A DNA stretch of 56,520 nt from Thermoplasmata archaeon (lineage in GTDB: Archaea > Thermoplasmatota > Thermoplasmata > Thermoplasmatales > Thermoplasmataceae). The DNA is taken from NCBI GenBank assembly GCA_015520045.1, contig WAQW01000057.1, positions 1 to 56,520 of the forward strand. The letters are read 5' to 3'. Positions 1 to 56,520 of this stretch are shown one piece after another (positions within the stretch are counted from its first letter, which is position 1; each line of letters begins with the position of its first letter). The notes under the pieces were generated by a model. The model worked only from the letters and a program-made list of their open reading frames with translations. It searched no databases and was not told where the DNA came from. The translations under genes were made by a program, and so were the position numbers.

Positions 1-2
1 CT

Positions 3-332
3 GTATATGATATTAACATTATGGTGTTCCAGTTCTATGATGGCTCGCGTCAATATCTGGAAAATTGGAAAAAGGAGGATACATTTATCATTATGGATAC
101 TGTCAGGGATCTCTATTCCTGTGATCCTATCATAGGGGAGTTCCTCAGATTTGTTAAAAGGAATAAGACGGAAATATTCAGGTATCTTGTTGATCCTGAT
201 ATGAATAAAACAAACAATGTTGCAGAGCATCATTTCTCCGTTAGATCTGAACTTCTGAAGAGAAGATTCAAAACCCGTGAAGGCCTGCTGAAAACATCCT
301 ACTGGTATCGCCGGCTATCAACGAAAATTTGA
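3..332 (+). pseudogene. C-terminal part of a DDE-type transposase, cut by the window edge
   Basis: The reading frame is open from the first bases of the window to a TGA at 330-332, so the gene begins outside the window. The segment has a motif NNVAEHHFSVRSELLKRRF followed by FKTREGLLKT, the typical end of DDE transposases in which the Glu after NN is the last catalytic residue. The IS family cannot be settled from this fragment (it resembles IS66- and ISL3-like ends). No inverted repeat was recognised after the stop. Whether the complete gene is intact outside the window cannot be told, so pseudogene is a provisional type. Confidence 0.6.
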
Positions 333-388
333 CAGCCTCACAAAAAGGTAAAATAATTATATTGTTCTATAATATTCTTCGATAACAA

Positions 389-709
389 ATGCAAAAAAGA
401 TACGCAAAAGGGAGGCCAAGAAGAAGGTACAATAGTCGGAGGAATCCTTACCCCGCCCAATCAAACAAGATCAAAAAGCTTGATATGAGCAAAAGTGATG
501 AATTTCAATATGTTCTTTCAAATACTGTTGTTTCTCTTCCGGATGATGTTCGCGGTGCTATAAAAGGAGGAATTTATGCCCTTTTTTCAAAAAGAGGAGT
601 TGGATATGCCAAGGATTTTATTCGAAAGAAAAACAATGAAGGAATAATACCTGACCGTATGAGTGAAGAACTAATGGGGCTTATTCACAGATATTCAAAA
701 TACCAGTAG
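389..709 (+). CDS. small basic protein of unknown function
   Basis: This 106-residue protein was not recognised. The first 30 residues are very rich in Arg, Lys and Asn with several Tyr, suggesting nucleic-acid contact. The rest is a short mixed region with the phrase VVSLPDDVRGAIKGGIY. An AT-rich TATA-like stretch lies just upstream (about 366-375). The gene precedes the DUF357 gene on the same strand with a 34-base gap, so the two may be cotranscribed. The coding call rests on length, codon structure and spacing only. Confidence 0.6.
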   Translation: MQKRYAKGRPRRRYNSRRNPYPAQSNKIKKLDMSKSDEFQYVLSNTVVSLPDDVRGAIKGGIYALFSKRGVGYAKDFIRKKNNEGIIPDRMSEELMGLIHRYSKYQ

Positions 710-743
710 CTATGAGTGGTAAAAGTTCTATGCATCTTAGTGA

Positions 744-1040
744 ATGCCAATTATGAATGATCTGAAAGAGAGGGTTGAGAAATATATAGAGATGGAAAAA
801 AAGGCGTTTGACAAGCTTAAAATAGGGGTTCCACCCGGATCATATCTTGAGGGATCGGCGAGAGATTTCCTGTTCATGGCGAAAAGTTATTACAATGACG
901 CGATTTTCTTTAAAAAGAAAGGTGATCTTGTAAATGCTCTTGCTGCTCTGAATTATTCATATGGATGGATAGACGCTGGCGTCAGAATAGGTCTTCTGGA
1001 TGGTGGAGATGACCATCGACTCTTTACACATTTTAAGTGA
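744..1040 (+). CDS. DUF357 family protein
   Basis: This 98-residue soluble helical protein matches the archaeal DUF357 family. The diagnostic block is in the second half: ARDFLFMAKSYYNDAIFF, then GDLVNALAALNYSYGWID and AGVRIGLL, the two-helix repeat seen in this family. Its molecular role is not established. Translation may begin at ATG 744 or at ATG 753 (MNDLKERVEK). The stop lies 19 bases from the end of thiI, which runs in the opposite direction, so the two genes are convergent. Confidence 0.8.
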   Translation: MPIMNDLKERVEKYIEMEKKAFDKLKIGVPPGSYLEGSARDFLFMAKSYYNDAIFFKKKGDLVNALAALNYSYGWIDAGVRIGLLDGGDDHRLFTHFK

Positions 1041-1059
1041 CGTTAGGTTCGAACCGCCA

Positions 1060-2496
1060 TCATTGATTCGCAAGCCGTTTCATATCTCTCTCACTGGAAT
1101 AGTATACTTTGGTACCAGAATCTGCAAAAAGGGAGGAGGCGTAGGCGCTCTGCAAGCCCTCCTTACAATAAAAAACAATTGAGCTGTAGTGCTCCACATT
1201 CTTTTTGAGTCTCTCAAGTTCCCACAGTCTGAGATTGACAGCTCCTTTATAGTGCCATCTCTGGTATTCTTTTCTATCTCTGAGATCAACAATCAGAGAG
1301 TTCTCTGGGATCTCTTTAACCTCCATTTCGTCTTTTCCCAGAGATTTAAGAAATCCATCAACGGTGTCGGAAGAAAATGTCATCATATTCGTAAGAATCA
1401 TATCGACAATTTCCTCCGGAATACCGTTCTTCTCAAGTTCATCAATCGGTACCTCTGTGCGTGCGTGTTCTGCAAAAAGTGCGCAGAATTCTCCGGTATT
1501 CTTCTCTGGATATGTCCCTATTTTTCGAGCGAGATCTGTGATCTCATCCTTATCGAGTCCAATTAAAGGCCGGTAAATGGGGAGATCTACAAAATGAGAA
1601 AGGCTCATAAGGTTATCAGGCGTCTGGGAAGAAACCTGGCCTAAGGATTCACCGGTGATTATTCCCTTGTACCCAAATTTTGAGGATATTTTCTCAGCCA
1701 ACTTATAGAGAAGTAGCTTGAATAAAACTGTTCCAGCACTATCCTTACCATCTAAAATGGCATATTCAACGAATTTTCTGCAATCAAGAATATGGATTTT
1801 GGTAGTATAACCGTGGAGCCACCCTCTCGTGAGCTTAACAGCTGCATTTAGAAAATAGACAGTATCTATAGGATGAGCAAGAGAACAGAACAGAAAATTC
1901 ACAAGCACCCCTCGCTTCATCATCATCCAGGAAGCAACAGGCGAGTCTATGCCTCCAGACATCAGACACACCATAGATCCCTGAGATGATGTAGGCAACC
2001 CCCCTGGACCAGGAATCACGTTGGTGTAGAGATATGCGCTCTTGTTACGAATTTCGATGTTTATTTCTACATCCGGGCTTTTAAGTGAAACTCCGTCGGA
2101 TGAGCTTACAAGTAATTCTCCAAGTTGTCTCTCCACATCAATAGATGAAAAGGAGTGATTTCCCACCCTCCTGCATCTTACCGCAAATTTCTTTCCCACA
2201 ACAATGGATTTCGTCAGAGGATAGGCTTTTTCAAGAAGATCCGCAAGGGAGCTGAAATCAAACTTATAGACCGGAGAGAACGATTTGATTCCGAAAACGG
2301 TACTTAGGTTCCTTCTCACAGTACTCTCATCTGCAGATGTTTCGAGGAATATCCTTCCCCTTGTTTTTCGAATATCGGTCACGCTGCCAGGTGGCAGTGC
2401 TGCCTTTATGGATGTTATCAGCTTGCTCTCCATATTGCTCCTTGTATATCTCCGTTTTAAGCCGATTTCTGAATACCTGACAAGATAGAGTGACAT
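1060..2496 (-). CDS. thiI: tRNA 4-thiouridine sulfurtransferase with C-terminal rhodanese domain
   Basis: The enzyme adenylates U8 of tRNA and inserts sulfur to make 4-thiouridine. The 478 residues read, in order, as a ferredoxin-like and THUMP region (about 1-170), a PP-loop ATPase domain with the motif CLMSGGIDSPVASW (near 177), and a C-terminal rhodanese-like domain from about residue 395. The rhodanese active-site loop FYCKEGLQSAY contains Cys444, which corresponds to the persulfide cysteine of the E. coli enzyme. A second cysteine in GEFCALF corresponds to the disulfide partner in the PP-loop domain. Many archaeal ThiI proteins lack the rhodanese domain, so the full bacterial-like layout is notable. 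Confidence 0.93.
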   Translation of the reverse strand: MSLYLVRYSEIGLKRRYTRSNMESKLITSIKAALPPGSVTDIRKTRGRIFLETSADESTVRRNLSTVFGIKSFSPVYKFDFSSLADLLEKAYPLTKSIVVGKKFAVRCRRVGNHSFSSIDVERQLGELLVSSSDGVSLKSPDVEINIEIRNKSAYLYTNVIPGPGGLPTSSQGSMVCLMSGGIDSPVASWMMMKRGVLVNFLFCSLAHPIDTVYFLNAAVKLTRGWLHGYTTKIHILDCRKFVEYAILDGKDSAGTVLFKLLLYKLAEKISSKFGYKGIITGESLGQVSSQTPDNLMSLSHFVDLPIYRPLIGLDKDEITDLARKIGTYPEKNTGEFCALFAEHARTEVPIDELEKNGIPEEIVDMILTNMMTFSSDTVDGFLKSLGKDEMEVKEIPENSLIVDLRDRKEYQRWHYKGAVNLRLWELERLKKNVEHYSSIVFYCKEGLQSAYASSLFADSGTKVYYSSERDMKRLANQ

Positions 2497-2538
2497 TACA
2501 GCAACCCGTTCATTAAATATAATACGAAGATATTAAGA

Positions 2539-2955
2539 TCAGGGTATGTAGAGCTCCTTTAAACCAGACTGCATGTTTTTCTCACGTCGCATTGTGATAA
2601 GATCTAATTTTTGTATCTGAACCTCTAGAAGAGGGTTTGCCTCCCCGCTAAAAAAATGACCTCCAAACACCACATGATTGGAGTTTGCCAGAGCTATGTG
2701 AATATGTAATCTCGGTTCGTTTTCAGTGATGGAACCGTGGAACGAAACAACTTCCATTCGTTCCCTATACGAATCTTTTTTGTAATCTGGACCCTGAAAG
2801 TAGCCGATCTCTGCCTTTTCAATCATGCCCACTGCCCAGAGAACGGTTCCTGATTTAATTGCATATCTCTTGATCGCTTTTTCCAGTGCAGATAGGACCT
2901 GCTCGCCCTTCTCTATCTTACATACTATTATGTTGGCTCCACTGGCACACCTCAT
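2539..2955 (-). CDS. PPC/DUF296 domain protein
   Basis: This 138-residue protein corresponds to a single PPC (DUF296) domain. Family features visible are SGTVLWAVGMIEKAEIGYF in the first half and a metal-binding-type block LHIHIALANSNHVVFGGHF, with the HxH pair and a later His. Plant members are AT-hook DNA-binding proteins; the function of stand-alone archaeal members is not established. The gene is followed on the same strand by thiI after 42 bases, which is compatible with a shared transcript. Confidence 0.78.
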   Translation of the reverse strand: MRCASGANIIVCKIEKGEQVLSALEKAIKRYAIKSGTVLWAVGMIEKAEIGYFQGPDYKKDSYRERMEVVSFHGSITENEPRLHIHIALANSNHVVFGGHFFSGEANPLLEVQIQKLDLITMRREKNMQSGLKELYIP

Positions 2956-3191
2956 ATCCAGAAATTGCCTCTTACGATAAGATGTTTACCAAATCACCAT
3001 CTAGCTCCGTATTATAATTTCACCGTAATCGATTCACCAGTTAACATTGATTGTTGAACCACTATTGTCTGAAGATTCCGTTAAGGGAAGTTCGATTGCT
3101 TGATCAGGCATTTCTATCCTGTTTCCGATACTCATTCGAAGTACTTTTACAATAGCTTTTCAAATAATTATAGGGGTCAATGAGTGATATT

Positions 3192-3659
3192 TCAGGCCTT
3201 CACATTTATGGTTAGATAATCTCTAAGTATCCTGTATGTTAAACCCCATATTTCAACATCGCGCCATGTGTAACATGGATAGCCACTCGCAGTTTTACCC
3301 GTCTTAAGTTCATTTCTATCAATGACCAGAACGTCTTGAACCTCGTCTCCAGCCCTCAAATCAGAAGGAAGAGCCTCTTTATCAGTGAAGGCATAAACAT
3401 CAAGCTCAGCATTATTCGGATGGTATATTCCAAAGAAGGAAAGCTTTGACGGCCTGTAGCCAATTTCCTCATATGATTCTCTTACTGCCGCTTCGAGGGG
3501 AATCTCCCCCTCTCTTACAAATCCCCCAGGGAACGCTATCTGACCCGACCACGGATCACCATCACGCTTTCTCCTCCTAATGAAGATAATTTTTTCGTCT
3601 CCATTGATCAATGTGACGGCAGCAGATCTTCTCCGAGTCGCCTCGCTCGAAGTACTCAT
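3192..3659 (-). CDS. Nudix hydrolase, CoA-pyrophosphatase-like
   Basis: This 155-residue Nudix protein probably hydrolyses a nucleoside diphosphate derivative. The Nudix box lies at residues 46-68: Gly46, Glu52 and the core RESYEEIG with metal-binding glutamates 64 and 65. The preceding SGQIAFPGG resembles the motif of the CoA-diphosphatase (NudL) group, so CoA or a CoA derivative is the best substrate guess. The assignment to this subgroup is inference. It stands alone between a 236-base gap and the divergent 3' region of the phosphoesterase gene. Confidence 0.85.
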   Translation of the reverse strand: MSTSSEATRRRSAAVTLINGDEKIIFIRRRKRDGDPWSGQIAFPGGFVREGEIPLEAAVRESYEEIGYRPSKLSFFGIYHPNNAELDVYAFTDKEALPSDLRAGDEVQDVLVIDRNELKTGKTASGYPCYTWRDVEIWGLTYRILRDYLTINVKA

Positions 3660-3792
3660 TGCTTCCCCGTTATGCAGTCAAGTACATAATAAATACTTTT
3701 CCATTTCACTTCATACGGTTAATGGCACTTGTATCGCAGTCACACTCAGGTCGTTACCTATACTGGGATGCTTGGAGCATTCAGCAATCACT

Positions 3793-4518
3793 TCACGAAC
3801 GGAGATCCGAGAGAGAGCCAAGATCGATAAGACCATATTCTTCCGTTATCGCAAAGACTCTGAATGAATCCTGGTCAACGTTCTTCAGCACCGGAGTGAA
3901 ATGTTCTTCACTTATCAGAGAAGTGGAGAGATCCGCCCCAGATGAAAAAAAACTCAACGCAGGTAGCAGAAGGAGATTTTCCTTGCTACTGTATGCAAAG
4001 ACAGGCATTTTGTATGAACCACCGACCGAATCACGTAAAACTATGCTAGGATGCTCATGGCCAAGTATGGTAAACCCTTTGAGTCCCAAATCTTTGTCTC
4101 CATGATATATATAGAAGTTACCGAGCCTAATGGAATCTCTCAACACAATGTTCCTTGTAGAAAGTATGGCGGAGAGGTAATTGTCGTGATTTCCCCTTAT
4201 GAATACCAATTCGACCCGATGCGAATATCTATCTATGAAGTGTTTGGCATCACTCCATTCCTGAGGGAAATTTTTTGAGAAAGCATGTTTAAAGTCTCCG
4301 TTGATTATGATTCTCTCGGGATCATATGTTGCTATTATTTTATCTACCATACCCTCGACATGCTTCAGTTGCAACCTTGGGAGAAATAATCCCCTGAGGT
4401 TCATTTCCTGCTCAAATCCTAGATGGAGATCAGAAATAACTGCCGTCAGTTCCTCGGGAAGATAAGCACAATAGAACTCAGATATGAAAACATCATCAGA
4501 AATCCGGATATCCCGCAT
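3793..4518 (-). CDS. calcineurin-like metallophosphoesterase (COG1407-like)
   Basis: All five metallophosphoesterase motifs are present in this 241-residue protein: SDLHLG (Asp30, His32), GDFKH (Asp75), RGNHDN (Asn110, His111), YHGD and GHEHPS. The layout fits the COG1407 group of small archaeal and bacterial phosphoesterases, which in many genomes sit beside Lhr-type helicases or DNA ligase and have phosphodiesterase activity. Here the Lhr gene is 27 kb away. The start is 4 bases after the stop of the upstream aminotransferase, so the two are very likely one transcript. Confidence 0.85.
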   Translation of the reverse strand: MRDIRISDDVFISEFYCAYLPEELTAVISDLHLGFEQEMNLRGLFLPRLQLKHVEGMVDKIIATYDPERIIINGDFKHAFSKNFPQEWSDAKHFIDRYSHRVELVFIRGNHDNYLSAILSTRNIVLRDSIRLGNFYIYHGDKDLGLKGFTILGHEHPSIVLRDSVGGSYKMPVFAYSSKENLLLLPALSFFSSGADLSTSLISEEHFTPVLKNVDQDSFRVFAITEEYGLIDLGSLSDLRS

Positions 4519-4522
4519 GCAG

Positions 4523-5662
4523 TTATTTCCTCTCTTTTATGAACTCCCCTATCCTCCTTATACCTTCGGTTATGGATTTCTGCGACGCAGCGAACGAGAA
4601 ACGGAATCTGTTTTGTCCCGATCTACTAAAAGCAGTTCCTGGTGATACGATTACCTGCTTTTCCTGCAAGAGGAGATGGCTGAATCTGGGACTTCTCAGA
4701 TCAAGGTCAAATGAGGGAAAGGCATAGAATGTCCCTTCCGGCTTTCTAAGAGAAATTCCATCTATTTCACTGAAGAGCTTGTAAACAAGATCGCGCCTCT
4801 TTCTGAACTCATCTCTAAATTTCTCCGCACTGCCATATGAGTTCAATGCTTTCATAGCACCATATTGCGATATTGAAGGAGCGCATGTAATGGTTTGCTG
4901 TTGAATCCTGTTGCATATCTTTATGACCTCATCTGGAGCATTGAGATATCCAACCCTCCATCCTGTCATTGCAAATCCCTTGGAGAAACCGCTTATTGTA
5001 ACCGTTTTCTCAGCCATCTCATCGATTGATCCCGGGGAAAAATGTTTTCCCTCAAAAACTATATCCTCGTATATCTCGTCGGAGATGAGGTACATGTTAT
5101 TTTCAAGAATAAAATCACTAAGTTCCCTGATCGATTTTTCGGAATAAACTTTACCGGTTGGGTTGTTCGGTGTGTTGAGTATGAAAACAGAAGTTTTGGA
5201 TGTTACGAATCTTCTGGCCACATCAAGGTCCAGTTCATAATCATCATCAGTGGGAACGGACAAGGGTTCAGCTCCAGCAAGCTTGATAATATCAGGATAC
5301 GACAGGTAATACGGATCTGGGATCATAACCATGTCCCCCGGTTCTGTTAATGCCATAACCGAAAGGAAAATGGCGAACTTAGTAGGGGTAACAAGCACGT
5401 TATCAGGCGATGAAACAATGTTGTTTCTCTCGCGAAGCTTTTTCGAGATCTCTTTTCTCAGCTCCAGCAGGCCCATAGAAGGAGTGTAATGAGTTCCACC
5501 TCGCCTGGCACTGTCAAACGCATAATCTATTATCTCAGAGGGTGTTGTAAAATCAGGCTCGCCAATTCCAAAATTCAAAACGTGAATCCCTTTTTCCCTC
5601 ATTTCGGAAGCGAGACGCATCATCGATACGGAAGCAGACTCTTTTATATCTATATGCCTCAT
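4523..5662 (-). CDS. class I/II PLP-dependent aminotransferase (aspartate-type)
   Basis: This is a fold-type I aminotransferase of 379 residues. The PLP lysine lies in SGFSKGFAMTGWRVGY, and the substrate and cofactor residues sit in NTPNNPTGKVY and ISDEIYEDI. The sequence fits the archaeal aspartate aminotransferase subgroup, but the amino-acid preference cannot be fixed by reading. A TTG eight codons further upstream (5686) is an alternative start. The ATG at 5662 is preferred because family N-termini begin close to the motif SVSMMRLASEM. It probably drives the phosphoesterase gene that follows after 4 bases. Confidence 0.9.
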   Translation of the reverse strand: MRHIDIKESASVSMMRLASEMREKGIHVLNFGIGEPDFTTPSEIIDYAFDSARRGGTHYTPSMGLLELRKEISKKLRERNNIVSSPDNVLVTPTKFAIFLSVMALTEPGDMVMIPDPYYLSYPDIIKLAGAEPLSVPTDDDYELDLDVARRFVTSKTSVFILNTPNNPTGKVYSEKSIRELSDFILENNMYLISDEIYEDIVFEGKHFSPGSIDEMAEKTVTISGFSKGFAMTGWRVGYLNAPDEVIKICNRIQQQTITCAPSISQYGAMKALNSYGSAEKFRDEFRKRRDLVYKLFSEIDGISLRKPEGTFYAFPSFDLDLRSPRFSHLLLQEKQVIVSPGTAFSRSGQNRFRFSFAASQKSITEGIRRIGEFIKERK

Positions 5663-5809
5663 TTGAACCCCTGGGAGCCAATACAATAATCGCTGTTAAA
5701 ACTATCTATGATAAATGCACGTAAATGCACAAAACAAGACAATCAGAAAACAAAAGGGAAACTAAAAACAATTAGATAAAAATTAAAAATTTTAAATCAC
5801 TCCTAATTC

Positions 5810-7576
5810 TCAGCGTTTCCTTTTCCTGATTAGGGCAGCAGATATTCCAATGATTGCCAGGATGAGAACTCCGGCCACTATCAATTTCCCTGTGCTTCCT
5901 GAAAGAGCTGGAAGTGATGAGGATGTCGGCTGTGTTGAAGTGGTGCTAGCCTGAGATATTGTGATCGTGTGGACTGAAAAGTGTGGAACATGAATGACTA
6001 TGAGAACGCCACCAGAAGTGCTGATCTCTGCGAATTTAGCCTGTGACGATACTGTTAAATTCAATACACCAGAGAGCGTTGAAATCTGTGCCGTAGCTCC
6101 ATCGAATGTAACTTTCACGTTGGATTTACTGTTTATTACTGTGTTGGACACAAAGATGACTATGTTTGTACCCCTGTGATGGGCGGATGATACCTCAAGT
6201 GAGACTTTACCAGATGTAACTTTGCTGATGACCATATTGACAGAGTTGTTCATCTTGATGGTTACATTTGCATTTGTTCCGCTGCCTGTTATTGCAAGTT
6301 CTGCGGCAACTTTACCTGATTCCATTGCCCGGTTTAGTCTCTCTGAAACATTCAGACCAAGGTGCTGCAGACCAGGTGGAGTAACCATTGACAGTTTGCC
6401 GACCTCGTTTGAACTTATCAGTATGTTACTCCCGTTGATGGAGACGTTTCCATCCCTAATGAGTATATAGGAGTTCAGTCCGTTTCCAGATATATGAACT
6501 GCATACCTCCCAGCTTCAATCTCGTGATCGGATTCAAGTGCAACGTTGGAGAACTGTGAGAAGTTCGAGGTCATGGTACTGTTGTAGTGCATGGACGATC
6601 CCTTCGTCAGAATTATGTTGGCTGAGAGTCCAGGAGCCATCGTGAGATTTACAGTCCCATTCTTCCACAGGATAATAGATTGCATCGCCGGATTGTTATG
6701 GAAAGCGTATATGTAGGAGCTGTTTGAGAAGATGAATATGGATCCAAGGAGTATGGGCTGCCCTACGGGTATGAGAAAATGGCTATCATCTTCACCAATA
6801 GTGCCATTCGCACTGACGGCAATAGAACTGAATATTGTGCGAGATGCTTGAACATCATAGAAATTACTGACCGTACCGCTGGTTGAGTTTAGCTTCAGGG
6901 AAAGAAATTGACCGGTAAGCACGCCCGTTGTTTTGTTGTATGTGAACCTGCTGTTGTGAGAATGATCCCATTCAATGTGGCTCATCTGGGCTACGAGAGG
7001 TACCATTCCGAGAACAACAGGCTGAGTAGATGCGGAGAAGTAGGCGGTTGTGTTGTTTACCTTTGCCTTCGTGTTTGAGAAAATGTAATAGACAGATCCA
7101 TTCAGGTTCGTTGTCTTGTATATGTTTATGGTATTCGTGAAGCCACTGCCCATAGTGCCGTTCATTCCTTCGAAGGCATCTCCCTGATCGAGATTCATCC
7201 TAGCTCCGACTGGTAACAGTTTGTTGTTGACTGTGACAGAAATATTTGAATTCAGAGAGTCAGAGATCATCACAAATAACTTCTCGGCATGCGTCTTGAG
7301 TATGGTCGCATTTTTGAGCACTATACTTCCCTGCGGTGAAGAAAAGTGGAATGAGGTCGTTGAATTCGACGATACCTTAATGAGGGGTGTCAGGGCAACA
7401 GAAATTCCCTCGTGCGAATATTGCAGATCTTTGACAACACTCGTAGTCTTGTTGTACTGGAAAGTATAGTTTCCCAGTGTGGTCGTAGACATCGATGTGG
7501 ATGTCATTCCTACTGCGGAACCTGCAGCAAACAATAGTGTTATTATTACCACAGGAACCAATAGTTTCGTATTCAT
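5810..7576 (-). CDS. secreted, C-terminally anchored glycosylated surface protein
   Basis: This 588-residue protein has a signal peptide (LLVPVVIITLLFAAG, residues about 5-20), a long extracellular part almost devoid of charge clusters and rich in Ser, Thr and Asn, and a C-terminal transmembrane anchor (LIVAGVLILAIIGISAAL) ending in RKRKR. Dozens of Asn-X-Ser/Thr sequons are visible, so heavy N-glycosylation is expected. A Ser/Thr/Pro-rich stalk (STTSTQPTSSS) precedes the anchor. There is no catalytic motif. The repeated beta-strand-like phrases suggest a parallel beta-helix or adhesin-like fold. Probable role: cell-surface layer or glycocalyx component; this is inference. Confidence 0.75.
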   Translation of the reverse strand: MNTKLLVPVVIITLLFAAGSAVGMTSTSMSTTTLGNYTFQYNKTTSVVKDLQYSHEGISVALTPLIKVSSNSTTSFHFSSPQGSIVLKNATILKTHAEKLFVMISDSLNSNISVTVNNKLLPVGARMNLDQGDAFEGMNGTMGSGFTNTINIYKTTNLNGSVYYIFSNTKAKVNNTTAYFSASTQPVVLGMVPLVAQMSHIEWDHSHNSRFTYNKTTGVLTGQFLSLKLNSTSGTVSNFYDVQASRTIFSSIAVSANGTIGEDDSHFLIPVGQPILLGSIFIFSNSSYIYAFHNNPAMQSIILWKNGTVNLTMAPGLSANIILTKGSSMHYNSTMTSNFSQFSNVALESDHEIEAGRYAVHISGNGLNSYILIRDGNVSINGSNILISSNEVGKLSMVTPPGLQHLGLNVSERLNRAMESGKVAAELAITGSGTNANVTIKMNNSVNMVISKVTSGKVSLEVSSAHHRGTNIVIFVSNTVINSKSNVKVTFDGATAQISTLSGVLNLTVSSQAKFAEISTSGGVLIVIHVPHFSVHTITISQASTTSTQPTSSSLPALSGSTGKLIVAGVLILAIIGISAALIRKRKR

Positions 7577-7591
7577 ATTGAGTTTATTTAA

Positions 7592-7604
7592 ACGTATATA
7601 TAAG
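7592..7604 (-). promoter_or_regulatory. TATA-like box upstream of the surface-protein gene
   Basis: On the minus strand the run TTATATATACG lies about 22 bases before the ATG at 7576, with a second AT-rich run TTTAAATAA nearer the start. The position fits an archaeal TATA box serving a short- or no-leader mRNA. Confidence 0.5.
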
Positions 7605-7659
7605 CATTTATTGGTACAATATCGTACTAATTTCGTTCATATCAGGATATTTACCATCA

Positions 7660-8160
7660 TTAGAAATGAAACGGACGTGGTTTTGAACTCCACAGACGTG
7701 CTTCTCTGATGGCTATTTCAACCGCTTCGGATGGATCTGATGCTTTGAAGAATTTCCCCTCCGTTGGTTTTCTCGGCTGTATTGAAAGGTCTCCTATGCT
7801 TACTACCGATTTCCCTTCAGAAATTGCAAAATACGCTTCAGAACGAGTTCCAGATGAACCATCGACAGATATCACAGCTTCTCCCGCCCGCACAACGAGG
7901 AAGTTTCGTGCAAAGCCAATGCCCGTAGGAATCTTTACGGTTAGGTATCTATTTCCTTCATTTAACGAAGTACCGGGAAGGATTCCGACAGATATTCCGC
8001 CAGAATCCTTCACCCCCTTTGCAACGCACTCCATTACTCCAGTGAGACCACCACAAACAACGATGCAACCTCTCTCAGAAAGCAACCTACCGATATTGTA
8101 GGCAATGCTGCAGTATTCTTCATCTACTGAGGATCCTCCAATAACGGAAATATTACACAT
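7660..8160 (-). CDS. TIGR00725/LOG-family nucleotide-binding protein
   Basis: The protein has a Rossmann-like fold of the lysine-decarboxylase-like (LOG/MoCo-carrier-like) superfamily, about 166 residues. Visible features are the N-terminal CNISVIGGSSVDEEY, the glycine-rich CGGLTGVMECVAKG and a degenerate PGGxGTxxE motif read as DGSSGTRSEAYFA. LOG proteins cleave cytokinin-type nucleotides, but this TIGR00725 branch has no established substrate, and the second motif differs from the catalytic consensus. The start is placed at ATG 8160 because the six codons upstream (MLSFIV) do not fit the family N-terminus. It is divergent from idi. Confidence 0.75.
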   Translation of the reverse strand: MCNISVIGGSSVDEEYCSIAYNIGRLLSERGCIVVCGGLTGVMECVAKGVKDSGGISVGILPGTSLNEGNRYLTVKIPTGIGFARNFLVVRAGEAVISVDGSSGTRSEAYFAISEGKSVVSIGDLSIQPRKPTEGKFFKASDPSEAVEIAIREARLWSSKPRPFHF

Positions 8161-8235
8161 AACAATGAAAGACAACAATTGCTATTAAAGAGAACTGTTG
8201 TCATTTCGGTCATAAAATCAGTATTTATTTTATGT

Positions 8236-8784
8236 ATGTGGACATTACAGTGTGTGGAAACTGAACCATATGTAATTCTCGTCGATGAATCAGATAACCA
8301 GATCGGAACGGAAAGGAAAATGGCAGCGCATAAAAACGGGGGCAAGCTTCACAGAGCTTTTTCTATATTCGTATTCAATTCAAGAGGTGAGCTCCTACTC
8401 CAGCAGAGAGCAAAGCAAAAATACCATGCTCCGCTGATGTGGGCCAATACCTGTTGCAGCCATCCCAGACCTGGGGAGAGTATCCTGGAAGCAGCTCACA
8501 GAAGATTGAAGGAAGAGCTGGGATTTGACTGTCCTCTGGAAGAGAAATTTTCATTCACCTACAGGGAGCCTGTTGGTAACGGGCTCACCGAGTGGGAGTT
8601 TGATCATGTCATATTTGGCCACTACGATGGTCCGGTTATACCCAACCAGGATGAGGTGGAAAGTGTGAAATGGATAACCCTTGATGAACTCAAGAGGGAG
8701 CTGACGGCTGATCCTGAGAAATATGCACCCTGGCTAAGAATATGTATCGATAGGGTTATTCGTGAATTTGAATCATCGCCTTAA
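8236..8784 (+). CDS. idi: isopentenyl-diphosphate delta-isomerase, type I
   Basis: The enzyme interconverts IPP and DMAPP for archaeal ether-lipid synthesis. The 182-residue Nudix-fold protein has the catalytic cysteine in NTCCSHPRPGES (Cys74), a Nudix helix AAHRRLKEELGF and the acidic residue in TEWEFDHVIFG that serves as second catalytic group. ATG 8236 is chosen because a longer TTG start at 8179 adds 19 residues unlike the family and because an AT-rich TATA-like run (CATAAAAT at 8211-8218) is placed about 21 bases upstream. Type I is the Nudix form; many archaea use type II instead. Confidence 0.92.
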   Translation: MWTLQCVETEPYVILVDESDNQIGTERKMAAHKNGGKLHRAFSIFVFNSRGELLLQQRAKQKYHAPLMWANTCCSHPRPGESILEAAHRRLKEELGFDCPLEEKFSFTYREPVGNGLTEWEFDHVIFGHYDGPVIPNQDEVESVKWITLDELKRELTADPEKYAPWLRICIDRVIREFESSP

Positions 8785-8888
8785 CCCAGGATAACTGATC
8801 TTTTTAGAAACCCTGCCCGGTTAAACTGACATTATGTGTTTATATTTTGATTCAGTGGGTTTATCATCTCATAAGCGTTGCACTGTAA

Positions 8889-10166
8889 ATGATCATCAAA
8901 AACTTTGATTATCTTTCAACTTCAGCTCTAAGGCATAAGGCGCTCATGGTGCTGAATACTATTCTGGAGGAAAACAGTCCATCTGAGGCCATAGCTAGGA
9001 GAAAAATGGATATTTTGGAGAGGGTACCTGAAGATTCCCCAGTCAGGGTTTTTGGGTTTGGAAAGGCAAGCTATTCAATGTATATTGGACTCAGGAAACT
9101 GCTTGATGGAAGGATTGTTGAGGGAACCATAATAGTTCCCGAGGATGAGATGACTGTTGAGTCCTTTTCCGAATTGCAGATACTCCGTGCAACACATCCC
9201 TTTCCATCCGAATCAACACTTTCCTCGTCTCTCACTCTCGTGAAAAGGATAGAATCCTGCTCTAAGAGAGACGTTGCGATATTTCTGATTTCTGGAGGTG
9301 GCTCTTCTCTTTTTGAGATACCAACCGGAAATTTTAGCATTGAGGATTTGCGTAAAATAACGAAGTGTGTGATGGATTCGGGCGCTTCAATCGATGAACT
9401 TAACCGGATAAGAATAGCACTTTCCTCCGTTAAGGGTGGAAAACTCCTCGAGAAAATCCGCTCAAGAGATGTTGTTGCCCTCTACATTTCGGATGTTGTC
9501 TCAAACGACCTGAGATACGTTTCCTCCGGCCCCCTGATACCCCAGAGTGTTGATCTGACTGATCTACGCAAGAGGTACGGGAAGTGTTTCGCAAATATTG
9601 ATGGTAAAAAACTAGGAGTGGTTACCTCACGGCACAACGACAAAAAGCTGACGAATATAATAGTCCTATCCAACAGGGATCTTGTTCGTGCCGCGATATC
9701 TCATTTGGGTGAGGATAATACTTTGAACTTAGGATATACTCTGGGGGGAGATGTTAAAAATCTCGCTGAACATATTATTCGAGAGCTGAGAAAAAACTTA
9801 CGAAAGTTTCGACATGGATTCTGGTTCGTCGGTGCGGGTGAACCAACAGTACACGTCAAGGGAACCGGGCGGGGAGGTAGAAACCAGGAACTATGCCTGC
9901 ATGTTCTCAAGAAACTTCTTCCTGGTGAGGATATTGTTTTCATCTCCGCAGGCACTGATGGCATAGATGGAAACAGTGATGCAATGGGTGGCATAGTCGA
10001 CCGATCCACTCTCCTGGATTCATCCCTGGAAGAAATAGAAAAATTCCTTAGAAATAATGATAGTTACGGTTTCCTGTCATCGCATCGGGGCGCCATAATG
10101 ACCGGAAGAACCGGAAATAACGTTTCCGATGTGTTTATTGGTTACTTTTCCAGATCGGGCATCTGA
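8889..10166 (+). CDS. glycerate 2-kinase (GckA/MOFRL family)
   Basis: This 425-residue enzyme phosphorylates D-glycerate at C2 to give 2-phosphoglycerate, the step that feeds the non-phosphorylative Entner-Doudoroff pathway of Thermoplasmatales into lower glycolysis. The N-terminal DUF4147 domain includes FGFGKASYSM and ISGGGSSLFE. The C-terminal MOFRL domain contains GRGGRNQELCLH, SAGTDGIDGNSDAMGG and TGRTGNNVSDVFIGY. It fits in the same pathway as the glucose dehydrogenase encoded 35 kb away. The gene stands alone with gaps of more than 100 bases on both sides. Confidence 0.92.
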   Translation: MIIKNFDYLSTSALRHKALMVLNTILEENSPSEAIARRKMDILERVPEDSPVRVFGFGKASYSMYIGLRKLLDGRIVEGTIIVPEDEMTVESFSELQILRATHPFPSESTLSSSLTLVKRIESCSKRDVAIFLISGGGSSLFEIPTGNFSIEDLRKITKCVMDSGASIDELNRIRIALSSVKGGKLLEKIRSRDVVALYISDVVSNDLRYVSSGPLIPQSVDLTDLRKRYGKCFANIDGKKLGVVTSRHNDKKLTNIIVLSNRDLVRAAISHLGEDNTLNLGYTLGGDVKNLAEHIIRELRKNLRKFRHGFWFVGAGEPTVHVKGTGRGGRNQELCLHVLKKLLPGEDIVFISAGTDGIDGNSDAMGGIVDRSTLLDSSLEEIEKFLRNNDSYGFLSSHRGAIMTGRTGNNVSDVFIGYFSRSGI

Positions 10167-10463
10167 AAATAGATAAACATAGCGTAAAGATGTCTACAGA
10201 TCCTATTTGCCAATTGCTGTTAGCTTCAATTTGACACAGCAGAATTTCGTATAGATGATCCCTGTATTTCCATAAAGCGCTGCTAGAGCGGAATGGCTAA
10301 ACTTTATTCTATCTTCCGTTCTAGCGAATCGAATTTTGGATAAGTGAATATAGTTGAGCTGACGCCACGCTCCACAAACATTTCATCTTTCTCATGTATC
10401 CTGCAGAATGCATAACATTGAAAATTTTAACATTAATAGAATTATGTCTTGAGGGCAGCAAAG
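10167..10463. other. 297-base intergenic region with one strong inverted repeat
   Basis: No reading frame with family features was seen. The stretch holds the 12-bp inverted repeat described separately (10282-10325) and an AT-rich stretch just before trmI (about 10424-10440) that may be its promoter. Confidence 0.5.
10282..10325. repeat. inverted repeat, 12-bp arms with 20-base spacer
   Basis: The left arm GCTAGAGCGGAA (10282-10293) can pair with TTCCGTTCTAGC (10314-10325), with one G.U pair at the sixth position. The spacer is 20 bases. It lies between the end of the glycerate kinase gene and trmI. Possible roles are a structured RNA, a terminator-like hairpin or a dyad bound by a regulator; nothing decides among these. 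Confidence 0.6.
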
Positions 10464-11234
10464 ATGTCTAAAAGAGATTTGAAAATGATTGTTTCAGGAA
10501 AGGAGCTTGGGTTTATCGATGTGAACAGAAGTAAGGCTGTTGTGGGTAAGATCGAACACGATATCCCTGCCAATACTCCCGTAAGGGCTGGCGATACCAT
10601 TGAGATCGACAAGAAAGAGCTTACAGTGGTTGGATTCAATCCCTCCTACTATGATACGCTCTCACACAGGAGTTTTCAATCCATAAAGACACATGATGCA
10701 GCTTACATGATTTCAGTATCCGGGATACATTCAGGATCCACTGTACTCGAAGCGGGAATTGGAAACGGTTCCCTTACGGCTCATCTCATATGGGCCGTCG
10801 CCCCAGGTGGTAAGGTGGCGAGCGTGGATATTGAGAGAAAAGCCCTTGATCTCTCATCCGCCATCTTGAGAGAAGTTGTAGAGTCGGAGGTATGGGAACC
10901 CATTATAGGGGATGTCAGGAATTATAAGTTTTCGGACACGTTCGATGCCGTTTTTCTCGACATTCCTGACCCGTGGAATGCCATAGCAAACGTCTCCAAA
11001 TACATGAGAGGTGGAGGTTCACTTATTGTCTATTCGCCCAACTTCAACCAGATCGAACGTGCTGTGGATGTGATGAACGAGAATGATTTTCACGTTATCG
11101 AGAATCTCGAAATACTCAAAAGAAAACTCATAGTCAGGCATGGAAGAACCAGACCCGACAGCGATATGATCGGGCATACTGCATTCCTTTCGGTTGCAGT
11201 GAAAAAAAGCGGGTTTAGAGTTAGGGTTAAATAA
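10464..11234 (+). CDS. trmI: tRNA (adenine-N1)-methyltransferase (TrmI, A57/A58)
   Basis: The enzyme methylates N1 of adenine in the T loop of tRNA. The protein (256 residues) has an N-terminal beta-barrel, then a class I methyltransferase core with SAM motif TVLEAGIGNGSLTAHL (about 93-108), an acidic SVDIERKAL and the catalytic-loop motif LDIPDPWNAI. The TTG at 10449 would add five residues; the ATG at 10464 is chosen because family N-termini begin there. The 3' end overlaps the convergent MFS gene by 8 bases. Confidence 0.9.
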   Translation: MSKRDLKMIVSGKELGFIDVNRSKAVVGKIEHDIPANTPVRAGDTIEIDKKELTVVGFNPSYYDTLSHRSFQSIKTHDAAYMISVSGIHSGSTVLEAGIGNGSLTAHLIWAVAPGGKVASVDIERKALDLSSAILREVVESEVWEPIIGDVRNYKFSDTFDAVFLDIPDPWNAIANVSKYMRGGGSLIVYSPNFNQIERAVDVMNENDFHVIENLEILKRKLIVRHGRTRPDSDMIGHTAFLSVAVKKSGFRVRVK

Positions 11235-12387
11235 TTGCTGTTCCCTTCCTATAAAGGCGAAGAAGCGGTATGAAGGCCAGGCCAACGATCCCAAGGAATA
11301 TCCAGGCCGTGAAGTAATTTGAAATGTTGTGAATAAATCCGAACACTGTGGGCCAAATGGACCCAAAAAGTTGCTGGATAAAGTTAACAAGGGCCAAGGA
11401 GAAGGCGAGAAGAGCCTTATTCTGCTGCATAGTTCCTATTATGACGTACAAAAGAGAAAATCCCTGCACAGTAAGGAGACCAAGAACTATAGAGATAATA
11501 TAGATACCTACAACGCTGTTCAGCACTGCAAATGGAAAGACAAGAACCGAAAGCACAATATTGATCATTGCAAAATATCTGACTCCGAGGCCGTATCTTT
11601 TCGTTAGTGTAGCTCCAAGGATCCCTCCTACGAAACCAACAAGCAGGAAAAGCGAATCTGCGGTCATCGCATCCATCTCGGAAAACTGAAAGTGATCTCT
11701 TAGGTAGTATATGGATAGTTGCCCAACAACTATCTCGGCAATCATGGTGGACATAGCTGCAATGGAGAGTATCCATATGGGTTTTGATCTGATAAGTCTG
11801 GATATGTTGTTTAGCAGGTTCCTACCTGTGTCTGTGAATTCACGGGTTCCTCTCAGACCAAAGATATACAGAAAGGCAACGAACAGAGTCACGATTCCAG
11901 CAACAGTGAAAGCATTTCTCCAGCCCGTATGTAGATCTAGAATGGCCCAAATGATTACTCCGAGTCCTGCACCTATATTGAACGAGCCATTGTAAATATT
12001 TATGTGAAAACCATATGACGATGGGTCCACAACTTCCTTCAGCGTTGCTATAGCTGGGGAAAAAAAGAAGGCAGAGCCAAGACCACCGAAGAACCGCAGA
12101 ATGTCCAGGACTGGTAATGATGGCGAGTACCCAGATAACAGTGTGCTTAATCCTAAAATAACTATTCCAAAGCCACCAACAATTCTGTTCCCGAATTTAG
12201 CCGCGAGGAAACCTGCTGGAAGCTGGAATATGGCGACACCAGCGTAAAAGGCCGTGGTCAAGATTCCGAGTTGAGCAATCCCAACGTGAAATTCTCGTGA
12301 AATATAGTAAAGGCCCGGTGCTATGTTAAACCAGTTCATTGCGTAAACTGCACGTGAAAAGTGGACGATGAGGGGCCTTACTCTCAT
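11227..12387 (-). CDS. major facilitator superfamily transporter
   Basis: This 386-residue polytopic protein has about 12 hydrophobic segments. The MFS signature is between TM2 and TM3: AAKFGNRIVGG. Phrases such as GLYYISREFHVGIAQLGILTTAF and FQLPAGFLAAKFG are typical of the family. The substrate is unknown. The start is set at ATG 12387 because it is preceded by AAGGAGAGA, a good Shine-Dalgarno match. An in-frame start 63 bases further upstream would add an unlikely N-terminus. It is convergent with trmI (8-base overlap). Confidence 0.85.
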   Translation of the reverse strand: MRVRPLIVHFSRAVYAMNWFNIAPGLYYISREFHVGIAQLGILTTAFYAGVAIFQLPAGFLAAKFGNRIVGGFGIVILGLSTLLSGYSPSLPVLDILRFFGGLGSAFFFSPAIATLKEVVDPSSYGFHINIYNGSFNIGAGLGVIIWAILDLHTGWRNAFTVAGIVTLFVAFLYIFGLRGTREFTDTGRNLLNNISRLIRSKPIWILSIAAMSTMIAEIVVGQLSIYYLRDHFQFSEMDAMTADSLFLLVGFVGGILGATLTKRYGLGVRYFAMINIVLSVLVFPFAVLNSVVGIYIISIVLGLLTVQGFSLLYVIIGTMQQNKALLAFSLALVNFIQQLFGSIWPTVFGFIHNISNYFTAWIFLGIVGLAFIPLLRLYRKGTAII

Positions 12388-12677
12388 TCTCTCCTTAATG
12401 CGGAGATGAATAAAAACAATTACCGCAACGGAGGCATTGCTTTGCCTCAAGATAACATTGATCTTCTTCTATGAAAAAAGTGTTTCTCCTCAGGATCGTG
12501 TGGGTAATTTAAATAAGTCCTCACACTTCTTTCTTTGGCATCTTCATCGAATTTTTCAACACAGGTCATATGACATCATTTCAAAGAATGCACAAAAAGA
12601 GCGACTGTCCAGAAACGTATAGGATCCGCTTCATTGATTTCCTTATTGAATGAGCGAAGGTCTCATATAAAAAAACA
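12388..12677. other. 290-base intergenic region between MFS gene and tRNA-Tyr
   Basis: No convincing gene was found. Short open frames on the plus strand here lack family features and are read as chance. The segment probably carries the promoter of the MFS gene near its left end and the 3' processing region of the tRNA near its right end. Confidence 0.4.
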
Positions 12678-12770
12678 TCCCGGCTTCCGGATTTGAACCA
12701 GAGACCTGCGGATTACGGCGGTTATTCCTCCCTCTACAGTCCGCCGCTCTACCAACTGAGCTAAGCCGGG
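12678..12770 (-). tRNA. tRNA-Tyr (GTA anticodon) with a 20-base intron
   Basis: Read on the minus strand, the acceptor arms CCCGGCT and AGCCGGG pair fully and the next base is a discriminator A. The first pair is C1-G72, as in archaeal tRNA-Tyr. The D arm is GCTC...GAGC, the anticodon stem is GCGGA/TCCGC, and the T arm is TCTGG-TTCAAAT-CCGGA. The anticodon loop is 27 bases instead of 7: CTGTAG, then 20 extra bases, then A. This places an intron at the canonical 37/38 position, to be removed by the splicing endonuclease. The mature length is 73 with the discriminator base. Confidence 0.93.
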
Positions 12771-12797
12771 TACGAGGAAATAGCACTCCTCTTAAAA

Positions 12798-14066
12798 TTA
12801 TTTTCTCTGGAAAGGTCTACGTGTAGAGAATCTGGGAGTATTGTGATGCTGCACCAAGAAATCAGCCAGATCTATCACATTGCCGCGCAGGTTTAGGTTA
12901 GCTTCACATATAGGGCAAGCAGTAACTATTTTACTACTTCCCACATCCTCGAGATCTTTGAGGCGTCTTCGTGATATACTGGACGAAAGATCCGGAAAAA
13001 GAAGTTCATCGGGACCCCCACAACATTCGGTTCTGCTGCCGTGTCTGCGGGGATATTTTGTTTCACATATCCCATCAAGGACATCGTGGAGAAAGTCTGA
13101 GGAAGAACTGTGGAGCACCAGGTGACATGGCTCATGAAGAACAATGGATTCCTGAGAACTGGTGAACTGTTTCATATCGATGAATTCAAGATAGTGATAG
13201 ACCTCAAAGTTAAAGTCCCTCACATAATCGGGATAGATATTTCTGAGAAGATCATATGTATGAGGATCGACAGTAATGATCTTTCGTATGCCCATATCTT
13301 TAAAGCGCGACGTTACTCTCTCGGCATATCGTTTAAAGTTCTCAGAGTATCCTAGATCGTGAAGCAATGTACCGGGATATGGCTCAGATGCGCCGAGATA
13401 ACGCGGGACTACACCGGAAGAGTTTAGAAGTTTCACAATGCTTGCAAGAGAATTTTCGTAACTGTTCACCGACTTTCTATCTCTCAGAAGCTTAAAAACG
13501 AGAGATAGAGTGGGGAATCTGGCAATCAAGGAGGCAAAAAATTTCGTCAAAGACTCTCCCATGATTTCCCTCATTCTCTGGAGCCTTTCGAGATATGGCG
13601 TGATTTGGTACATGCTACCTGTATATAGAAGAATGCTAGAGTCATTGCTGAACGAAACATCACTGGAATCAACCCAGCTGGACATCTGCCTTTGAATGCC
13701 GAGGGGATTTTCAAATTTCTCGGTGAGATTGAGGATCATTCTGATCAGGGGGTCAGTCTCCTTTGTGGGAGTACTCCCATTGATCAGTTGCCTTGCGTAC
13801 GAACTCACGGCACCAGCGTTAACACCAGCTGGGCAGACATGGAGGCATGCGAAGCAGTTAAGGCAAGACATGAAACTGGATGAAAGTTCACGAAACTTCG
13901 GCGAAGAGTTTTTTTCAATAAGATCCCGCGCAAGGATTATTCTGCCCCTGGCTCCATAAGAAGGGAGGAATCCCGAAGAACTGAAGGTGGGGCATACGGC
14001 CTCGCAAAAACCGCATTCTATACATACCTCCACCTCTTTTCGAAGCTTTGTGGTGTAATCAATCAA
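12798..14066 (-). CDS. glcF: iron-sulfur subunit of a GlcDF/lactate-type dehydrogenase
   Basis: This 422-residue partner of the flavoprotein GlcD passes electrons to the quinone pool or another acceptor. There are two 4Fe-4S sites near the N-terminus, at Cys15, 18, 21, 25 and Cys68, 71, 74, 78. Two CCG-type domains follow, with HEPCHLVLH, RTECCGGPDELLFP and TACPICEANL. The start overlaps the end of glcD by 8 bases, so the two subunits are translationally coupled. The substrate could be glycolate, D-lactate or another 2-hydroxy acid; the sequence does not decide. Confidence 0.88.
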   Translation of the reverse strand: MIDYTTKLRKEVEVCIECGFCEAVCPTFSSSGFLPSYGARGRIILARDLIEKNSSPKFRELSSSFMSCLNCFACLHVCPAGVNAGAVSSYARQLINGSTPTKETDPLIRMILNLTEKFENPLGIQRQMSSWVDSSDVSFSNDSSILLYTGSMYQITPYLERLQRMREIMGESLTKFFASLIARFPTLSLVFKLLRDRKSVNSYENSLASIVKLLNSSGVVPRYLGASEPYPGTLLHDLGYSENFKRYAERVTSRFKDMGIRKIITVDPHTYDLLRNIYPDYVRDFNFEVYHYLEFIDMKQFTSSQESIVLHEPCHLVLHSSSSDFLHDVLDGICETKYPRRHGSRTECCGGPDELLFPDLSSSISRRRLKDLEDVGSSKIVTACPICEANLNLRGNVIDLADFLVQHHNTPRFSTRRPFQRK

Positions 14067-15450
14067 ACACTTTACCTCGGTTCATTATGTTGTTGGGGTC
14101 TACTATTCGCTTGATACCTTTGATAAGTTCTAGATTGTACAGACTGCCTGTATACTTATACTCCTCAAGAAGCAGATCCTTCTTTTCTATACCGATTCCA
14201 TGTTCGGCAGAGACGCTTCCCCCGCTTCTAAGGGCGATTTCACCCAATCTATGCTGATATTTCAAAACCCTTTCCCACATCACTGGATCAGAGGGGTCGG
14301 CGTATATGTTGGCGTGTATGTTCCCATCCCCAACGTGCCCAAAAAGAGCAACCCTCAAATTAAATTCTCTTGCAGCGGCTTCGCATTCGGTGAGCGCTCC
14401 AGATAACATTGACACTGGTACAACTATATCTCCTATTATTACCCTTTCGTGGGGTGATTTTCTGAGCCTGAGTAAGGACGAATAAGCTCCTTTTCTGGCC
14501 AGGTACATCTGCTCCATCTCCTGCTTTGAGGTTGTAGATTTGACAGATATAGCTCCAGAATCCTTCATTAGATTTCCGGCGAAGTGGAGCTCCTCCCTTT
14601 TCTGTGAGTTTAGAATAAGGTCAACCATTAGCATGGAGCCTGCCTGATCTGGAAAGGTAATTCCCATCTCTGTGGATATGGCGTCCATTGTAGTTCTATC
14701 CATAAACTCAGCGATCAGTGGATTGATTCCAAGTCTCTTCAGATTGGAAATGGCACTTCCCGCTTCGCTGACGGATCTGAAGAAGGCCACAATTCTTCCC
14801 GTTTTCGGAGGAATAGGCCATATCTTAAGAATGGCCTTGATTATGATTCCCAGCGTACCTTCAGCTCCGATGAAAAGTGAGGTGAGGTCATATCCAGCTG
14901 TCTGCTTCAAAACCTTTCCACCGGTGAAAATAGTTTCTCCGTTTGGAAGAAGAATCTCAAGACCCAGTATCCAGTTTCTCGTCGTTCCATATAGCGATGC
15001 TTTCAGCCCACCGGCATTTGTTGAAATTATACCCCCAATGGTAGCTGAAATGGAACTGCCTGGGTCCGGTGGGAAGAAGTATCCTTTTTCAGCGAGTGTT
15101 TCATTGAGATCATTAAGGCGGACGCCGGGCTCAACGACCACATACCGGTCAACAGGAGAGATCTCAAGTATCCTGTTCAGTTTTAATGTGCTTATTACAA
15201 GAGAACCACTTAAGGAAACTGAGGAACCGGTTAGTGACGTCCCTCCCCCTCTGACAACCACAGGGATTTTATTCTTCTGGCAGAAGAGTATCGTTTTCTG
15301 AAGGTCGTCGGTGCCATCAGGTATAAAAGCAGCCAGTGGTGGTTCACCACGAAAAGGTGAGGCATCAGATTCAAAGAGAACAGTTTCTCGAGGATCTGAT
15401 ATGAGATTATTCCCAACGATCTTTTTTAATTCATCGATTAAAGCACCCAC
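14059..15450 (-). CDS. glcD: FAD-linked 2-hydroxyacid dehydrogenase (GlcD/D-lactate dehydrogenase family)
   Basis: The catalytic flavoprotein oxidises glycolate, D-lactate or a similar acid. The FAD-binding PCMH domain shows VVRGGGTSLTGSSVSLSG and PPDPGSSISATIGG. The C-terminal oxidase domain ends with LFGHVGDGNIHANIY and SAEHGIGIEKKD, the expected active-site region. The start is placed at GTG 15450, giving 463 residues with the family-like opening GALIDELKKIVG. A TATA-like box sits 25 bases upstream, and all longer versions run into the divergent RND gene. A TTG at 15528 is a less likely alternative. Confidence 0.87.
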   Translation of the reverse strand: MGALIDELKKIVGNNLISDPRETVLFESDASPFRGEPPLAAFIPDGTDDLQKTILFCQKNKIPVVVRGGGTSLTGSSVSLSGSLVISTLKLNRILEISPVDRYVVVEPGVRLNDLNETLAEKGYFFPPDPGSSISATIGGIISTNAGGLKASLYGTTRNWILGLEILLPNGETIFTGGKVLKQTAGYDLTSLFIGAEGTLGIIIKAILKIWPIPPKTGRIVAFFRSVSEAGSAISNLKRLGINPLIAEFMDRTTMDAISTEMGITFPDQAGSMLMVDLILNSQKREELHFAGNLMKDSGAISVKSTTSKQEMEQMYLARKGAYSSLLRLRKSPHERVIIGDIVVPVSMLSGALTECEAAAREFNLRVALFGHVGDGNIHANIYADPSDPVMWERVLKYQHRLGEIALRSGGSVSAEHGIGIEKKDLLLEEYKYTGSLYNLELIKGIKRIVDPNNIMNRGKVFD

Positions 15451-15470
15451 ATCTTTCTGATTATTTGATG

Positions 15471-15480
15471 CAATATAATC
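15471..15480 (-). promoter_or_regulatory. TATA-like box of glcDF
   Basis: On the minus strand the run GATTATATTG is centred about 25 bases before GTG 15450, the expected spacing for a leaderless archaeal transcript. Confidence 0.6.
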
Positions 15481-15532
15481 TTTCCACGTTGTACCGCTTG
15501 ACCTTTTTGTGAGATCCTGCTGAATCAACAGT

Positions 15533-15541
15533 TTTATAATA
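15533..15541 (+). promoter_or_regulatory. TATA-like box of the RND exporter gene
   Basis: TTTATAATA is centred about 24 bases before ATG 15560. It forms a divergent promoter pair with the glcDF box only about 55 bases away, so a regulator bound between them could act on both units. Confidence 0.6.
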
Positions 15542-15559
15542 GTTAGGAATCTTGCAACG

Positions 15560-18500
15560 ATGTCCTCTGGTAGAACGCCACTGTTTAGAAGACTGGGAAA
15601 CTTCTCGGTGAGGCACAGCAGATCTATCATAATAATCTGGATTGTTTTTATTGTTCTGATGATGCCGTTTGCCACTTTTTTCTTCAATAACGTGGATTAC
15701 AACATCGGGGGTAGTTTCGTTCCCAAGAATTCTATGACCCAGAAGTCCTCCGATCTCATGAGTCAATATTTTGGAAATTCTGTTGATCCCGGTTCATCGA
15801 TCGTCGTTGTTTCCAACAATACAAGTTTGAGAGATCAAGCGGACACAGCGGCGCTCCTCAATCTTATCGATGAGCTCAATACATCTCTTTCCTCTAATTC
15901 GTCATACACCGGTATAACATCTATATTTGGCGTTGCAAAACAGACCCTGGGATCTACAGCCAGCGGAGCAAAAACTCTTTTAAATTCAACGTATTTTGTC
16001 CTCTCCTCCTTGAATTCACAGATATTCTCGACCATCAACGAAACAAATTCAAGCGTTGATTTCATCTACGGTTCCCCATCATACTATTTGAACGACTTTC
16101 AGAGGACAAACAATCCCAATGCATCCTATAATGATACCATTAATTTTTTGCTTTCAGCAGGTTCCTCACAGCTAACGGTACCTTATTTTAATTCAGTCAT
16201 CTATTTCTGGAACCTCAGCCTGAAGGCTGGCCAAACTCCATCTACTTCACTTATGAATAGTTCAATAAAAGATGTCTTTACCGGTTCTCTATCTCCGTTC
16301 TATATCATACTGAATAAAAGTGGGCAGATAGCATATTTCTCATTTTTGAGGGCTATAGATCTCAACTACTCTCTTGGTAGCTACCTGAGTTACAAACAGG
16401 CTACAGGAAATCCTGAGGCCATTGATATGTCATTTGTTAACAATTTCTCGCTCAATTATGTGCAGATTCAGCTTTCAAACAATGGTTCTCTCATAAAGTT
16501 TTTGAATTCCACATATCTTAATTCAAGCACAGTGGTTAAGAAGGCCTATAGCCTCGGTTTCTCCCCCACTGGAGATGAGATAACAGCTCTATCGGTTAAT
16601 GTGACAGGCAACGCAATGGAAAAAAAGCTCTCCGATAATCCACAGCTGCAGATAAATGGAAAAACCTTCAGGAATTTTCTCTATTTCATAAATGGAACAT
16701 CCAATGTTAATCGTTCCGTTGATGAACTTATGCACGCTGAAGCTTTCATTCTCTACCCTGTCTTGCCAAGTTCCTACATAATTCATCAGTTTGTTGGCTA
16801 TGAATACAGCACCACCATCATGATGGTGAATTTTAAGGGAAATGGTTCACTCCACACCTACAATTTAGTTAAGAATTTTGTTGAAAATTACTCGTCATCC
16901 ATCCCGGGGAGTTCTTTCTACTTTTCTTCAGATGTAGCATCGAGTCTTCAGACAAGCAATCAGTTCACGAACGGTTTGATGATTGCTCTGAGCATTGGTG
17001 TGGCTCTCTCCATACTTATAGTAGGTCTCTTCTTCAGATCACCGGTTGCCGCGTTCTTTCCGATGTTAATGTTTGGTGTTTCATCGATCACGTCCATGGG
17101 ATTTAATGGAATCCTGGACAAATATCTATTCAACGCGAAGGTCTCATTCATAACCCCTACACTCCTCCTGATACTTCTTCTTGGTCTCACCAGCGATTAC
17201 GTAGTCTACATAATGGCTAGATACAGGAAGGAGACAATGAGAGGAAATGCTCACGCAGCTGAAACTGCCACACAGTGGTCAGGTAATGCCGTCTTTACCT
17301 CCGGCTTTACCGTTGCACTTTCATATGTAGTTCTCTGGATATCGGGAATACCTGTCTTTAGCGATTCAGGACTGACGAATTTCATCGGTGTTGCCATAAC
17401 GGTGGTCATGGCCAACACATTTCTCATCGCCATGCTCCATAGGTTTGGCAGGAAAATATTCTGGCCATCTAAAACTTCTCTTTACGGTAAAATCCCCCTT
17501 GAAAAACAAATGACCCACATTGCAGAGATCACACTGAAGAACAGGAAGAAAATCATGGTAGCCTTTGCCGTGATATCGCTCATCTCATTATACATATATG
17601 TGAATACCCCTACCGGGTTGCAGGTTCTCAAACTGGTACCACCGACCAGTGCAACCAAGGCATTGAAGATCGTTAACAAGAGTTTTCACGGCGATTTCTT
17701 TGAAAGGGGATATGTAATATTGCACTTTGGATCCCCACTTTCTTTTAAGGTTGGAAACAAAACCGTCTATAATCTAACAGAAATGTCATATGTTACTCAG
17801 GTCGAGAACTTTCTTTTGAATAATTCTCAAATCACCCAGGTATATGGGCCAACCTATCCCTATGGTTACTATCAGGATCCAGCACTACACAATATCTCTA
17901 GTGACTACAGGCCTATGTTCGAAGCACAGATAAAGTCCTATCTGGGCAATTCTACTAATTATGCCATCGTGTATTTCCAGCCTGCTCAACTATCCTGGAA
18001 TCTCGCAACCCAAAACACTGTTAAATCGATAGATAATGGCCTGACCACGCTCTCCCATTCTCATAACTTTCAGTTTTACACGGGGGGACTTAGTCAGGGC
18101 CTCATAGATTCATATGATTATTCCTACTCAACTTTCATGGAGACCCTTCCCCTACTGATAGCATCAATTTTCGTCGTTCTTTTTATCCAGATATACTCAC
18201 TCTTTACCCCACTTAGATTGATCTCTATGGTTCTTCTCGCTGTTGTTATCGCGCTTGCTATCAGTTATGTAATTCTCCACTACATTCTCTCCCTTCCTAT
18301 TCTGATATTTGTACCAATATTTGTTATCATAACACTCCTCGCTGTGGGGCTGGATTATGACATATTTATGATAACAAGAGTGAGAGAAGAGATCATAAAG
18401 GGAGCACGAATAGAAGATGCTCTCAGAACTACCATCAGAGAGAATGGTGGTGTCATCGTGGTTCTGGGCCTTCTCCTATTCGTTACGTTCTTCGCTCTAC

Positions 18501-18655
18501 ACTTCACACACATCGGAATAATGGATGAAATAGGCACCGGCCTGGCGCTTGGAGTGTTGATAGACACATTCGTAAGCTGGCCATTCTTCGTGCCGGTGGT
18601 CATGCTATATCTGAAGAAGTACAACTGGTGGCCCTCTAAAATCGGACGGGATTGA
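15560..18655 (+). CDS. RND superfamily (MMPL-like) exporter
   Basis: This 1031-residue polytopic membrane protein has the two-fold RND layout. TM1 (SIIIIWIVFIVLMMPFA) is followed by a very long extracytoplasmic loop rich in Asn-X-Ser/Thr sequons, five clustered TMs with LLLGLTSDYVVYIMARYRKE, then a second half with another large loop and LLAVGLDYDIFMITRVREE. The paired GLxxDYxxY/F phrases are the MMPL/RND proton-relay region. The substrate is unknown; family members move lipids or hydrophobic compounds. The gene is divergent from glcDF and is followed after 58 bases by the RAM-domain gene. Confidence 0.88.
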   Translation: MSSGRTPLFRRLGNFSVRHSRSIIIIWIVFIVLMMPFATFFFNNVDYNIGGSFVPKNSMTQKSSDLMSQYFGNSVDPGSSIVVVSNNTSLRDQADTAALLNLIDELNTSLSSNSSYTGITSIFGVAKQTLGSTASGAKTLLNSTYFVLSSLNSQIFSTINETNSSVDFIYGSPSYYLNDFQRTNNPNASYNDTINFLLSAGSSQLTVPYFNSVIYFWNLSLKAGQTPSTSLMNSSIKDVFTGSLSPFYIILNKSGQIAYFSFLRAIDLNYSLGSYLSYKQATGNPEAIDMSFVNNFSLNYVQIQLSNNGSLIKFLNSTYLNSSTVVKKAYSLGFSPTGDEITALSVNVTGNAMEKKLSDNPQLQINGKTFRNFLYFINGTSNVNRSVDELMHAEAFILYPVLPSSYIIHQFVGYEYSTTIMMVNFKGNGSLHTYNLVKNFVENYSSSIPGSSFYFSSDVASSLQTSNQFTNGLMIALSIGVALSILIVGLFFRSPVAAFFPMLMFGVSSITSMGFNGILDKYLFNAKVSFITPTLLLILLLGLTSDYVVYIMARYRKETMRGNAHAAETATQWSGNAVFTSGFTVALSYVVLWISGIPVFSDSGLTNFIGVAITVVMANTFLIAMLHRFGRKIFWPSKTSLYGKIPLEKQMTHIAEITLKNRKKIMVAFAVISLISLYIYVNTPTGLQVLKLVPPTSATKALKIVNKSFHGDFFERGYVILHFGSPLSFKVGNKTVYNLTEMSYVTQVENFLLNNSQITQVYGPTYPYGYYQDPALHNISSDYRPMFEAQIKSYLGNSTNYAIVYFQPAQLSWNLATQNTVKSIDNGLTTLSHSHNFQFYTGGLSQGLIDSYDYSYSTFMETLPLLIASIFVVLFIQIYSLFTPLRLISMVLLAVVIALAISYVILHYILSLPILIFVPIFVIITLLAVGLDYDIFMITRVREEIIKGARIEDALRTTIRENGGVIVVLGLLLFVTFFALHFTHIGIMDEIGTGLALGVLIDTFVSWPFFVPVVMLYLKKYNWWPSKIGRD

Positions 18656-18713
18656 TTACTAATTGACAAAGAAAGTTGTTATATACCTTTATAATCACCT
18701 GTCAGGATGACCC

Positions 18714-19028
18714 ATGGAAAATACTGAGGTAGCAGATGAATTGAGGAAATACTACAGGGATCGAATAGTTACTTCTATTGTCGGTATTGTCGCCGATGTT
18801 AACAAGGTCGAGGCCGTTTCAAAATCGCTGGCTGGCAACAACAACATCGAGGACATATACGTCGTCACGGGAGAGTTTGACATCATAATCAAGGTGCGGT
18901 TCCCAGACCTATGGACACTTCAGGAATTCCTCGTTGACGAGCTGAGCAAAATACCCGGAGTAAAAAATTCTAAAACTATGATGGTTCTTTCAGCGGTAAA
19001 GGACATGGGTCATTTGGTTATGGGGTGA
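18714..19028 (+). CDS. stand-alone Lrp/AsnC ligand-binding (RAM) domain protein
   Basis: This 104-residue protein has the AsnC-type effector-binding fold without the usual N-terminal helix-turn-helix. Family features are TSIVGIVADVNKVEAVSKSL, the turn VTGEFDIIIKVRFPDLWTL and VKNSKTMMVL. RAM proteins form oligomers that sense amino acids. Without a DNA-binding domain it probably acts through partner Lrp proteins, which is inference. A TATA-like run is at about 18680-18696. Its stop overlaps the Shine-Dalgarno of the next gene, so the two form an operon. Confidence 0.85.
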   Translation: MENTEVADELRKYYRDRIVTSIVGIVADVNKVEAVSKSLAGNNNIEDIYVVTGEFDIIIKVRFPDLWTLQEFLVDELSKIPGVKNSKTMMVLSAVKDMGHLVMG

Positions 19029-19030
19029 TT
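19023..19030 (+). promoter_or_regulatory. ribosome-binding site that sets the UPF0147 start
   Basis: GGGTGATT lies four bases before ATG 19034 and overlaps the TGA stop of the RAM gene (19026-19028). It is one of the few clear Shine-Dalgarno sites in the window, as expected for a second gene in an operon where first genes are leaderless. Confidence 0.6.
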
Positions 19031-19033
19031 ACA

Positions 19034-19291
19034 ATGAATCAGAATCTGTTTGAAGAGTCCATAAACCTATTGGAAGAAATGATGAATGATTCCTCACTAC
19101 CCAGAAACGTGAGGAAGGTTGCCCAAGATTCTAAAGAGAGGCTGAAGAAAGAGAACGAAAGCTTGGATCTACGATGCGCGACCGTCATATCATCTCTCGA
19201 TGATCTCACCGATGATCCGAATGTACCACCACACGGTAGAGCCCTCGTTTATACAATAATCAGCAAGCTTGAATCACTCTCTAAAATGTAG
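19034..19291 (+). CDS. UPF0147 family protein
   Basis: This 85-residue helical protein belongs to the archaeal UPF0147 family. Characteristic phrases are LPRNVRKVAQDSKERL, SSLDDLTDDPNVPPHGR and ALVYTIISKLESL. Its function is not known. ATG 19034 is chosen over the upstream GTG at 19025 because GGGGTGAT, complementary to the 16S rRNA tail, lies directly before it and includes the stop codon of the RAM gene. Confidence 0.88.
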   Translation: MNQNLFEESINLLEEMMNDSSLPRNVRKVAQDSKERLKKENESLDLRCATVISSLDDLTDDPNVPPHGRALVYTIISKLESLSKM

Positions 19292-19375
19292 AGTTTCTTC
19301 ATTAACAAGACATTCCACTTCATTGAAGATTATATTTCAGATAAGGGAATTCAAAATCATATTGAACCAGAAACA

Positions 19376-19942
19376 CTATTTTCTGCATTCTTCAATAAAA
19401 TTCCTGAATATCAGCTCTCCCTTCTCGGTATTGTTGACCTCCGGGTGGAACTGAACGCCATACATCTGATCGTTTTCGTGATAAAATGCCTGAATTTTAC
19501 AGTTATTGGAACTAGCGCTTACCACGAAGCCTTTAGGAAGGTCCTTGACCTCATCATTATGGTTCTCCCAGACAATAATCCTATCACCAATGCCGGAGAA
19601 TATCGAGTTATTGTTCGAGAATCTTACCTCTGTTCTACCGTATTCTGGTGTTGATCCTGGACCGACCTTCCCTCCATAGTGCAGGGCGATAAACTGGGCC
19701 CCTACGCAGATTCCAAGCGTTGGCCGTGATCTTCTGGATATGATCTGACCGATGTTTCCCAGTTTATCGATTTCATCCACTATGCTGGGTGCCCCACCTG
19801 AGAGTATTATACCATCCGCATCATCCAGACGAGAGGGTTCAACGGTATTAGGTACAATTTCAGATTCAACTCCAAATGATTTTACAACGCGCCACTCACG
19901 GTGGGTCCATTGCCCTCCGTTATCAACCACATATATCTTCAT
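19376..19942 (-). CDS. guaAA: GMP synthase glutamine amidotransferase subunit A
   Basis: The archaeal two-subunit GMP synthase uses this 188-residue glutaminase to supply ammonia to the ATP-pyrophosphatase subunit, whose gene is not in this window. The class I amidotransferase triad is visible: Cys79 in LGICVGAQF, and His and Glu in VQFHPEVNN. The N-terminus KIYVVDNGGQWTHREWR is typical of this subunit rather than of the fused bacterial enzyme. It starts 3 bases after the tfb stop, so the two are probably cotranscribed. Confidence 0.93.
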   Translation of the reverse strand: MKIYVVDNGGQWTHREWRVVKSFGVESEIVPNTVEPSRLDDADGIILSGGAPSIVDEIDKLGNIGQIISRRSRPTLGICVGAQFIALHYGGKVGPGSTPEYGRTEVRFSNNNSIFSGIGDRIIVWENHNDEVKDLPKGFVVSASSNNCKIQAFYHENDQMYGVQFHPEVNNTEKGELIFRNFIEECRK

Positions 19943-19945
19943 GGT

Positions 19946-20878
19946 TCAATCCAAACCTTCAAGACCAAGGGCCTTGCTTATTTCTTTGTACCTGTTGCGG
20001 ATAGTGACCTCGGTGACACCTGAAACCCTTGCAATTTCTTTCTGTGTTCTGGGTTTCTTGAGCATCACGGAGGCAATGTAAATAGAGGCAGCTGCCACAC
20101 CGGTAGGTCCTTTTCCAGATGCAATTCCATTTTCCGTGGTTCTTCTTACGATATCCTCGCTGAGTAGAATGGCCTGTTTGTCCAGATTGAGTTTGTTGCA
20201 GAACTGAGCGACGTATGAATAAGGTGTGGTGGGCTTAATGTTAAGAGCCAGTTCCTTCGCAAGGTGTCTGTAGGCCTTTCCTATTTTCTTTTTGTTTACC
20301 TCGGAAGCTTTGGATATCTCATCGAGAGTTCGAGGAAGATTGACCATCCTGCATGCAGCGTATATGGAGGCACAGACTATGCTCTCGATACTTCTTCCCC
20401 GGATGAGGTTATTTTCCACCGCTCTACGGTAAATCAACGCCGCCGTTTCCTTGAGATCTTTTGGAATGCCCAGTTTGGCTCCGTTATCGTTTAGAAGCTG
20501 AAGAGCGAGGGAAAGATTTCTCTCCGCAGCATTGCTAACTCTTATTCGCTGATGCCACTTTCTAACTCGATAGATTTGTGCCCTATTTTTATGTGGAATG
20601 CGCTTACCATAATAGTCTTTATTTGACCAGGATATTTCAGTAGCAAGCCCCTTATCGTGACTTAGAAATGTCATAGGTGATCCGGTTCTGGCCCTCCGAT
20701 CATCCTGTTCACTGTCAAAAGCCCTCCATTCTGGACCCTGATCAATAAATGAGTCTTCAATCACAATTCCACAGTGATTGCAAACCAGTTCTCCCCTCTC
20801 ATAATCCCTTATAAGCTCTTGCGACCCACACTCAGGACATTTTTTTACGGATGCTGCGTCCGAACCCCTTTCCATCAT
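19946..20878 (-). CDS. tfb: transcription initiation factor B (TFB)
   Basis: TFB bridges TBP and RNA polymerase at archaeal promoters. The N-terminal zinc ribbon has Cys14, 17, 33 and 36 (KKCPECGS and LVCNHCGI), followed by the B-reader segment [11 protein letters not shown]. Two cyclin-like repeats follow, each with [17 protein letters not shown] or [14 protein letters not shown]-type cores, and the C-terminal [16 protein letters not shown] recognises the BRE. The start is set at ATG 20878 (a second ATG follows directly), 27 bases from a TATA-like run at 20901-20910. Longer in-frame starts add an unrelated N-terminus. Confidence 0.95.
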
Positions 20879-20900
20879 AATCAAAAACCTCATTGTAACT

Positions 20901-20910
20901 TTTATTAAAC
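20901..20910 (-). promoter_or_regulatory. TATA-like box of tfb-guaAA
   Basis: The minus-strand run GTTTAATAAA is centred 27 bases upstream of ATG 20878. The spacing was used to choose that start. Confidence 0.55.
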
Positions 20911-20990
20911 CGTTACGCTTTATTCTGTAAATTTGGAAAAATGTCGGCCCAGAACTTAGAATAATGTGGCGGTATTCAGACTTATATTTC

Positions 20991-21002
20991 AAATATTAAA
21001 TA
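20991..21002 (+). promoter_or_regulatory. TATA-like box of rpiA
   Basis: AAATATTAAATA is centred about 27 bases before GTG 21024, so the mRNA is probably leaderless with a GTG start. Confidence 0.55.
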
Positions 21003-21023
21003 AGAGAGATCGCATACCTTCCT

Positions 21024-21722
21024 GTGAACCGTAAAGATCATCTTGAGATTGAAAAGAAAATCGCTGCGGAGAAAGCGCTCACCTATATTTCATCCGGAAT
21101 GATTGTCGGCTTAGGTACTGGTACAACAGCGAAATATTTTATTGAGCTACTTGGAGAAAGAGTGCAGAAGGGACTTGACATAACTGCTGTCCCCACTTCC
21201 GATAAAACGGCATCACTTGCAAGGGAGTTGGGAATCAAAATTGATACCAACCCTCGGCGGATCATTGATGTGGATGTGGATGGGGCAGATGAGATAGATC
21301 TTAATGGCAATATGATCAAGGGTGGGGGCGGAGCTCTGTGGCGTGAGAGGGTAGTAGCCTCCAACAGTAATATGGTCATAATAATCGCCGATCATACAAA
21401 ACTTGTTGATAAACTTGGCAATTTTCCGGTTCCCATCGAGATCAGTAAATTTATGGTTAACAGCACTGTGCGGCGTCTTAAGAGTCTAAGCGGGGACTGT
21501 TCGCTCAGAGACGGTGGAAGATTTATCACTGATAACGGGAACCTGATCGTGGATTGCTCATTCAGGCATCTTAACAATCCCGCGGAAACATACAGACTGT
21601 TGAAATCCGTTCCTGGAGTGATTGATGTTGGAATTTTCTTAAATATTGCCACTCTTGCAATTCTTGGCCAGGTAGACCTTTCGCTGAAAACACTCACCTT
21701 CAAAAAAAACATTCGCGCTTAG
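21024..21722 (+). CDS. rpiA: ribose-5-phosphate isomerase A
   Basis: The enzyme interconverts ribose 5-phosphate and ribulose 5-phosphate to supply pentoses. The 232-residue protein carries all RpiA motifs: the phosphate loop GLGTGTTAKYF, the active-site DVDGADEID and IKGGGGALWRERV. The start is a GTG at 21024, supported by the TATA-like box at 20991-21002; no ATG fits the family N-terminus. It is divergent from tfb. Confidence 0.95.
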   Translation: MNRKDHLEIEKKIAAEKALTYISSGMIVGLGTGTTAKYFIELLGERVQKGLDITAVPTSDKTASLARELGIKIDTNPRRIIDVDVDGADEIDLNGNMIKGGGGALWRERVVASNSNMVIIIADHTKLVDKLGNFPVPIEISKFMVNSTVRRLKSLSGDCSLRDGGRFITDNGNLIVDCSFRHLNNPAETYRLLKSVPGVIDVGIFLNIATLAILGQVDLSLKTLTFKKNIRA

Positions 21723-21895
21723 TGTTAAGTTTATAGAGTTTTCAGCTTCTCCTGCCGTATTTTGTGGAGATTTTTATCCCAAAATTCATAAACATATTTT
21801 TTAATTCAAACCGGAACTATGACGCCTTGCACAGGGTAGCGGAAACGAAATCTTAATAGTCTCTAAGAATATTTGCCTCCACTAAGGGGATAAAT

Positions 21896-22690
21896 ATGGA
21901 TTGGGGAATGAGCAATAGGATGTCAAGGATGATCAAACCCGAGTCGGGTCACTCCGTAATGCTTGCCTGTGATCACGGATACTTTATGGGTCCAACCCGT
22001 AAACTTGAAGATCCTCACAAAACCATAGAACCGCTTGTACCCTATGCAGATACGCTTGCCGTAACAAGGGGAGTTCTGAGAAACTCTGTCGATCCAAAGT
22101 GGGATGTCCCCATTCTCCTGAGGGTTTCAGGCGGAGTGAGCATCCTCAAGGATGATCTCAGTGATGAGGAGATAACCACTTCCATAAAAGAGGCTGTTAG
22201 ATTGAATGCCGCTGCAGCTGCAATATCCATCTTCGTTGGGACGGCACACGAGAAGCAGTCCCTTGTTAACCTGGCCAGGCTGGTGGATGAGGGCGAGGAA
22301 TACGGTATGCCAATTATGGCCATAACGGCCGTGGGTAAAGAACTTGAAAAGAGAGATGCAAAATATCTCGCTCTCGCCTGCAGGATTGGAGCTGAGCTTG
22401 GAGCAAGAATAGTGAAAACATATTACTGCGATAATTTCAGTAAGGTTGTAGAAGGAAGTCCCGTGCCGTTGGTTGTAGCAGGTGGACCCAAGATGGATAC
22501 TGAAGAGGATGTTTTCCAACTCGTGTACAGTGCTATGGAGGCTGGGGCGATTGGTGTTGATATGGGAAGAAACATATGGAAAAATGATTATCCCGTTGCC
22601 ATGATAAAGGGTATCAGAGCCATTGTACACGAAGGGGCCACTGTTAAAGAGGCGCTTCAGATATACAGGGAAAACAAAGGTACCCACTGA
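21896..22690 (+). CDS. class I aldolase of the DeoC/FbaB/LsrF family
   Basis: This TIM-barrel aldolase of 264 residues begins MDWGMSNRMSRMIKP, very close to proteins annotated as LsrF (3-hydroxy-5-phosphonooxypentane-2,4-dione thiolase). Visible features are LACDHGYFMGPT, the probable Schiff-base lysine in ARIVKTYYCDNF and the phosphate-binding VVAGGPKM and GVDMGRNIW. Alternative activities in this family are fructose-1,6-bisphosphate aldolase and the ADH synthase of the archaeal aromatic pathway. No autoinducer-2 genes are nearby, so the LsrF label should not be read as function. Confidence 0.82.
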   Translation: MDWGMSNRMSRMIKPESGHSVMLACDHGYFMGPTRKLEDPHKTIEPLVPYADTLAVTRGVLRNSVDPKWDVPILLRVSGGVSILKDDLSDEEITTSIKEAVRLNAAAAAISIFVGTAHEKQSLVNLARLVDEGEEYGMPIMAITAVGKELEKRDAKYLALACRIGAELGARIVKTYYCDNFSKVVEGSPVPLVVAGGPKMDTEEDVFQLVYSAMEAGAIGVDMGRNIWKNDYPVAMIKGIRAIVHEGATVKEALQIYRENKGTH

Positions 22691-22740
22691 TTTTTCGGTC
22701 ATTCTTATTTTTAAAAATGGCTGAATGCCTTACTTTTTTG
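22691..22740 (+). terminator. possible T-rich terminator after the aldolase gene
   Basis: Two T tracts, TATTTTT (22706-22712) and CTTTTTTG (22733-22740), follow the stop within 50 bases. Archaeal termination commonly occurs in such T-rich stretches without a hairpin; assignment is by position only. Confidence 0.3.
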
Positions 22741-22879
22741 CGGTATATTTTAACCGTTCCAATTCCTATTTTGCTTTAAAATTACTTATTCTGAAGAGAG
22801 TGTTTTTTCATCTTTCAATATTTTGCATCAGTTCACTGGCGTAGTTTGATTTATCTATGTTAAATTACTTTACTATTCT

Positions 22880-23731
22880 ATGCGGGATATAATTGTCCTT
22901 CACGGAGGTGCAGGTTCCAGCGAACGATTTAATCAGGTTCTACAGAAGTATGCGAATGACTCTATTGATGAAAATGATGCACTGTCTGCGGTTGTTCGTG
23001 CAGTTTCTCTGATGGAGGATGATGAACAGTTCAACGCCGGAACGGGATCTGTGACAAGAATTGACGGAAGTATTCAGATGGATGCTGCAGTTATGACTGA
23101 ACAATCATTGGGGGCTGTTATAAATATCGAAAGAGTTAAAAACCCAGTAATGGTTGCCCGATCAGTAATGGAAAATACCCCTCACGTGATATTGAGCGGT
23201 GACGGAGCAACCGAATTCGCCCGTGTAATGGGTTTCGAGGACTACAATCCCTCTACCGAAAGATCAGTGGCCCGGAGGGAGATTCTGCTGAAGAAAATGT
23301 TTTCTAGCGGTTCTGAACAAGATCCTGCTCTAAAACCATTTATCTCGATGAAAGGTATCAGGGAACTTGCGAGATACACAACTGATACCGTTGGAGCTGT
23401 ATGCAGAATGGATGGAGCTTTTGCCGCTGCCGTTTCAACCGGTGGAGCTTTTCCCATGCTACGTGGTAGGGTCGGGGATAGCCCCATCCCCGGCAGTGGA
23501 ATTTATGTTGGAAAGAAAGGAGCAATCGTGGCCACCGGAATTGGTGAAGAAATCATCAAGAAGAGTCTTTCCTTCAAGGTGTATTCTGAGATCGGTGCCG
23601 CTGATCTATTAGAAATCCTAGAGAAAGCTATTGCAGATTTCTCTTCCTCTGTTGGCTTGATAGCCGTAGACGAGCACGGCCATGCGTCAGCATCTAACAG
23701 AGAAATGGCAACAGCGGTGGCCCGTAAGTGA
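22880..23731 (+). CDS. isoaspartyl peptidase / plant-type L-asparaginase (Ntn hydrolase)
   Basis: This 283-residue precursor matures by autocleavage before the nucleophile Thr170 in TTDTVGAVCRM. It hydrolyses isoaspartyl dipeptides and asparagine. The N-terminus has IIVLHGGAGSS and NAGTGSVTR, and the small subunit continues with STGGAFPMLRGRVGDSP and GSGIYV, the substrate-binding region. The role is probably repair or recycling of damaged proteins, relevant for a hot acidic habitat; this last point is inference. It is transcribed alone. Confidence 0.9.
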   Translation: MRDIIVLHGGAGSSERFNQVLQKYANDSIDENDALSAVVRAVSLMEDDEQFNAGTGSVTRIDGSIQMDAAVMTEQSLGAVINIERVKNPVMVARSVMENTPHVILSGDGATEFARVMGFEDYNPSTERSVARREILLKKMFSSGSEQDPALKPFISMKGIRELARYTTDTVGAVCRMDGAFAAAVSTGGAFPMLRGRVGDSPIPGSGIYVGKKGAIVATGIGEEIIKKSLSFKVYSEIGAADLLEILEKAIADFSSSVGLIAVDEHGHASASNREMATAVARK

Positions 23732-23881
23732 ACATTCCCCGCAACGGTAAAGGTACTCTGTCGATAGTCAATGTCATAGATTCTTCGTTACAATCAACTG
23801 CCGCATTTCCCTCTTATTTCGCAGTAAATATCTATACTCTGCTGAGCCAAACTCAACCTGACAACCGGCGAGGGATGGGAT

Positions 23882-24307
23882 CTATATGATTTCCCAAGTA
23901 ATGTTCTCCTGAACATTCCCTCTGATGGCTCTTGAAATAAAACAGTATTTCTTTGTTAGTTCCATTGCTCGTGGAATTTTTTCTGTATCGGCTGGGTCGA
24001 CCTTCAACCTGATGTGAACTGATATCTCTCTGAATGCAAATCCTTTCTCAGGTGACGGCCCTAATACAGAGCTGGCGTGGCTATCCCAGGAGTGTAATCG
24101 AATATTCATCCTCTCCTTGAATTCCAGAAAAGTCGTCAGCAAACAGGAAGCTAGTATACCTGGAAATAGTACTTCAGGCGTTAGCTGACGGCCCGGACCA
24201 CCAAACTCTGGAGGAGAGTCGACCTCAATTTCTGATCCCGCAGCCTTTAGGGTTGTTTTCCTGCCGCCAATCCATTTCACATCTACCTCATAGGTATAAG
24301 TATCCAT
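23882..24307 (-). CDS. OsmC/Ohr family protein
   Basis: This 141-residue protein belongs to the OsmC superfamily, whose classical members are thiol peroxidases for organic hydroperoxides. Cysteines stand in ILASCLLTTFLEF and LTKKYCFISRAI, the two positions of the catalytic pair in the family. The first strand region GRKTTLKAAGSEI and PPEFGGPGRQLTPEVLF agree with it. Which OsmC subgroup it belongs to cannot be decided by reading. Confidence 0.82.
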   Translation of the reverse strand: MDTYTYEVDVKWIGGRKTTLKAAGSEIEVDSPPEFGGPGRQLTPEVLFPGILASCLLTTFLEFKERMNIRLHSWDSHASSVLGPSPEKGFAFREISVHIRLKVDPADTEKIPRAMELTKKYCFISRAIRGNVQENITWEII

Positions 24308-24480
24308 AAATCATGAAGGGATAGCATCGATTTTATTTTTTCCACAATACCAGAAACAGCACCATCTATTCTGAACAGAGATTTCTCCAAAAATTTCACG
24401 ACTCAATATGAAAAACATATTCTGTAAGAAGGATTTCGAGCTGTCCAGAAATCTTATATTCCAGAAATCAATACACATTT

Positions 24481-24969
24481 ATGACAAAAGAGACGAACCA
24501 GAAAAGCAGAGAAAAGAAGGAAACGGATTCCGAGGAAAATATGATCAAGAAAAGTATATCGATCAAAGGTGTGAGCACAGACATCTACAAGAGGATAAAT
24601 GAAATAGCAAGGGAAACAGGGAAGACCATTGGTGAGATCACCAATGAAGCTTTTAAGTTCTTTGTATCCACTGTGGATGGAGCCAGGCAGGTTTCGAAAA
24701 ATTTTGTGGATGGAATCTCAGAGATGTCTATTCAGACAGTATCTAACTTCAAGGAACTGGAGCTGAATGGCAAGGATCTCAGAGAATTTAGCCGAAAAGT
24801 TTCGTTCCGGAATATAAATCGCCTGGTATTCAAGAATATTAAGGACGATGATGTTAGAAAGTATGTTGATTCCTTCGTTCACATCGAAGAGCTAGTCTTA
24901 CCTAGAGACATCAGTAAGGCTCTCGTTCTTCAAAAATGTAATTTTGTTTCTAAGATAACACAGATATAG
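24481..24969 (+). CDS. ribbon-helix-helix-like protein paired with an exonuclease gene
   Basis: This 162-residue protein starts with a highly charged 20-residue tail. A segment then reads like a ribbon-helix-helix domain: a strand KKSISIKGVS followed by TDIYKRINEIARETGKTIG and EITNEAFKFFV (residues about 23-62). The second half has no recognised domain but is predicted to be mixed alpha/beta. It ends 21 bases before the DEDDy exonuclease gene, so the two are probably cotranscribed. The RHH call is by pattern, so DNA binding is likely but not certain. Confidence 0.6.
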   Translation: MTKETNQKSREKKETDSEENMIKKSISIKGVSTDIYKRINEIARETGKTIGEITNEAFKFFVSTVDGARQVSKNFVDGISEMSIQTVSNFKELELNGKDLREFSRKVSFRNINRLVFKNIKDDDVRKYVDSFVHIEELVLPRDISKALVLQKCNFVSKITQI

Positions 24970-24990
24970 TTCCTCGCCATTTTTATTCAG

Positions 24991-25653
24991 ATGAACTTCA
25001 GGATCAAGGAAAGGATTTCGAACTACCTGAGTTCCAACCCAGACGCAAGAGTATGTGCACTGGATCTTGAAACCCTGGTTGCTGATTCAGGTGGGTTTCT
25101 GAAAGGGGAAAGAATCATCTCTATTTCTATGGCTCTCGATGATGAACCAATCACAACATCATTTTTCTCAGCCGGGGACGATTCGGCTGCCGAGGAGATG
25201 AGGATCCTGCGGGAGTTCGATTTGAGGCTTGCAGAAATAGCACCTGACATAATAATTGGATACAATCACACTGGATATGACATTCCTCTCATCAAAAGCA
25301 AGTTGAGGGAGCTATCGTACTCGGACAGACTGAGGAATGTTGAGTACTTCTTCGGAGTCTCCTGGACTGTGGATATGAAGTATGTGATCGCCGAAGATCT
25401 CTATGACTTTGAGGGAAATTATCGCATAAGAAAGCTGGATGATGTCCTGAGGCACGAGAGATATGGTCATCTGAAGCTCACGAGAGCAAAAGAACTGGTC
25501 ACGTCTGGCGATATTGATAAAGGTTCCATGATCAAACAGCTTTGGAAGGAGGATCCTGAGAAATTTGAACGCTATTCCGTTGGAGATAGCTATGACCTCA
25601 TTGTTATCTTTTCCCACATTTTTTCCCAATCTCGAGAAAGTTCTCAGACTTAA
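24991..25653 (+). CDS. stand-alone DEDDy 3'-5' exonuclease (family B polymerase-type)
   Basis: This 220-residue protein has the three exonuclease motifs of family B DNA polymerases and no polymerase domain. Exo I is ALDLETL (Asp and Glu), Exo II is GYNHTGYDIPLI (Asn and Asp), and Exo III is ERYSVGDSYDL (Tyr and Asp, the DEDDy form). All four acidic residues and the tyrosine are present, so it should be active on DNA or RNA 3' ends. The cellular role is unknown. The neighbouring RHH-like gene suggests a two-gene unit. Confidence 0.8.
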   Translation: MNFRIKERISNYLSSNPDARVCALDLETLVADSGGFLKGERIISISMALDDEPITTSFFSAGDDSAAEEMRILREFDLRLAEIAPDIIIGYNHTGYDIPLIKSKLRELSYSDRLRNVEYFFGVSWTVDMKYVIAEDLYDFEGNYRIRKLDDVLRHERYGHLKLTRAKELVTSGDIDKGSMIKQLWKEDPEKFERYSVGDSYDLIVIFSHIFSQSRESSQT

Positions 25654-25905
25654 AATATGAAGGCTGCCTTCTTCCACAGTATGCTTTTCGTTTATACTCT
25701 TTTCGTGACTTTCACGCGATGCCGCTCGTGTTTAAATAACTAAACCTTTATGACCTGAAAGACTGGCTCAATATCAGAGCCCCTACAATAGCAGGATAGC
25801 TTCCCCGGCAATTTTACTTTGATGTGGAGTGCTACCAATAGGTGAGCGCCAACAGATATCAATGATTATAAGAAGATAAATTTACTTCTCTTCCATCTAC
25901 CACCG

Positions 25906-27045
25906 ATGGTATACATCATTGATTCTGGTAACACCAAATTTGGGAGGAGCAACCAAAATATAATCAAACTCGGGGCAACAGCTGCCAAGGATATCGTGAA
26001 GCGATTCCATGACGCTATAGATCTTGTGATAGTATCCAATTCATACTCGGGAGAGTATACGGGTAACTCGGGGATAAACAGTTTGATCACCACCGCTCTT
26101 TCCCTGGACGAAGTTCCATCACTGCGTGTTGACAATACAACCGCGAGTGGGAGTACAGCCATACTTCTTGGTCGGTCTCTCATTGAGGCTGGGAGGGTAA
26201 ACACGGTATTGATCATCGGTGTTGAAAAAATGAGCGAAGTCGATACGAGGCGATCGTCCGAGATTATTTCGTCATTTCTGAATCCCGTTGAGAGGGACGC
26301 GGGTCTGACATTACCCTCACTGGCTGCCTTTATGGCAAGAAGCTACATCAGAGAATACGGCGCAACCAGAGAATCTATAGCCATGGTATCTGTTAAAAAT
26401 CATCGAAATGGCTCTATGAACCCTATAGCTCAGTTCCAGAAACCGATTAGCCTTGAGGATGTTTTGAACTCACGGATAATTGCAGACCCCCTAAGACTGT
26501 TTGAATACTGCCCCATAAGTGATGGTGCTTCTGCAATCCTTATGAGCTCTCATGAATACGCTCCTTCTCTGAGTGCGAAAAGAGTCAATGTTATGGAAAC
26601 TACCGTGAGCTCCTCCTCAAGTGTTGTTTCAACACGGGAAAATTTCGTATCTATAGATGTCGTCAAAAAGGCTGCAGAACAGGTTTTTCAAAAGACATGG
26701 CTCTATCCACGGGATATCGACTTCATTGAGCTCCACGATATGGCAACTATCCTTGAAATAGTCGAAGCTGAAGATATGGGCTTCTTTAGGAAAGGTGAAG
26801 GATGGAAAGCTATGAAAGATGGAGAGACCGAACTTGGTGGCAGCATACCGATCAATCCCAGCGGTGGACTTATTTCTCGCGGCCACCCAATCGGCGCCAC
26901 CGGCATTGCACAGGCAGCCGAGGTTTTCATGCAGTTAACCGGTAATGCAGGGAAAAGACAGGTCAGGGATGCAGAAAGAGGGCTATCATTAAACATGGGA
27001 GGATTCGGCAATTCAGCCATCGCCACGATCTATGAGGTGGTGTAA
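25906..27045 (+). CDS. thiolase-superfamily protein lacking the nucleophilic cysteine
   Basis: This 379-residue thiolase-fold protein is of the archaeal/SCP2-like group. The expected nucleophile motif CASG reads TASG here (VDNTTASGSTAI, codon ACC at the Cys position). The family motif HDCF reads HDMA in LHDMATILEIVEAEDMGF. The His motif SRGHPIGATG and the glycine-rich NMGGFGNSA are kept. Thus the condensing cysteine is missing, and the protein probably does not form an acyl-enzyme in the normal way. It is followed by its zinc-ribbon partner with a one-base TAATG overlap. Confidence 0.85.
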   Translation: MVYIIDSGNTKFGRSNQNIIKLGATAAKDIVKRFHDAIDLVIVSNSYSGEYTGNSGINSLITTALSLDEVPSLRVDNTTASGSTAILLGRSLIEAGRVNTVLIIGVEKMSEVDTRRSSEIISSFLNPVERDAGLTLPSLAAFMARSYIREYGATRESIAMVSVKNHRNGSMNPIAQFQKPISLEDVLNSRIIADPLRLFEYCPISDGASAILMSSHEYAPSLSAKRVNVMETTVSSSSSVVSTRENFVSIDVVKKAAEQVFQKTWLYPRDIDFIELHDMATILEIVEAEDMGFFRKGEGWKAMKDGETELGGSIPINPSGGLISRGHPIGATGIAQAAEVFMQLTGNAGKRQVRDAERGLSLNMGGFGNSAIATIYEVV

Positions 27046-27326
27046 TGCGGCTATACATCTGTACGAAATGCGGGAAAAAATTTGTGGAGGAAAGGTTGTT
27101 TTGTCCATCCTGTTTTTCTGAGGATTTTTCAGAATCCAGTATCAATGGAGCAACCGTATCCGACAGAGTTCAACTATTCGCCACTCCGGCAAAATTCCCT
27201 GAGTCGTACTACGTTCTGCTCGTAAACAACGGAGAGTTGAAGATTTTCTGTAGATCAGATACAGACATTAAAGAGGGAATGAAAGTGCGGTTGGGTATGG
27301 AAGATTCTCACCATCGTTGCAGATAG
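27045..27326 (+). CDS. DUF35-type zinc-ribbon/OB-fold protein, thiolase partner
   Basis: This 93-residue protein has a rubredoxin-like zinc ribbon with Cys6, 9, 20 and 23 (ICTKCGKKF and FCPSCF), followed by a short OB-like beta domain. Such DUF35 proteins form a complex with archaeal acetoacetyl-CoA thiolase and HMG-CoA synthase and bridge the CoA-binding sites. The ATG overlaps the thiolase stop by one base, so the pair is translationally coupled. No HMG-CoA synthase gene is adjacent. Confidence 0.82.
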   Translation: MRLYICTKCGKKFVEERLFCPSCFSEDFSESSINGATVSDRVQLFATPAKFPESYYVLLVNNGELKIFCRSDTDIKEGMKVRLGMEDSHHRCR

Positions 27327-27354
27327 CGGGGTCTTCGTCTATGCATCTGAGAAC

Positions 27355-28530
27355 TTATACTCGAATATTGAAATCATATTGCAATGTTTCGTGAGTTTCT
27401 CTCACAAAAGAAATGGGCATGACAATGGAAAGAATGACTGTTGAAAGCATGGCCACCGAGTAGAGTTCGGGGGTGAGGAAGCCGTTGGCAAAACCTATGC
27501 TGGCAATCACAATTCCAACGGCACCACGACTACCGAATATACCCACGACATGGTTTCTCCTCAGTCTGGGCTGATGTTTGCGGATGATGAGAAAAATCAG
27601 CAGACTTCCGATGATAGCTGTTACTGGAAGCATCACCGTTAGAGTTAGGAAGCCATGCATATTGGGTATTACAACATCGAGACCGGCAATTGAAAAAAAG
27701 AGGGGGCCGAAGAAGCTGCTTTCTATGCCTGATAGAGTCTTCTTCACCTTGTCTCTAAGCTGTTCACCAAGATTAACATCACTGACAAGAATGCCTGCAA
27801 AGAAAGCACCAAGTATGTAACTTATTCCTATCATTTCCAAAATGAAGGAGATTAAGAGAGCAAAAACTATAACACTGCCAAAAATTATTTTGGAACCTCC
27901 CCTTTTGGCATGAATCCTCTCGAAAAATGCATTCACGGTTTCTTTGCGATTCCGCATGGCAAGATCTATCAGCAGAAGTGCAATAATCACGGTCACTATG
28001 CCACCTACCTTAACATAAGAGGATTCCGGATTGAGAAGGATAGAAACCACAATAAATCCGATCACGTCAGAAATAACGACCGCTGAAACAATGAGAGACC
28101 CTGTTGATGTTCCCGCTAGGCGCGAATTCCTGATGAGCGCGGATGTTATGCTGATAGAGGGTATGCTTATCGACAGAACCAGAAATAGCGAGGAATCAAT
28201 ATTTATCCTGAGGAGCCAGACGGATAGGAATAGCATAGCTGCCATTGGAATAAGGAATCCACCAAGAGATAGTTTAGAACCTAGAAAGAAATTTTTGATA
28301 AGAGAGTTAAAATCTTCATCGATACCGAGAAGTAGGATGATGAAGAAAAGTGCTATTTCAGAAAAGCCACTTAAAAACTGATCGGGTTTGATCAGTCCAA
28401 TTATCGCAGGTCCAAGTGTTATACCCGTCAGAATTTCTCCAGTAACAGCTGGAACACCAACCCTCTTGAGAACCTCACCAAAAAAAAGTGATAGCGTAAG
28501 GAGAATAAGAACTGTTGCAATGATTTCCAT
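27355..28530 (-). CDS. CPA2-type monovalent cation/proton antiporter
   Basis: This 391-residue protein has about 12 hydrophobic segments. The CPA2 features VGVPAVTGEILTGITLGPAI and FFIILLLGIDEDF (the acidic residue region) are visible, as are SGSVIVF-type segments and FGSRGAVGIVIASIGF near the end. It has no C-terminal RCK/TrkA nucleotide-binding domain. It probably exchanges Na+ or K+ for protons at the plasma membrane and helps pH homeostasis. It is a single gene, with convergent orientation toward the thiolase/DUF35 pair. Confidence 0.87.
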   Translation of the reverse strand: MEIIATVLILLTLSLFFGEVLKRVGVPAVTGEILTGITLGPAIIGLIKPDQFLSGFSEIALFFIILLLGIDEDFNSLIKNFFLGSKLSLGGFLIPMAAMLFLSVWLLRINIDSSLFLVLSISIPSISITSALIRNSRLAGTSTGSLIVSAVVISDVIGFIVVSILLNPESSYVKVGGIVTVIIALLLIDLAMRNRKETVNAFFERIHAKRGGSKIIFGSVIVFALLISFILEMIGISYILGAFFAGILVSDVNLGEQLRDKVKKTLSGIESSFFGPLFFSIAGLDVVIPNMHGFLTLTVMLPVTAIIGSLLIFLIIRKHQPRLRRNHVVGIFGSRGAVGIVIASIGFANGFLTPELYSVAMLSTVILSIVMPISFVRETHETLQYDFNIRV

Positions 28531-28759
28531 ATTCTTACCCCTTTACGCTCTTAACTTATTTAAATGTTATATGATGGATTCCGCAAAAGATCTTGACTCC
28601 AACCGTAAAATCTTGGAGACAACGACTGGACATCGAGAACGCATATAGTACCACGCGGTGTGTTGTAAGTTCGAACTTTACATTATGAGCGTTCAATCAA
28701 AAAAATTATTTCAGGGGGATCAAAAAAAAGGTAAAAATAATAATCTTAAGAATAGTAAT
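28531..28759. other. intergenic region between antiporter and APC operon
   Basis: About 230 bases with no convincing gene. It should contain the antiporter promoter near 28550 and the end of the APC operon near 28750, where a run of A and T is visible. Confidence 0.35.
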
Positions 28760-28969
28760 TCATCTCTCTTCGTACGCATACTGCAGGAGCGTGTACAGTG
28801 CAATGAAGCCCACGCCAAGAATCACACCATATACGACCCCATTCTTGTCTATTACTGTAAGATAAGGGTTGGTATTCACAGACTGGAATGGCGTGATCGC
28901 GGTCAGCACCAGGCCAACCACCAGCACTATTGAAGAGATGACTATTCCTATCAAATACTTGGAGTTCAC
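28760..28969 (-). CDS. small two-TM membrane protein next to the APC permease
   Basis: This 69-residue protein has two hydrophobic segments, LIGIVISSIVLVVGLVLTAI and GVILGVGFIALYTLLQYA, joined by a short polar loop, and ends YAYEER. It begins 2 bases after the stop of the APC permease gene on the same strand, so the two are cotranscribed and probably translationally coupled. Position and size suggest an accessory subunit or assembly factor of the carrier; this is inference. No family was recognised. Confidence 0.75.
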   Translation of the reverse strand: MNSKYLIGIVISSIVLVVGLVLTAITPFQSVNTNPYLTVIDKNGVVYGVILGVGFIALYTLLQYAYEER

Positions 28970-28971
28970 GA

Positions 28972-30756
28972 TCAGCTCACCCCCTTGTCAGGTTCCTTTT
29001 CAAAAACGCCTTCGTCAGAAGCCAGGAACTGGGAGTTTTCTTTTATGATTGTATCAATCTCTTCAGTTCTGTAGCCACTATAAACGGCCCAGAAATAGAA
29101 TATGATTGAGATTATGACCACTACAACCAGGTCCCACGGAAATGGGATGTAGCTTTTCCCACCAAATGAACCTACGTAGGTCATGAATGTCAGAATTGCC
29201 ATGTAGATTGGTACCCAGATACCTGCTTTTACACTGGTTCTGTCAAAGATCTTCTTGTCGTTCAGTTTTAGGGAGTACAGTATTGGATAAACGATGAAGA
29301 TACCTATGTAAACAGCGATGAGTAGATAGAGGTCAATTGGCCATCCAGTCCAGTAAACAATCAGGCTGGCACCTATGAAAGCCAGGGGAGACAGAATTTT
29401 GGAACCAGCAAGCGTGAAAGGCCTCTTAAGTTCCTTAGCATGCTTCCTGAAAATTCTAACAGCTGGACCTCCTACCATATACGTGAAAACAGTAGCGGAT
29501 GTAATGAATCCCACCATCTTGTACCAGCTGGGGAAGGGAATGAAGAATATGAACCCTATGAGTAGAGAAGCGAGCAACGGGGCGACCGGAACTCCCCACC
29601 TCTCGTGAACCTTGATGAATGCTCTTGGAAGGAAACCTATGGTCCCGAGTCCATACAGCGTCCTCATGGAGGTACCGAGATAAACGTTAAGAGTTCCACT
29701 GGGAGAGATGTAGGCATCTGCGAATAAAATGTACGTTAGAAACACAAGACCGAAAGACTGAGCAAGAATGGCAAACGGTGCACCAGCCAGCGCACTTAAT
29801 CCTTGTGGACCGATATACTGGCCAGAGCCGTTAAGATAGACCCCGAGGCTTGTGTCGAGCCCGTGCCAGTTACCCGGGGCCACACCAAGGGAACCCCACC
29901 TGAGTGAACCTATGAGAGCGGTTTGAAGTAAAACGTAAAGTATAATACCGATGACAACCGCTATGACTGTAGCGATGGGTATAGACTTCTGGGGGTTCTT
30001 TGCCTCACCTGCATAATCAAGTCCCTGCCGGAATCCCAGGAAGGAGAAGACGATACCAGAAACAGCAACAGCTGCCATCACGGGACCAAATCCATATGGG
30101 AAGAATCCTGAAAATGTGTGCCCAACCGGACCAAATGCGCTATTCGTCGATGTGTAGGAGAGGTTGAAGTTACCCATGTTGAATCCAACTGCAATTAACA
30201 ATATGACCGTGGAGAATGGGATTACAAGTTTCCACCAGGTCATACCTGTGTTGGTTTTCCCCATTAACCTAACACCGAAATAGTTAAGGAAGAAGAATAG
30301 AATCATCAACAGCGCCGCAAACAGGATTCCTGTTCCAGTTAGAACAACTCCGCTTGTCAATCCTGGGTAATAACTCGACGCATAGGTAACCACTGCCTCT
30401 GCCTCAATGGCGGGAACGGATACTGCAGACAGGAAATAGGCCCATCCGAAAAAGAATCCCGCCAGGTTTCCGTGTGAGTACTGTCCATATCGTACAATCG
30501 AACCGCTTCTTGGAATCATGGTTCCAAGTTCTGAGTAGTTCAAAGCTATGAAGATAACAATCACGCCACCGATAATCCAGGATATTATTGCTCCAGGTCC
30601 AGCGACAAAAGAGGCTCCATATGCAGCAAAAAGCCAGCCAGATCCAATTATACCGCCGAGACTTAGAAACAACAGGTCAATGGTTCCGAGTTTGTGGCGT
30701 AATTTCCTATCTGATTTCTCAGCTATGATTTCTATGTTTCCACTTTCATCGACCAT
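28972..30756 (-). CDS. APC-superfamily amino acid permease
   Basis: This 594-residue carrier has about 12-14 hydrophobic segments. TM1 has the APC signature GGIIGSGWLFA, the substrate-binding glycine stretch. TM6-like FSFLGFRQGLDYAGEAKNP is the second binding region, and TM3 starts near AYFLSAVSVPAIEAEA. The amino acid transported cannot be predicted. ATG 30756 is chosen over the TTG at 30774 because a TATA-like box lies 27 bases upstream. The small two-TM protein follows after 2 bases. Confidence 0.87.
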   Translation of the reverse strand: MVDESGNIEIIAEKSDRKLRHKLGTIDLLFLSLGGIIGSGWLFAAYGASFVAGPGAIISWIIGGVIVIFIALNYSELGTMIPRSGSIVRYGQYSHGNLAGFFFGWAYFLSAVSVPAIEAEAVVTYASSYYPGLTSGVVLTGTGILFAALLMILFFFLNYFGVRLMGKTNTGMTWWKLVIPFSTVILLIAVGFNMGNFNLSYTSTNSAFGPVGHTFSGFFPYGFGPVMAAVAVSGIVFSFLGFRQGLDYAGEAKNPQKSIPIATVIAVVIGIILYVLLQTALIGSLRWGSLGVAPGNWHGLDTSLGVYLNGSGQYIGPQGLSALAGAPFAILAQSFGLVFLTYILFADAYISPSGTLNVYLGTSMRTLYGLGTIGFLPRAFIKVHERWGVPVAPLLASLLIGFIFFIPFPSWYKMVGFITSATVFTYMVGGPAVRIFRKHAKELKRPFTLAGSKILSPLAFIGASLIVYWTGWPIDLYLLIAVYIGIFIVYPILYSLKLNDKKIFDRTSVKAGIWVPIYMAILTFMTYVGSFGGKSYIPFPWDLVVVVIISIIFYFWAVYSGYRTEEIDTIIKENSQFLASDEGVFEKEPDKGVS

Positions 30757-30780
30757 AGAGATAGTTATGTCCAAAACTGT

Positions 30781-30790
30781 ATATAATATT
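30781..30790 (-). promoter_or_regulatory. TATA-like box of the APC permease operon
   Basis: ATATAATATT (plus-strand reading) is centred about 27 bases from ATG 30756 and was used to choose that start. Confidence 0.55.
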
Positions 30791-31241
30791 TTTCACAGCG
30801 TACCGGGCAAATCATAGGTAATCTCAGTTAGCCTTAAAATGTTTTTCACATAAAAAGACTGTCAAGTCGAAGTTGATTCCACAGGATTTGTGAAAACGAT
30901 CATGATCCCGCAACAGCTCCTAAGTGCGGTCTGATTAGAATCTCAAGATTTTCCTGCCCAAAGTTTGCCATTTCCATCAACTGAAAACTGACAATGTCGC
31001 AGAACTACACAGAGAAGATAACCGTTAGAAATTCTTCAGAGATGAATTTTTTCAGTTAGAGCAAATGCGGCGTTCCTTTGAATCATATTTACTAAGCGAG
31101 CTTTCAGGTTCTCCTTTTCAAAATAACAGTAAGAACTACCAAAGTTGGAAGGACCCGGACGGAAAGTTTGTTCATTCCGCATCGTTGACATTGTCCACAA
31201 CTTTCCTGGAACGTTTCTAAGGATACTGAAGATCAAATGTT
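30791..31241. other. 451-base region between APC permease and lhr
   Basis: No gene was seen. A minus-strand open frame that overlaps the end of lhr (31036-31311) has no family features and is read as chance. A possible C/D-box-like sequence was sought without success. The segment holds the lhr 3' end signals and the upstream part of the APC promoter. Confidence 0.4.
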
Positions 31242-34200
31242 TTAACTCTGTAAAATTGACGTAACGGCGTATCCGAGTTTCAGAAGAGCTGTTCTTACCG
31301 AACGGGGGCATTCATCTCCGCCCTTCACGCTCAGAAGGTGTGCTGCACGACCAGACAGACGGAACTGAAAACCACAACATATATTCCCATCTATAACGAG
31401 ATAGTGCATATTGCGGCCACTGAACATTCTCTTGAACTCTTTTTCATAAGCCCTGTAAACGATATCCTTTGGTGAAATGATATATACGTCTGAGGTTACT
31501 TTGCGGGATGTAGCAAAAGAAGGCTTGCGATATACCAGATTCCTGAAGTCGATGAATATTGACCTGGAAAGCGTGCCTGCGTCAACGAGCTTCCTTACAA
31601 CCCTGTGGAATAGCTCTTCGTTTTTCGTCTGAGAGATTGAACTGAATGTGAGCCAGTCAACATAACCAATTTTATCCACCGTGGCGAGTATCAATCTCCT
31701 GTATGCCTCTTCGGGTCTGAATCTTTCCGGTACATAAATGTATTTTCCATCGAAATCTTTGACAACGATGTTTTTTGAAAAAAGATCCTTTAAAATCTTC
31801 CTCACACGCATCCCTCGCAGAGGTCCCCTGGACGCAAGCTCCGCCTCCGACGCTTTCTTCATATCGATGATGGTTCTTATGACCTTCTGCATATCTTCAT
31901 CTATCTCTTCTGATCTGGCAGACCTAAAAAGCTGAGCTGCTTCCATCGTGCCGTACGAAATGAGAGAGTAGGGTCCGGAAAAATGATATATCAGCCTCGA
32001 CTCAAAGTAATTCTTCAGCTGAGTTGGGGTGATACCAAGCTTATAAGCTTCAAAAAAAGAGCGTATGCCAAGTATCTCTCTTTCAAGGAGCTTATATATA
32101 CCTCTCTCGTTATCATCTTCACTGCCATCGTGAAGAACCTCTACCAAGACATCTCTGAGTGTCATGGTACTCGTGTTCACGTTGCCACTTATGAACAGGT
32201 TTTCCCTCCTCTCGAAACCTCTTTCAAGTAGAACACGCGAAAGATCAGGTGGTGGGTTTTCGACCACGATCGCCCCAAAGGATGAGCTGTTCAATTCTCT
32301 GAGATAATTGACCAGATCGCTCTCTGAACCATCGGACTCGAAACGTATATCAGATAGCCACGCCAAACCATCTCGCACCTCAAGGTTAAGAGTTGCAGAA
32401 TCCTTACCATTTTCGATGTATACTGTAGAACCGCTCTCATAGGAAAAACTGTCAGAGTACAGGGCGATAGGATCATATGTTCCGGCAAGGAGTGGGAAGG
32501 AATTCTTCACAGATGCCTTTAAAGATCCGTAGTATACCCTGCCTCCATTGAATCTGGTATCGAGACCTCCAAAGCTTGTAACCTTCCTTTCATAAAACCA
32601 GAAAAACCTCGACAATTCCTGAAGAGAAACAGGTCCGTAATGATCCGCCAGAATCTTGAATGCAAGATTGGTATCGATGGCTTCTTCCGGTCTCTTGTAA
32701 ACAAGATAATTGTCATCCTGATCACGGAAGATTAGAATGTGATATTCGAGGGCCTTAAGGAGCTTCAACACAGTCCCAGGATCAAGACCAGATCTTTCAG
32801 TGAGTTCAGGAAGAGTGGAGTGACCGGATTCAATCAGGTCAAGGATCAATTTCATCTCTTTGTTTAATGGATCCATGCGAAGGGAATGGAGGCTGTCTGC
32901 CAGCCATAGTGATATAAAACTCAACTTATTCTTCACGAACCTGCCGAGAAGGATTTTACCCTTGGAGAGGAGAGAATTCAACTTTATCGGATCATAAGGT
33001 ATACCCCTCGCCTGCATGCTGAGTGGTTCTATTAGAAAACCATAATGCTCGAAAAACTCCTCAGTACTTTGAGGGCGAGATGAGAATCTAGAGATCCTGT
33101 GCTGATGAATATCACCCGAATCGGTTGACATCAACTTGTCCAGGTCATCCTTCATAATGTACTGCTTTGAGAATACCGGAGTTACGTAATCGTTCACAAC
33201 AATACCCGAATCCACGAGCCTATCCAGCTCTTCTGAGAGTTCTTCCCTCTTCACCGGGAGGTGTATCTCCAGTTCGTCAAGAGTCAAAGGGCCAATAGAT
33301 GATAATGTGGTCACCAGGGCTTTTCTCAAAGCGTCATTCCTTGTGATTCCCGATCGAGGGATATTATTCTTCAAATAAACGACTTCATCTCCTGTGATTT
33401 TCCTTCTGACCAAATATGAGGATTCGAGTCTTGTAAGTGCTTTCTTCAAGGCTTCCCTGTCACATTTTAATTTGTTCAGGAGGTGTTTGAAGGTCAATGA
33501 GGTACAGGCATCAAGCACAATATTCTCAAAATCGTTTAATATGATTGGAGCCGCAAAGAGAATTCTTGCTGCGTCATAGTTGTCACGGTGAACCCACTTC
33601 AGACCGCGGATATAGACTGATATGAAAGTATCATTATCAACCAGCTTTAGAACGTCTCCGTGAACGTCGAAACTGGCGTATGGATAGGGAGAGTTGAACC
33701 TATCCCGAAGAGGGTCAATTGTAAAGAAATGTCTGGCGAATGTCTCCAGATCCTTCGTACTGTGTATTCTGGGAACCTTGTTCTTGAAATAATTTTCTAC
33801 CTGACTGTGGTCGTTGATCAAAAATGTCAATTCAGAACCCCCAGACATTCTGTCCAGCATTTTGCCCTGCAGCTCTCGAAGCATTCTTGCCCTGTCTTCC
33901 ATTAAAACAATGTCTGAGGCCCCCGCCAGAATGAGACCGTATGAAAATGGAGTTGATTCCATTCTGTAATCTATTATCCTGTAATTCCCCCTCTCCACGA
34001 CGGATTTTAGGTATTCTTCAGCCTTTGGTACATCCATCATATCATTCATTATCTCCCTGTAAGTCTCTTCAATTACTGGAAAATCCTTCATTTTTTCAAG
34101 CACTCTGAGAAGTTTATCACTCCGGAGCTGTTGCCTGGCAACAGAGATATCAAACGATTTATACTTTCTAAGCACCATCATAGACCTCGAAGCACAGTGC

Positions 34201-36395
34201 CTGAAATGCTGCTTGAAAGCTTCCGTGCTTATTACTGAGCGTCTAACCGTATCTCTAAAATTTGAAGTATTTATCAGCCTGATCTGCTCGTCAATGGGTA
34301 TTTCCTTGGCTGTGGAAAGCATAAAACCATCGTCTGATATGGTTATTCGTGTATTTACCCCATAAGTATTTGCGATTGCTTGGGCATAGGCTCTGGAGAG
34401 GGCCTCATTAACTCTCCTGCCGAGCGGGATATGATAGATTGTGTTGAAGGTCTTTCTCCTATCGATGTAACCTTCCACCAGCAGGAAGTTATGAGTGGGC
34501 AAGCCATATGGCACCTGGGCAGAAATATAAGAAATTACGGATCTGGCACCGGACTCGGAGAGGCGATATTGATCTATTAGCCATCTCTTAAGGGATTCTT
34601 TATCTTGTAAGCGTTTGGAAACTTCTTCCCTGAATCTACCTATCAGAACACCAAGATCATAACTCCTGGGCAGCATCTCGCCAACCCACGATGGTACCGT
34701 TGGGCGAAGTCCTTCTCCTCCCTTCACCAGCACTTTATTGCGGGAAGTCCTTAAGAACTGATATGCCTTCGCACCCAGTACAAAAACATCACCTGGCTTT
34801 AAGTGCTCAACAAATTTATCACTCAGCTGACCAATGTGCTTTCCTTTTTCATTTACAACCTGATAATCTGCATCCTCAGGAATGGTTCCGAGATTCATAA
34901 AGTAGATCATACGGGAGGATCTCTTCTTGCCGAACACTCCGTCTTCTTCGTCATACCATATTTTTGAATATATGCTGCTTTCTTCAACCGTTCCAGAAAG
35001 AAATCTCAGGACTGAAATAAATTTCTCCATGGGAAGGGTGTGAAATGTAAAGGATCTTCTGACAAGAGAATAAGCATCAGCCACTTTCCAGGTATGCTCT
35101 AGACTCATTCCGATAAGTACCTGGGATAATACATCAAGAGGATTTAAGGGAATGACAACCCTGTCAATTTCCTTATCATAGGCAGCCTTCACAAGGGAGG
35201 CACTCTCAACCAGATCGTCAAGATCGAAAACAACAAATCTTCCTTTGGAGATGTCGTTAATGCCATGGCCTGACCTACCCGTTCTCTGCAGGGCCTTGGA
35301 AACGGACTTGGGCGTACCTATCTGAACCACAAGATCTATGTAGCCTATATCTATTCCAAGTTCCAGTGAAGTGGATGTTATGACGCACTTCAATTCTCCA
35401 CGCTTGAGTCTATCCTCAACATCCATCCTGAGATTCTTGCCGAGGGACGAATGGTGGGCCTCTATGCTTTCTATTCCCCGGGCCTTTAGTCTCATAGCCA
35501 CCCTCTCAGTCCCCGCCCTCGTGTTTGTGAAAATGAGAGTTGTTCTGTGTTCTGAAACGAGTTTGGCCAGGATGTCATACATCTTCTCATTCGCAACTTC
35601 CTGGCTCGTGAGAGTGAGATCCGCCACCGGAGTGAGCACCTTCAGATCTAGAAACTTTTCAGCGCTCACCTCGATTATGTTGCATGGCCTGGGATTACCA
35701 GCATCATCAAAGCCGCTGAGGTAGTTTGAGATGGTCTCAATAGGAGCCTGAGTCGCTGAAAGACCTATTCTTATGTGCGCAGGGGCCAGTTCCTGCAAAC
35801 GTTCAAGGTTGACAGAAAGTAAGGACCCTCTCTTGTTGGAAGACAATTCATGAATCTCATCGACGATCACATACTTTACCGTTCGAAGATATTCTCTGAA
35901 ACGAGGTGCTGACAATGTGAGTGAAAGTGATTCTGGTGTGGTTATCAGTATGTGAGGAGGTTTTCTGAGCATCTTCTGTCTTTCGTTCTGAGGAGTGTCA
36001 CCTGATCTCACTGCAACGCGGATTTCCTGAAGATCCAGATCCATTTCAGAAGCAAGAGCATAAACACCATCCAGCGGTCTCTTAAGATTTTTGTTTATAT
36101 CATTTGCAAGAGCCTTAAGGGGGCTGATATAAACACAGTAAATCTTCTCCTCCAGCGTTCCATTTCTCGCCATGGTGAAGAGCTCGTTAATGATCGCCAG
36201 AAAACCGGCCAGAGTTTTTCCAGTTCCCGTTGGGCTCGAAACCAGAACATTCTCCCTGTTGTGGATCAATGGAATGGCTCTCCTCTGAGGTTCAGTCAAA
36301 CCATCATAATTTGAATTGAACCACTTAAGAATAAGATCGTCTAGGAATGGTAGCTCCTTCCGTAGACTGTCTAGTTTCGCTTGCTCTTCGCTCAT
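31242..36395 (-). CDS. lhr: very long Lhr-type superfamily 2 helicase
   Basis: This 1717-residue Lhr (large helicase-related) protein is an ATP-dependent 3'-5' DNA/RNA translocase implicated in DNA repair and RNA handling. The core has motif I SSPTGTGKTLAG (about 53-64), motif II VDEIHE (DEIH at 179-182), motif III GLSATQ and motif VI QRTGRSGHG. The Lhr winged-helix and middle domains follow. About 850 further residues contain repeated winged-helix-like blocks such as GPLTLDELEIHLPVK and GPVSLQELSRFFW, comparable to the C-terminal domain of bacterial Lhr. The start ATG 36395 has a TATA-like box 28 bases upstream; a longer start at 36455 is rejected. Confidence 0.9.
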   Translation of the reverse strand: MSEEQAKLDSLRKELPFLDDLILKWFNSNYDGLTEPQRRAIPLIHNRENVLVSSPTGTGKTLAGFLAIINELFTMARNGTLEEKIYCVYISPLKALANDINKNLKRPLDGVYALASEMDLDLQEIRVAVRSGDTPQNERQKMLRKPPHILITTPESLSLTLSAPRFREYLRTVKYVIVDEIHELSSNKRGSLLSVNLERLQELAPAHIRIGLSATQAPIETISNYLSGFDDAGNPRPCNIIEVSAEKFLDLKVLTPVADLTLTSQEVANEKMYDILAKLVSEHRTTLIFTNTRAGTERVAMRLKARGIESIEAHHSSLGKNLRMDVEDRLKRGELKCVITSTSLELGIDIGYIDLVVQIGTPKSVSKALQRTGRSGHGINDISKGRFVVFDLDDLVESASLVKAAYDKEIDRVVIPLNPLDVLSQVLIGMSLEHTWKVADAYSLVRRSFTFHTLPMEKFISVLRFLSGTVEESSIYSKIWYDEEDGVFGKKRSSRMIYFMNLGTIPEDADYQVVNEKGKHIGQLSDKFVEHLKPGDVFVLGAKAYQFLRTSRNKVLVKGGEGLRPTVPSWVGEMLPRSYDLGVLIGRFREEVSKRLQDKESLKRWLIDQYRLSESGARSVISYISAQVPYGLPTHNFLLVEGYIDRRKTFNTIYHIPLGRRVNEALSRAYAQAIANTYGVNTRITISDDGFMLSTAKEIPIDEQIRLINTSNFRDTVRRSVISTEAFKQHFRHCASRSMMVLRKYKSFDISVARQQLRSDKLLRVLEKMKDFPVIEETYREIMNDMMDVPKAEEYLKSVVERGNYRIIDYRMESTPFSYGLILAGASDIVLMEDRARMLRELQGKMLDRMSGGSELTFLINDHSQVENYFKNKVPRIHSTKDLETFARHFFTIDPLRDRFNSPYPYASFDVHGDVLKLVDNDTFISVYIRGLKWVHRDNYDAARILFAAPIILNDFENIVLDACTSLTFKHLLNKLKCDREALKKALTRLESSYLVRRKITGDEVVYLKNNIPRSGITRNDALRKALVTTLSSIGPLTLDELEIHLPVKREELSEELDRLVDSGIVVNDYVTPVFSKQYIMKDDLDKLMSTDSGDIHQHRISRFSSRPQSTEEFFEHYGFLIEPLSMQARGIPYDPIKLNSLLSKGKILLGRFVKNKLSFISLWLADSLHSLRMDPLNKEMKLILDLIESGHSTLPELTERSGLDPGTVLKLLKALEYHILIFRDQDDNYLVYKRPEEAIDTNLAFKILADHYGPVSLQELSRFFWFYERKVTSFGGLDTRFNGGRVYYGSLKASVKNSFPLLAGTYDPIALYSDSFSYESGSTVYIENGKDSATLNLEVRDGLAWLSDIRFESDGSESDLVNYLRELNSSSFGAIVVENPPPDLSRVLLERGFERRENLFISGNVNTSTMTLRDVLVEVLHDGSEDDNERGIYKLLEREILGIRSFFEAYKLGITPTQLKNYFESRLIYHFSGPYSLISYGTMEAAQLFRSARSEEIDEDMQKVIRTIIDMKKASEAELASRGPLRGMRVRKILKDLFSKNIVVKDFDGKYIYVPERFRPEEAYRRLILATVDKIGYVDWLTFSSISQTKNEELFHRVVRKLVDAGTLSRSIFIDFRNLVYRKPSFATSRKVTSDVYIISPKDIVYRAYEKEFKRMFSGRNMHYLVIDGNICCGFQFRLSGRAAHLLSVKGGDECPRSVRTALLKLGYAVTSILQS

Positions 36396-36417
36396 TATTC
36401 CTCTTAACAGTGCAGAT

Positions 36418-36429
36418 AAATATATAACC
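36418..36429 (-). promoter_or_regulatory. TATA-like box of lhr
   Basis: AAATATATAACC (plus-strand reading) is centred 28 bases from ATG 36395 on the minus strand. A GAGGAA stretch also sits between it and the ATG. Confidence 0.5.
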
Positions 36430-36686
36430 TTTATTTGAAGCCGAACAACCAACAAGCTCTCGTATGCTCTGCGCGTTCAAAGATTGGGACGTGATCAGGT
36501 TTTTCATATCCAATGCGAGAATGATCGATTGTAAGTTAAATTCACGCGAAATTGCAGGAAAAGTGGAAAAATTTATTATCTTTAAAAGCTAAACATGTCC
36601 GTTATGAGAAAATCTCTGATAACCATCTCAAACCTGAATTACATATATAGAGATGTTAGGAGGTTAAGTTTTTTAAATAATCTTTG
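36430..36686. other. divergent promoter region between lhr and the secretion operon
   Basis: About 260 bases without a supported gene. A 46-codon open frame (plus strand, from about 36595) with a run of Leu, Asn and Arg has no recognisable feature and is not called. AT-rich runs at 36670-36695 fit the promoter of the operon starting at 36716. Confidence 0.4.
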
Positions 36687-36695
36687 TTATACTAA
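36687..36695 (+). promoter_or_regulatory. TATA-like box of the double-ATPase secretion operon
   Basis: TTATACTAA is centred 25 bases before GTG 36716, and 37 bases before ATG 36728. This favours the GTG as a leaderless start. Confidence 0.5.
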
Positions 36696-36715
36696 TAAGT
36701 TATTCCTGTGGAGTA

Positions 36716-38281
36716 GTGATACTGAATATGCCTGAATTTATGTTTAGGAGGAGATCTAAGCCTAGAAAGCCAATGGTAAAGAGCAAGGATGAGGTGGACC
36801 TCGACCTGATAGATAGATATGATATTATAGGCTCACTTGGCTCCGTCGAGATATACTGGAACAGAAAAACATTCGAAACCATATATTCTGTGACGGAACC
36901 CGTTCTCAACGAGTATGAAAAGATGCTACTTAAAACGCTACCTGAAGAAATGCGTATGGTGATTCCGAATAAGGAAGGATATCTGACAGATTATTCTGGG
37001 GTCAGCATTGACAAGATCGTTGATGATTACGTTAAAGCTTATGCCATCGAGATGTCTGATGAATCAAAGGAGAAGGTAAAATATTACCTTAAGAGAGATT
37101 TTGAGGGGATGGGAAAGATTGAGGTCATCATAAGGGATCCCTACGTTGAGGATGTTTCGTGTGACGGTTTTAACATACCCCTGTTCGTTTATCACAGAAA
37201 GCATGGTTCCATAAAAACGAACATTGTTTTTTCTACACTCGATGAACTGAACTCATATGTTATGAGGTTGGCCCAGATCTGTAAGAAAGATGTTTCACTT
37301 GCAAATCCTATACTTGATGGTTCCACGCCGTCTGGGCACAGGATACAGGCAATTTATGGCAATGAGGTGTCAACCAGGGGTCCAACCTTCACTTTCAGGC
37401 TTTTCCGTGAGAGGCCTTTCACACCCATTGAACTGATAAAATTCGGAACTGCAAGCTCTGAGATTGTAACCTATTTGTGGTATATGGTCGAGTTTCTCAA
37501 TTCTGCCCTCATTGCTGGCGTTCCTGGTGTGGGAAAAACGTCGACTCTCAATGCCATTCTCATGCTAGTTCCTCCCAGCACCAAAATTTTCAGCATAGAG
37601 GAAACCAGGGAGATCAACATTCTCCATCAGAACTGGGTGGCAACCTCAACGCGAGAAGGCGACTTCGATGCTGGCGAGGATTCTGGCTCCGGCTTAAAGA
37701 TAGACATGTTCGAGCTGGTGAAGATGGCTATGCGTCAGAGACCTACATATATTGTGGTGGGTGAAGTCCGTGGCAGGGAAGCTTCATCACTGTTTCAGGC
37801 TATGGCTACCGGACACACCACATATTCTACCATGCACGCCGATTCCATGGAAGCTACGGTAAATAGACTTGAAAGTCCCCCTCTGAACATTCCCAGAATA
37901 ATGATAACGTATCTTAACACAGTGATATTTAATAAATTCATAAGAAGCGGTGATAGCGTTGTCCGCCGTATAACGGAAATTGATGAAATGTCCTCATATG
38001 ATAGCGCAACGAATGAGGTTGTTTACAATCGGGTCTATACGTATGATGCTTACCGCGGTAAGCATAATTTTACGGGCTTCAGCAATCTTTTTAAGAAAGT
38101 GCAGACCATTAAAGGATTGACAAGTTCCCAATTTAAAAAGGAATTTGAATTCAGGAAGAGAATACTTGAAGAACTTGTTAGATCCGATATAACAGATTAC
38201 ATCCAGATAACAAGAGTAATCAATACTTACTACAGAGACCAGGATAAGGCACTCTTGATGGCATCGGGTGAACCAGTATGA
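36716..38281 (+). CDS. type IV pilus/archaellum-type secretion ATPase, first copy
   Basis: This 521-residue member of the GspE/VirB11/TadA family powers pilus or secretion assembly. The Walker A motif is GVPGVGKTST (about residues 268-277), and the Walker B/His box region is IVVGEVRGREASS followed by TTYSTMHADS. The N-terminal half has the family phrase DPYVEDVSCDGFNIPLFVYHR. The start is GTG 36716 (ATG 36728 is the alternative). The stop overlaps the next start by 4 bases (ATGA). Motifs are intact, so it is probably active. Confidence 0.9.
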   Translation: MILNMPEFMFRRRSKPRKPMVKSKDEVDLDLIDRYDIIGSLGSVEIYWNRKTFETIYSVTEPVLNEYEKMLLKTLPEEMRMVIPNKEGYLTDYSGVSIDKIVDDYVKAYAIEMSDESKEKVKYYLKRDFEGMGKIEVIIRDPYVEDVSCDGFNIPLFVYHRKHGSIKTNIVFSTLDELNSYVMRLAQICKKDVSLANPILDGSTPSGHRIQAIYGNEVSTRGPTFTFRLFRERPFTPIELIKFGTASSEIVTYLWYMVEFLNSALIAGVPGVGKTSTLNAILMLVPPSTKIFSIEETREINILHQNWVATSTREGDFDAGEDSGSGLKIDMFELVKMAMRQRPTYIVVGEVRGREASSLFQAMATGHTTYSTMHADSMEATVNRLESPPLNIPRIMITYLNTVIFNKFIRSGDSVVRRITEIDEMSSYDSATNEVVYNRVYTYDAYRGKHNFTGFSNLFKKVQTIKGLTSSQFKKEFEFRKRILEELVRSDITDYIQITRVINTYYRDQDKALLMASGEPV

Positions 38282-39900
38282 GTGAAGATAGGGAAAAGAG
38301 GAGATATTCAAAGAGGAAGCCAAAAATTGATACACCTAAAGATTCCTCTACGCCCACCAAGGATCTGAACGAGGAGGCTTCTCCCGTTCTACAGAGCTCG
38401 GTGGGCGCGAAAGAAGATACTGCAGAGAAGGTGCCCCTTCAGGCAGAGGAGGAATCAGAAGAAGAGGTGAAAGCAACACCTTCGGATGATGGTAGCACCG
38501 ATAACCAGAATGAGGGTAAAGAAGAAGTAAAGAATTCCGTTGAGAAAGAGGAAAGTGAGAATGAACCTCCCAAACATACGGAGAGGAAATCCGTTCCGAT
38601 TCTTGTTGACACCTCCCTTGAGACAGAACATCCAAAGGAAGCTTCCAGTGGTAAAAAAATTCTCTCGTTCTTTTCTTCCAGAGATAAAAAGCGGAAGAAA
38701 ATAAAACCAAATGAGATCCCAGAGGAAAAACTGCTCATACCCAAGGATAGGGGAAAGGTCGAATCACTCCCAAAAAAAGGTTCTGTTTCCCTTTTCGAAA
38801 AGGCAGAGGTTTCTGAAAAAACTGAAGAGCTCTCTTCGGGAAATTTTCCAGATGAGACCCGGATAAGCAGGTTTTCTCTGGGAAAATTCGTCTCATCGTT
38901 CAGGGATAAACGTTCGGTAAATATCCGTCAGATGCAGATAGAGAAAATGGAACGAATGTTGTTCCGCGGAGCGCATGCGAACTGGGGTGCAGCGGATCTC
39001 CTGGAACAATCTGCAGCCAGGGAAGAAATCAGGCTACCCTCCATACCCTTTAGCCTTAGAATCGGACTTTTCTTCTTCAGGAAATTCTACACAAAGAGAG
39101 GAAAGAATGAGAAACTCGAGGAATCTCTGAAGAAAGCCAAGATGCCCTACTCAGCGGTTCAGTATTACTCAATGATCACCATGATATCCGTACTTGCAAT
39201 TTTCGGCGGAATTCTGGGGATTTCTCTTGTTTCAATGATTTTTGGTATGTTCATCTGGCCAGCCTATCTCATTCTCATTGTTCTGGTGTTTCTTGGGGCG
39301 GTTCTGGCTCTTGGCCAGCCACGGTCGGTTGCAAAAAAGAGAAGGAAGGATATCGACTCTAAATTGCCTATGGCTCTTGCCTACATTGCTACCATGGCTT
39401 CTGCCGACATACCTGTTGAAACGATAATGTACGAACTGGGAAGGAGCAAGGAGTATGGAGAAATTTCGAAGGAAGCTATGTCCGTTTCTGCATCGTCGAG
39501 ACTCTTTGGGAAAGATATAATTACCGCTCTCCGGGAGGAGTCGAAGTACTCTCCTTCTCTGAAATTTTCCGAGTTTCTTCAGGGCATAGTCTCAACTGTA
39601 ACATCGGGTGGAAATCTGAAGGAATATTTCACATCCAAAGCCAGGCAGTTCCAGTCTGAGTTAACAACGCTCATTAAGGCGAATGCAGAATCCGTCGGCG
39701 TTCTCGCTGAAAGTTATGTGACCGTTGGAGTTGCATTCCCCCTTATGCTCCTCGTGATTCTGGGTGTTATGGCCTCGCTTTCACCGAACAGCGGTAGCCT
39801 CACGCTTGTTCTGTACCTTATCGTACTGATGATCATTCCTATCATCACCTTTGCGTTCACGTTTCTCGTCTCGAGCACGGTGAAGGAGGTCCAGATATGA
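38278..39900 (+). CDS. GspF/TadC-like membrane protein with a long charged N-terminal extension
   Basis: The C-terminal 300 residues form a type II secretion F domain. It has paired TMs (MISVLAIFGGILGISLVSM and WPAYLILIVLVFLGAVLAL), a cytoplasmic helical domain with DIDSKLPMALAYIATMASA, and two TMs near the end (VAFPLMLLVILGVMASL, LYLIVLMIIPIITFAFTF). The first 190 or so residues are almost only charged and polar residues and should be disordered. Four-base overlaps at both ends couple translation. As an inner-membrane platform it should dock the ATPases. Confidence 0.85.
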   Translation: MSEDREKRRYSKRKPKIDTPKDSSTPTKDLNEEASPVLQSSVGAKEDTAEKVPLQAEEESEEEVKATPSDDGSTDNQNEGKEEVKNSVEKEESENEPPKHTERKSVPILVDTSLETEHPKEASSGKKILSFFSSRDKKRKKIKPNEIPEEKLLIPKDRGKVESLPKKGSVSLFEKAEVSEKTEELSSGNFPDETRISRFSLGKFVSSFRDKRSVNIRQMQIEKMERMLFRGAHANWGAADLLEQSAAREEIRLPSIPFSLRIGLFFFRKFYTKRGKNEKLEESLKKAKMPYSAVQYYSMITMISVLAIFGGILGISLVSMIFGMFIWPAYLILIVLVFLGAVLALGQPRSVAKKRRKDIDSKLPMALAYIATMASADIPVETIMYELGRSKEYGEISKEAMSVSASSRLFGKDIITALREESKYSPSLKFSEFLQGIVSTVTSGGNLKEYFTSKARQFQSELTTLIKANAESVGVLAESYVTVGVAFPLMLLVILGVMASLSPNSGSLTLVLYLIVLMIIPIITFAFTFLVSSTVKEVQI

Positions 39901-40733
39901 TCCAGCGTAAATTTCTCGCCCTGCTCATGTCCTATCTTGCCGCGGTTATATTCGTTGCCTTCTACGTTCTTCTGTACATCAGATCAAACGGCTCGATCCA
40001 TATAGATATAATTCTACTTGCGTCGGTGGTGGCGATGATTCTCACGATACCGTACGGCATAATGGACTTTCTTGACATGAGAATATATTATGAAGCAGAG
40101 AGGCGTGTTGCCGATTTTCTCAGAGATATTGCAGAGTACACGACCTTCGGCATGCCCATCTCAGAGGCCATAGTCAGGACGGCGGATATCGATTATGGAC
40201 CCCTCTCAAAGGAAGTGAAGCGCGTTGCAACCCTCATCTCCTGGGGAATCCCCGTTGAAATTGCACTCTCAAGATTTGGTACTGAGATTAATTCTCCCAA
40301 CATAATACGTGCGGGAAAGCTGATCCTGAAAGCAGCAGAATCTGGCAGCAACATTTCTGATGTTATGAATCTTGTGTCTGATTTCACGACCCAGATGCAG
40401 TTAATGAGAAATTCCCGGTTTACCGAGATGAAGAGCTATACGATGGTTATGATGATCTCGTTTGGGGTATTTCTCTTTGTTGTGCTTGTTATCGATGCCC
40501 TCTTTCTACCGAAAATCAGTGCTCATGGTTTTGCCTCCTTTGGAATGTCTGTGACGAAGCAACAGATACAGAGCATAAAGAATGTCTTCAATATTGGTAT
40601 GGTTGTTCAGGGGGGTGGAACCGGTATCCTTTCTGGCGTTCTGAGGGATGGAAGAATAAGTTCGGGGGTTCTTCTGTCCGGTATTCTTATATTTATAAGC
40701 AGCATTGTTCTTATTATTACGGGGTCGATATAG
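39897..40733 (+). CDS. GspF/TadC-like membrane protein, second copy
   Basis: This 278-residue protein is a second platform component of the T2SSF type. TM pair 1 is LLMSYLAAVIFVAFYVLLY and IILLASVVAMILTIPYGIM. The cytoplasmic domain contains DFLRDIAEYTTFGMPISEAI and AGKLILKAAESGSNISDVM. The last TMs are MVMMISFGVFLFVVLVIDAL and the C-terminal GILIFISSIVLIITG. It overlaps the first copy by 4 bases and directly abuts the second ATPase (TAG then ATG). The two F-domain proteins probably form a heteromer as TadB and TadC do. Confidence 0.85.
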   Translation: MIQRKFLALLMSYLAAVIFVAFYVLLYIRSNGSIHIDIILLASVVAMILTIPYGIMDFLDMRIYYEAERRVADFLRDIAEYTTFGMPISEAIVRTADIDYGPLSKEVKRVATLISWGIPVEIALSRFGTEINSPNIIRAGKLILKAAESGSNISDVMNLVSDFTTQMQLMRNSRFTEMKSYTMVMMISFGVFLFVVLVIDALFLPKISAHGFASFGMSVTKQQIQSIKNVFNIGMVVQGGGTGILSGVLRDGRISSGVLLSGILIFISSIVLIITGSI

Positions 40734-42329
40734 ATGATTAGTTCAAAGAAAACAAGAAGAGTGACCGTACTCAAGAGGCAGGAGATTGAGTTGTCCGAGA
40801 AGGCAACCGACAATGATTATTCTTTTCAAGAACTTGAGCCGGGTCTGGTCTATTCAAGGATCTACATGAACGACATTACAGGTGAAGTTCAGTATTCGCT
40901 GATAGAACCCGTTGTCGATTCACAGGAAATGCAAGTGATCTCCATGCTCAAAGATTACATCATAGGCCTTGCCGCTTTCAATGAGAAACCGGCCCGTGAT
41001 CGAGAGAGGGAGTTTCACGAATATCTTGAAACCGCTATAAATGATCTTGCGATCGATGCTGACAAAAACTCGATGACCGTTATAGAATACTACGTCCACA
41101 GGGATATCGTGGGTTTCGGAAGGATCGATGGCCTCATGAAAGATCCGGAGATAGAGGATATTTCGTGCGATAGTTCAACGGTGCCGGTTTTCATCTATCA
41201 CCGCGATCATGGGTACATCCAGACAAATGTAAAGTTCTCCAACGATGTGGAGCTAAACATGTTCGTTAAGAAGGTGGTGCAGGATTCTGGTAAACACATT
41301 TCCATTTCCATTCCAATCATTGATGCCACACTGACAGATGGTTCTCGATTGCAAGCCTCCTACGGTGAATACATAACAAACAATGGCCCTGCCTTCACCA
41401 TCAGGAAATTCAGGGCCAATCCTCTCAACCCTGTTAACCTCGTCTCTATGAACTCCCTTTCTGCCAAAGGGTTTGCATATCTGTGGGTTCTCACTGAGTA
41501 TGGTTCCAACATGATGATAGGCGGAGGTACCGGTTCAGGAAAGACAACACTTCTCAATTCAATTCTTCTCTTCATACCTCCGCAGATGAAGATCGTGAGT
41601 ATAGAGGATACCAGAGAGATAAACATTCCACATGAGAACTGGATAGCCACTGTCACTCGTTCTGGTTTCGGAAAGCTGAACAAGGAAACCATGAAACGAG
41701 CTGGAGAGATTGATATGTTCGATCTTCTCGCAGCTTCCTTGAGACAGAGACCAAATTACCTCGTAATCGGGGAGGTGAGGGGTAAGGAAGCATTCACAGT
41801 GTTTCAGGCGATGTCCGCAGGAAGATACGGATTTGGCACTTTTCACGCCGAAGATCCAAAGACCTTGATCTACAGACTTGAGTCAGAACCGATCAATATT
41901 CCCAGGACACTAATCACATCCCTTGATGTCATAGTTATGCAGTCAGCCCTCATATACAAAGGAAAACTTGTGAGAAGAGCCACGTCAATCTCTGAGATAA
42001 CCGGGCTGGACCCCAATACAGACGAAATAATCATCAACACCGCCTTCAGATGGAATCAGCAGAACGATTCTTTCACATACTCCGGTTACAGTTACGCACT
42101 GAACCGGATAGCTGAGAGAACAGGGAAATCCGAGCGGGCTCTTGAGGAGGAAGTTAACCTCAGGGAGAAGATACTCCTGAAGATGATCGAGAAGAAGTTC
42201 ATCACTTACAAGGACGTTACACGGCTTATATCAATGTTCTACAAGAAAAGGGATTCTCTTCTGGATCTTCTTGGATTGAAAGAAAGTGGCGAGGAAGAAG
42301 AAAGCCCGGGACTCGAGTTCGATTTCTAG
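40734..42329 (+). CDS. type IV pilus/archaellum-type secretion ATPase, second copy
   Basis: This 531-residue paralogue of the ATPase three genes upstream has Walker A GGGTGSGKTTLL (about residue 262), Walker B region LVIGEVRGKEAF and a His box FGTFHAEDPKT. The N-terminal domain contains KDPEIEDISCDSSTVPVF, the same landmark as in the first copy. Both ATPases keep all catalytic motifs, so neither is a simple degenerate copy. Its 3' end overlaps the convergent antiporter gene by 4 bases. This is the last gene of the four-gene operon. Confidence 0.9.
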   Translation: MISSKKTRRVTVLKRQEIELSEKATDNDYSFQELEPGLVYSRIYMNDITGEVQYSLIEPVVDSQEMQVISMLKDYIIGLAAFNEKPARDREREFHEYLETAINDLAIDADKNSMTVIEYYVHRDIVGFGRIDGLMKDPEIEDISCDSSTVPVFIYHRDHGYIQTNVKFSNDVELNMFVKKVVQDSGKHISISIPIIDATLTDGSRLQASYGEYITNNGPAFTIRKFRANPLNPVNLVSMNSLSAKGFAYLWVLTEYGSNMMIGGGTGSGKTTLLNSILLFIPPQMKIVSIEDTREINIPHENWIATVTRSGFGKLNKETMKRAGEIDMFDLLAASLRQRPNYLVIGEVRGKEAFTVFQAMSAGRYGFGTFHAEDPKTLIYRLESEPINIPRTLITSLDVIVMQSALIYKGKLVRRATSISEITGLDPNTDEIIINTAFRWNQQNDSFTYSGYSYALNRIAERTGKSERALEEEVNLREKILLKMIEKKFITYKDVTRLISMFYKKRDSLLDLLGLKESGEEEESPGLEFDF

Positions 42330-43609
42330 GAAATCTCAGCCTCAGCAGGGATAACAAGTTTCTCCGCGAGCTTATGGGCATAAAGCGTTGTCAGGACGAT
42401 GGAGATCAGGACAACAAAGGATGAAACCACATAAATGATCGGTCCCCATTTAATCAGTACCGGTATATTGTACTTGAGGCCTATGGCATAGGGAACGGCA
42501 GACATAACAACCGACACAACACCGCGCGGTCCGACCATAGCTATGAAAGCTTTGCTTTTAGGGCTTATCCTGACCCTCTTCCTGAGGAGGTCAGCGATCT
42601 TCAGGGATGGGAAGACAGAGACAGGCCGAGCAAGGAACATTACGCTCAAGGCCAGGAGCACGCCCAGCCAGGCGTAAGTGGTTATCTCCGTGAGGGTAAG
42701 GATTGATCCCAGCAAGAGGAATATCAGGGACTGCGCCAGATAGCTCAGGTTCTTCTGAAATGTATCCTCTCTCTCCCAGAATATGCTCTTGTCTGAATAG
42801 TTTCCGATAACCGCTCCTGTCGCAATGATCGCTGTGAACGGTGTGAGGGAGACCGCCTCAAAGAAGTAAAATTCCAGAAGAATGGAGCCCAGTAAGAGGC
42901 CGACAAGAAGGTTTTCGAAGTCAAAAATCTTGTTCAGATATATGATGGCAAAGCCTATTCCTGCTCCGGCTATGGCAGGTATTGTGATCTGCATGAGGAG
43001 ATAGGTAAACGCACCTCCAACTGTGCCGAAATTGCTGGATAGGACGGAGAAAACAGCAACCTCGGACATATGTGGAAAGATAAATGCGAGACCGAGATAG
43101 ACGAGGATGATTCCGAGGGGATCGTTGAACATGCTTTCCCCTGTGAGGATACCCGATACATCCTCACTGACCGTGATCTTTCTGAATAGGGGAATTATGC
43201 TCGCAGGATCGGTTGGCGATATTATGGCACCGAAGATGAAGCTGACGATGTAGGGAGCGCCGGTCAACACGGAGAAAATTGTCGCGGCTATGAGAGCGTT
43301 AACTATCAACCCCAGCGTGTCAAGCATGATAATTTTGACCATCTGTTTTCTGAATACTCTGAAATTAATATGATGGCTTTCCGAATAGAGAATTATAACT
43401 ATTCCCAGCAGACCGATCCCTACGGAACCAAAATTTGACATGAGAGATATTGCAAAGGTGTGGGATATAACACCCGTGAGGGGTCCAAGAATTAATCCCA
43501 GCGCAATAAGTATCGGAATTTCAACAATAGAGAATCTTCTGGAAATTGGTATGCTGAAAGCCGCAACAATGAGCAGAATGCTCAGCTGAAAGAAGGAAGT
43601 GCTGTCCAT
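42326..43609 (-). CDS. CPA1-type Na+/H+ antiporter (NhaP-like)
   Basis: This 427-residue protein has about 12-13 hydrophobic segments. The CPA1 signatures are ISPTDPASIIPLFRK and GESMFNDPLGII; the Asn-Asp pair is the cation-binding site. GPRGVVSVVMSAVPYAIG lies near the end. The architecture lacks a long cytosolic C-terminal domain. It probably extrudes Na+ in exchange for H+, and with the CPA2 gene 14 kb away gives two different antiporters. It begins 5 bases after the nadE stop, which indicates one operon. Confidence 0.9.
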   Translation of the reverse strand: MDSTSFFQLSILLIVAAFSIPISRRFSIVEIPILIALGLILGPLTGVISHTFAISLMSNFGSVGIGLLGIVIILYSESHHINFRVFRKQMVKIIMLDTLGLIVNALIAATIFSVLTGAPYIVSFIFGAIISPTDPASIIPLFRKITVSEDVSGILTGESMFNDPLGIILVYLGLAFIFPHMSEVAVFSVLSSNFGTVGGAFTYLLMQITIPAIAGAGIGFAIIYLNKIFDFENLLVGLLLGSILLEFYFFEAVSLTPFTAIIATGAVIGNYSDKSIFWEREDTFQKNLSYLAQSLIFLLLGSILTLTEITTYAWLGVLLALSVMFLARPVSVFPSLKIADLLRKRVRISPKSKAFIAMVGPRGVVSVVMSAVPYAIGLKYNIPVLIKWGPIIYVVSSFVVLISIVLTTLYAHKLAEKLVIPAEAEIS

Positions 43610-43614
43610 GATAC

Positions 43615-44340
43615 TTATCTAACAGATCTCTTTGGCGATCTTGGTGTCATCCTCTTGTGAACACTTGACCTGATCAGGGAGGCTATCCTGTCGTCAATTA
43701 CCTTAAGGTCCGCTTTCTTTTCCGCTACGATCAAATTCCTGTCCAGCTCATCATACTTCATCCCGATCTCTTCCTCATCAGTTTGTCCCTCCCAAAGTCC
43801 CGCACTTGGTGCTTTGTTTATGATCTTCTCAGGGAGGCCAAGAAACTGGGCCATGCTCCTAACCTCCGTTTTATACAGATGTAAAATAGGCTCGATATCA
43901 CACGCTCCGTCTCCATACTTTGTGAAGTAGCCGGTAAGATATTCGGAGCGGTTCGTCGTGCCTATGACCAGCCCATCCACAAGGTTGGCATAATAATATA
44001 AAATACACATGCGTATTCGGGACATCAGGTTACCCTTCACCCTTACATCTCCCTCAGGCAGTGTGGAAGTGAATGCATCAACCATTTTGCGGATGCTGAT
44101 CGTTTTTATGCTGACACCTATGTTTTTCTCAATGAGGGAAATGTCAGAGTCACCACTTATCTCTAAGGGCAGATGGAAAGCAAGAATCCTTTCACGGGGA
44201 ATGGACAGGGAGAGTAGCTTTAAGACAAGTGCACTGTCAATTCCACCGCTGATGCCCACTATAGCGGATTTCCCGGATAGATTATTCTGAATAAATTTCT
44301 TAATCTTATCAACTTCTTCATTAAAGTCATTTAAAAGCAT
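43615..44340 (-). CDS. nadE: NH3-dependent NAD+ synthetase
   Basis: The enzyme amidates deamido-NAD+ with ATP and ammonia. The 241-residue protein has the PP-loop GISGGIDS (29-36), the substrate-binding GTTNRSEYLTGYFTKYGDG, and the C-terminal APSAGLWEGQTDEEEIG. It has no nitrilase domain, so ammonia rather than glutamine is the direct nitrogen donor. ATG 44340 has an AT-rich TATATTAATATA stretch 20-35 bases upstream. The CPA1 antiporter gene follows after 5 bases. Confidence 0.95.
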   Translation of the reverse strand: MLLNDFNEEVDKIKKFIQNNLSGKSAIVGISGGIDSALVLKLLSLSIPRERILAFHLPLEISGDSDISLIEKNIGVSIKTISIRKMVDAFTSTLPEGDVRVKGNLMSRIRMCILYYYANLVDGLVIGTTNRSEYLTGYFTKYGDGACDIEPILHLYKTEVRSMAQFLGLPEKIINKAPSAGLWEGQTDEEEIGMKYDELDRNLIVAEKKADLKVIDDRIASLIRSSVHKRMTPRSPKRSVR

Positions 44341-44354
44341 ATGATAGGAAATTG

Positions 44355-44375
44355 CAAATATATTAATATATATTA
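44355..44375 (-). promoter_or_regulatory. TATA-like region of nadE-antiporter operon
   Basis: Plus-strand bases AAATATATTAATATATATT lie 17-35 bases upstream of ATG 44340. Several overlapping TATA-like registers are possible, one of them with the usual 26-base spacing. Confidence 0.5.
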
Positions 44376-44403
44376 TTGAAAAAATGTTACGGTTAATAAC
44401 TTT

Positions 44404-45261
44404 TCATAGCTTTTTAGAATTTCCTTTAAGTTGGAAGAGGGTACCTTTGTAGAGGTTTTCAAAGATGAGTGAGGCTGTCACCGGGCCAACACCACCGGGA
44501 ACTGGAGTAATGGCTTCTACGTAACCATTGAGTTCTGTGAAATCAGCGTCTCCCTTTATGGAATCCTCAACGTAATTTATTCCAACGTCTATCACGCTCG
44601 ATCTCTCCGTGAAGTAGCTTTTTCCAAAGAAAAGAGGCTTACCGATAGCAACAACAACAACATCCGCTATCCTTGTGTACTCCAACAAATCAGGAGTCTT
44701 ACTGTGACAAACAGAAACTGTATTGTTGCGATTCAGGAGCATGTTTATGAGGGGCCTGCCAACGACCGGTGATCTGTTTATGATGGTCACCTTACCACTG
44801 AGATTGTAGTGTTCCATTATGGCCACTACAGCGGCTGCAGTGGCTGGTGTCATAAATTCCCGCCTGTTAACGATTAGACCCTGATTGCGTGAGGAGGTGC
44901 CATCTACGTCCTTGTAGTAAGGTATGGTGTCCGCCAAGGAATAGAAATCCAGGCCTTTTGGAAGGGGGTTCTCGATCATAATGCCGTTCACATCCCTGTC
45001 GCTGGACAGAGAGGTGATCTCACTGATAAGCTCTTTCATCGAGGTCTCCTCGGGAAACTTTAACAGTTTTGCATCCACATTCAGTCTTTTTGCCCTTTTA
45101 AGCTTCGCCTTCGCATATATTGCAGCAGCGTCGTCTCCGCCAACGAGGATCAACCTGAGAGATGCCCTCACACCGTATTCTTCTTCTATGGAAGAGAAAT
45201 TCTCCCTGAGTTTTTCCATGATCCGAGAAGCAATATCCTTTCCGTCAAGGAGAGTTGTCAT
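44404..45261 (-). CDS. folD: bifunctional methylene-THF dehydrogenase/methenyl-THF cyclohydrolase
   Basis: FolD oxidises 5,10-methylene-tetrahydrofolate and hydrolyses the product to 10-formyl-tetrahydrofolate. The 285-residue protein shows IYAKAKLKRAK (the catalytic lysine after Tyr), YYKDVDGTSS (Asp), the NADP site NRSPVVGRPL and the end TPVPGGVGPVTASL. The usual VQLPLP motif reads IENPLP, so the residue equivalent to E. coli Gln98 is Glu. The start ATG 45261 overlaps the stop of the glucose dehydrogenase gene by 4 bases, so translation is coupled. Confidence 0.92.
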   Translation of the reverse strand: MTTLLDGKDIASRIMEKLRENFSSIEEEYGVRASLRLILVGGDDAAAIYAKAKLKRAKRLNVDAKLLKFPEETSMKELISEITSLSSDRDVNGIMIENPLPKGLDFYSLADTIPYYKDVDGTSSRNQGLIVNRREFMTPATAAAVVAIMEHYNLSGKVTIINRSPVVGRPLINMLLNRNNTVSVCHSKTPDLLEYTRIADVVVVAIGKPLFFGKSYFTERSSVIDVGINYVEDSIKGDADFTELNGYVEAITPVPGGVGPVTASLIFENLYKGTLFQLKGNSKKL

Positions 45262-46352
45262 GGTGCATTCCCCCAACGAATGATCGATTTTATCTCACCG
45301 GGCCCTTTTTGTGTGAAAATTTTCACGTTGTTTGGGTCATATTCACCCGTGATCATATTGCCAATCTCTGGGATGGTGAAAGACCACTCTTCCAGGTAAT
45401 CAAGAGCCCTATAGTAGTGAACCTTAGCGGCGTCAACGGAACCGGCAAGGGTAATGTTCCGCTCTACAATATAATCTATATCTATTCCTGTGATCGTGGA
45501 TGGTTTTGCACGACCGTTCGTGCCAAAGAGTATGGCTATTCCATTGTAGTTTAAACGCTTGGTGAACTTGAGAATGGTACCTGGATCACCGCTGGTGTCT
45601 ATGAGAAGATCAATGCCTGAGGAAAAAGATCTATCAAAATCCTCGGAGTAATTGATAAATTCAAGGTCGAAACTCTCAAGCATTTTTGTTTTGTAATCCG
45701 TGACCGGGTGCCTGTTAGTAAGGATCACGTTGAAACCGAGGCTCTTCGCAACAAGACCGTAGAGAAATGCTTCTGCTCCAGTACCGATGACACAGCACGT
45801 TTTTCCTGTAAGAGTTGAATCCTGTTTATGATAAACGCTCCTCTTTGATATGATTTCAAAAACCTCAAAAGCCTTGACAACATTCTTGAGTGGCTCTGTC
45901 AGCACTGCTAGTCTTCCAATGGTCCTGTTTTTCACCGGCACAACAAATTCAGATTTCTCAGCAAACTCTGTTCGCATGAATCCGTGTAGCCCGGTAATTC
46001 CTGCTTCGTGCTTATCGCCGTCTGAACAGTTATCCGGTCTTCCTATCCTGCAGTTAACGCACCCACCGGGTCTCCGAACAACAGGAACTACAATATCTCC
46101 TTTAACAAACCTTTCATTTTTAGATTCAACCACGGTGCACACCGACTCGTGACCCAGCACAAGAAAATTGTATCCCCGGGGATTATATGAAAAAGGAAGA
46201 GAACCGGAAACGATTCCCCTATCGGTTCCGCATATACCAGTGTAGAGTGGTTTAAGGATCAGATCTGCATCATCGGGTGGCTCTACTGAAACATGATCGT
46301 ACCTCACACCTCCCCTGGGAGCGTTAGTCACAACAGCCCAAACATCAGTCAT
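45258..46352 (-). CDS. gdh: glucose 1-dehydrogenase (zinc, MDR superfamily)
   Basis: This 364-residue enzyme oxidises glucose to gluconolactone with NAD(P)+, the first step of the non-phosphorylative Entner-Doudoroff pathway. Catalytic zinc ligands are Cys41 and His68-Glu69 (GICGTDRG, GHES). The structural-zinc lobe GGCVNCRIGRPDNC (Cys98, 101, 109) has the incomplete cysteine set also known from the Thermoplasma enzyme. The NAD(P) site is VIGTGAEAFLYGL. The stop overlaps the folD start by 4 bases. A TATA-like run (46371-46382) is about 25 bases upstream. Confidence 0.93.
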   Translation of the reverse strand: MTDVWAVVTNAPRGGVRYDHVSVEPPDDADLILKPLYTGICGTDRGIVSGSLPFSYNPRGYNFLVLGHESVCTVVESKNERFVKGDIVVPVVRRPGGCVNCRIGRPDNCSDGDKHEAGITGLHGFMRTEFAEKSEFVVPVKNRTIGRLAVLTEPLKNVVKAFEVFEIISKRSVYHKQDSTLTGKTCCVIGTGAEAFLYGLVAKSLGFNVILTNRHPVTDYKTKMLESFDLEFINYSEDFDRSFSSGIDLLIDTSGDPGTILKFTKRLNYNGIAILFGTNGRAKPSTITGIDIDYIVERNITLAGSVDAAKVHYYRALDYLEEWSFTIPEIGNMITGEYDPNNVKIFTQKGPGEIKSIIRWGNAP

Positions 46353-46370
46353 AGCGAGCTATCTATGGAA

Positions 46371-46382
46371 TCTATTTTAATG
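46371..46382 (-). promoter_or_regulatory. TATA-like box of gdh-folD
   Basis: TCTATTTTAATG (plus-strand reading) is centred about 25 bases from ATG 46352 on the minus strand. Confidence 0.45.
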
Positions 46383-46481
46383 AATCGGTAATCTGTAATA
46401 TCTGATCAAATTCATATAAAGAGTCTCAGTAACTGTCTTAGGGTAATAAAAAGAAGAATCTTCATCTAAACGCTCCGCCTG

Positions 46482-47678
46482 TCAGGAAACTTTTTTTGTT
46501 AAAACGAAACGATCTTTATCCCTGAACAGGTACACAGCATCGCCTGATCCTGGCTTACTTAGAAATCCGGAAACTATGGAATAGTATTTTTCCGGCTCAA
46601 CTTTAAACCTCAGATACACCCTCAACGGTTTCATTTTTTCAATCGCTTCCTTTATGTGGATACTGTTGCCAGAAGTAAGAACCTCATACGTTTCTCCCGG
46701 AAAAAGGCCCACAGGTTTTTCCCGGGAACCGAGGATCAGTCGCCTGTCATCATTGGAGATCTTACAGAATTCGCCGTACTTATCGAGCTCCCGGAGAAGA
46801 CCCGCAGCAACGAGAGCTTCGTCCGGTAGATTCAAGTATCTATAAGAGCCACATCGGAGGAATTTCACTGCTGATGGATAACCGGAGAGAATGATGGGTC
46901 CAGGAAACATTACTGCAGAGCTTCTTGAACGGGATAGATCCCTGCTATATTCAGTTAGGCGAATAAGACGGTGGTTCAAAGATATGTATTCGGCCTCGTC
47001 TTCCTTCCAGATGTTCTCGATGGGCGTTCTCGGAGGAAGGTCAAATACATAATGGTTGTGCGTCCGTAACGCTCTCCGTCTTATTGCATAAGGATCAGGA
47101 GACAGCAATCTTGTCGATTTACCAGACCATGTTCTAAGAGGATCTGAGTAGAGAATATCTCCGCTACCGGAGAAACCTTGAAGAAAGTTTATCGCATCGT
47201 CCTTTACGAATTTGATTTTTACAGAATACGCATTTGCGTTGATTTTCGATAGCAGGAAACGTTGATAGTTTTCTTCAACGGCGATTACGCTCGATCCGGC
47301 TGAGAACATAATCGCCTGCATGCCCGCTCCGGATCCGAGATCGATTATTCTGTTTCCTCTCAGTCGTTCTGACCGGTACCTGCCTATGATCTCCGGGGTT
47401 GAAAACGATGCAGAATAGCTATCAAGCCATAGCTTCCTCCAGAGATTGAATTTCTTTCTCACTTTGATACGGGACATTGCCAGCTCAAAAAAAACGTGTG
47501 CGAATTCTCCTTCGGAAGGAGGCACGGGCACACTATCCATACTGTAACCGCTGTCTATGAACGCCACAAATTGGTTGATTCTTTCATTGGACTCCATCAA
47601 ACGTTCCGAACTCGCATACACACTCTCGAGCAGTTCCGTCAATTTTGCCTTCCTCATGGAATGTGACTGCATGGTCAC
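46482..47678 (-). CDS. class I SAM-dependent methyltransferase with THUMP-like C-terminus
   Basis: This 398-residue protein has SAM motif I RIIDLGSGAGMQAIMF, motif II VIAVEENYQRFLLSK and a motif IV variant DILYSDPLRTWSG. The pattern D-P-x-R followed by LLSPDP matches a family of bacterial and archaeal proteins with a THUMP-like C-terminal domain (here from about residue 290). RNA methylation is the likely role, but the target is unknown. The first 70 residues form a helical extension. The gene is divergent from purC with a 137-base gap. Confidence 0.72.
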   Translation of the reverse strand: MTMQSHSMRKAKLTELLESVYASSERLMESNERINQFVAFIDSGYSMDSVPVPPSEGEFAHVFFELAMSRIKVRKKFNLWRKLWLDSYSASFSTPEIIGRYRSERLRGNRIIDLGSGAGMQAIMFSAGSSVIAVEENYQRFLLSKINANAYSVKIKFVKDDAINFLQGFSGSGDILYSDPLRTWSGKSTRLLSPDPYAIRRRALRTHNHYVFDLPPRTPIENIWKEDEAEYISLNHRLIRLTEYSRDLSRSRSSAVMFPGPIILSGYPSAVKFLRCGSYRYLNLPDEALVAAGLLRELDKYGEFCKISNDDRRLILGSREKPVGLFPGETYEVLTSGNSIHIKEAIEKMKPLRVYLRFKVEPEKYYSIVSGFLSKPGSGDAVYLFRDKDRFVLTKKVS

Positions 47679-47786
47679 AACCTATTAAAAATGGTTCATT
47701 GGGTGATTTAAGGCAGTTACAAATGGATCCCACAACAGCTAAAAATAACTGCAATCCAATCAAATTCGCAAGCGTCGTGATGAAAG

Positions 47787-47796
47787 AAATATATGG
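47787..47796 (+). promoter_or_regulatory. TATA-like box of purC
   Basis: AAATATATGG is centred 24 bases before ATG 47816, consistent with a leaderless transcript. Confidence 0.5.
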
Positions 47797-47815
47797 TCCG
47801 GATGTATGATCGGCT

Positions 47816-48715
47816 ATGGAATTGCTTCGTAAGGGAAAGGTCAAGGAAGTTTATGTTGATGGTGATAATCTTCGTTTCGTATTCACTGACCAGATATCTG
47901 TTTTTGACAAGATCATTCCAACACTCGTCTCAGGGAAGGGATCGTCACTTTGCATGACCTCAAGATTCTGGTTTGACAAACTCTCTGATATGGGTATCAA
48001 AACTCATCTTATTTCCACTCCTTCAAGTAACGAGATGATCGTCAGGAGGTTCAAGGTGATAGAGAGGTATACGGAAAGCGTGAAAGGCGACCATATGATA
48101 CCGCTCGAGTTCATAGTGAGATACTATGTTGCCGGCTCACTGTTCGACAGGTTGAAATCTGGCAAACTCGATTTTCGTTCCCTCGGTTTCTCAAAATTTC
48201 CGCATTACGGTGAGAGGTTGCCAGATCCATTTTTTGAGGTGACAACAAAATTCGAAAGTTACGATCGTCCCCTGACCAGAAGAGAGGCAATGGAAATATC
48301 CGGTATGGATGAAAATCTGTTAAATGAGGCTAAAGAGCTTATTTTGAAGATAGACAGCAAAATCGAAGAAGAGGTTAGCAAGAGGGGATTAATACACGTT
48401 GATGGAAAGAAAGAGCTTGCAATAACCGGGGAAGGTGAACTCGTTGTTATCGACACGTTTGGAACGGCTGATGAGGATAGGTTCTGGGATGCTGGGGACT
48501 ATTCAGAAGGAAGAATAAATGAGCTGAGCAAGGAATTTGTCAGAAACTACTACAGAAGCATCGGTTATCATGATGAGCTGTACGAGGCCAGAGAGAAGGG
48601 GCTTCCTGAACCTGATATCCCTCCGCTTCCTGATAACATACGTGAGGAGACGGAGAAGCTCTACAGGACAATGTATACAAGAATCACTGGCAATGAGTGG
48701 ACATTTGGGCGTTGA
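47816..48715 (+). CDS. purC: SAICAR synthetase (phosphoribosylaminoimidazole-succinocarboxamide synthase)
   Basis: The enzyme joins CAIR and aspartate with ATP in purine synthesis. Visible family motifs in this 299-residue protein are GKVKEVY at the start, FTDQISVFDKIIP, FIVRYYVAGSLFDRL and IDTFGTADEDRFW (the metal/ATP site near residue 222). The length and order fit PurC of the longer type. It is transcribed alone; the other purine genes are not in the window. Confidence 0.95.
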   Translation: MELLRKGKVKEVYVDGDNLRFVFTDQISVFDKIIPTLVSGKGSSLCMTSRFWFDKLSDMGIKTHLISTPSSNEMIVRRFKVIERYTESVKGDHMIPLEFIVRYYVAGSLFDRLKSGKLDFRSLGFSKFPHYGERLPDPFFEVTTKFESYDRPLTRREAMEISGMDENLLNEAKELILKIDSKIEEEVSKRGLIHVDGKKELAITGEGELVVIDTFGTADEDRFWDAGDYSEGRINELSKEFVRNYYRSIGYHDELYEAREKGLPEPDIPPLPDNIREETEKLYRTMYTRITGNEWTFGR

Positions 48716-48799
48716 CATCAAAGCCGGTTATTTTGGCTTCTCTGGGTATACAATTTCTCGAAATGCGCAAAAAAACCTGTATGTTCGTATGAGGGTTCC

Positions 48800-49195
48800 C
48801 TACTGAAATCCCAGTTCCATCTGGGATTCTATGAAATGCCACAGATGATGTTCAAATTCATACGGCCAAACGGTCTCTGAAACATCCTTGAAGGATGATG
48901 CAAACGAAGCATGGAATGATGGTACTGTTGAACTGCTTAGATCCTTAATCCACTTTGATACTCCCAAATATATTCTGAAATCGGAGGGTTCTCCTTCCAG
49001 AACCATTGTCAGGGCATTGTTTGATCCAAGAACCGTTCTCAGTATCCCCCCTTTTCTTGCCTGCAGTATATGCCCCATTTTATGGGGGGCTTTCTGCGTA
49101 ACAAAGTGCTCCTCCGTGAAGAATTCCTCGATCGCTGAAAGGAGTCTATCGGCATTCACAGACTTTCCAATGTATTCTCTCATCATAAACCGCAT
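48800..49195 (-). CDS. conserved-looking protein of unknown function
   Basis: This 131-residue soluble protein was not recognised. It contains a strand-rich middle (HKMGHILQARKGGILRTVL, FRIYLGVSKWI) and ends with several His and Trp residues (EFEHHLWHFIESQMELG). It lies between the convergent purC and the divergent ribA. Codon use and the lack of internal stops support a gene. Start codons ATG 49195, 49186 or 49183 are possible. Confidence 0.55.
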   Translation of the reverse strand: MRFMMREYIGKSVNADRLLSAIEEFFTEEHFVTQKAPHKMGHILQARKGGILRTVLGSNNALTMVLEGEPSDFRIYLGVSKWIKDLSSSTVPSFHASFASSFKDVSETVWPYEFEHHLWHFIESQMELGFQ

Positions 49196-49376
49196 GATTA
49201 AGATATTATGTTCTCGTTATTAGCTGTTTCACTGTTTTACCGTCTTATTTCCAATAAGGAGCATCTCGCCTGCGCACTGAGGGATTGGGTAATGAAATTT
49301 TCATAACGGTTAAATGTTCCCATCTTCCTTTTTTTGGAGATATAGACGGAATTTTTCATCGAACGCATATCAAATT

Positions 49377-49384
49377 TTTATAAC
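49377..49384 (+). promoter_or_regulatory. TATA-like box of ribA
   Basis: TTTATAAC is centred about 24 bases before ATG 49405. It fits a leaderless start, and the 5' region upstream has no other gene. Confidence 0.55.
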
Positions 49385-49404
49385 ATCTAAAAATTCCCTA
49401 TAGG

Positions 49405-49986
49405 ATGTTGACACTCTATTCAAAGGCAAAACTTCCGACAAGATTCGGTGATTTCACAATTTATGCCTTCAAGATGAACGGCGAGAAGGAGGAGCATGCC
49501 GTTCTCGTTCGCGGAGATGTTACTGGCAGATCGAATGTTCCGGTGAGAATTCATTCTGAGTGTCTGACTGGAGATGTTTTTGGTTCCAAAAGATGCGACT
49601 GTCGCAGCCAGCTCGAGAAATCCCTGGAGATACTCGGTCAGAAGGATTATGGGATCTTGATCTATCTAAGACAGGAGGGGCGCGGTATAGGCCTGCACAA
49701 CAAGATTAAAGCTTACAGTTTACAGGAGCAGGGACTCGATACTGTGGAAGCAAATCTTGCTCTAGGCTTGCCGGTTGATGGCAGAGATTACTCGTTTGCC
49801 GTGGAGGTGCTGAAGTACTTCAATATTGACAAGATCATCCTCATGTCAAACAACCCGCAGAAATTTGATTTTCTTGAGAACAACGGGATTGAGGTTGTGG
49901 ACAGAATACCACTCATCACAACGCCCACTCCTGAAGATCAGTTTTACCTGGAAACCAAGAAGAATAAGATGGGGCATCAGCTCTGA
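49405..49986 (+). CDS. ribA: GTP cyclohydrolase II, bacterial type
   Basis: GTP cyclohydrolase II opens GTP to the pyrimidine precursor of riboflavin. The 193-residue protein has the zinc cysteines at 53, 64 and 66 ([19 protein letters not shown]), the GTP-binding [18 protein letters not shown] and the C-terminal MSNNPQK. It consists of the RibA domain alone, without the RibB fusion found in many bacteria. Most archaea use the unrelated ArfA enzyme for this step, so the gene probably came from bacteria; it is single in the window. Confidence 0.92.
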
Positions 49987-50679
49987 AACGATGTTTTATT
50001 TCTTTTCTGGAATCATGGTTACGGATTATTGCTGCTGTACGTTGAAAGGCCGGGATTCCCATCCTGCATGAAAAAAACACAAAATGTGTGAACGCCCGAA
50101 TTTTTGTTTTTAAGGATCACGAAGTAAATTAAGGCATCCTTAATCAGGCTCACCTTTAAACTTACAAGGTATTCATATCTGTTATCTCTGGCCAGGCCCT
50201 CAGAACAGACGAAAATATGGGAATGAGACCTGACGTAATTGCCGCACCCTATTGATAGGATCATGCGACCTCATTTCTCTGATTACCGTGACTCACTGAA
50301 GATGCCATTGTTAATCCGTTTCCCCTGTATGGGACTAATCAGAGTGGACTTATTCTCTAATAATCCTTCCTTCAGAAGATAACATTATAGATATATCCCT
50401 CATAATCTCCCTTAAAGCTGAATGGCTGAGTACGCTAAGACGTTAGGCGCAATCAGGATAACTTCTTGAATGAAAATGACAATCCGGGATGAATTCCACT
50501 ACGAAATGGTTATCAATCCCTCTGGTCATACCATATGGGATAACAGATGGTTCCCGGAATATGTCATATCTGCGGAAGGCCTGCGCATAGGATATGTACG
50601 CAATGTCATCAACCATACTGCGCGATCCATTCTGCTCCCGGTAATATGTGTTCTGAATGCTTCAAGAAAAGGGGAGGAG
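49987..50679. other. 693-base region with no convincing gene
   Basis: This stretch between ribA and pheS was read on both strands. A 113-codon frame at 50470-50811 overlaps the last 132 bases of pheS on the other strand, and an 81-codon frame at 50019-50264 is on the minus strand; neither shows a family feature. A weak symmetric sequence ACACAAAATGTGT is present near 50078. No tRNA or rRNA pattern was found. It may hold the 3' regions of both flanking genes plus old gene remnants. Confidence 0.4.
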
Positions 50680-52152
50680 TTACCTGATGATTCTAAATCT
50701 CCGCAGGAATTCAATATCTGTGTTGTATATCTCTCTGACATCTTCCAACCCGTAATAGAGAAAAGCAAGCCTTTCCAGGCCCAGCCCCCAGGCAATCGCA
50801 TGCGTTTTTAATCCGAGTATCCTCTCCACCTCTGGCCTAAATACTCCGGAACCGCCAAGCTCCACCTCTTTTCCCTCAAACCTAACAACAACATCCATGC
50901 TCGGCTCCGTGTATGGGTAGTAGGACGGGATCAACTTTATCTCATCAAATCCCAGCCTTCCGTAAAATTCTTTCAGAAGCCATTTCAGTGTTGCCAGGTT
51001 AGCATCACTGCTGTAAAGAGCACCTTCTATCTGGTGGAATTCTGCGAGGTGCTTCCAGTCCACGCTCTCGTGCCGGAACACTTTCTCCACAGAGAAAACT
51101 GCAACAGGAGGATCTCTATGCGAGTGAAGATAGTGAGCTGTTGAAACCGTCGTGTGCGTCCTAAGAAGGAGTTTGCTGGCCTCAGCTTCATTCCACTCGT
51201 ACCCCCATCCACTGTACCTACCGTATCCTTGCTCATGCACCTGCGATACAATCTTTTTTATATTTTCCTCCTCATCGTTTGGGGGCTTGTCAAGAGTCAC
51301 ATAGAACGTGTCCTGCATATCCCTGGCAGTATGATCCTGAGGAATGAAGAGCGCATCCATGTTCCATAGAGAGCTCTCTACATAGCTGCCAGTCATCTCC
51401 GTGAAGCCCAGGTCAAAGAAAATTGAACGTACCTTGTCTATGAGAATGGTGAGGGGATGCAGGAAGGGGGCATTGAGGGGAGAAACAGCACTCGTGACAT
51501 CATATCTCCGAAATTTCAAATTCCTCCAACTATTACTCTGAAGAACGTCTCTGCTAAGCTCTCCTATAGCACCGGAAGAATAAGACTTCTGCAGATACTC
51601 CCTTCCCCTATTGTTGATCCTCACAAATCTCATACTTACTCTCTTCTGAGCTATGATGTTCCCCCGTGCCTTCAAAATGTCAATGGTCCCCGGGCTGAGA
51701 GTTTTCCCATCTGATAATCTTACAAGAGCCTCACGGTATTTTAAGATCCTCTCTCTTATACTATCCTTGTTGTGTATCGTGATTATGCCAGAAACAGGTT
51801 TAATGGAAAACTTAGCCAGTTGAGCGAGAGCTATTTTACCCCTCTGTGTACCTATCGCCTTCATAAGCTCTACCACAGACAGGGAATCATCGTCCCCCAT
51901 AAGATCAAGAGCCTCTTCTTCTGGAAAGTTCCCTTTAATGTACGATCTGCCTTCTGATGTGGGTACGAAAACGAGCTCCTCTTTTTTTAATGCATCAATG
52001 AGACCCTTCCGTTCAAGCCACGAGAGGGCACTCCTTATGGATTGTGCATCAACCCCATGGATAACAATATCATTCTCTGGGACGTAATCGTCACCCTTCT
52101 TAAGGGAAAGATAATCAAGAATTTTCCATTCTGTCTCACTGATCTCTACCAT
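50680..52152 (-). CDS. pheS: phenylalanine-tRNA ligase alpha subunit
   Basis: This 490-residue archaeal/eukaryotic-type alpha subunit charges tRNA-Phe with PheT as partner. The N-terminal winged-helix region (about 1-200) is typical of the archaeal type. The class II core carries GSYVESSLWNMDALFIPQDH, the motif 2 region KVFRHESVDWKHLAEFHQIE and motif 3 AWGLGLERLAFLYYG. The start ATG 52152 begins MVEISETEWKILDYL. The pheT gene is not adjacent on either side, so the two subunits are encoded apart or pheT lies outside the window. Confidence 0.95.
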   Translation of the reverse strand: MVEISETEWKILDYLSLKKGDDYVPENDIVIHGVDAQSIRSALSWLERKGLIDALKKEELVFVPTSEGRSYIKGNFPEEEALDLMGDDDSLSVVELMKAIGTQRGKIALAQLAKFSIKPVSGIITIHNKDSIRERILKYREALVRLSDGKTLSPGTIDILKARGNIIAQKRVSMRFVRINNRGREYLQKSYSSGAIGELSRDVLQSNSWRNLKFRRYDVTSAVSPLNAPFLHPLTILIDKVRSIFFDLGFTEMTGSYVESSLWNMDALFIPQDHTARDMQDTFYVTLDKPPNDEEENIKKIVSQVHEQGYGRYSGWGYEWNEAEASKLLLRTHTTVSTAHYLHSHRDPPVAVFSVEKVFRHESVDWKHLAEFHQIEGALYSSDANLATLKWLLKEFYGRLGFDEIKLIPSYYPYTEPSMDVVVRFEGKEVELGGSGVFRPEVERILGLKTHAIAWGLGLERLAFLYYGLEDVREIYNTDIEFLRRFRIIR

Positions 52153-52220
52153 TCTCTCAGGGAAGGAAAATGCTAGAATCTATTTACTTTTTCCATTTCT
52201 GAATTGAGAAGAGGAACGGA

Positions 52221-53117
52221 CTAACTGGATTCATGTATCAGCGATAGATATATGTCCTCAAGGCCCTTTGATTCGGTAAAATCTTTTATCTTAAGGCCTG
52301 CATTGACCAGAAGATCAACGAGCCGGGAATTCTGTGCTCCGTTTGCAATCTCAAAAAGGATTGTTTTCGTGCCTTTTACTTCTTTGGAAAGAATAAATTC
52401 GGCATTTGGAACAATCTCAGGTTTCGTCTCGAAAACTACCCTTATCTTTTTCGTGGAATCCCTGAGGATAGAATCATACTTTATGCTTCCCTGATCGAGG
52501 ATCACGACACGATCACATATTTCAGTTGCTTCACTTATGAGATGCGTGCTGAGTATAACCGATTTATTCTTCTTATGGCTATAAGATCTGATCAGATCTC
52601 TGGTCTCTATTATGCCCCTGGGATCAAGACCGAACGTTGGTTCATCAAGAATGAGAATGTCTGGTTCCGAAATCATAGCTGCCGCGAGACCCAATCTCTG
52701 TTTCATTCCTTTCGAATAGGTTCCTGTCCTGCTGTCAAGAAACTTCACTATACCTGTCCTTGATGCAAGGTAGTTTATTTCTTCTTTCATTATATCGCTT
52801 GGAACATCCCTCATTACTGCAATGAACTCAAGGGCTTCTCTCCCGGTAACATATGGATAAAATTCCGGCTGTTCTATAAGACTTCCGATATTCTCAAGGG
52901 CTTTCTGCGGGTTATCTGAAAGTGTTAAACCATTGATCACGACCCTTCCCCCAGAGGGATTTATTATATGTGTGATGATCTTCATCAACGTTGTCTTCCC
53001 TGCTCCATTCGGGCCAAGTATTGCAGTGCATCCGGAACCGAATGAGGCCGTCACGGAATCTACCGCCACCTTAGAGCCGTAATGCTTCTTTATGTTTTCC
53101 AGTTTCAGATGAGACAT
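52221..53117 (-). CDS. ABC transporter ATP-binding protein
   Basis: This 298-residue ATPase has Walker A GPNGAGKTT (35-43), the signature region YSKGMKQRLGLAAAM, Walker B ILILDEPTFGLDP and the H-loop STHLIS. The long C-terminal part (about 220-298) is typical for ABC-2 exporter ATPases of the drug/Nod factor type. It overlaps the start of the permease gene by one base in the operon, so both are translationally linked. The substrate is not known. Confidence 0.92.
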   Translation of the reverse strand: MSHLKLENIKKHYGSKVAVDSVTASFGSGCTAILGPNGAGKTTLMKIITHIINPSGGRVVINGLTLSDNPQKALENIGSLIEQPEFYPYVTGREALEFIAVMRDVPSDIMKEEINYLASRTGIVKFLDSRTGTYSKGMKQRLGLAAAMISEPDILILDEPTFGLDPRGIIETRDLIRSYSHKKNKSVILSTHLISEATEICDRVVILDQGSIKYDSILRDSTKKIRVVFETKPEIVPNAEFILSKEVKGTKTILFEIANGAQNSRLVDLLVNAGLKIKDFTESKGLEDIYLSLIHESS

Positions 53118-53941
53118 CAGATCGCCTCCTTCCTTTCAAAAAGGATCAGTGCTGTTGTGAATGATATCACACCGTAGAGTATCATGACCCATAGGGACCT
53201 TAGTATAAGTTGCACAGGAGCTGGATTAATGGAAAAACCTCCCGAAAATGAGAAAACTGAAAAATTGAAATAAACCTGCTGTAATATTGCAGCTGCGACC
53301 GTGAGTAGATAGTAGGGAGTGTATCCATAAAAGATGTTGATAACGTACGAAGCCGAGGGGAATATAAGGAAATATATGACCAGCACGGTGATATAGGCAT
53401 TAAGATTCTTGTTAAAGATTGCACTGCTCATGAATGTAACGGATAGTATTGAAAAAATAAAGACGAGGAGCAGAAGAATACTTAGATAAAACAGATCTGG
53501 TTGAAGAATGTGGAATACGAAAAGGAATGTTATCCATTGAAATAGAAGGAAAATTCCAGAGATCAATACGGAAACAACATAAGCTGCAAGAAATTTACCA
53601 GCGAAAAGCTGGAACCTGCCGACCGGTAGGGGGAAAATCTGGTATGCTGTTCTGTTCTCTATTTCACTACTTATGGCCGGAGAGCCGAAAAATACGGCAG
53701 ATAGGACTGGTAGGTACTCGAGCGCAAAATTCCATACATAGTCAAAGACCCTACGTATGAGCTCAGGTGGAGGATTCACCACGATTCTCGAGAGGTACTT
53801 GTCTATACTGCTAAGATAGGTGAAGGAAAAGTAGACAAGCAGTGATGATACCAACAGATCGATTGCCAGCATCATATAGAAAGCGCGCGACCTGTAATAG
53901 TTCTTAAAGTAGTAAAGAAACAGGGGTACTATTTTTAACAT
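53117..53941 (-). CDS. ABC-2 type permease
   Basis: This 274-residue membrane protein has about six hydrophobic segments, for example MMLAIDLLVSSLLVYFSF, AYVVSVLISGIFLLFQWITF and LSILLLLVFIFSILSVTF. The segment EIENRTAYQIFPLPVGRFQL after TM2 is the characteristic ABC-2 phrase (typically ExxxGTxxxLxxxP). It lies between the ATPase gene (one-base overlap) and the membrane-anchored extracytoplasmic protein gene (38-base overlap). It is probably the membrane half of an exporter. Confidence 0.9.
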   Translation of the reverse strand: MLKIVPLFLYYFKNYYRSRAFYMMLAIDLLVSSLLVYFSFTYLSSIDKYLSRIVVNPPPELIRRVFDYVWNFALEYLPVLSAVFFGSPAISSEIENRTAYQIFPLPVGRFQLFAGKFLAAYVVSVLISGIFLLFQWITFLFVFHILQPDLFYLSILLLLVFIFSILSVTFMSSAIFNKNLNAYITVLVIYFLIFPSASYVINIFYGYTPYYLLTVAAAILQQVYFNFSVFSFSGGFSINPAPVQLILRSLWVMILYGVISFTTALILFERKEAI

Positions 53942-54782
53942 TTAAACCACCAGCCGTGAGAAGATCATAGAGGTAACTCAACAGAAGACTGATCTGTGGG
54001 AAGCCTAGATCAAATTTCACATAAAGGAAATGGCCATTCACCGTGTAGTTCGTAACGAATGCTCTGAGAATGTTCAGCTTTTCCTTGGGTATCTTTTCGG
54101 ATAGATTTGTAGTCAGTGTTTTCAGGAACATTATGTTGTTCGAACCGACCCTCAAGGAAGTGTAATTCTCAGTCGAATTCAGGGAGAGCTGTACTGAAGT
54201 GTTCTTGGCTGTTGTATTAAGCCAAAGGCTCAGAGATGCTTTCTGGTCGATGTGGTGGTCCAGGTTCCTGAAATGGTTATTGTCAAGAAAGGCATTGATG
54301 GAATCGATAACAGCATTAAGGGTGCCTACCATTGAATACTCGGCATTTAGCTGCGTTGCATAAATCCGAATACCACTCTTTATTAGCGAGGAACCGTAGC
54401 TGTAGTTTTTTCCGAAAAGGGTTAGAATATTGATCAAACTTACATTGTTGAATTCGAAGATCGAGTAATGATGGTATGCCATCACAAATCGTACGCTGGC
54501 GTTAATCCTCATCTGGGTGGAGTTGTTAACAGTGCTGGGCGTCTCGAGTATTTTTTTCTCCAGATGTGAAAAGGGAATAGATATTATAACACCAACAGAT
54601 GTATTCGTGGCAAAGGTAAAGAACGAGATGTTATCTGATTTAACGTGAGCTATCATTACAGAGCCGGAAGGCACATAGTAAGTGCCGGAAGTTTTCTGAT
54701 TCAAGTTGGCAAGGGAATAAAACCCAGCTGAACTGATCAGTGCCGCGATCAACACGACAAGTGGTTTTACCAGCGATCTCAT
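53904..54782 (-). CDS. membrane-anchored extracytoplasmic protein of the ABC-2 operon
   Basis: This 292-residue protein is not recognised as a family. One N-terminal TM (VKPLVVLIAALISSAGFY) is followed by a large outside domain with more than 15 Asn-X-Ser/Thr sequons and few charges. ATG 54782 is chosen because the TATA-like box at 54801-54810 lies 24 bases upstream; a start at 54959 would include 59 residues unlike a protein N-terminus. It is the first gene of the ABC-2 operon and overlaps the permease gene by 38 bases. An accessory or surface-bound partner of the exporter is likely. Confidence 0.7.
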   Translation of the reverse strand: MRSLVKPLVVLIAALISSAGFYSLANLNQKTSGTYYVPSGSVMIAHVKSDNISFFTFATNTSVGVIISIPFSHLEKKILETPSTVNNSTQMRINASVRFVMAYHHYSIFEFNNVSLINILTLFGKNYSYGSSLIKSGIRIYATQLNAEYSMVGTLNAVIDSINAFLDNNHFRNLDHHIDQKASLSLWLNTTAKNTSVQLSLNSTENYTSLRVGSNNIMFLKTLTTNLSEKIPKEKLNILRAFVTNYTVNGHFLYVKFDLGFPQISLLLSYLYDLLTAGGLNVKNSTPVSLLL

Positions 54783-54800
54783 AGAGGAAACATATTCGCC

Positions 54801-54810
54801 TTTTATATTT
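54801..54810 (-). promoter_or_regulatory. TATA-like box of the ABC-2 operon
   Basis: TTTTATATTT (plus-strand reading, AAATATAAAA on the minus strand) is centred about 24 bases from ATG 54782 and supports that start. Confidence 0.55.
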
Positions 54811-54946
54811 AAATTTCTACGTACGCAGATGTGGAATACCCTTCCAAGAGACACACATCTGGGTACATTTAGGAATTTTTCTCGAGATATTACATGAGCC
54901 GGAGCACACCAAAAAATATTAAAATCTGAAAAGATAGAGTGGAGTA

Positions 54947-55120
54947 ATGACTGCTGCAAAATCCAGACTTGTAAGCATACGCAAATCTGATCTTGACAGC
55001 CTTGAGGCCACCGTAGAGACTCTGGAAAATGAGCGTGTCATGGATCAGCTTGAGAAGAGCGAACAAGATATACAAAAGGGCAAAGTAAGAAATGTGAGGG
55101 AATTCTTGAAAGAGCTCTAA
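54947..55120 (+). CDS. RelB/Phd-like antitoxin
   Basis: This 57-residue protein is shorter than the usual gene-finding limit. It reads SIRKSDLDSLEATVETL, then NERVMDQLEKSEQDIQKG and VREFLKEL, the helix-rich pattern of archaeal RelB-type antitoxins whose C-terminus wraps the toxin. A Shine-Dalgarno GGAG (54941-54944) precedes ATG 54947, with an AT-rich box at about 54911-54924. Its stop overlaps by 4 bases the end of the RelE-like gene on the opposite strand. The neighbouring toxin gene is broken, but the antitoxin looks intact. Confidence 0.75.
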   Translation: MTAAKSRLVSIRKSDLDSLEATVETLENERVMDQLEKSEQDIQKGKVRNVREFLKEL

Positions 55121-55386
55121 TAGTACTTTTTCGCCTCATCCTTGTGAAGGATTGCTCTGAGGATCACTTTCTTTTGCTCTTCGTTTATCTCATACCAGAC
55201 TCTGAAACGTCCTACCCTGAGTTACCATAATCCATGAAGTTTGCCTCTCTGCGGCTTTCCTGCTTGCGGCTTCTGTTCCAGTTTTTCAGTCGTACGAAGC
55301 AGCCATTCTTTTTTGTCTTTGTGGTTTCTTGAGAACTCTTTTTCGAATGTTTCCGTAGATTCTACGGTGTAGCTCTTAAATACCAA
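55117..55386 (-). pseudogene. RelE/ParE-like toxin gene interrupted by an in-frame TAA
   Basis: Reading the minus strand from a TTG at 55386, the frame gives SYTVESTETFEKEFSRNHK and ends with KLHGLW, then TAA, then LRVGRFRVWYEINEEQKK and ILRAILHKDEAKKYY with a stop at 55117. Both halves match RelE-type toxins (about 89 residues in total). The TAA at 55222-55224 sits in the same frame where family members have a Lys or similar codon, so a one-base change can restore the gene. Only the C-terminal part after the stop holds the catalytic-face residues, so the truncated product should be inactive. Confidence 0.8.
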
Positions 55387-55559
55387 CTGTTTTTGCTTAG
55401 TACTGCTATCATTCAAAGCACTCTTCTTAAATTTTCTCAACGCTCTCGTACTATTGGATGATCTCTTCAAATTTTTTGGATAGTGTACCGAATTTAGTGT
55501 ATAAGTATCTAGTACTAACAGTAAACTAGAGCCAGAAACCATGGGAGAAACCCATAGTG
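55387..55559. other. upstream region of the broken toxin gene
   Basis: The minus-strand frame continues open upstream of the toxin, but the sequence is low in recognisable features and is read as non-coding. An AT-rich stretch GTGTATAAGTATCT (55497-55510) is a weak promoter candidate for the toxin gene. Confidence 0.35.
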
Positions 55560-55763
55560 ATCTTGTATATTCTTTTTAACCAAACATGATACCATGTTTG
55601 GCCAGGGATACGCGGTCTTGATCCTGAGGAGAATCCTCGGGGCGCAGCATGCGGCTCCCTTCTTTCATTCCGTACCCGGATGGGATGTTGCAGTATCTCT
55701 GCGGATAATGAACAGGTCTGTGGTGAATGGTTGAGATTGGGAGAGAATCTGGCAGGTGGTGGC
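55560..55763 (+). ncRNA. hairpin-rich region upstream of IS110 transposase, bridge-RNA candidate
   Basis: In IS110-group elements the non-coding left end before the transposase encodes a bridge (seek) RNA that guides insertion. These 204 bases hold a perfect 9-bp hairpin CCAAACATG-ATAC-CATGTTTGG (55580-55601), a second hairpin CCTGAGGA...TCCTCGGG (from about 55624, one G.U pair) and a GCAG...CTGC stem near 55696. This is the right place and density of structure, but the boundaries, internal loops and guide sequences were not determined, and the element itself is decayed. Confidence 0.35.
55580..55601. repeat. perfect 9-bp inverted repeat with 4-base loop
   Basis: CCAAACATG (55580-55588) and CATGTTTGG (55593-55601) flank ATAC. 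It is the strongest small palindrome in the right-end region and lies about 165 bases before the IS110 start codon. Confidence 0.8.
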
Positions 55764-56520
55764 ATGAAAATATATGTTGGGATAGATATGGCAAAGGATA
55801 AGTTTGTCTACCGTGCAATGGATGTTCCCTTAATGTCCTATGCAGGGGAAGCAACAGGACCAATGTTAATGGGAGATTCAGTGAATTTTCTTCTACCATA
55901 AGAGGTTTGAATTCTCCCGGAACAGTGATAAATATTGGAATGGGATCTTCATGCATATATCCTATTCCACTGTACAATCACCTCAGATCTGATGGATTTC
56001 GTGTCCGGATACTCAACGGGATTGAGGTCAGGGGCATGAAGAAATACAGGGTGAGAAAAACATCCAATGGCACAATAGATGCAGAATCCATAGCGAGGTA
56101 CCTCATGATCGGGGAAAACAGGAAAACATTCACCGTGCCTGATGATTTCAGAAATCTCTGGGAAATCATCACCGCATACAGCATCATGGCAATCAAGATA
56201 AGAACAGCAAAGAACAATCTCATAAGGGCACTGGACATGATATTTCCCGGCCTCTCAAATGCAATTGAGATAAATCCCGATACACTTGATATGCTGAACC
56301 TGTATACAACACCTGAGGATTCCCTTTCAGCAGACATAAATGGCATTGAGAATTATGTATCAAAGAGAAGGGCCCGGAGAATAAAGAAGATTGCGGAGAA
56401 CTCCCCGGCAAATCCATCCATTGAAAGATCGCTGAGGATGGAAATATCTTCACTTACCAGGATACTCAATGTTCTCGTGGAGGAAAAAAAGAACCTTGAG
56501 AATGCAATGAAACCGGATCC
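55764..56520 (+). pseudogene. decayed IS110-family transposase, running off the window
   Basis: The frame from ATG 55764 begins MKIYVGIDMAKDKFVYRAM, the DEDD RuvC-like N-terminus of IS110 transposases, then stops at 55901. A shift of one base between about 55845 and 55875 brings the second part into frame: RFSEFSSTIRGLNSPGTVI, followed by LRSDGFRVRILNGIEVRG and SIARYLMIGENRK, continuing open to the window end. The motif that should read GMExTGxY reads GMGSSCIY, losing the second acidic residue. So the copy is broken at least twice. The C-terminal catalytic serine domain lies outside. Confidence 0.85.

Follow-up and report, generated by a model that had tools for sequence, protein, structure and literature searches.

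A putative type IV pilus motor operon with two paralogous ATPases is conserved across the Thermoplasmata

The Operon and Its Surroundings

The window, i.e., the whole stretch of DNA analyzed, comprises 56,520 nucleotides from a Thermoplasmata archaeon of the order Thermoplasmatales. At positions 36716-42329 it carries four complete open reading frames on one strand (+) in the order ATPase E1, Fa, Fb, and ATPase E2; we use the names given to the operon of Cuniculiplasma divulgatum, CdiPE1, CdiPFa, CdiPFb, and CdiPE2 (ISME J 2025, PMC12448462). E1 (CdiPE1-type; 36716..38281, +) encodes a motor ATPase of the T2SSE/ArlI-AapE family, with 521 amino acids when read from the GTG at 36716; translation may instead begin at an in-frame ATG at 36728. 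E2 (CdiPE2-type; 40734..42329, +) encodes a second motor ATPase of 531 amino acids. Both were assigned from domain matches and from their positions in the E1 and E2 clades of the trees described below. Fa (CdiPFa-type; 38278..39900, +; 540 amino acids) and Fb (CdiPFb-type; 39897..40733, +; 278 amino acids) were found by domain matches to correspond to the N-terminal and the C-terminal half, respectively, of an ArlJ/AapF/TadC platform. Of the Pfam domains, T2SSE was present in both ATPases and T2SSF in both platform genes, with every match above the cut-off. In the sequence, E1 overlaps Fa at 38278 and Fa overlaps Fb at 39897, in each case by ATGA; the stop codon TAG of Fb is followed at once by the ATG of E2 (40733/40734). 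The initial annotation had described a type IV filament motor operon with this gene order and these junctions, and the open reading frames, the junction sequences and the Pfam domains are all in agreement with it.

On the opposite strand, the operon is flanked by a gene for an Lhr-type helicase and a gene for a protein of the Na+/H+ exchanger family, which were previously read as lhr and a CPA1 antiporter. The end of the exchanger gene is overlapped by E2 by 4 bases. In the window, the operon has no pilin, prepilin peptidase or secretin gene next to it, as had also been stated. The operon lacks a gene for AapX and has no additional gene beside it on its own strand, and no arl genes are adjacent. 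In the genome that the window belongs to (76% complete) we found no T2SSF gene besides Fa and Fb, and no full ATPase of the E1/E2 kind besides E1 and E2.

The ArlJ/FlaJ model has 555 positions, of which Fa covers 8-240 and Fb covers 270-548. Since the two proteins cover successive parts of the model, they are the two halves of one ArlJ/AapF-type platform that is split in two genes. The earlier description of a double platform is therefore replaced, and two separate platforms were rejected as an interpretation because Fa and Fb align to complementary halves of one protein model. The N-terminus of Fa carries an extension of approximately 250 residues rich in Lys, Glu, and Ser (window 38278-39027). 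Such an extension, of approximately 200-300 residues, was also observed in the genus of the window and in near relatives (L048, L043-L047, L049-L051, L062), while in two genomes of genus g4 (L052, L182) a long extension sits on E1 and not on Fa.

Conservation Across the Class

Loci were sampled across the order and the class. The exact order E1-Fa-Fb-E2 was found in 84 loci, 82 of them distinct after two duplicates had been dropped, and these are spread over 32 families. In these loci, no fewer than about 97% of the junctions are of 30 bp or less. A chance origin of the operon is excluded by the identical order in 82 distinct loci of 32 families, and whether relatives keep the four-gene order, a point raised by the initial annotation, can be answered in the affirmative. 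Counted separately, the E2 profile matched 267 and the E1 profile 266 of 300 genomes of the class; some of the draft genomes showed one strong ATPase match only. The layout is thus common to nearly the whole class and not a peculiarity of one species.

Some lineages deviate from this layout. Two families, f2 (L031, L033-L037, L065) and f6 (L038, L064), have retained E1 but unlinked from Fa-Fb-E2. Locus L069 (8332-13445) has the order E1-E2-Fa-Fb, and L074 has a single ATPase ahead of Fa-Fb. One genome with the usual set also carries a second, very diverged copy of the four genes (L030, G004:C66). Within the family of the window (f1), neither of two profile searches matched a pilus ATPase strongly in genera g2, g5, g11, and g14, near-complete genomes included, which suggests repeated loss of the pilus ATPases in these genera. 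Genus g16 has apparently kept an archaellum ATPase alone.

Origin of the Two ATPases

The ATPases E1 and E2 formed two separate clades, each with 99% SH-aLRT support, in a tree of 83 ATPases from which the longest branches and distant rows had been removed beforehand. L074 and L069 were placed near the base of this tree and the single ATPases of other archaea outside. In a larger first tree E2 of family f1 was grouped with DPANN ATPases. We read this as long-branch attraction, as the pruned tree puts the same E2 inside the E2 clade. The trees also have E1 and E2 of the window orthologous to the ATPase pair within the same GTDB family. E1 and E2 of the window are 33% identical to each other, and each is 71-78% identical to its orthologue from the same genus. 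The duplication of E1 and E2 is thus ancient, having occurred early in the class from one ancestral ATPase. The ATPases of L069 fall beside each other in the tree but retain the TGH/TGK difference, as if gene conversion had spared that site.

Active Sites of E1 and E2

We compared 87 E1 and 87 E2 sequences residue by residue. The Walker A Lys/Thr, the ASP-box Glu, the Walker B Glu, the conserved arginines and the second His of the HIS box were invariant in all of them. The window is no exception: Walker A, located at 37517..37540 (+) in E1 (GVPGVGKT) and at 41523..41546 (+) in E2 (GGTGSGKT), as well as the ASP box, Walker B and the arginine-finger residues are intact in both proteins. Judged from these residues, both E1 and E2 should bind and hydrolyze ATP. 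A role of E2 as a catalytically dead subunit was rejected, its catalytic residues being invariant in all 87 sequences. Two intact paralogous ATPases had been proposed from the window, and this holds both in the trees, with their distinct clades, and in the catalytic motifs. The scenario set against it, a recent duplication with one copy losing its catalytic residues, is rejected by the deep clades and the intact catalytic residues of both copies.

The two paralogues were found to differ at the first position of the HIS box. E1 of the window has both histidines (His367 and His374; 37814..37837, +), whereas E2 has Arg364 in place of the first and retains the second as His371 (41823..41846, +). 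Lys or Arg occupies this position in 75 of 87 E2 sequences, while His was found in 83 of 87 E1 sequences, in all 12 single archaeal ATPases and in all five ArlI sequences. A second difference lies in N-terminal domain 2, where the residue preceding an invariant Arg is paralogue-specific: His in 79 of 87 E1 sequences (His208-Arg209 in the window, 37337..37342, +) and Ser in 85 of 87 E2 sequences (Ser204-Arg205, 41343..41348, +), with Ser also in the outgroups. The diverged copy L030 keeps both signatures together with the gene order, and the reordered locus L069 keeps that of the HIS box. A few lineages (f5, f11, f32, and f35) deviate in that the first HIS-box position of their E2 is His or Gln; f5 is an exceptional family in which both paralogues have changed together, and it represents one lineage.

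In PilB the first His of the HIS box packs on a Thr that contacts the neighboring packing unit (PMC5424180). The paralogue-specific sites near the nucleotide pocket were found to be clustered, with p down to 8e-6 without controls, but this clustering is modest under conservation-matched controls (p about 0.005-0.3 depending on the threshold). We dropped the idea that a change in the P-loop of E1 meets the HIS-box change of E2 across one interface, because the PilB contact residue maps off the changed P-loop residue.

A Fused Double ATPase in Hydrothermarchaeota

A different form of ATPase pair was found in Hydrothermarchaeota. Locus L086:26-3592 (identical to L278) encodes one protein of 1188 amino acids that contains two T2SSE domains; a pair of TadC-like genes comes next. 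Both ATPase halves lie in one open reading frame, encoding approximately 940-1188 amino acids, in 20 of the 23 genomes searched in its phylum (set: L086/L278 and L286-L296; genomes G353 and G357-G376). The HIS box reads TGQ, i.e., with Gln, in the N-terminal half of all 12 proteins read and TGH, i.e., with His, in the C-terminal half of all nine read. In the tree the N- and C-terminal halves form two clades of their own away from E1 and E2. The doubling in Hydrothermarchaeota is accordingly independent of that of E1 and E2, and asymmetric at the same HIS-box residue. The fused protein resembles the window operon in its two ATPase domains, its two TadC-like genes and its HIS-box asymmetry, but differs in the independent duplication and in having both domains in one polypeptide. 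Such a covalent pair would most simply make a six-domain ring of three chains. We found no description of it in the literature searched. In the pilus ATPase of an unclassified archaeon (L095:9575-12862), the ASP box was found to be interrupted by an intein (Intein_splicing and LAGLIDADG domains).

Pilin-Like Genes and Prepilin Peptidase

In most families outside f1 the operon is adjoined by a gene for a class III-signal-peptide pilin-like protein of approximately 300 amino acids with a EGVASTVGTIMALLVFL-type N-terminus. The gene is located upstream of E1, or downstream of E2 in f5, and a match to Pfam DUF7289 was obtained for 13 of 22 members. The operon of family f1 lacks such a neighbor, whereas pilin-like homologues were found elsewhere in 45 of 77 f1 genomes, for example about 20 kb away from it in G105, 25 kb in G074, and 100 kb in G044. 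Since pilin-like genes adjoin the operon in most other families and lie elsewhere in f1, the absence of a pilin gene beside the operon in f1 is derived. The initial annotation had reasoned that pilins beside the operon in close relatives would speak against its reading; they are present beside it in other families but not in the close relatives within f1.

A search of the genome of the window for class III signal peptides had been proposed, and with an f1-specific profile it yielded a protein of 710 amino acids (C38:1508-3640) preceded by a fragment. As the genome carries pilin-like genes with class III signal peptides on a different contig (C38), the operon cannot be called self-contained, as it was initially. 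The approximately 65% of this assembly that was read yielded no small major pilin of the CdiPB-like kind. Peptidase_A24 was not detected in this 76% complete genome; across the order, 80 of 117 genomes showed weak matches to it. Genome G048 (C1:456001) contains an open frame of 13,409 codons, the start of which weakly resembles the N-terminus of the class III pilin-like proteins (E = 2.6e-4).

Relation to Known Systems

The arrangement is not new and is that of the CdiP pilus machine of Cuniculiplasma divulgatum; it can therefore not be regarded as undescribed (PMC5155288, PMC12448462). Golyshina et al. (2016) reported it for genes CSP5_0712-0715, with pilins elsewhere on the chromosome (PMC5155288), at a distance of approximately 500 kb from the motor operon (PMC12448462). 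The operon was subsequently assigned to a pilus solved by cryo-EM, and in the same study the two ATPases were called unique and the need for the second one enigmatic (ISME J 2025, PMC12448462). Like the window, C. divulgatum has two AapE-like ATPases around a platform split in two genes, with neither AapX nor pilins at the operon. The window comes from another species and its Fa bears the long charged N-terminal extension, and the arrangement that was considered unique is found here to be class-wide.

Two distinct ATPases in one locus were also reported for Aciduliprofundum boonei (Makarova et al., 2016; PMC4858521). In A. boonei a single pilA-like pilin gene is part of the locus, whereas the window operon is without one. 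The ATPase and the platform of the Sulfolobus Aap pilus (AapE, AapF) are homologous to those of the window. However, the Aap system has one ATPase, one unsplit platform, AapX and pilins in the operon, and the window differs in all of these. The archaellum motor proteins ArlI and ArlJ belong to the same superfamily as the window proteins, and FlaI is the best NCBIfam match of the two ATPases with 375 and 410 bits. These scores are below the equivalog cut-off of 550, the ATPases form a clade apart from the Thermoplasmata ArlI and there are no arl neighbors, and the operon was on these grounds rejected as an archaellum operon. Bacterial PilT and PilU are paralogous retraction ATPases that cooperate, but the window ATPases fall outside the PilT family (TIGR01420), scoring 38.8 and 37.6 bits where the cut-off is 319. 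The Tad system has a single bifunctional ATPase, CpaF, where the window has two ATPases.

Discussion

We consider that the operon encodes the cytoplasmic motor and the membrane platform of a Thermoplasmata type IV pilus of the CdiP type, and that E1 and E2 act as one joint motor; we give this reading a probability of roughly 55%. Fa and Fb would form one AapF/ArlJ-like platform. Pilins encoded elsewhere would be processed by a prepilin peptidase and leave the membrane via Fa/Fb into the filament. E1 and E2 would make up one obligate two-component motor acting on the Fa/Fb platform, as opposed to two freely exchangeable motors. The fixed active-site difference between E1 and E2 suggests such a partnership. 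The most likely form of it would be an alternating mixed ring in which the E1 and E2 sites differ in how they handle ATP, the motif asymmetry probably being what affects this. Extended to the fused pair of Hydrothermarchaeota, the proposal would be that archaeal double-ATPase pilus motors are mixed rings of obligate partners, bearing active sites of two kinds, and that such rings have arisen twice independently and were marked each time by loss of the first HIS-box His in one partner only. We put this broader proposal forward tentatively, at clearly less than even odds. PilT and PilU are co-encoded paralogues and were found not to intermix (PMC6762196), so the co-conservation of E1 and E2 is no proof of a mixed ring, and it is because PilT and PilU cooperate without mixing that we rank the mixed ring below the joint motor. 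The fused pair favors a mixed ring, while two stacked or separate rings are also conceivable in principle. The modest clustering of the paralogue-specific sites under matched controls and the His or Gln in E2 of a few lineages also weigh against the joint motor. One complete operon in each genome is compatible with E1 and E2 being used at the same time or in turn.

The initial annotation had raised both a heteromeric ring and an assembly and retraction pair. In the latter case, E1 and E2 would each form a homohexamer and take turns on the split platform as separate motors, extension being driven by one and retraction by the other, in a PilB/PilT-like manner that evolved independently in archaea. 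Bacterial type IVa pili use separate motors, with a retraction motor duplicated from the assembly ATPase (PMC11178785). E1 and E2 are diverged, with fixed differences around the active site, and by their residues both are catalytically intact, as such a division of labor would have it. However, no twitching was seen for C. divulgatum, which owns both ATPases (PMC12448462). Neither window ATPase is PilT-like by its TIGR01420 score, archaeal Aap pili retract without a second ATPase, and alternating rings would be difficult to square with the fused pair of Hydrothermarchaeota. We find separate motors less probable than a joint motor, though plausible.

The two ATPases may instead both be assembly motors that are partly redundant or under different regulation, and retained for dosage or for particular conditions. 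This has some appeal as E1 and E2 share one operon and as Makarova et al. suggested that paralogous archaeal ATPase/TadC operons may be differentially regulated while sharing pilins. Co-retention in 32 families with fixed, reciprocal paralogue-specific residues would then be unexpected, and we regard redundancy as improbable. A pilin-independent protein secretion machine, which the title of the initial annotation implied, would agree with the lack of an adjoining pilin gene in f1, but it is largely excluded, and we assign it a very small probability: class III-signal-peptide pilin-like genes lie beside the same operon in most other families, the genome of the window has pilin-like genes on contig C38, and the C. 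divulgatum operon was assigned to the filament solved by cryo-EM (PMC12448462).

Beyond the published machine, our analysis adds the class-wide spread of the operon, the ancient paralogy of E1 and E2, the asymmetry of their active sites, the independent parallel in Hydrothermarchaeota and the relocation of the pilin in f1 as opposed to the adjacent pilin of most other families. The view of the arrangement as peculiar to one species is corrected. Together, the class-wide conservation, the active-site signature and the fused pair turn the puzzle of the second ATPase into a specific, testable claim on how two motors would share one platform.
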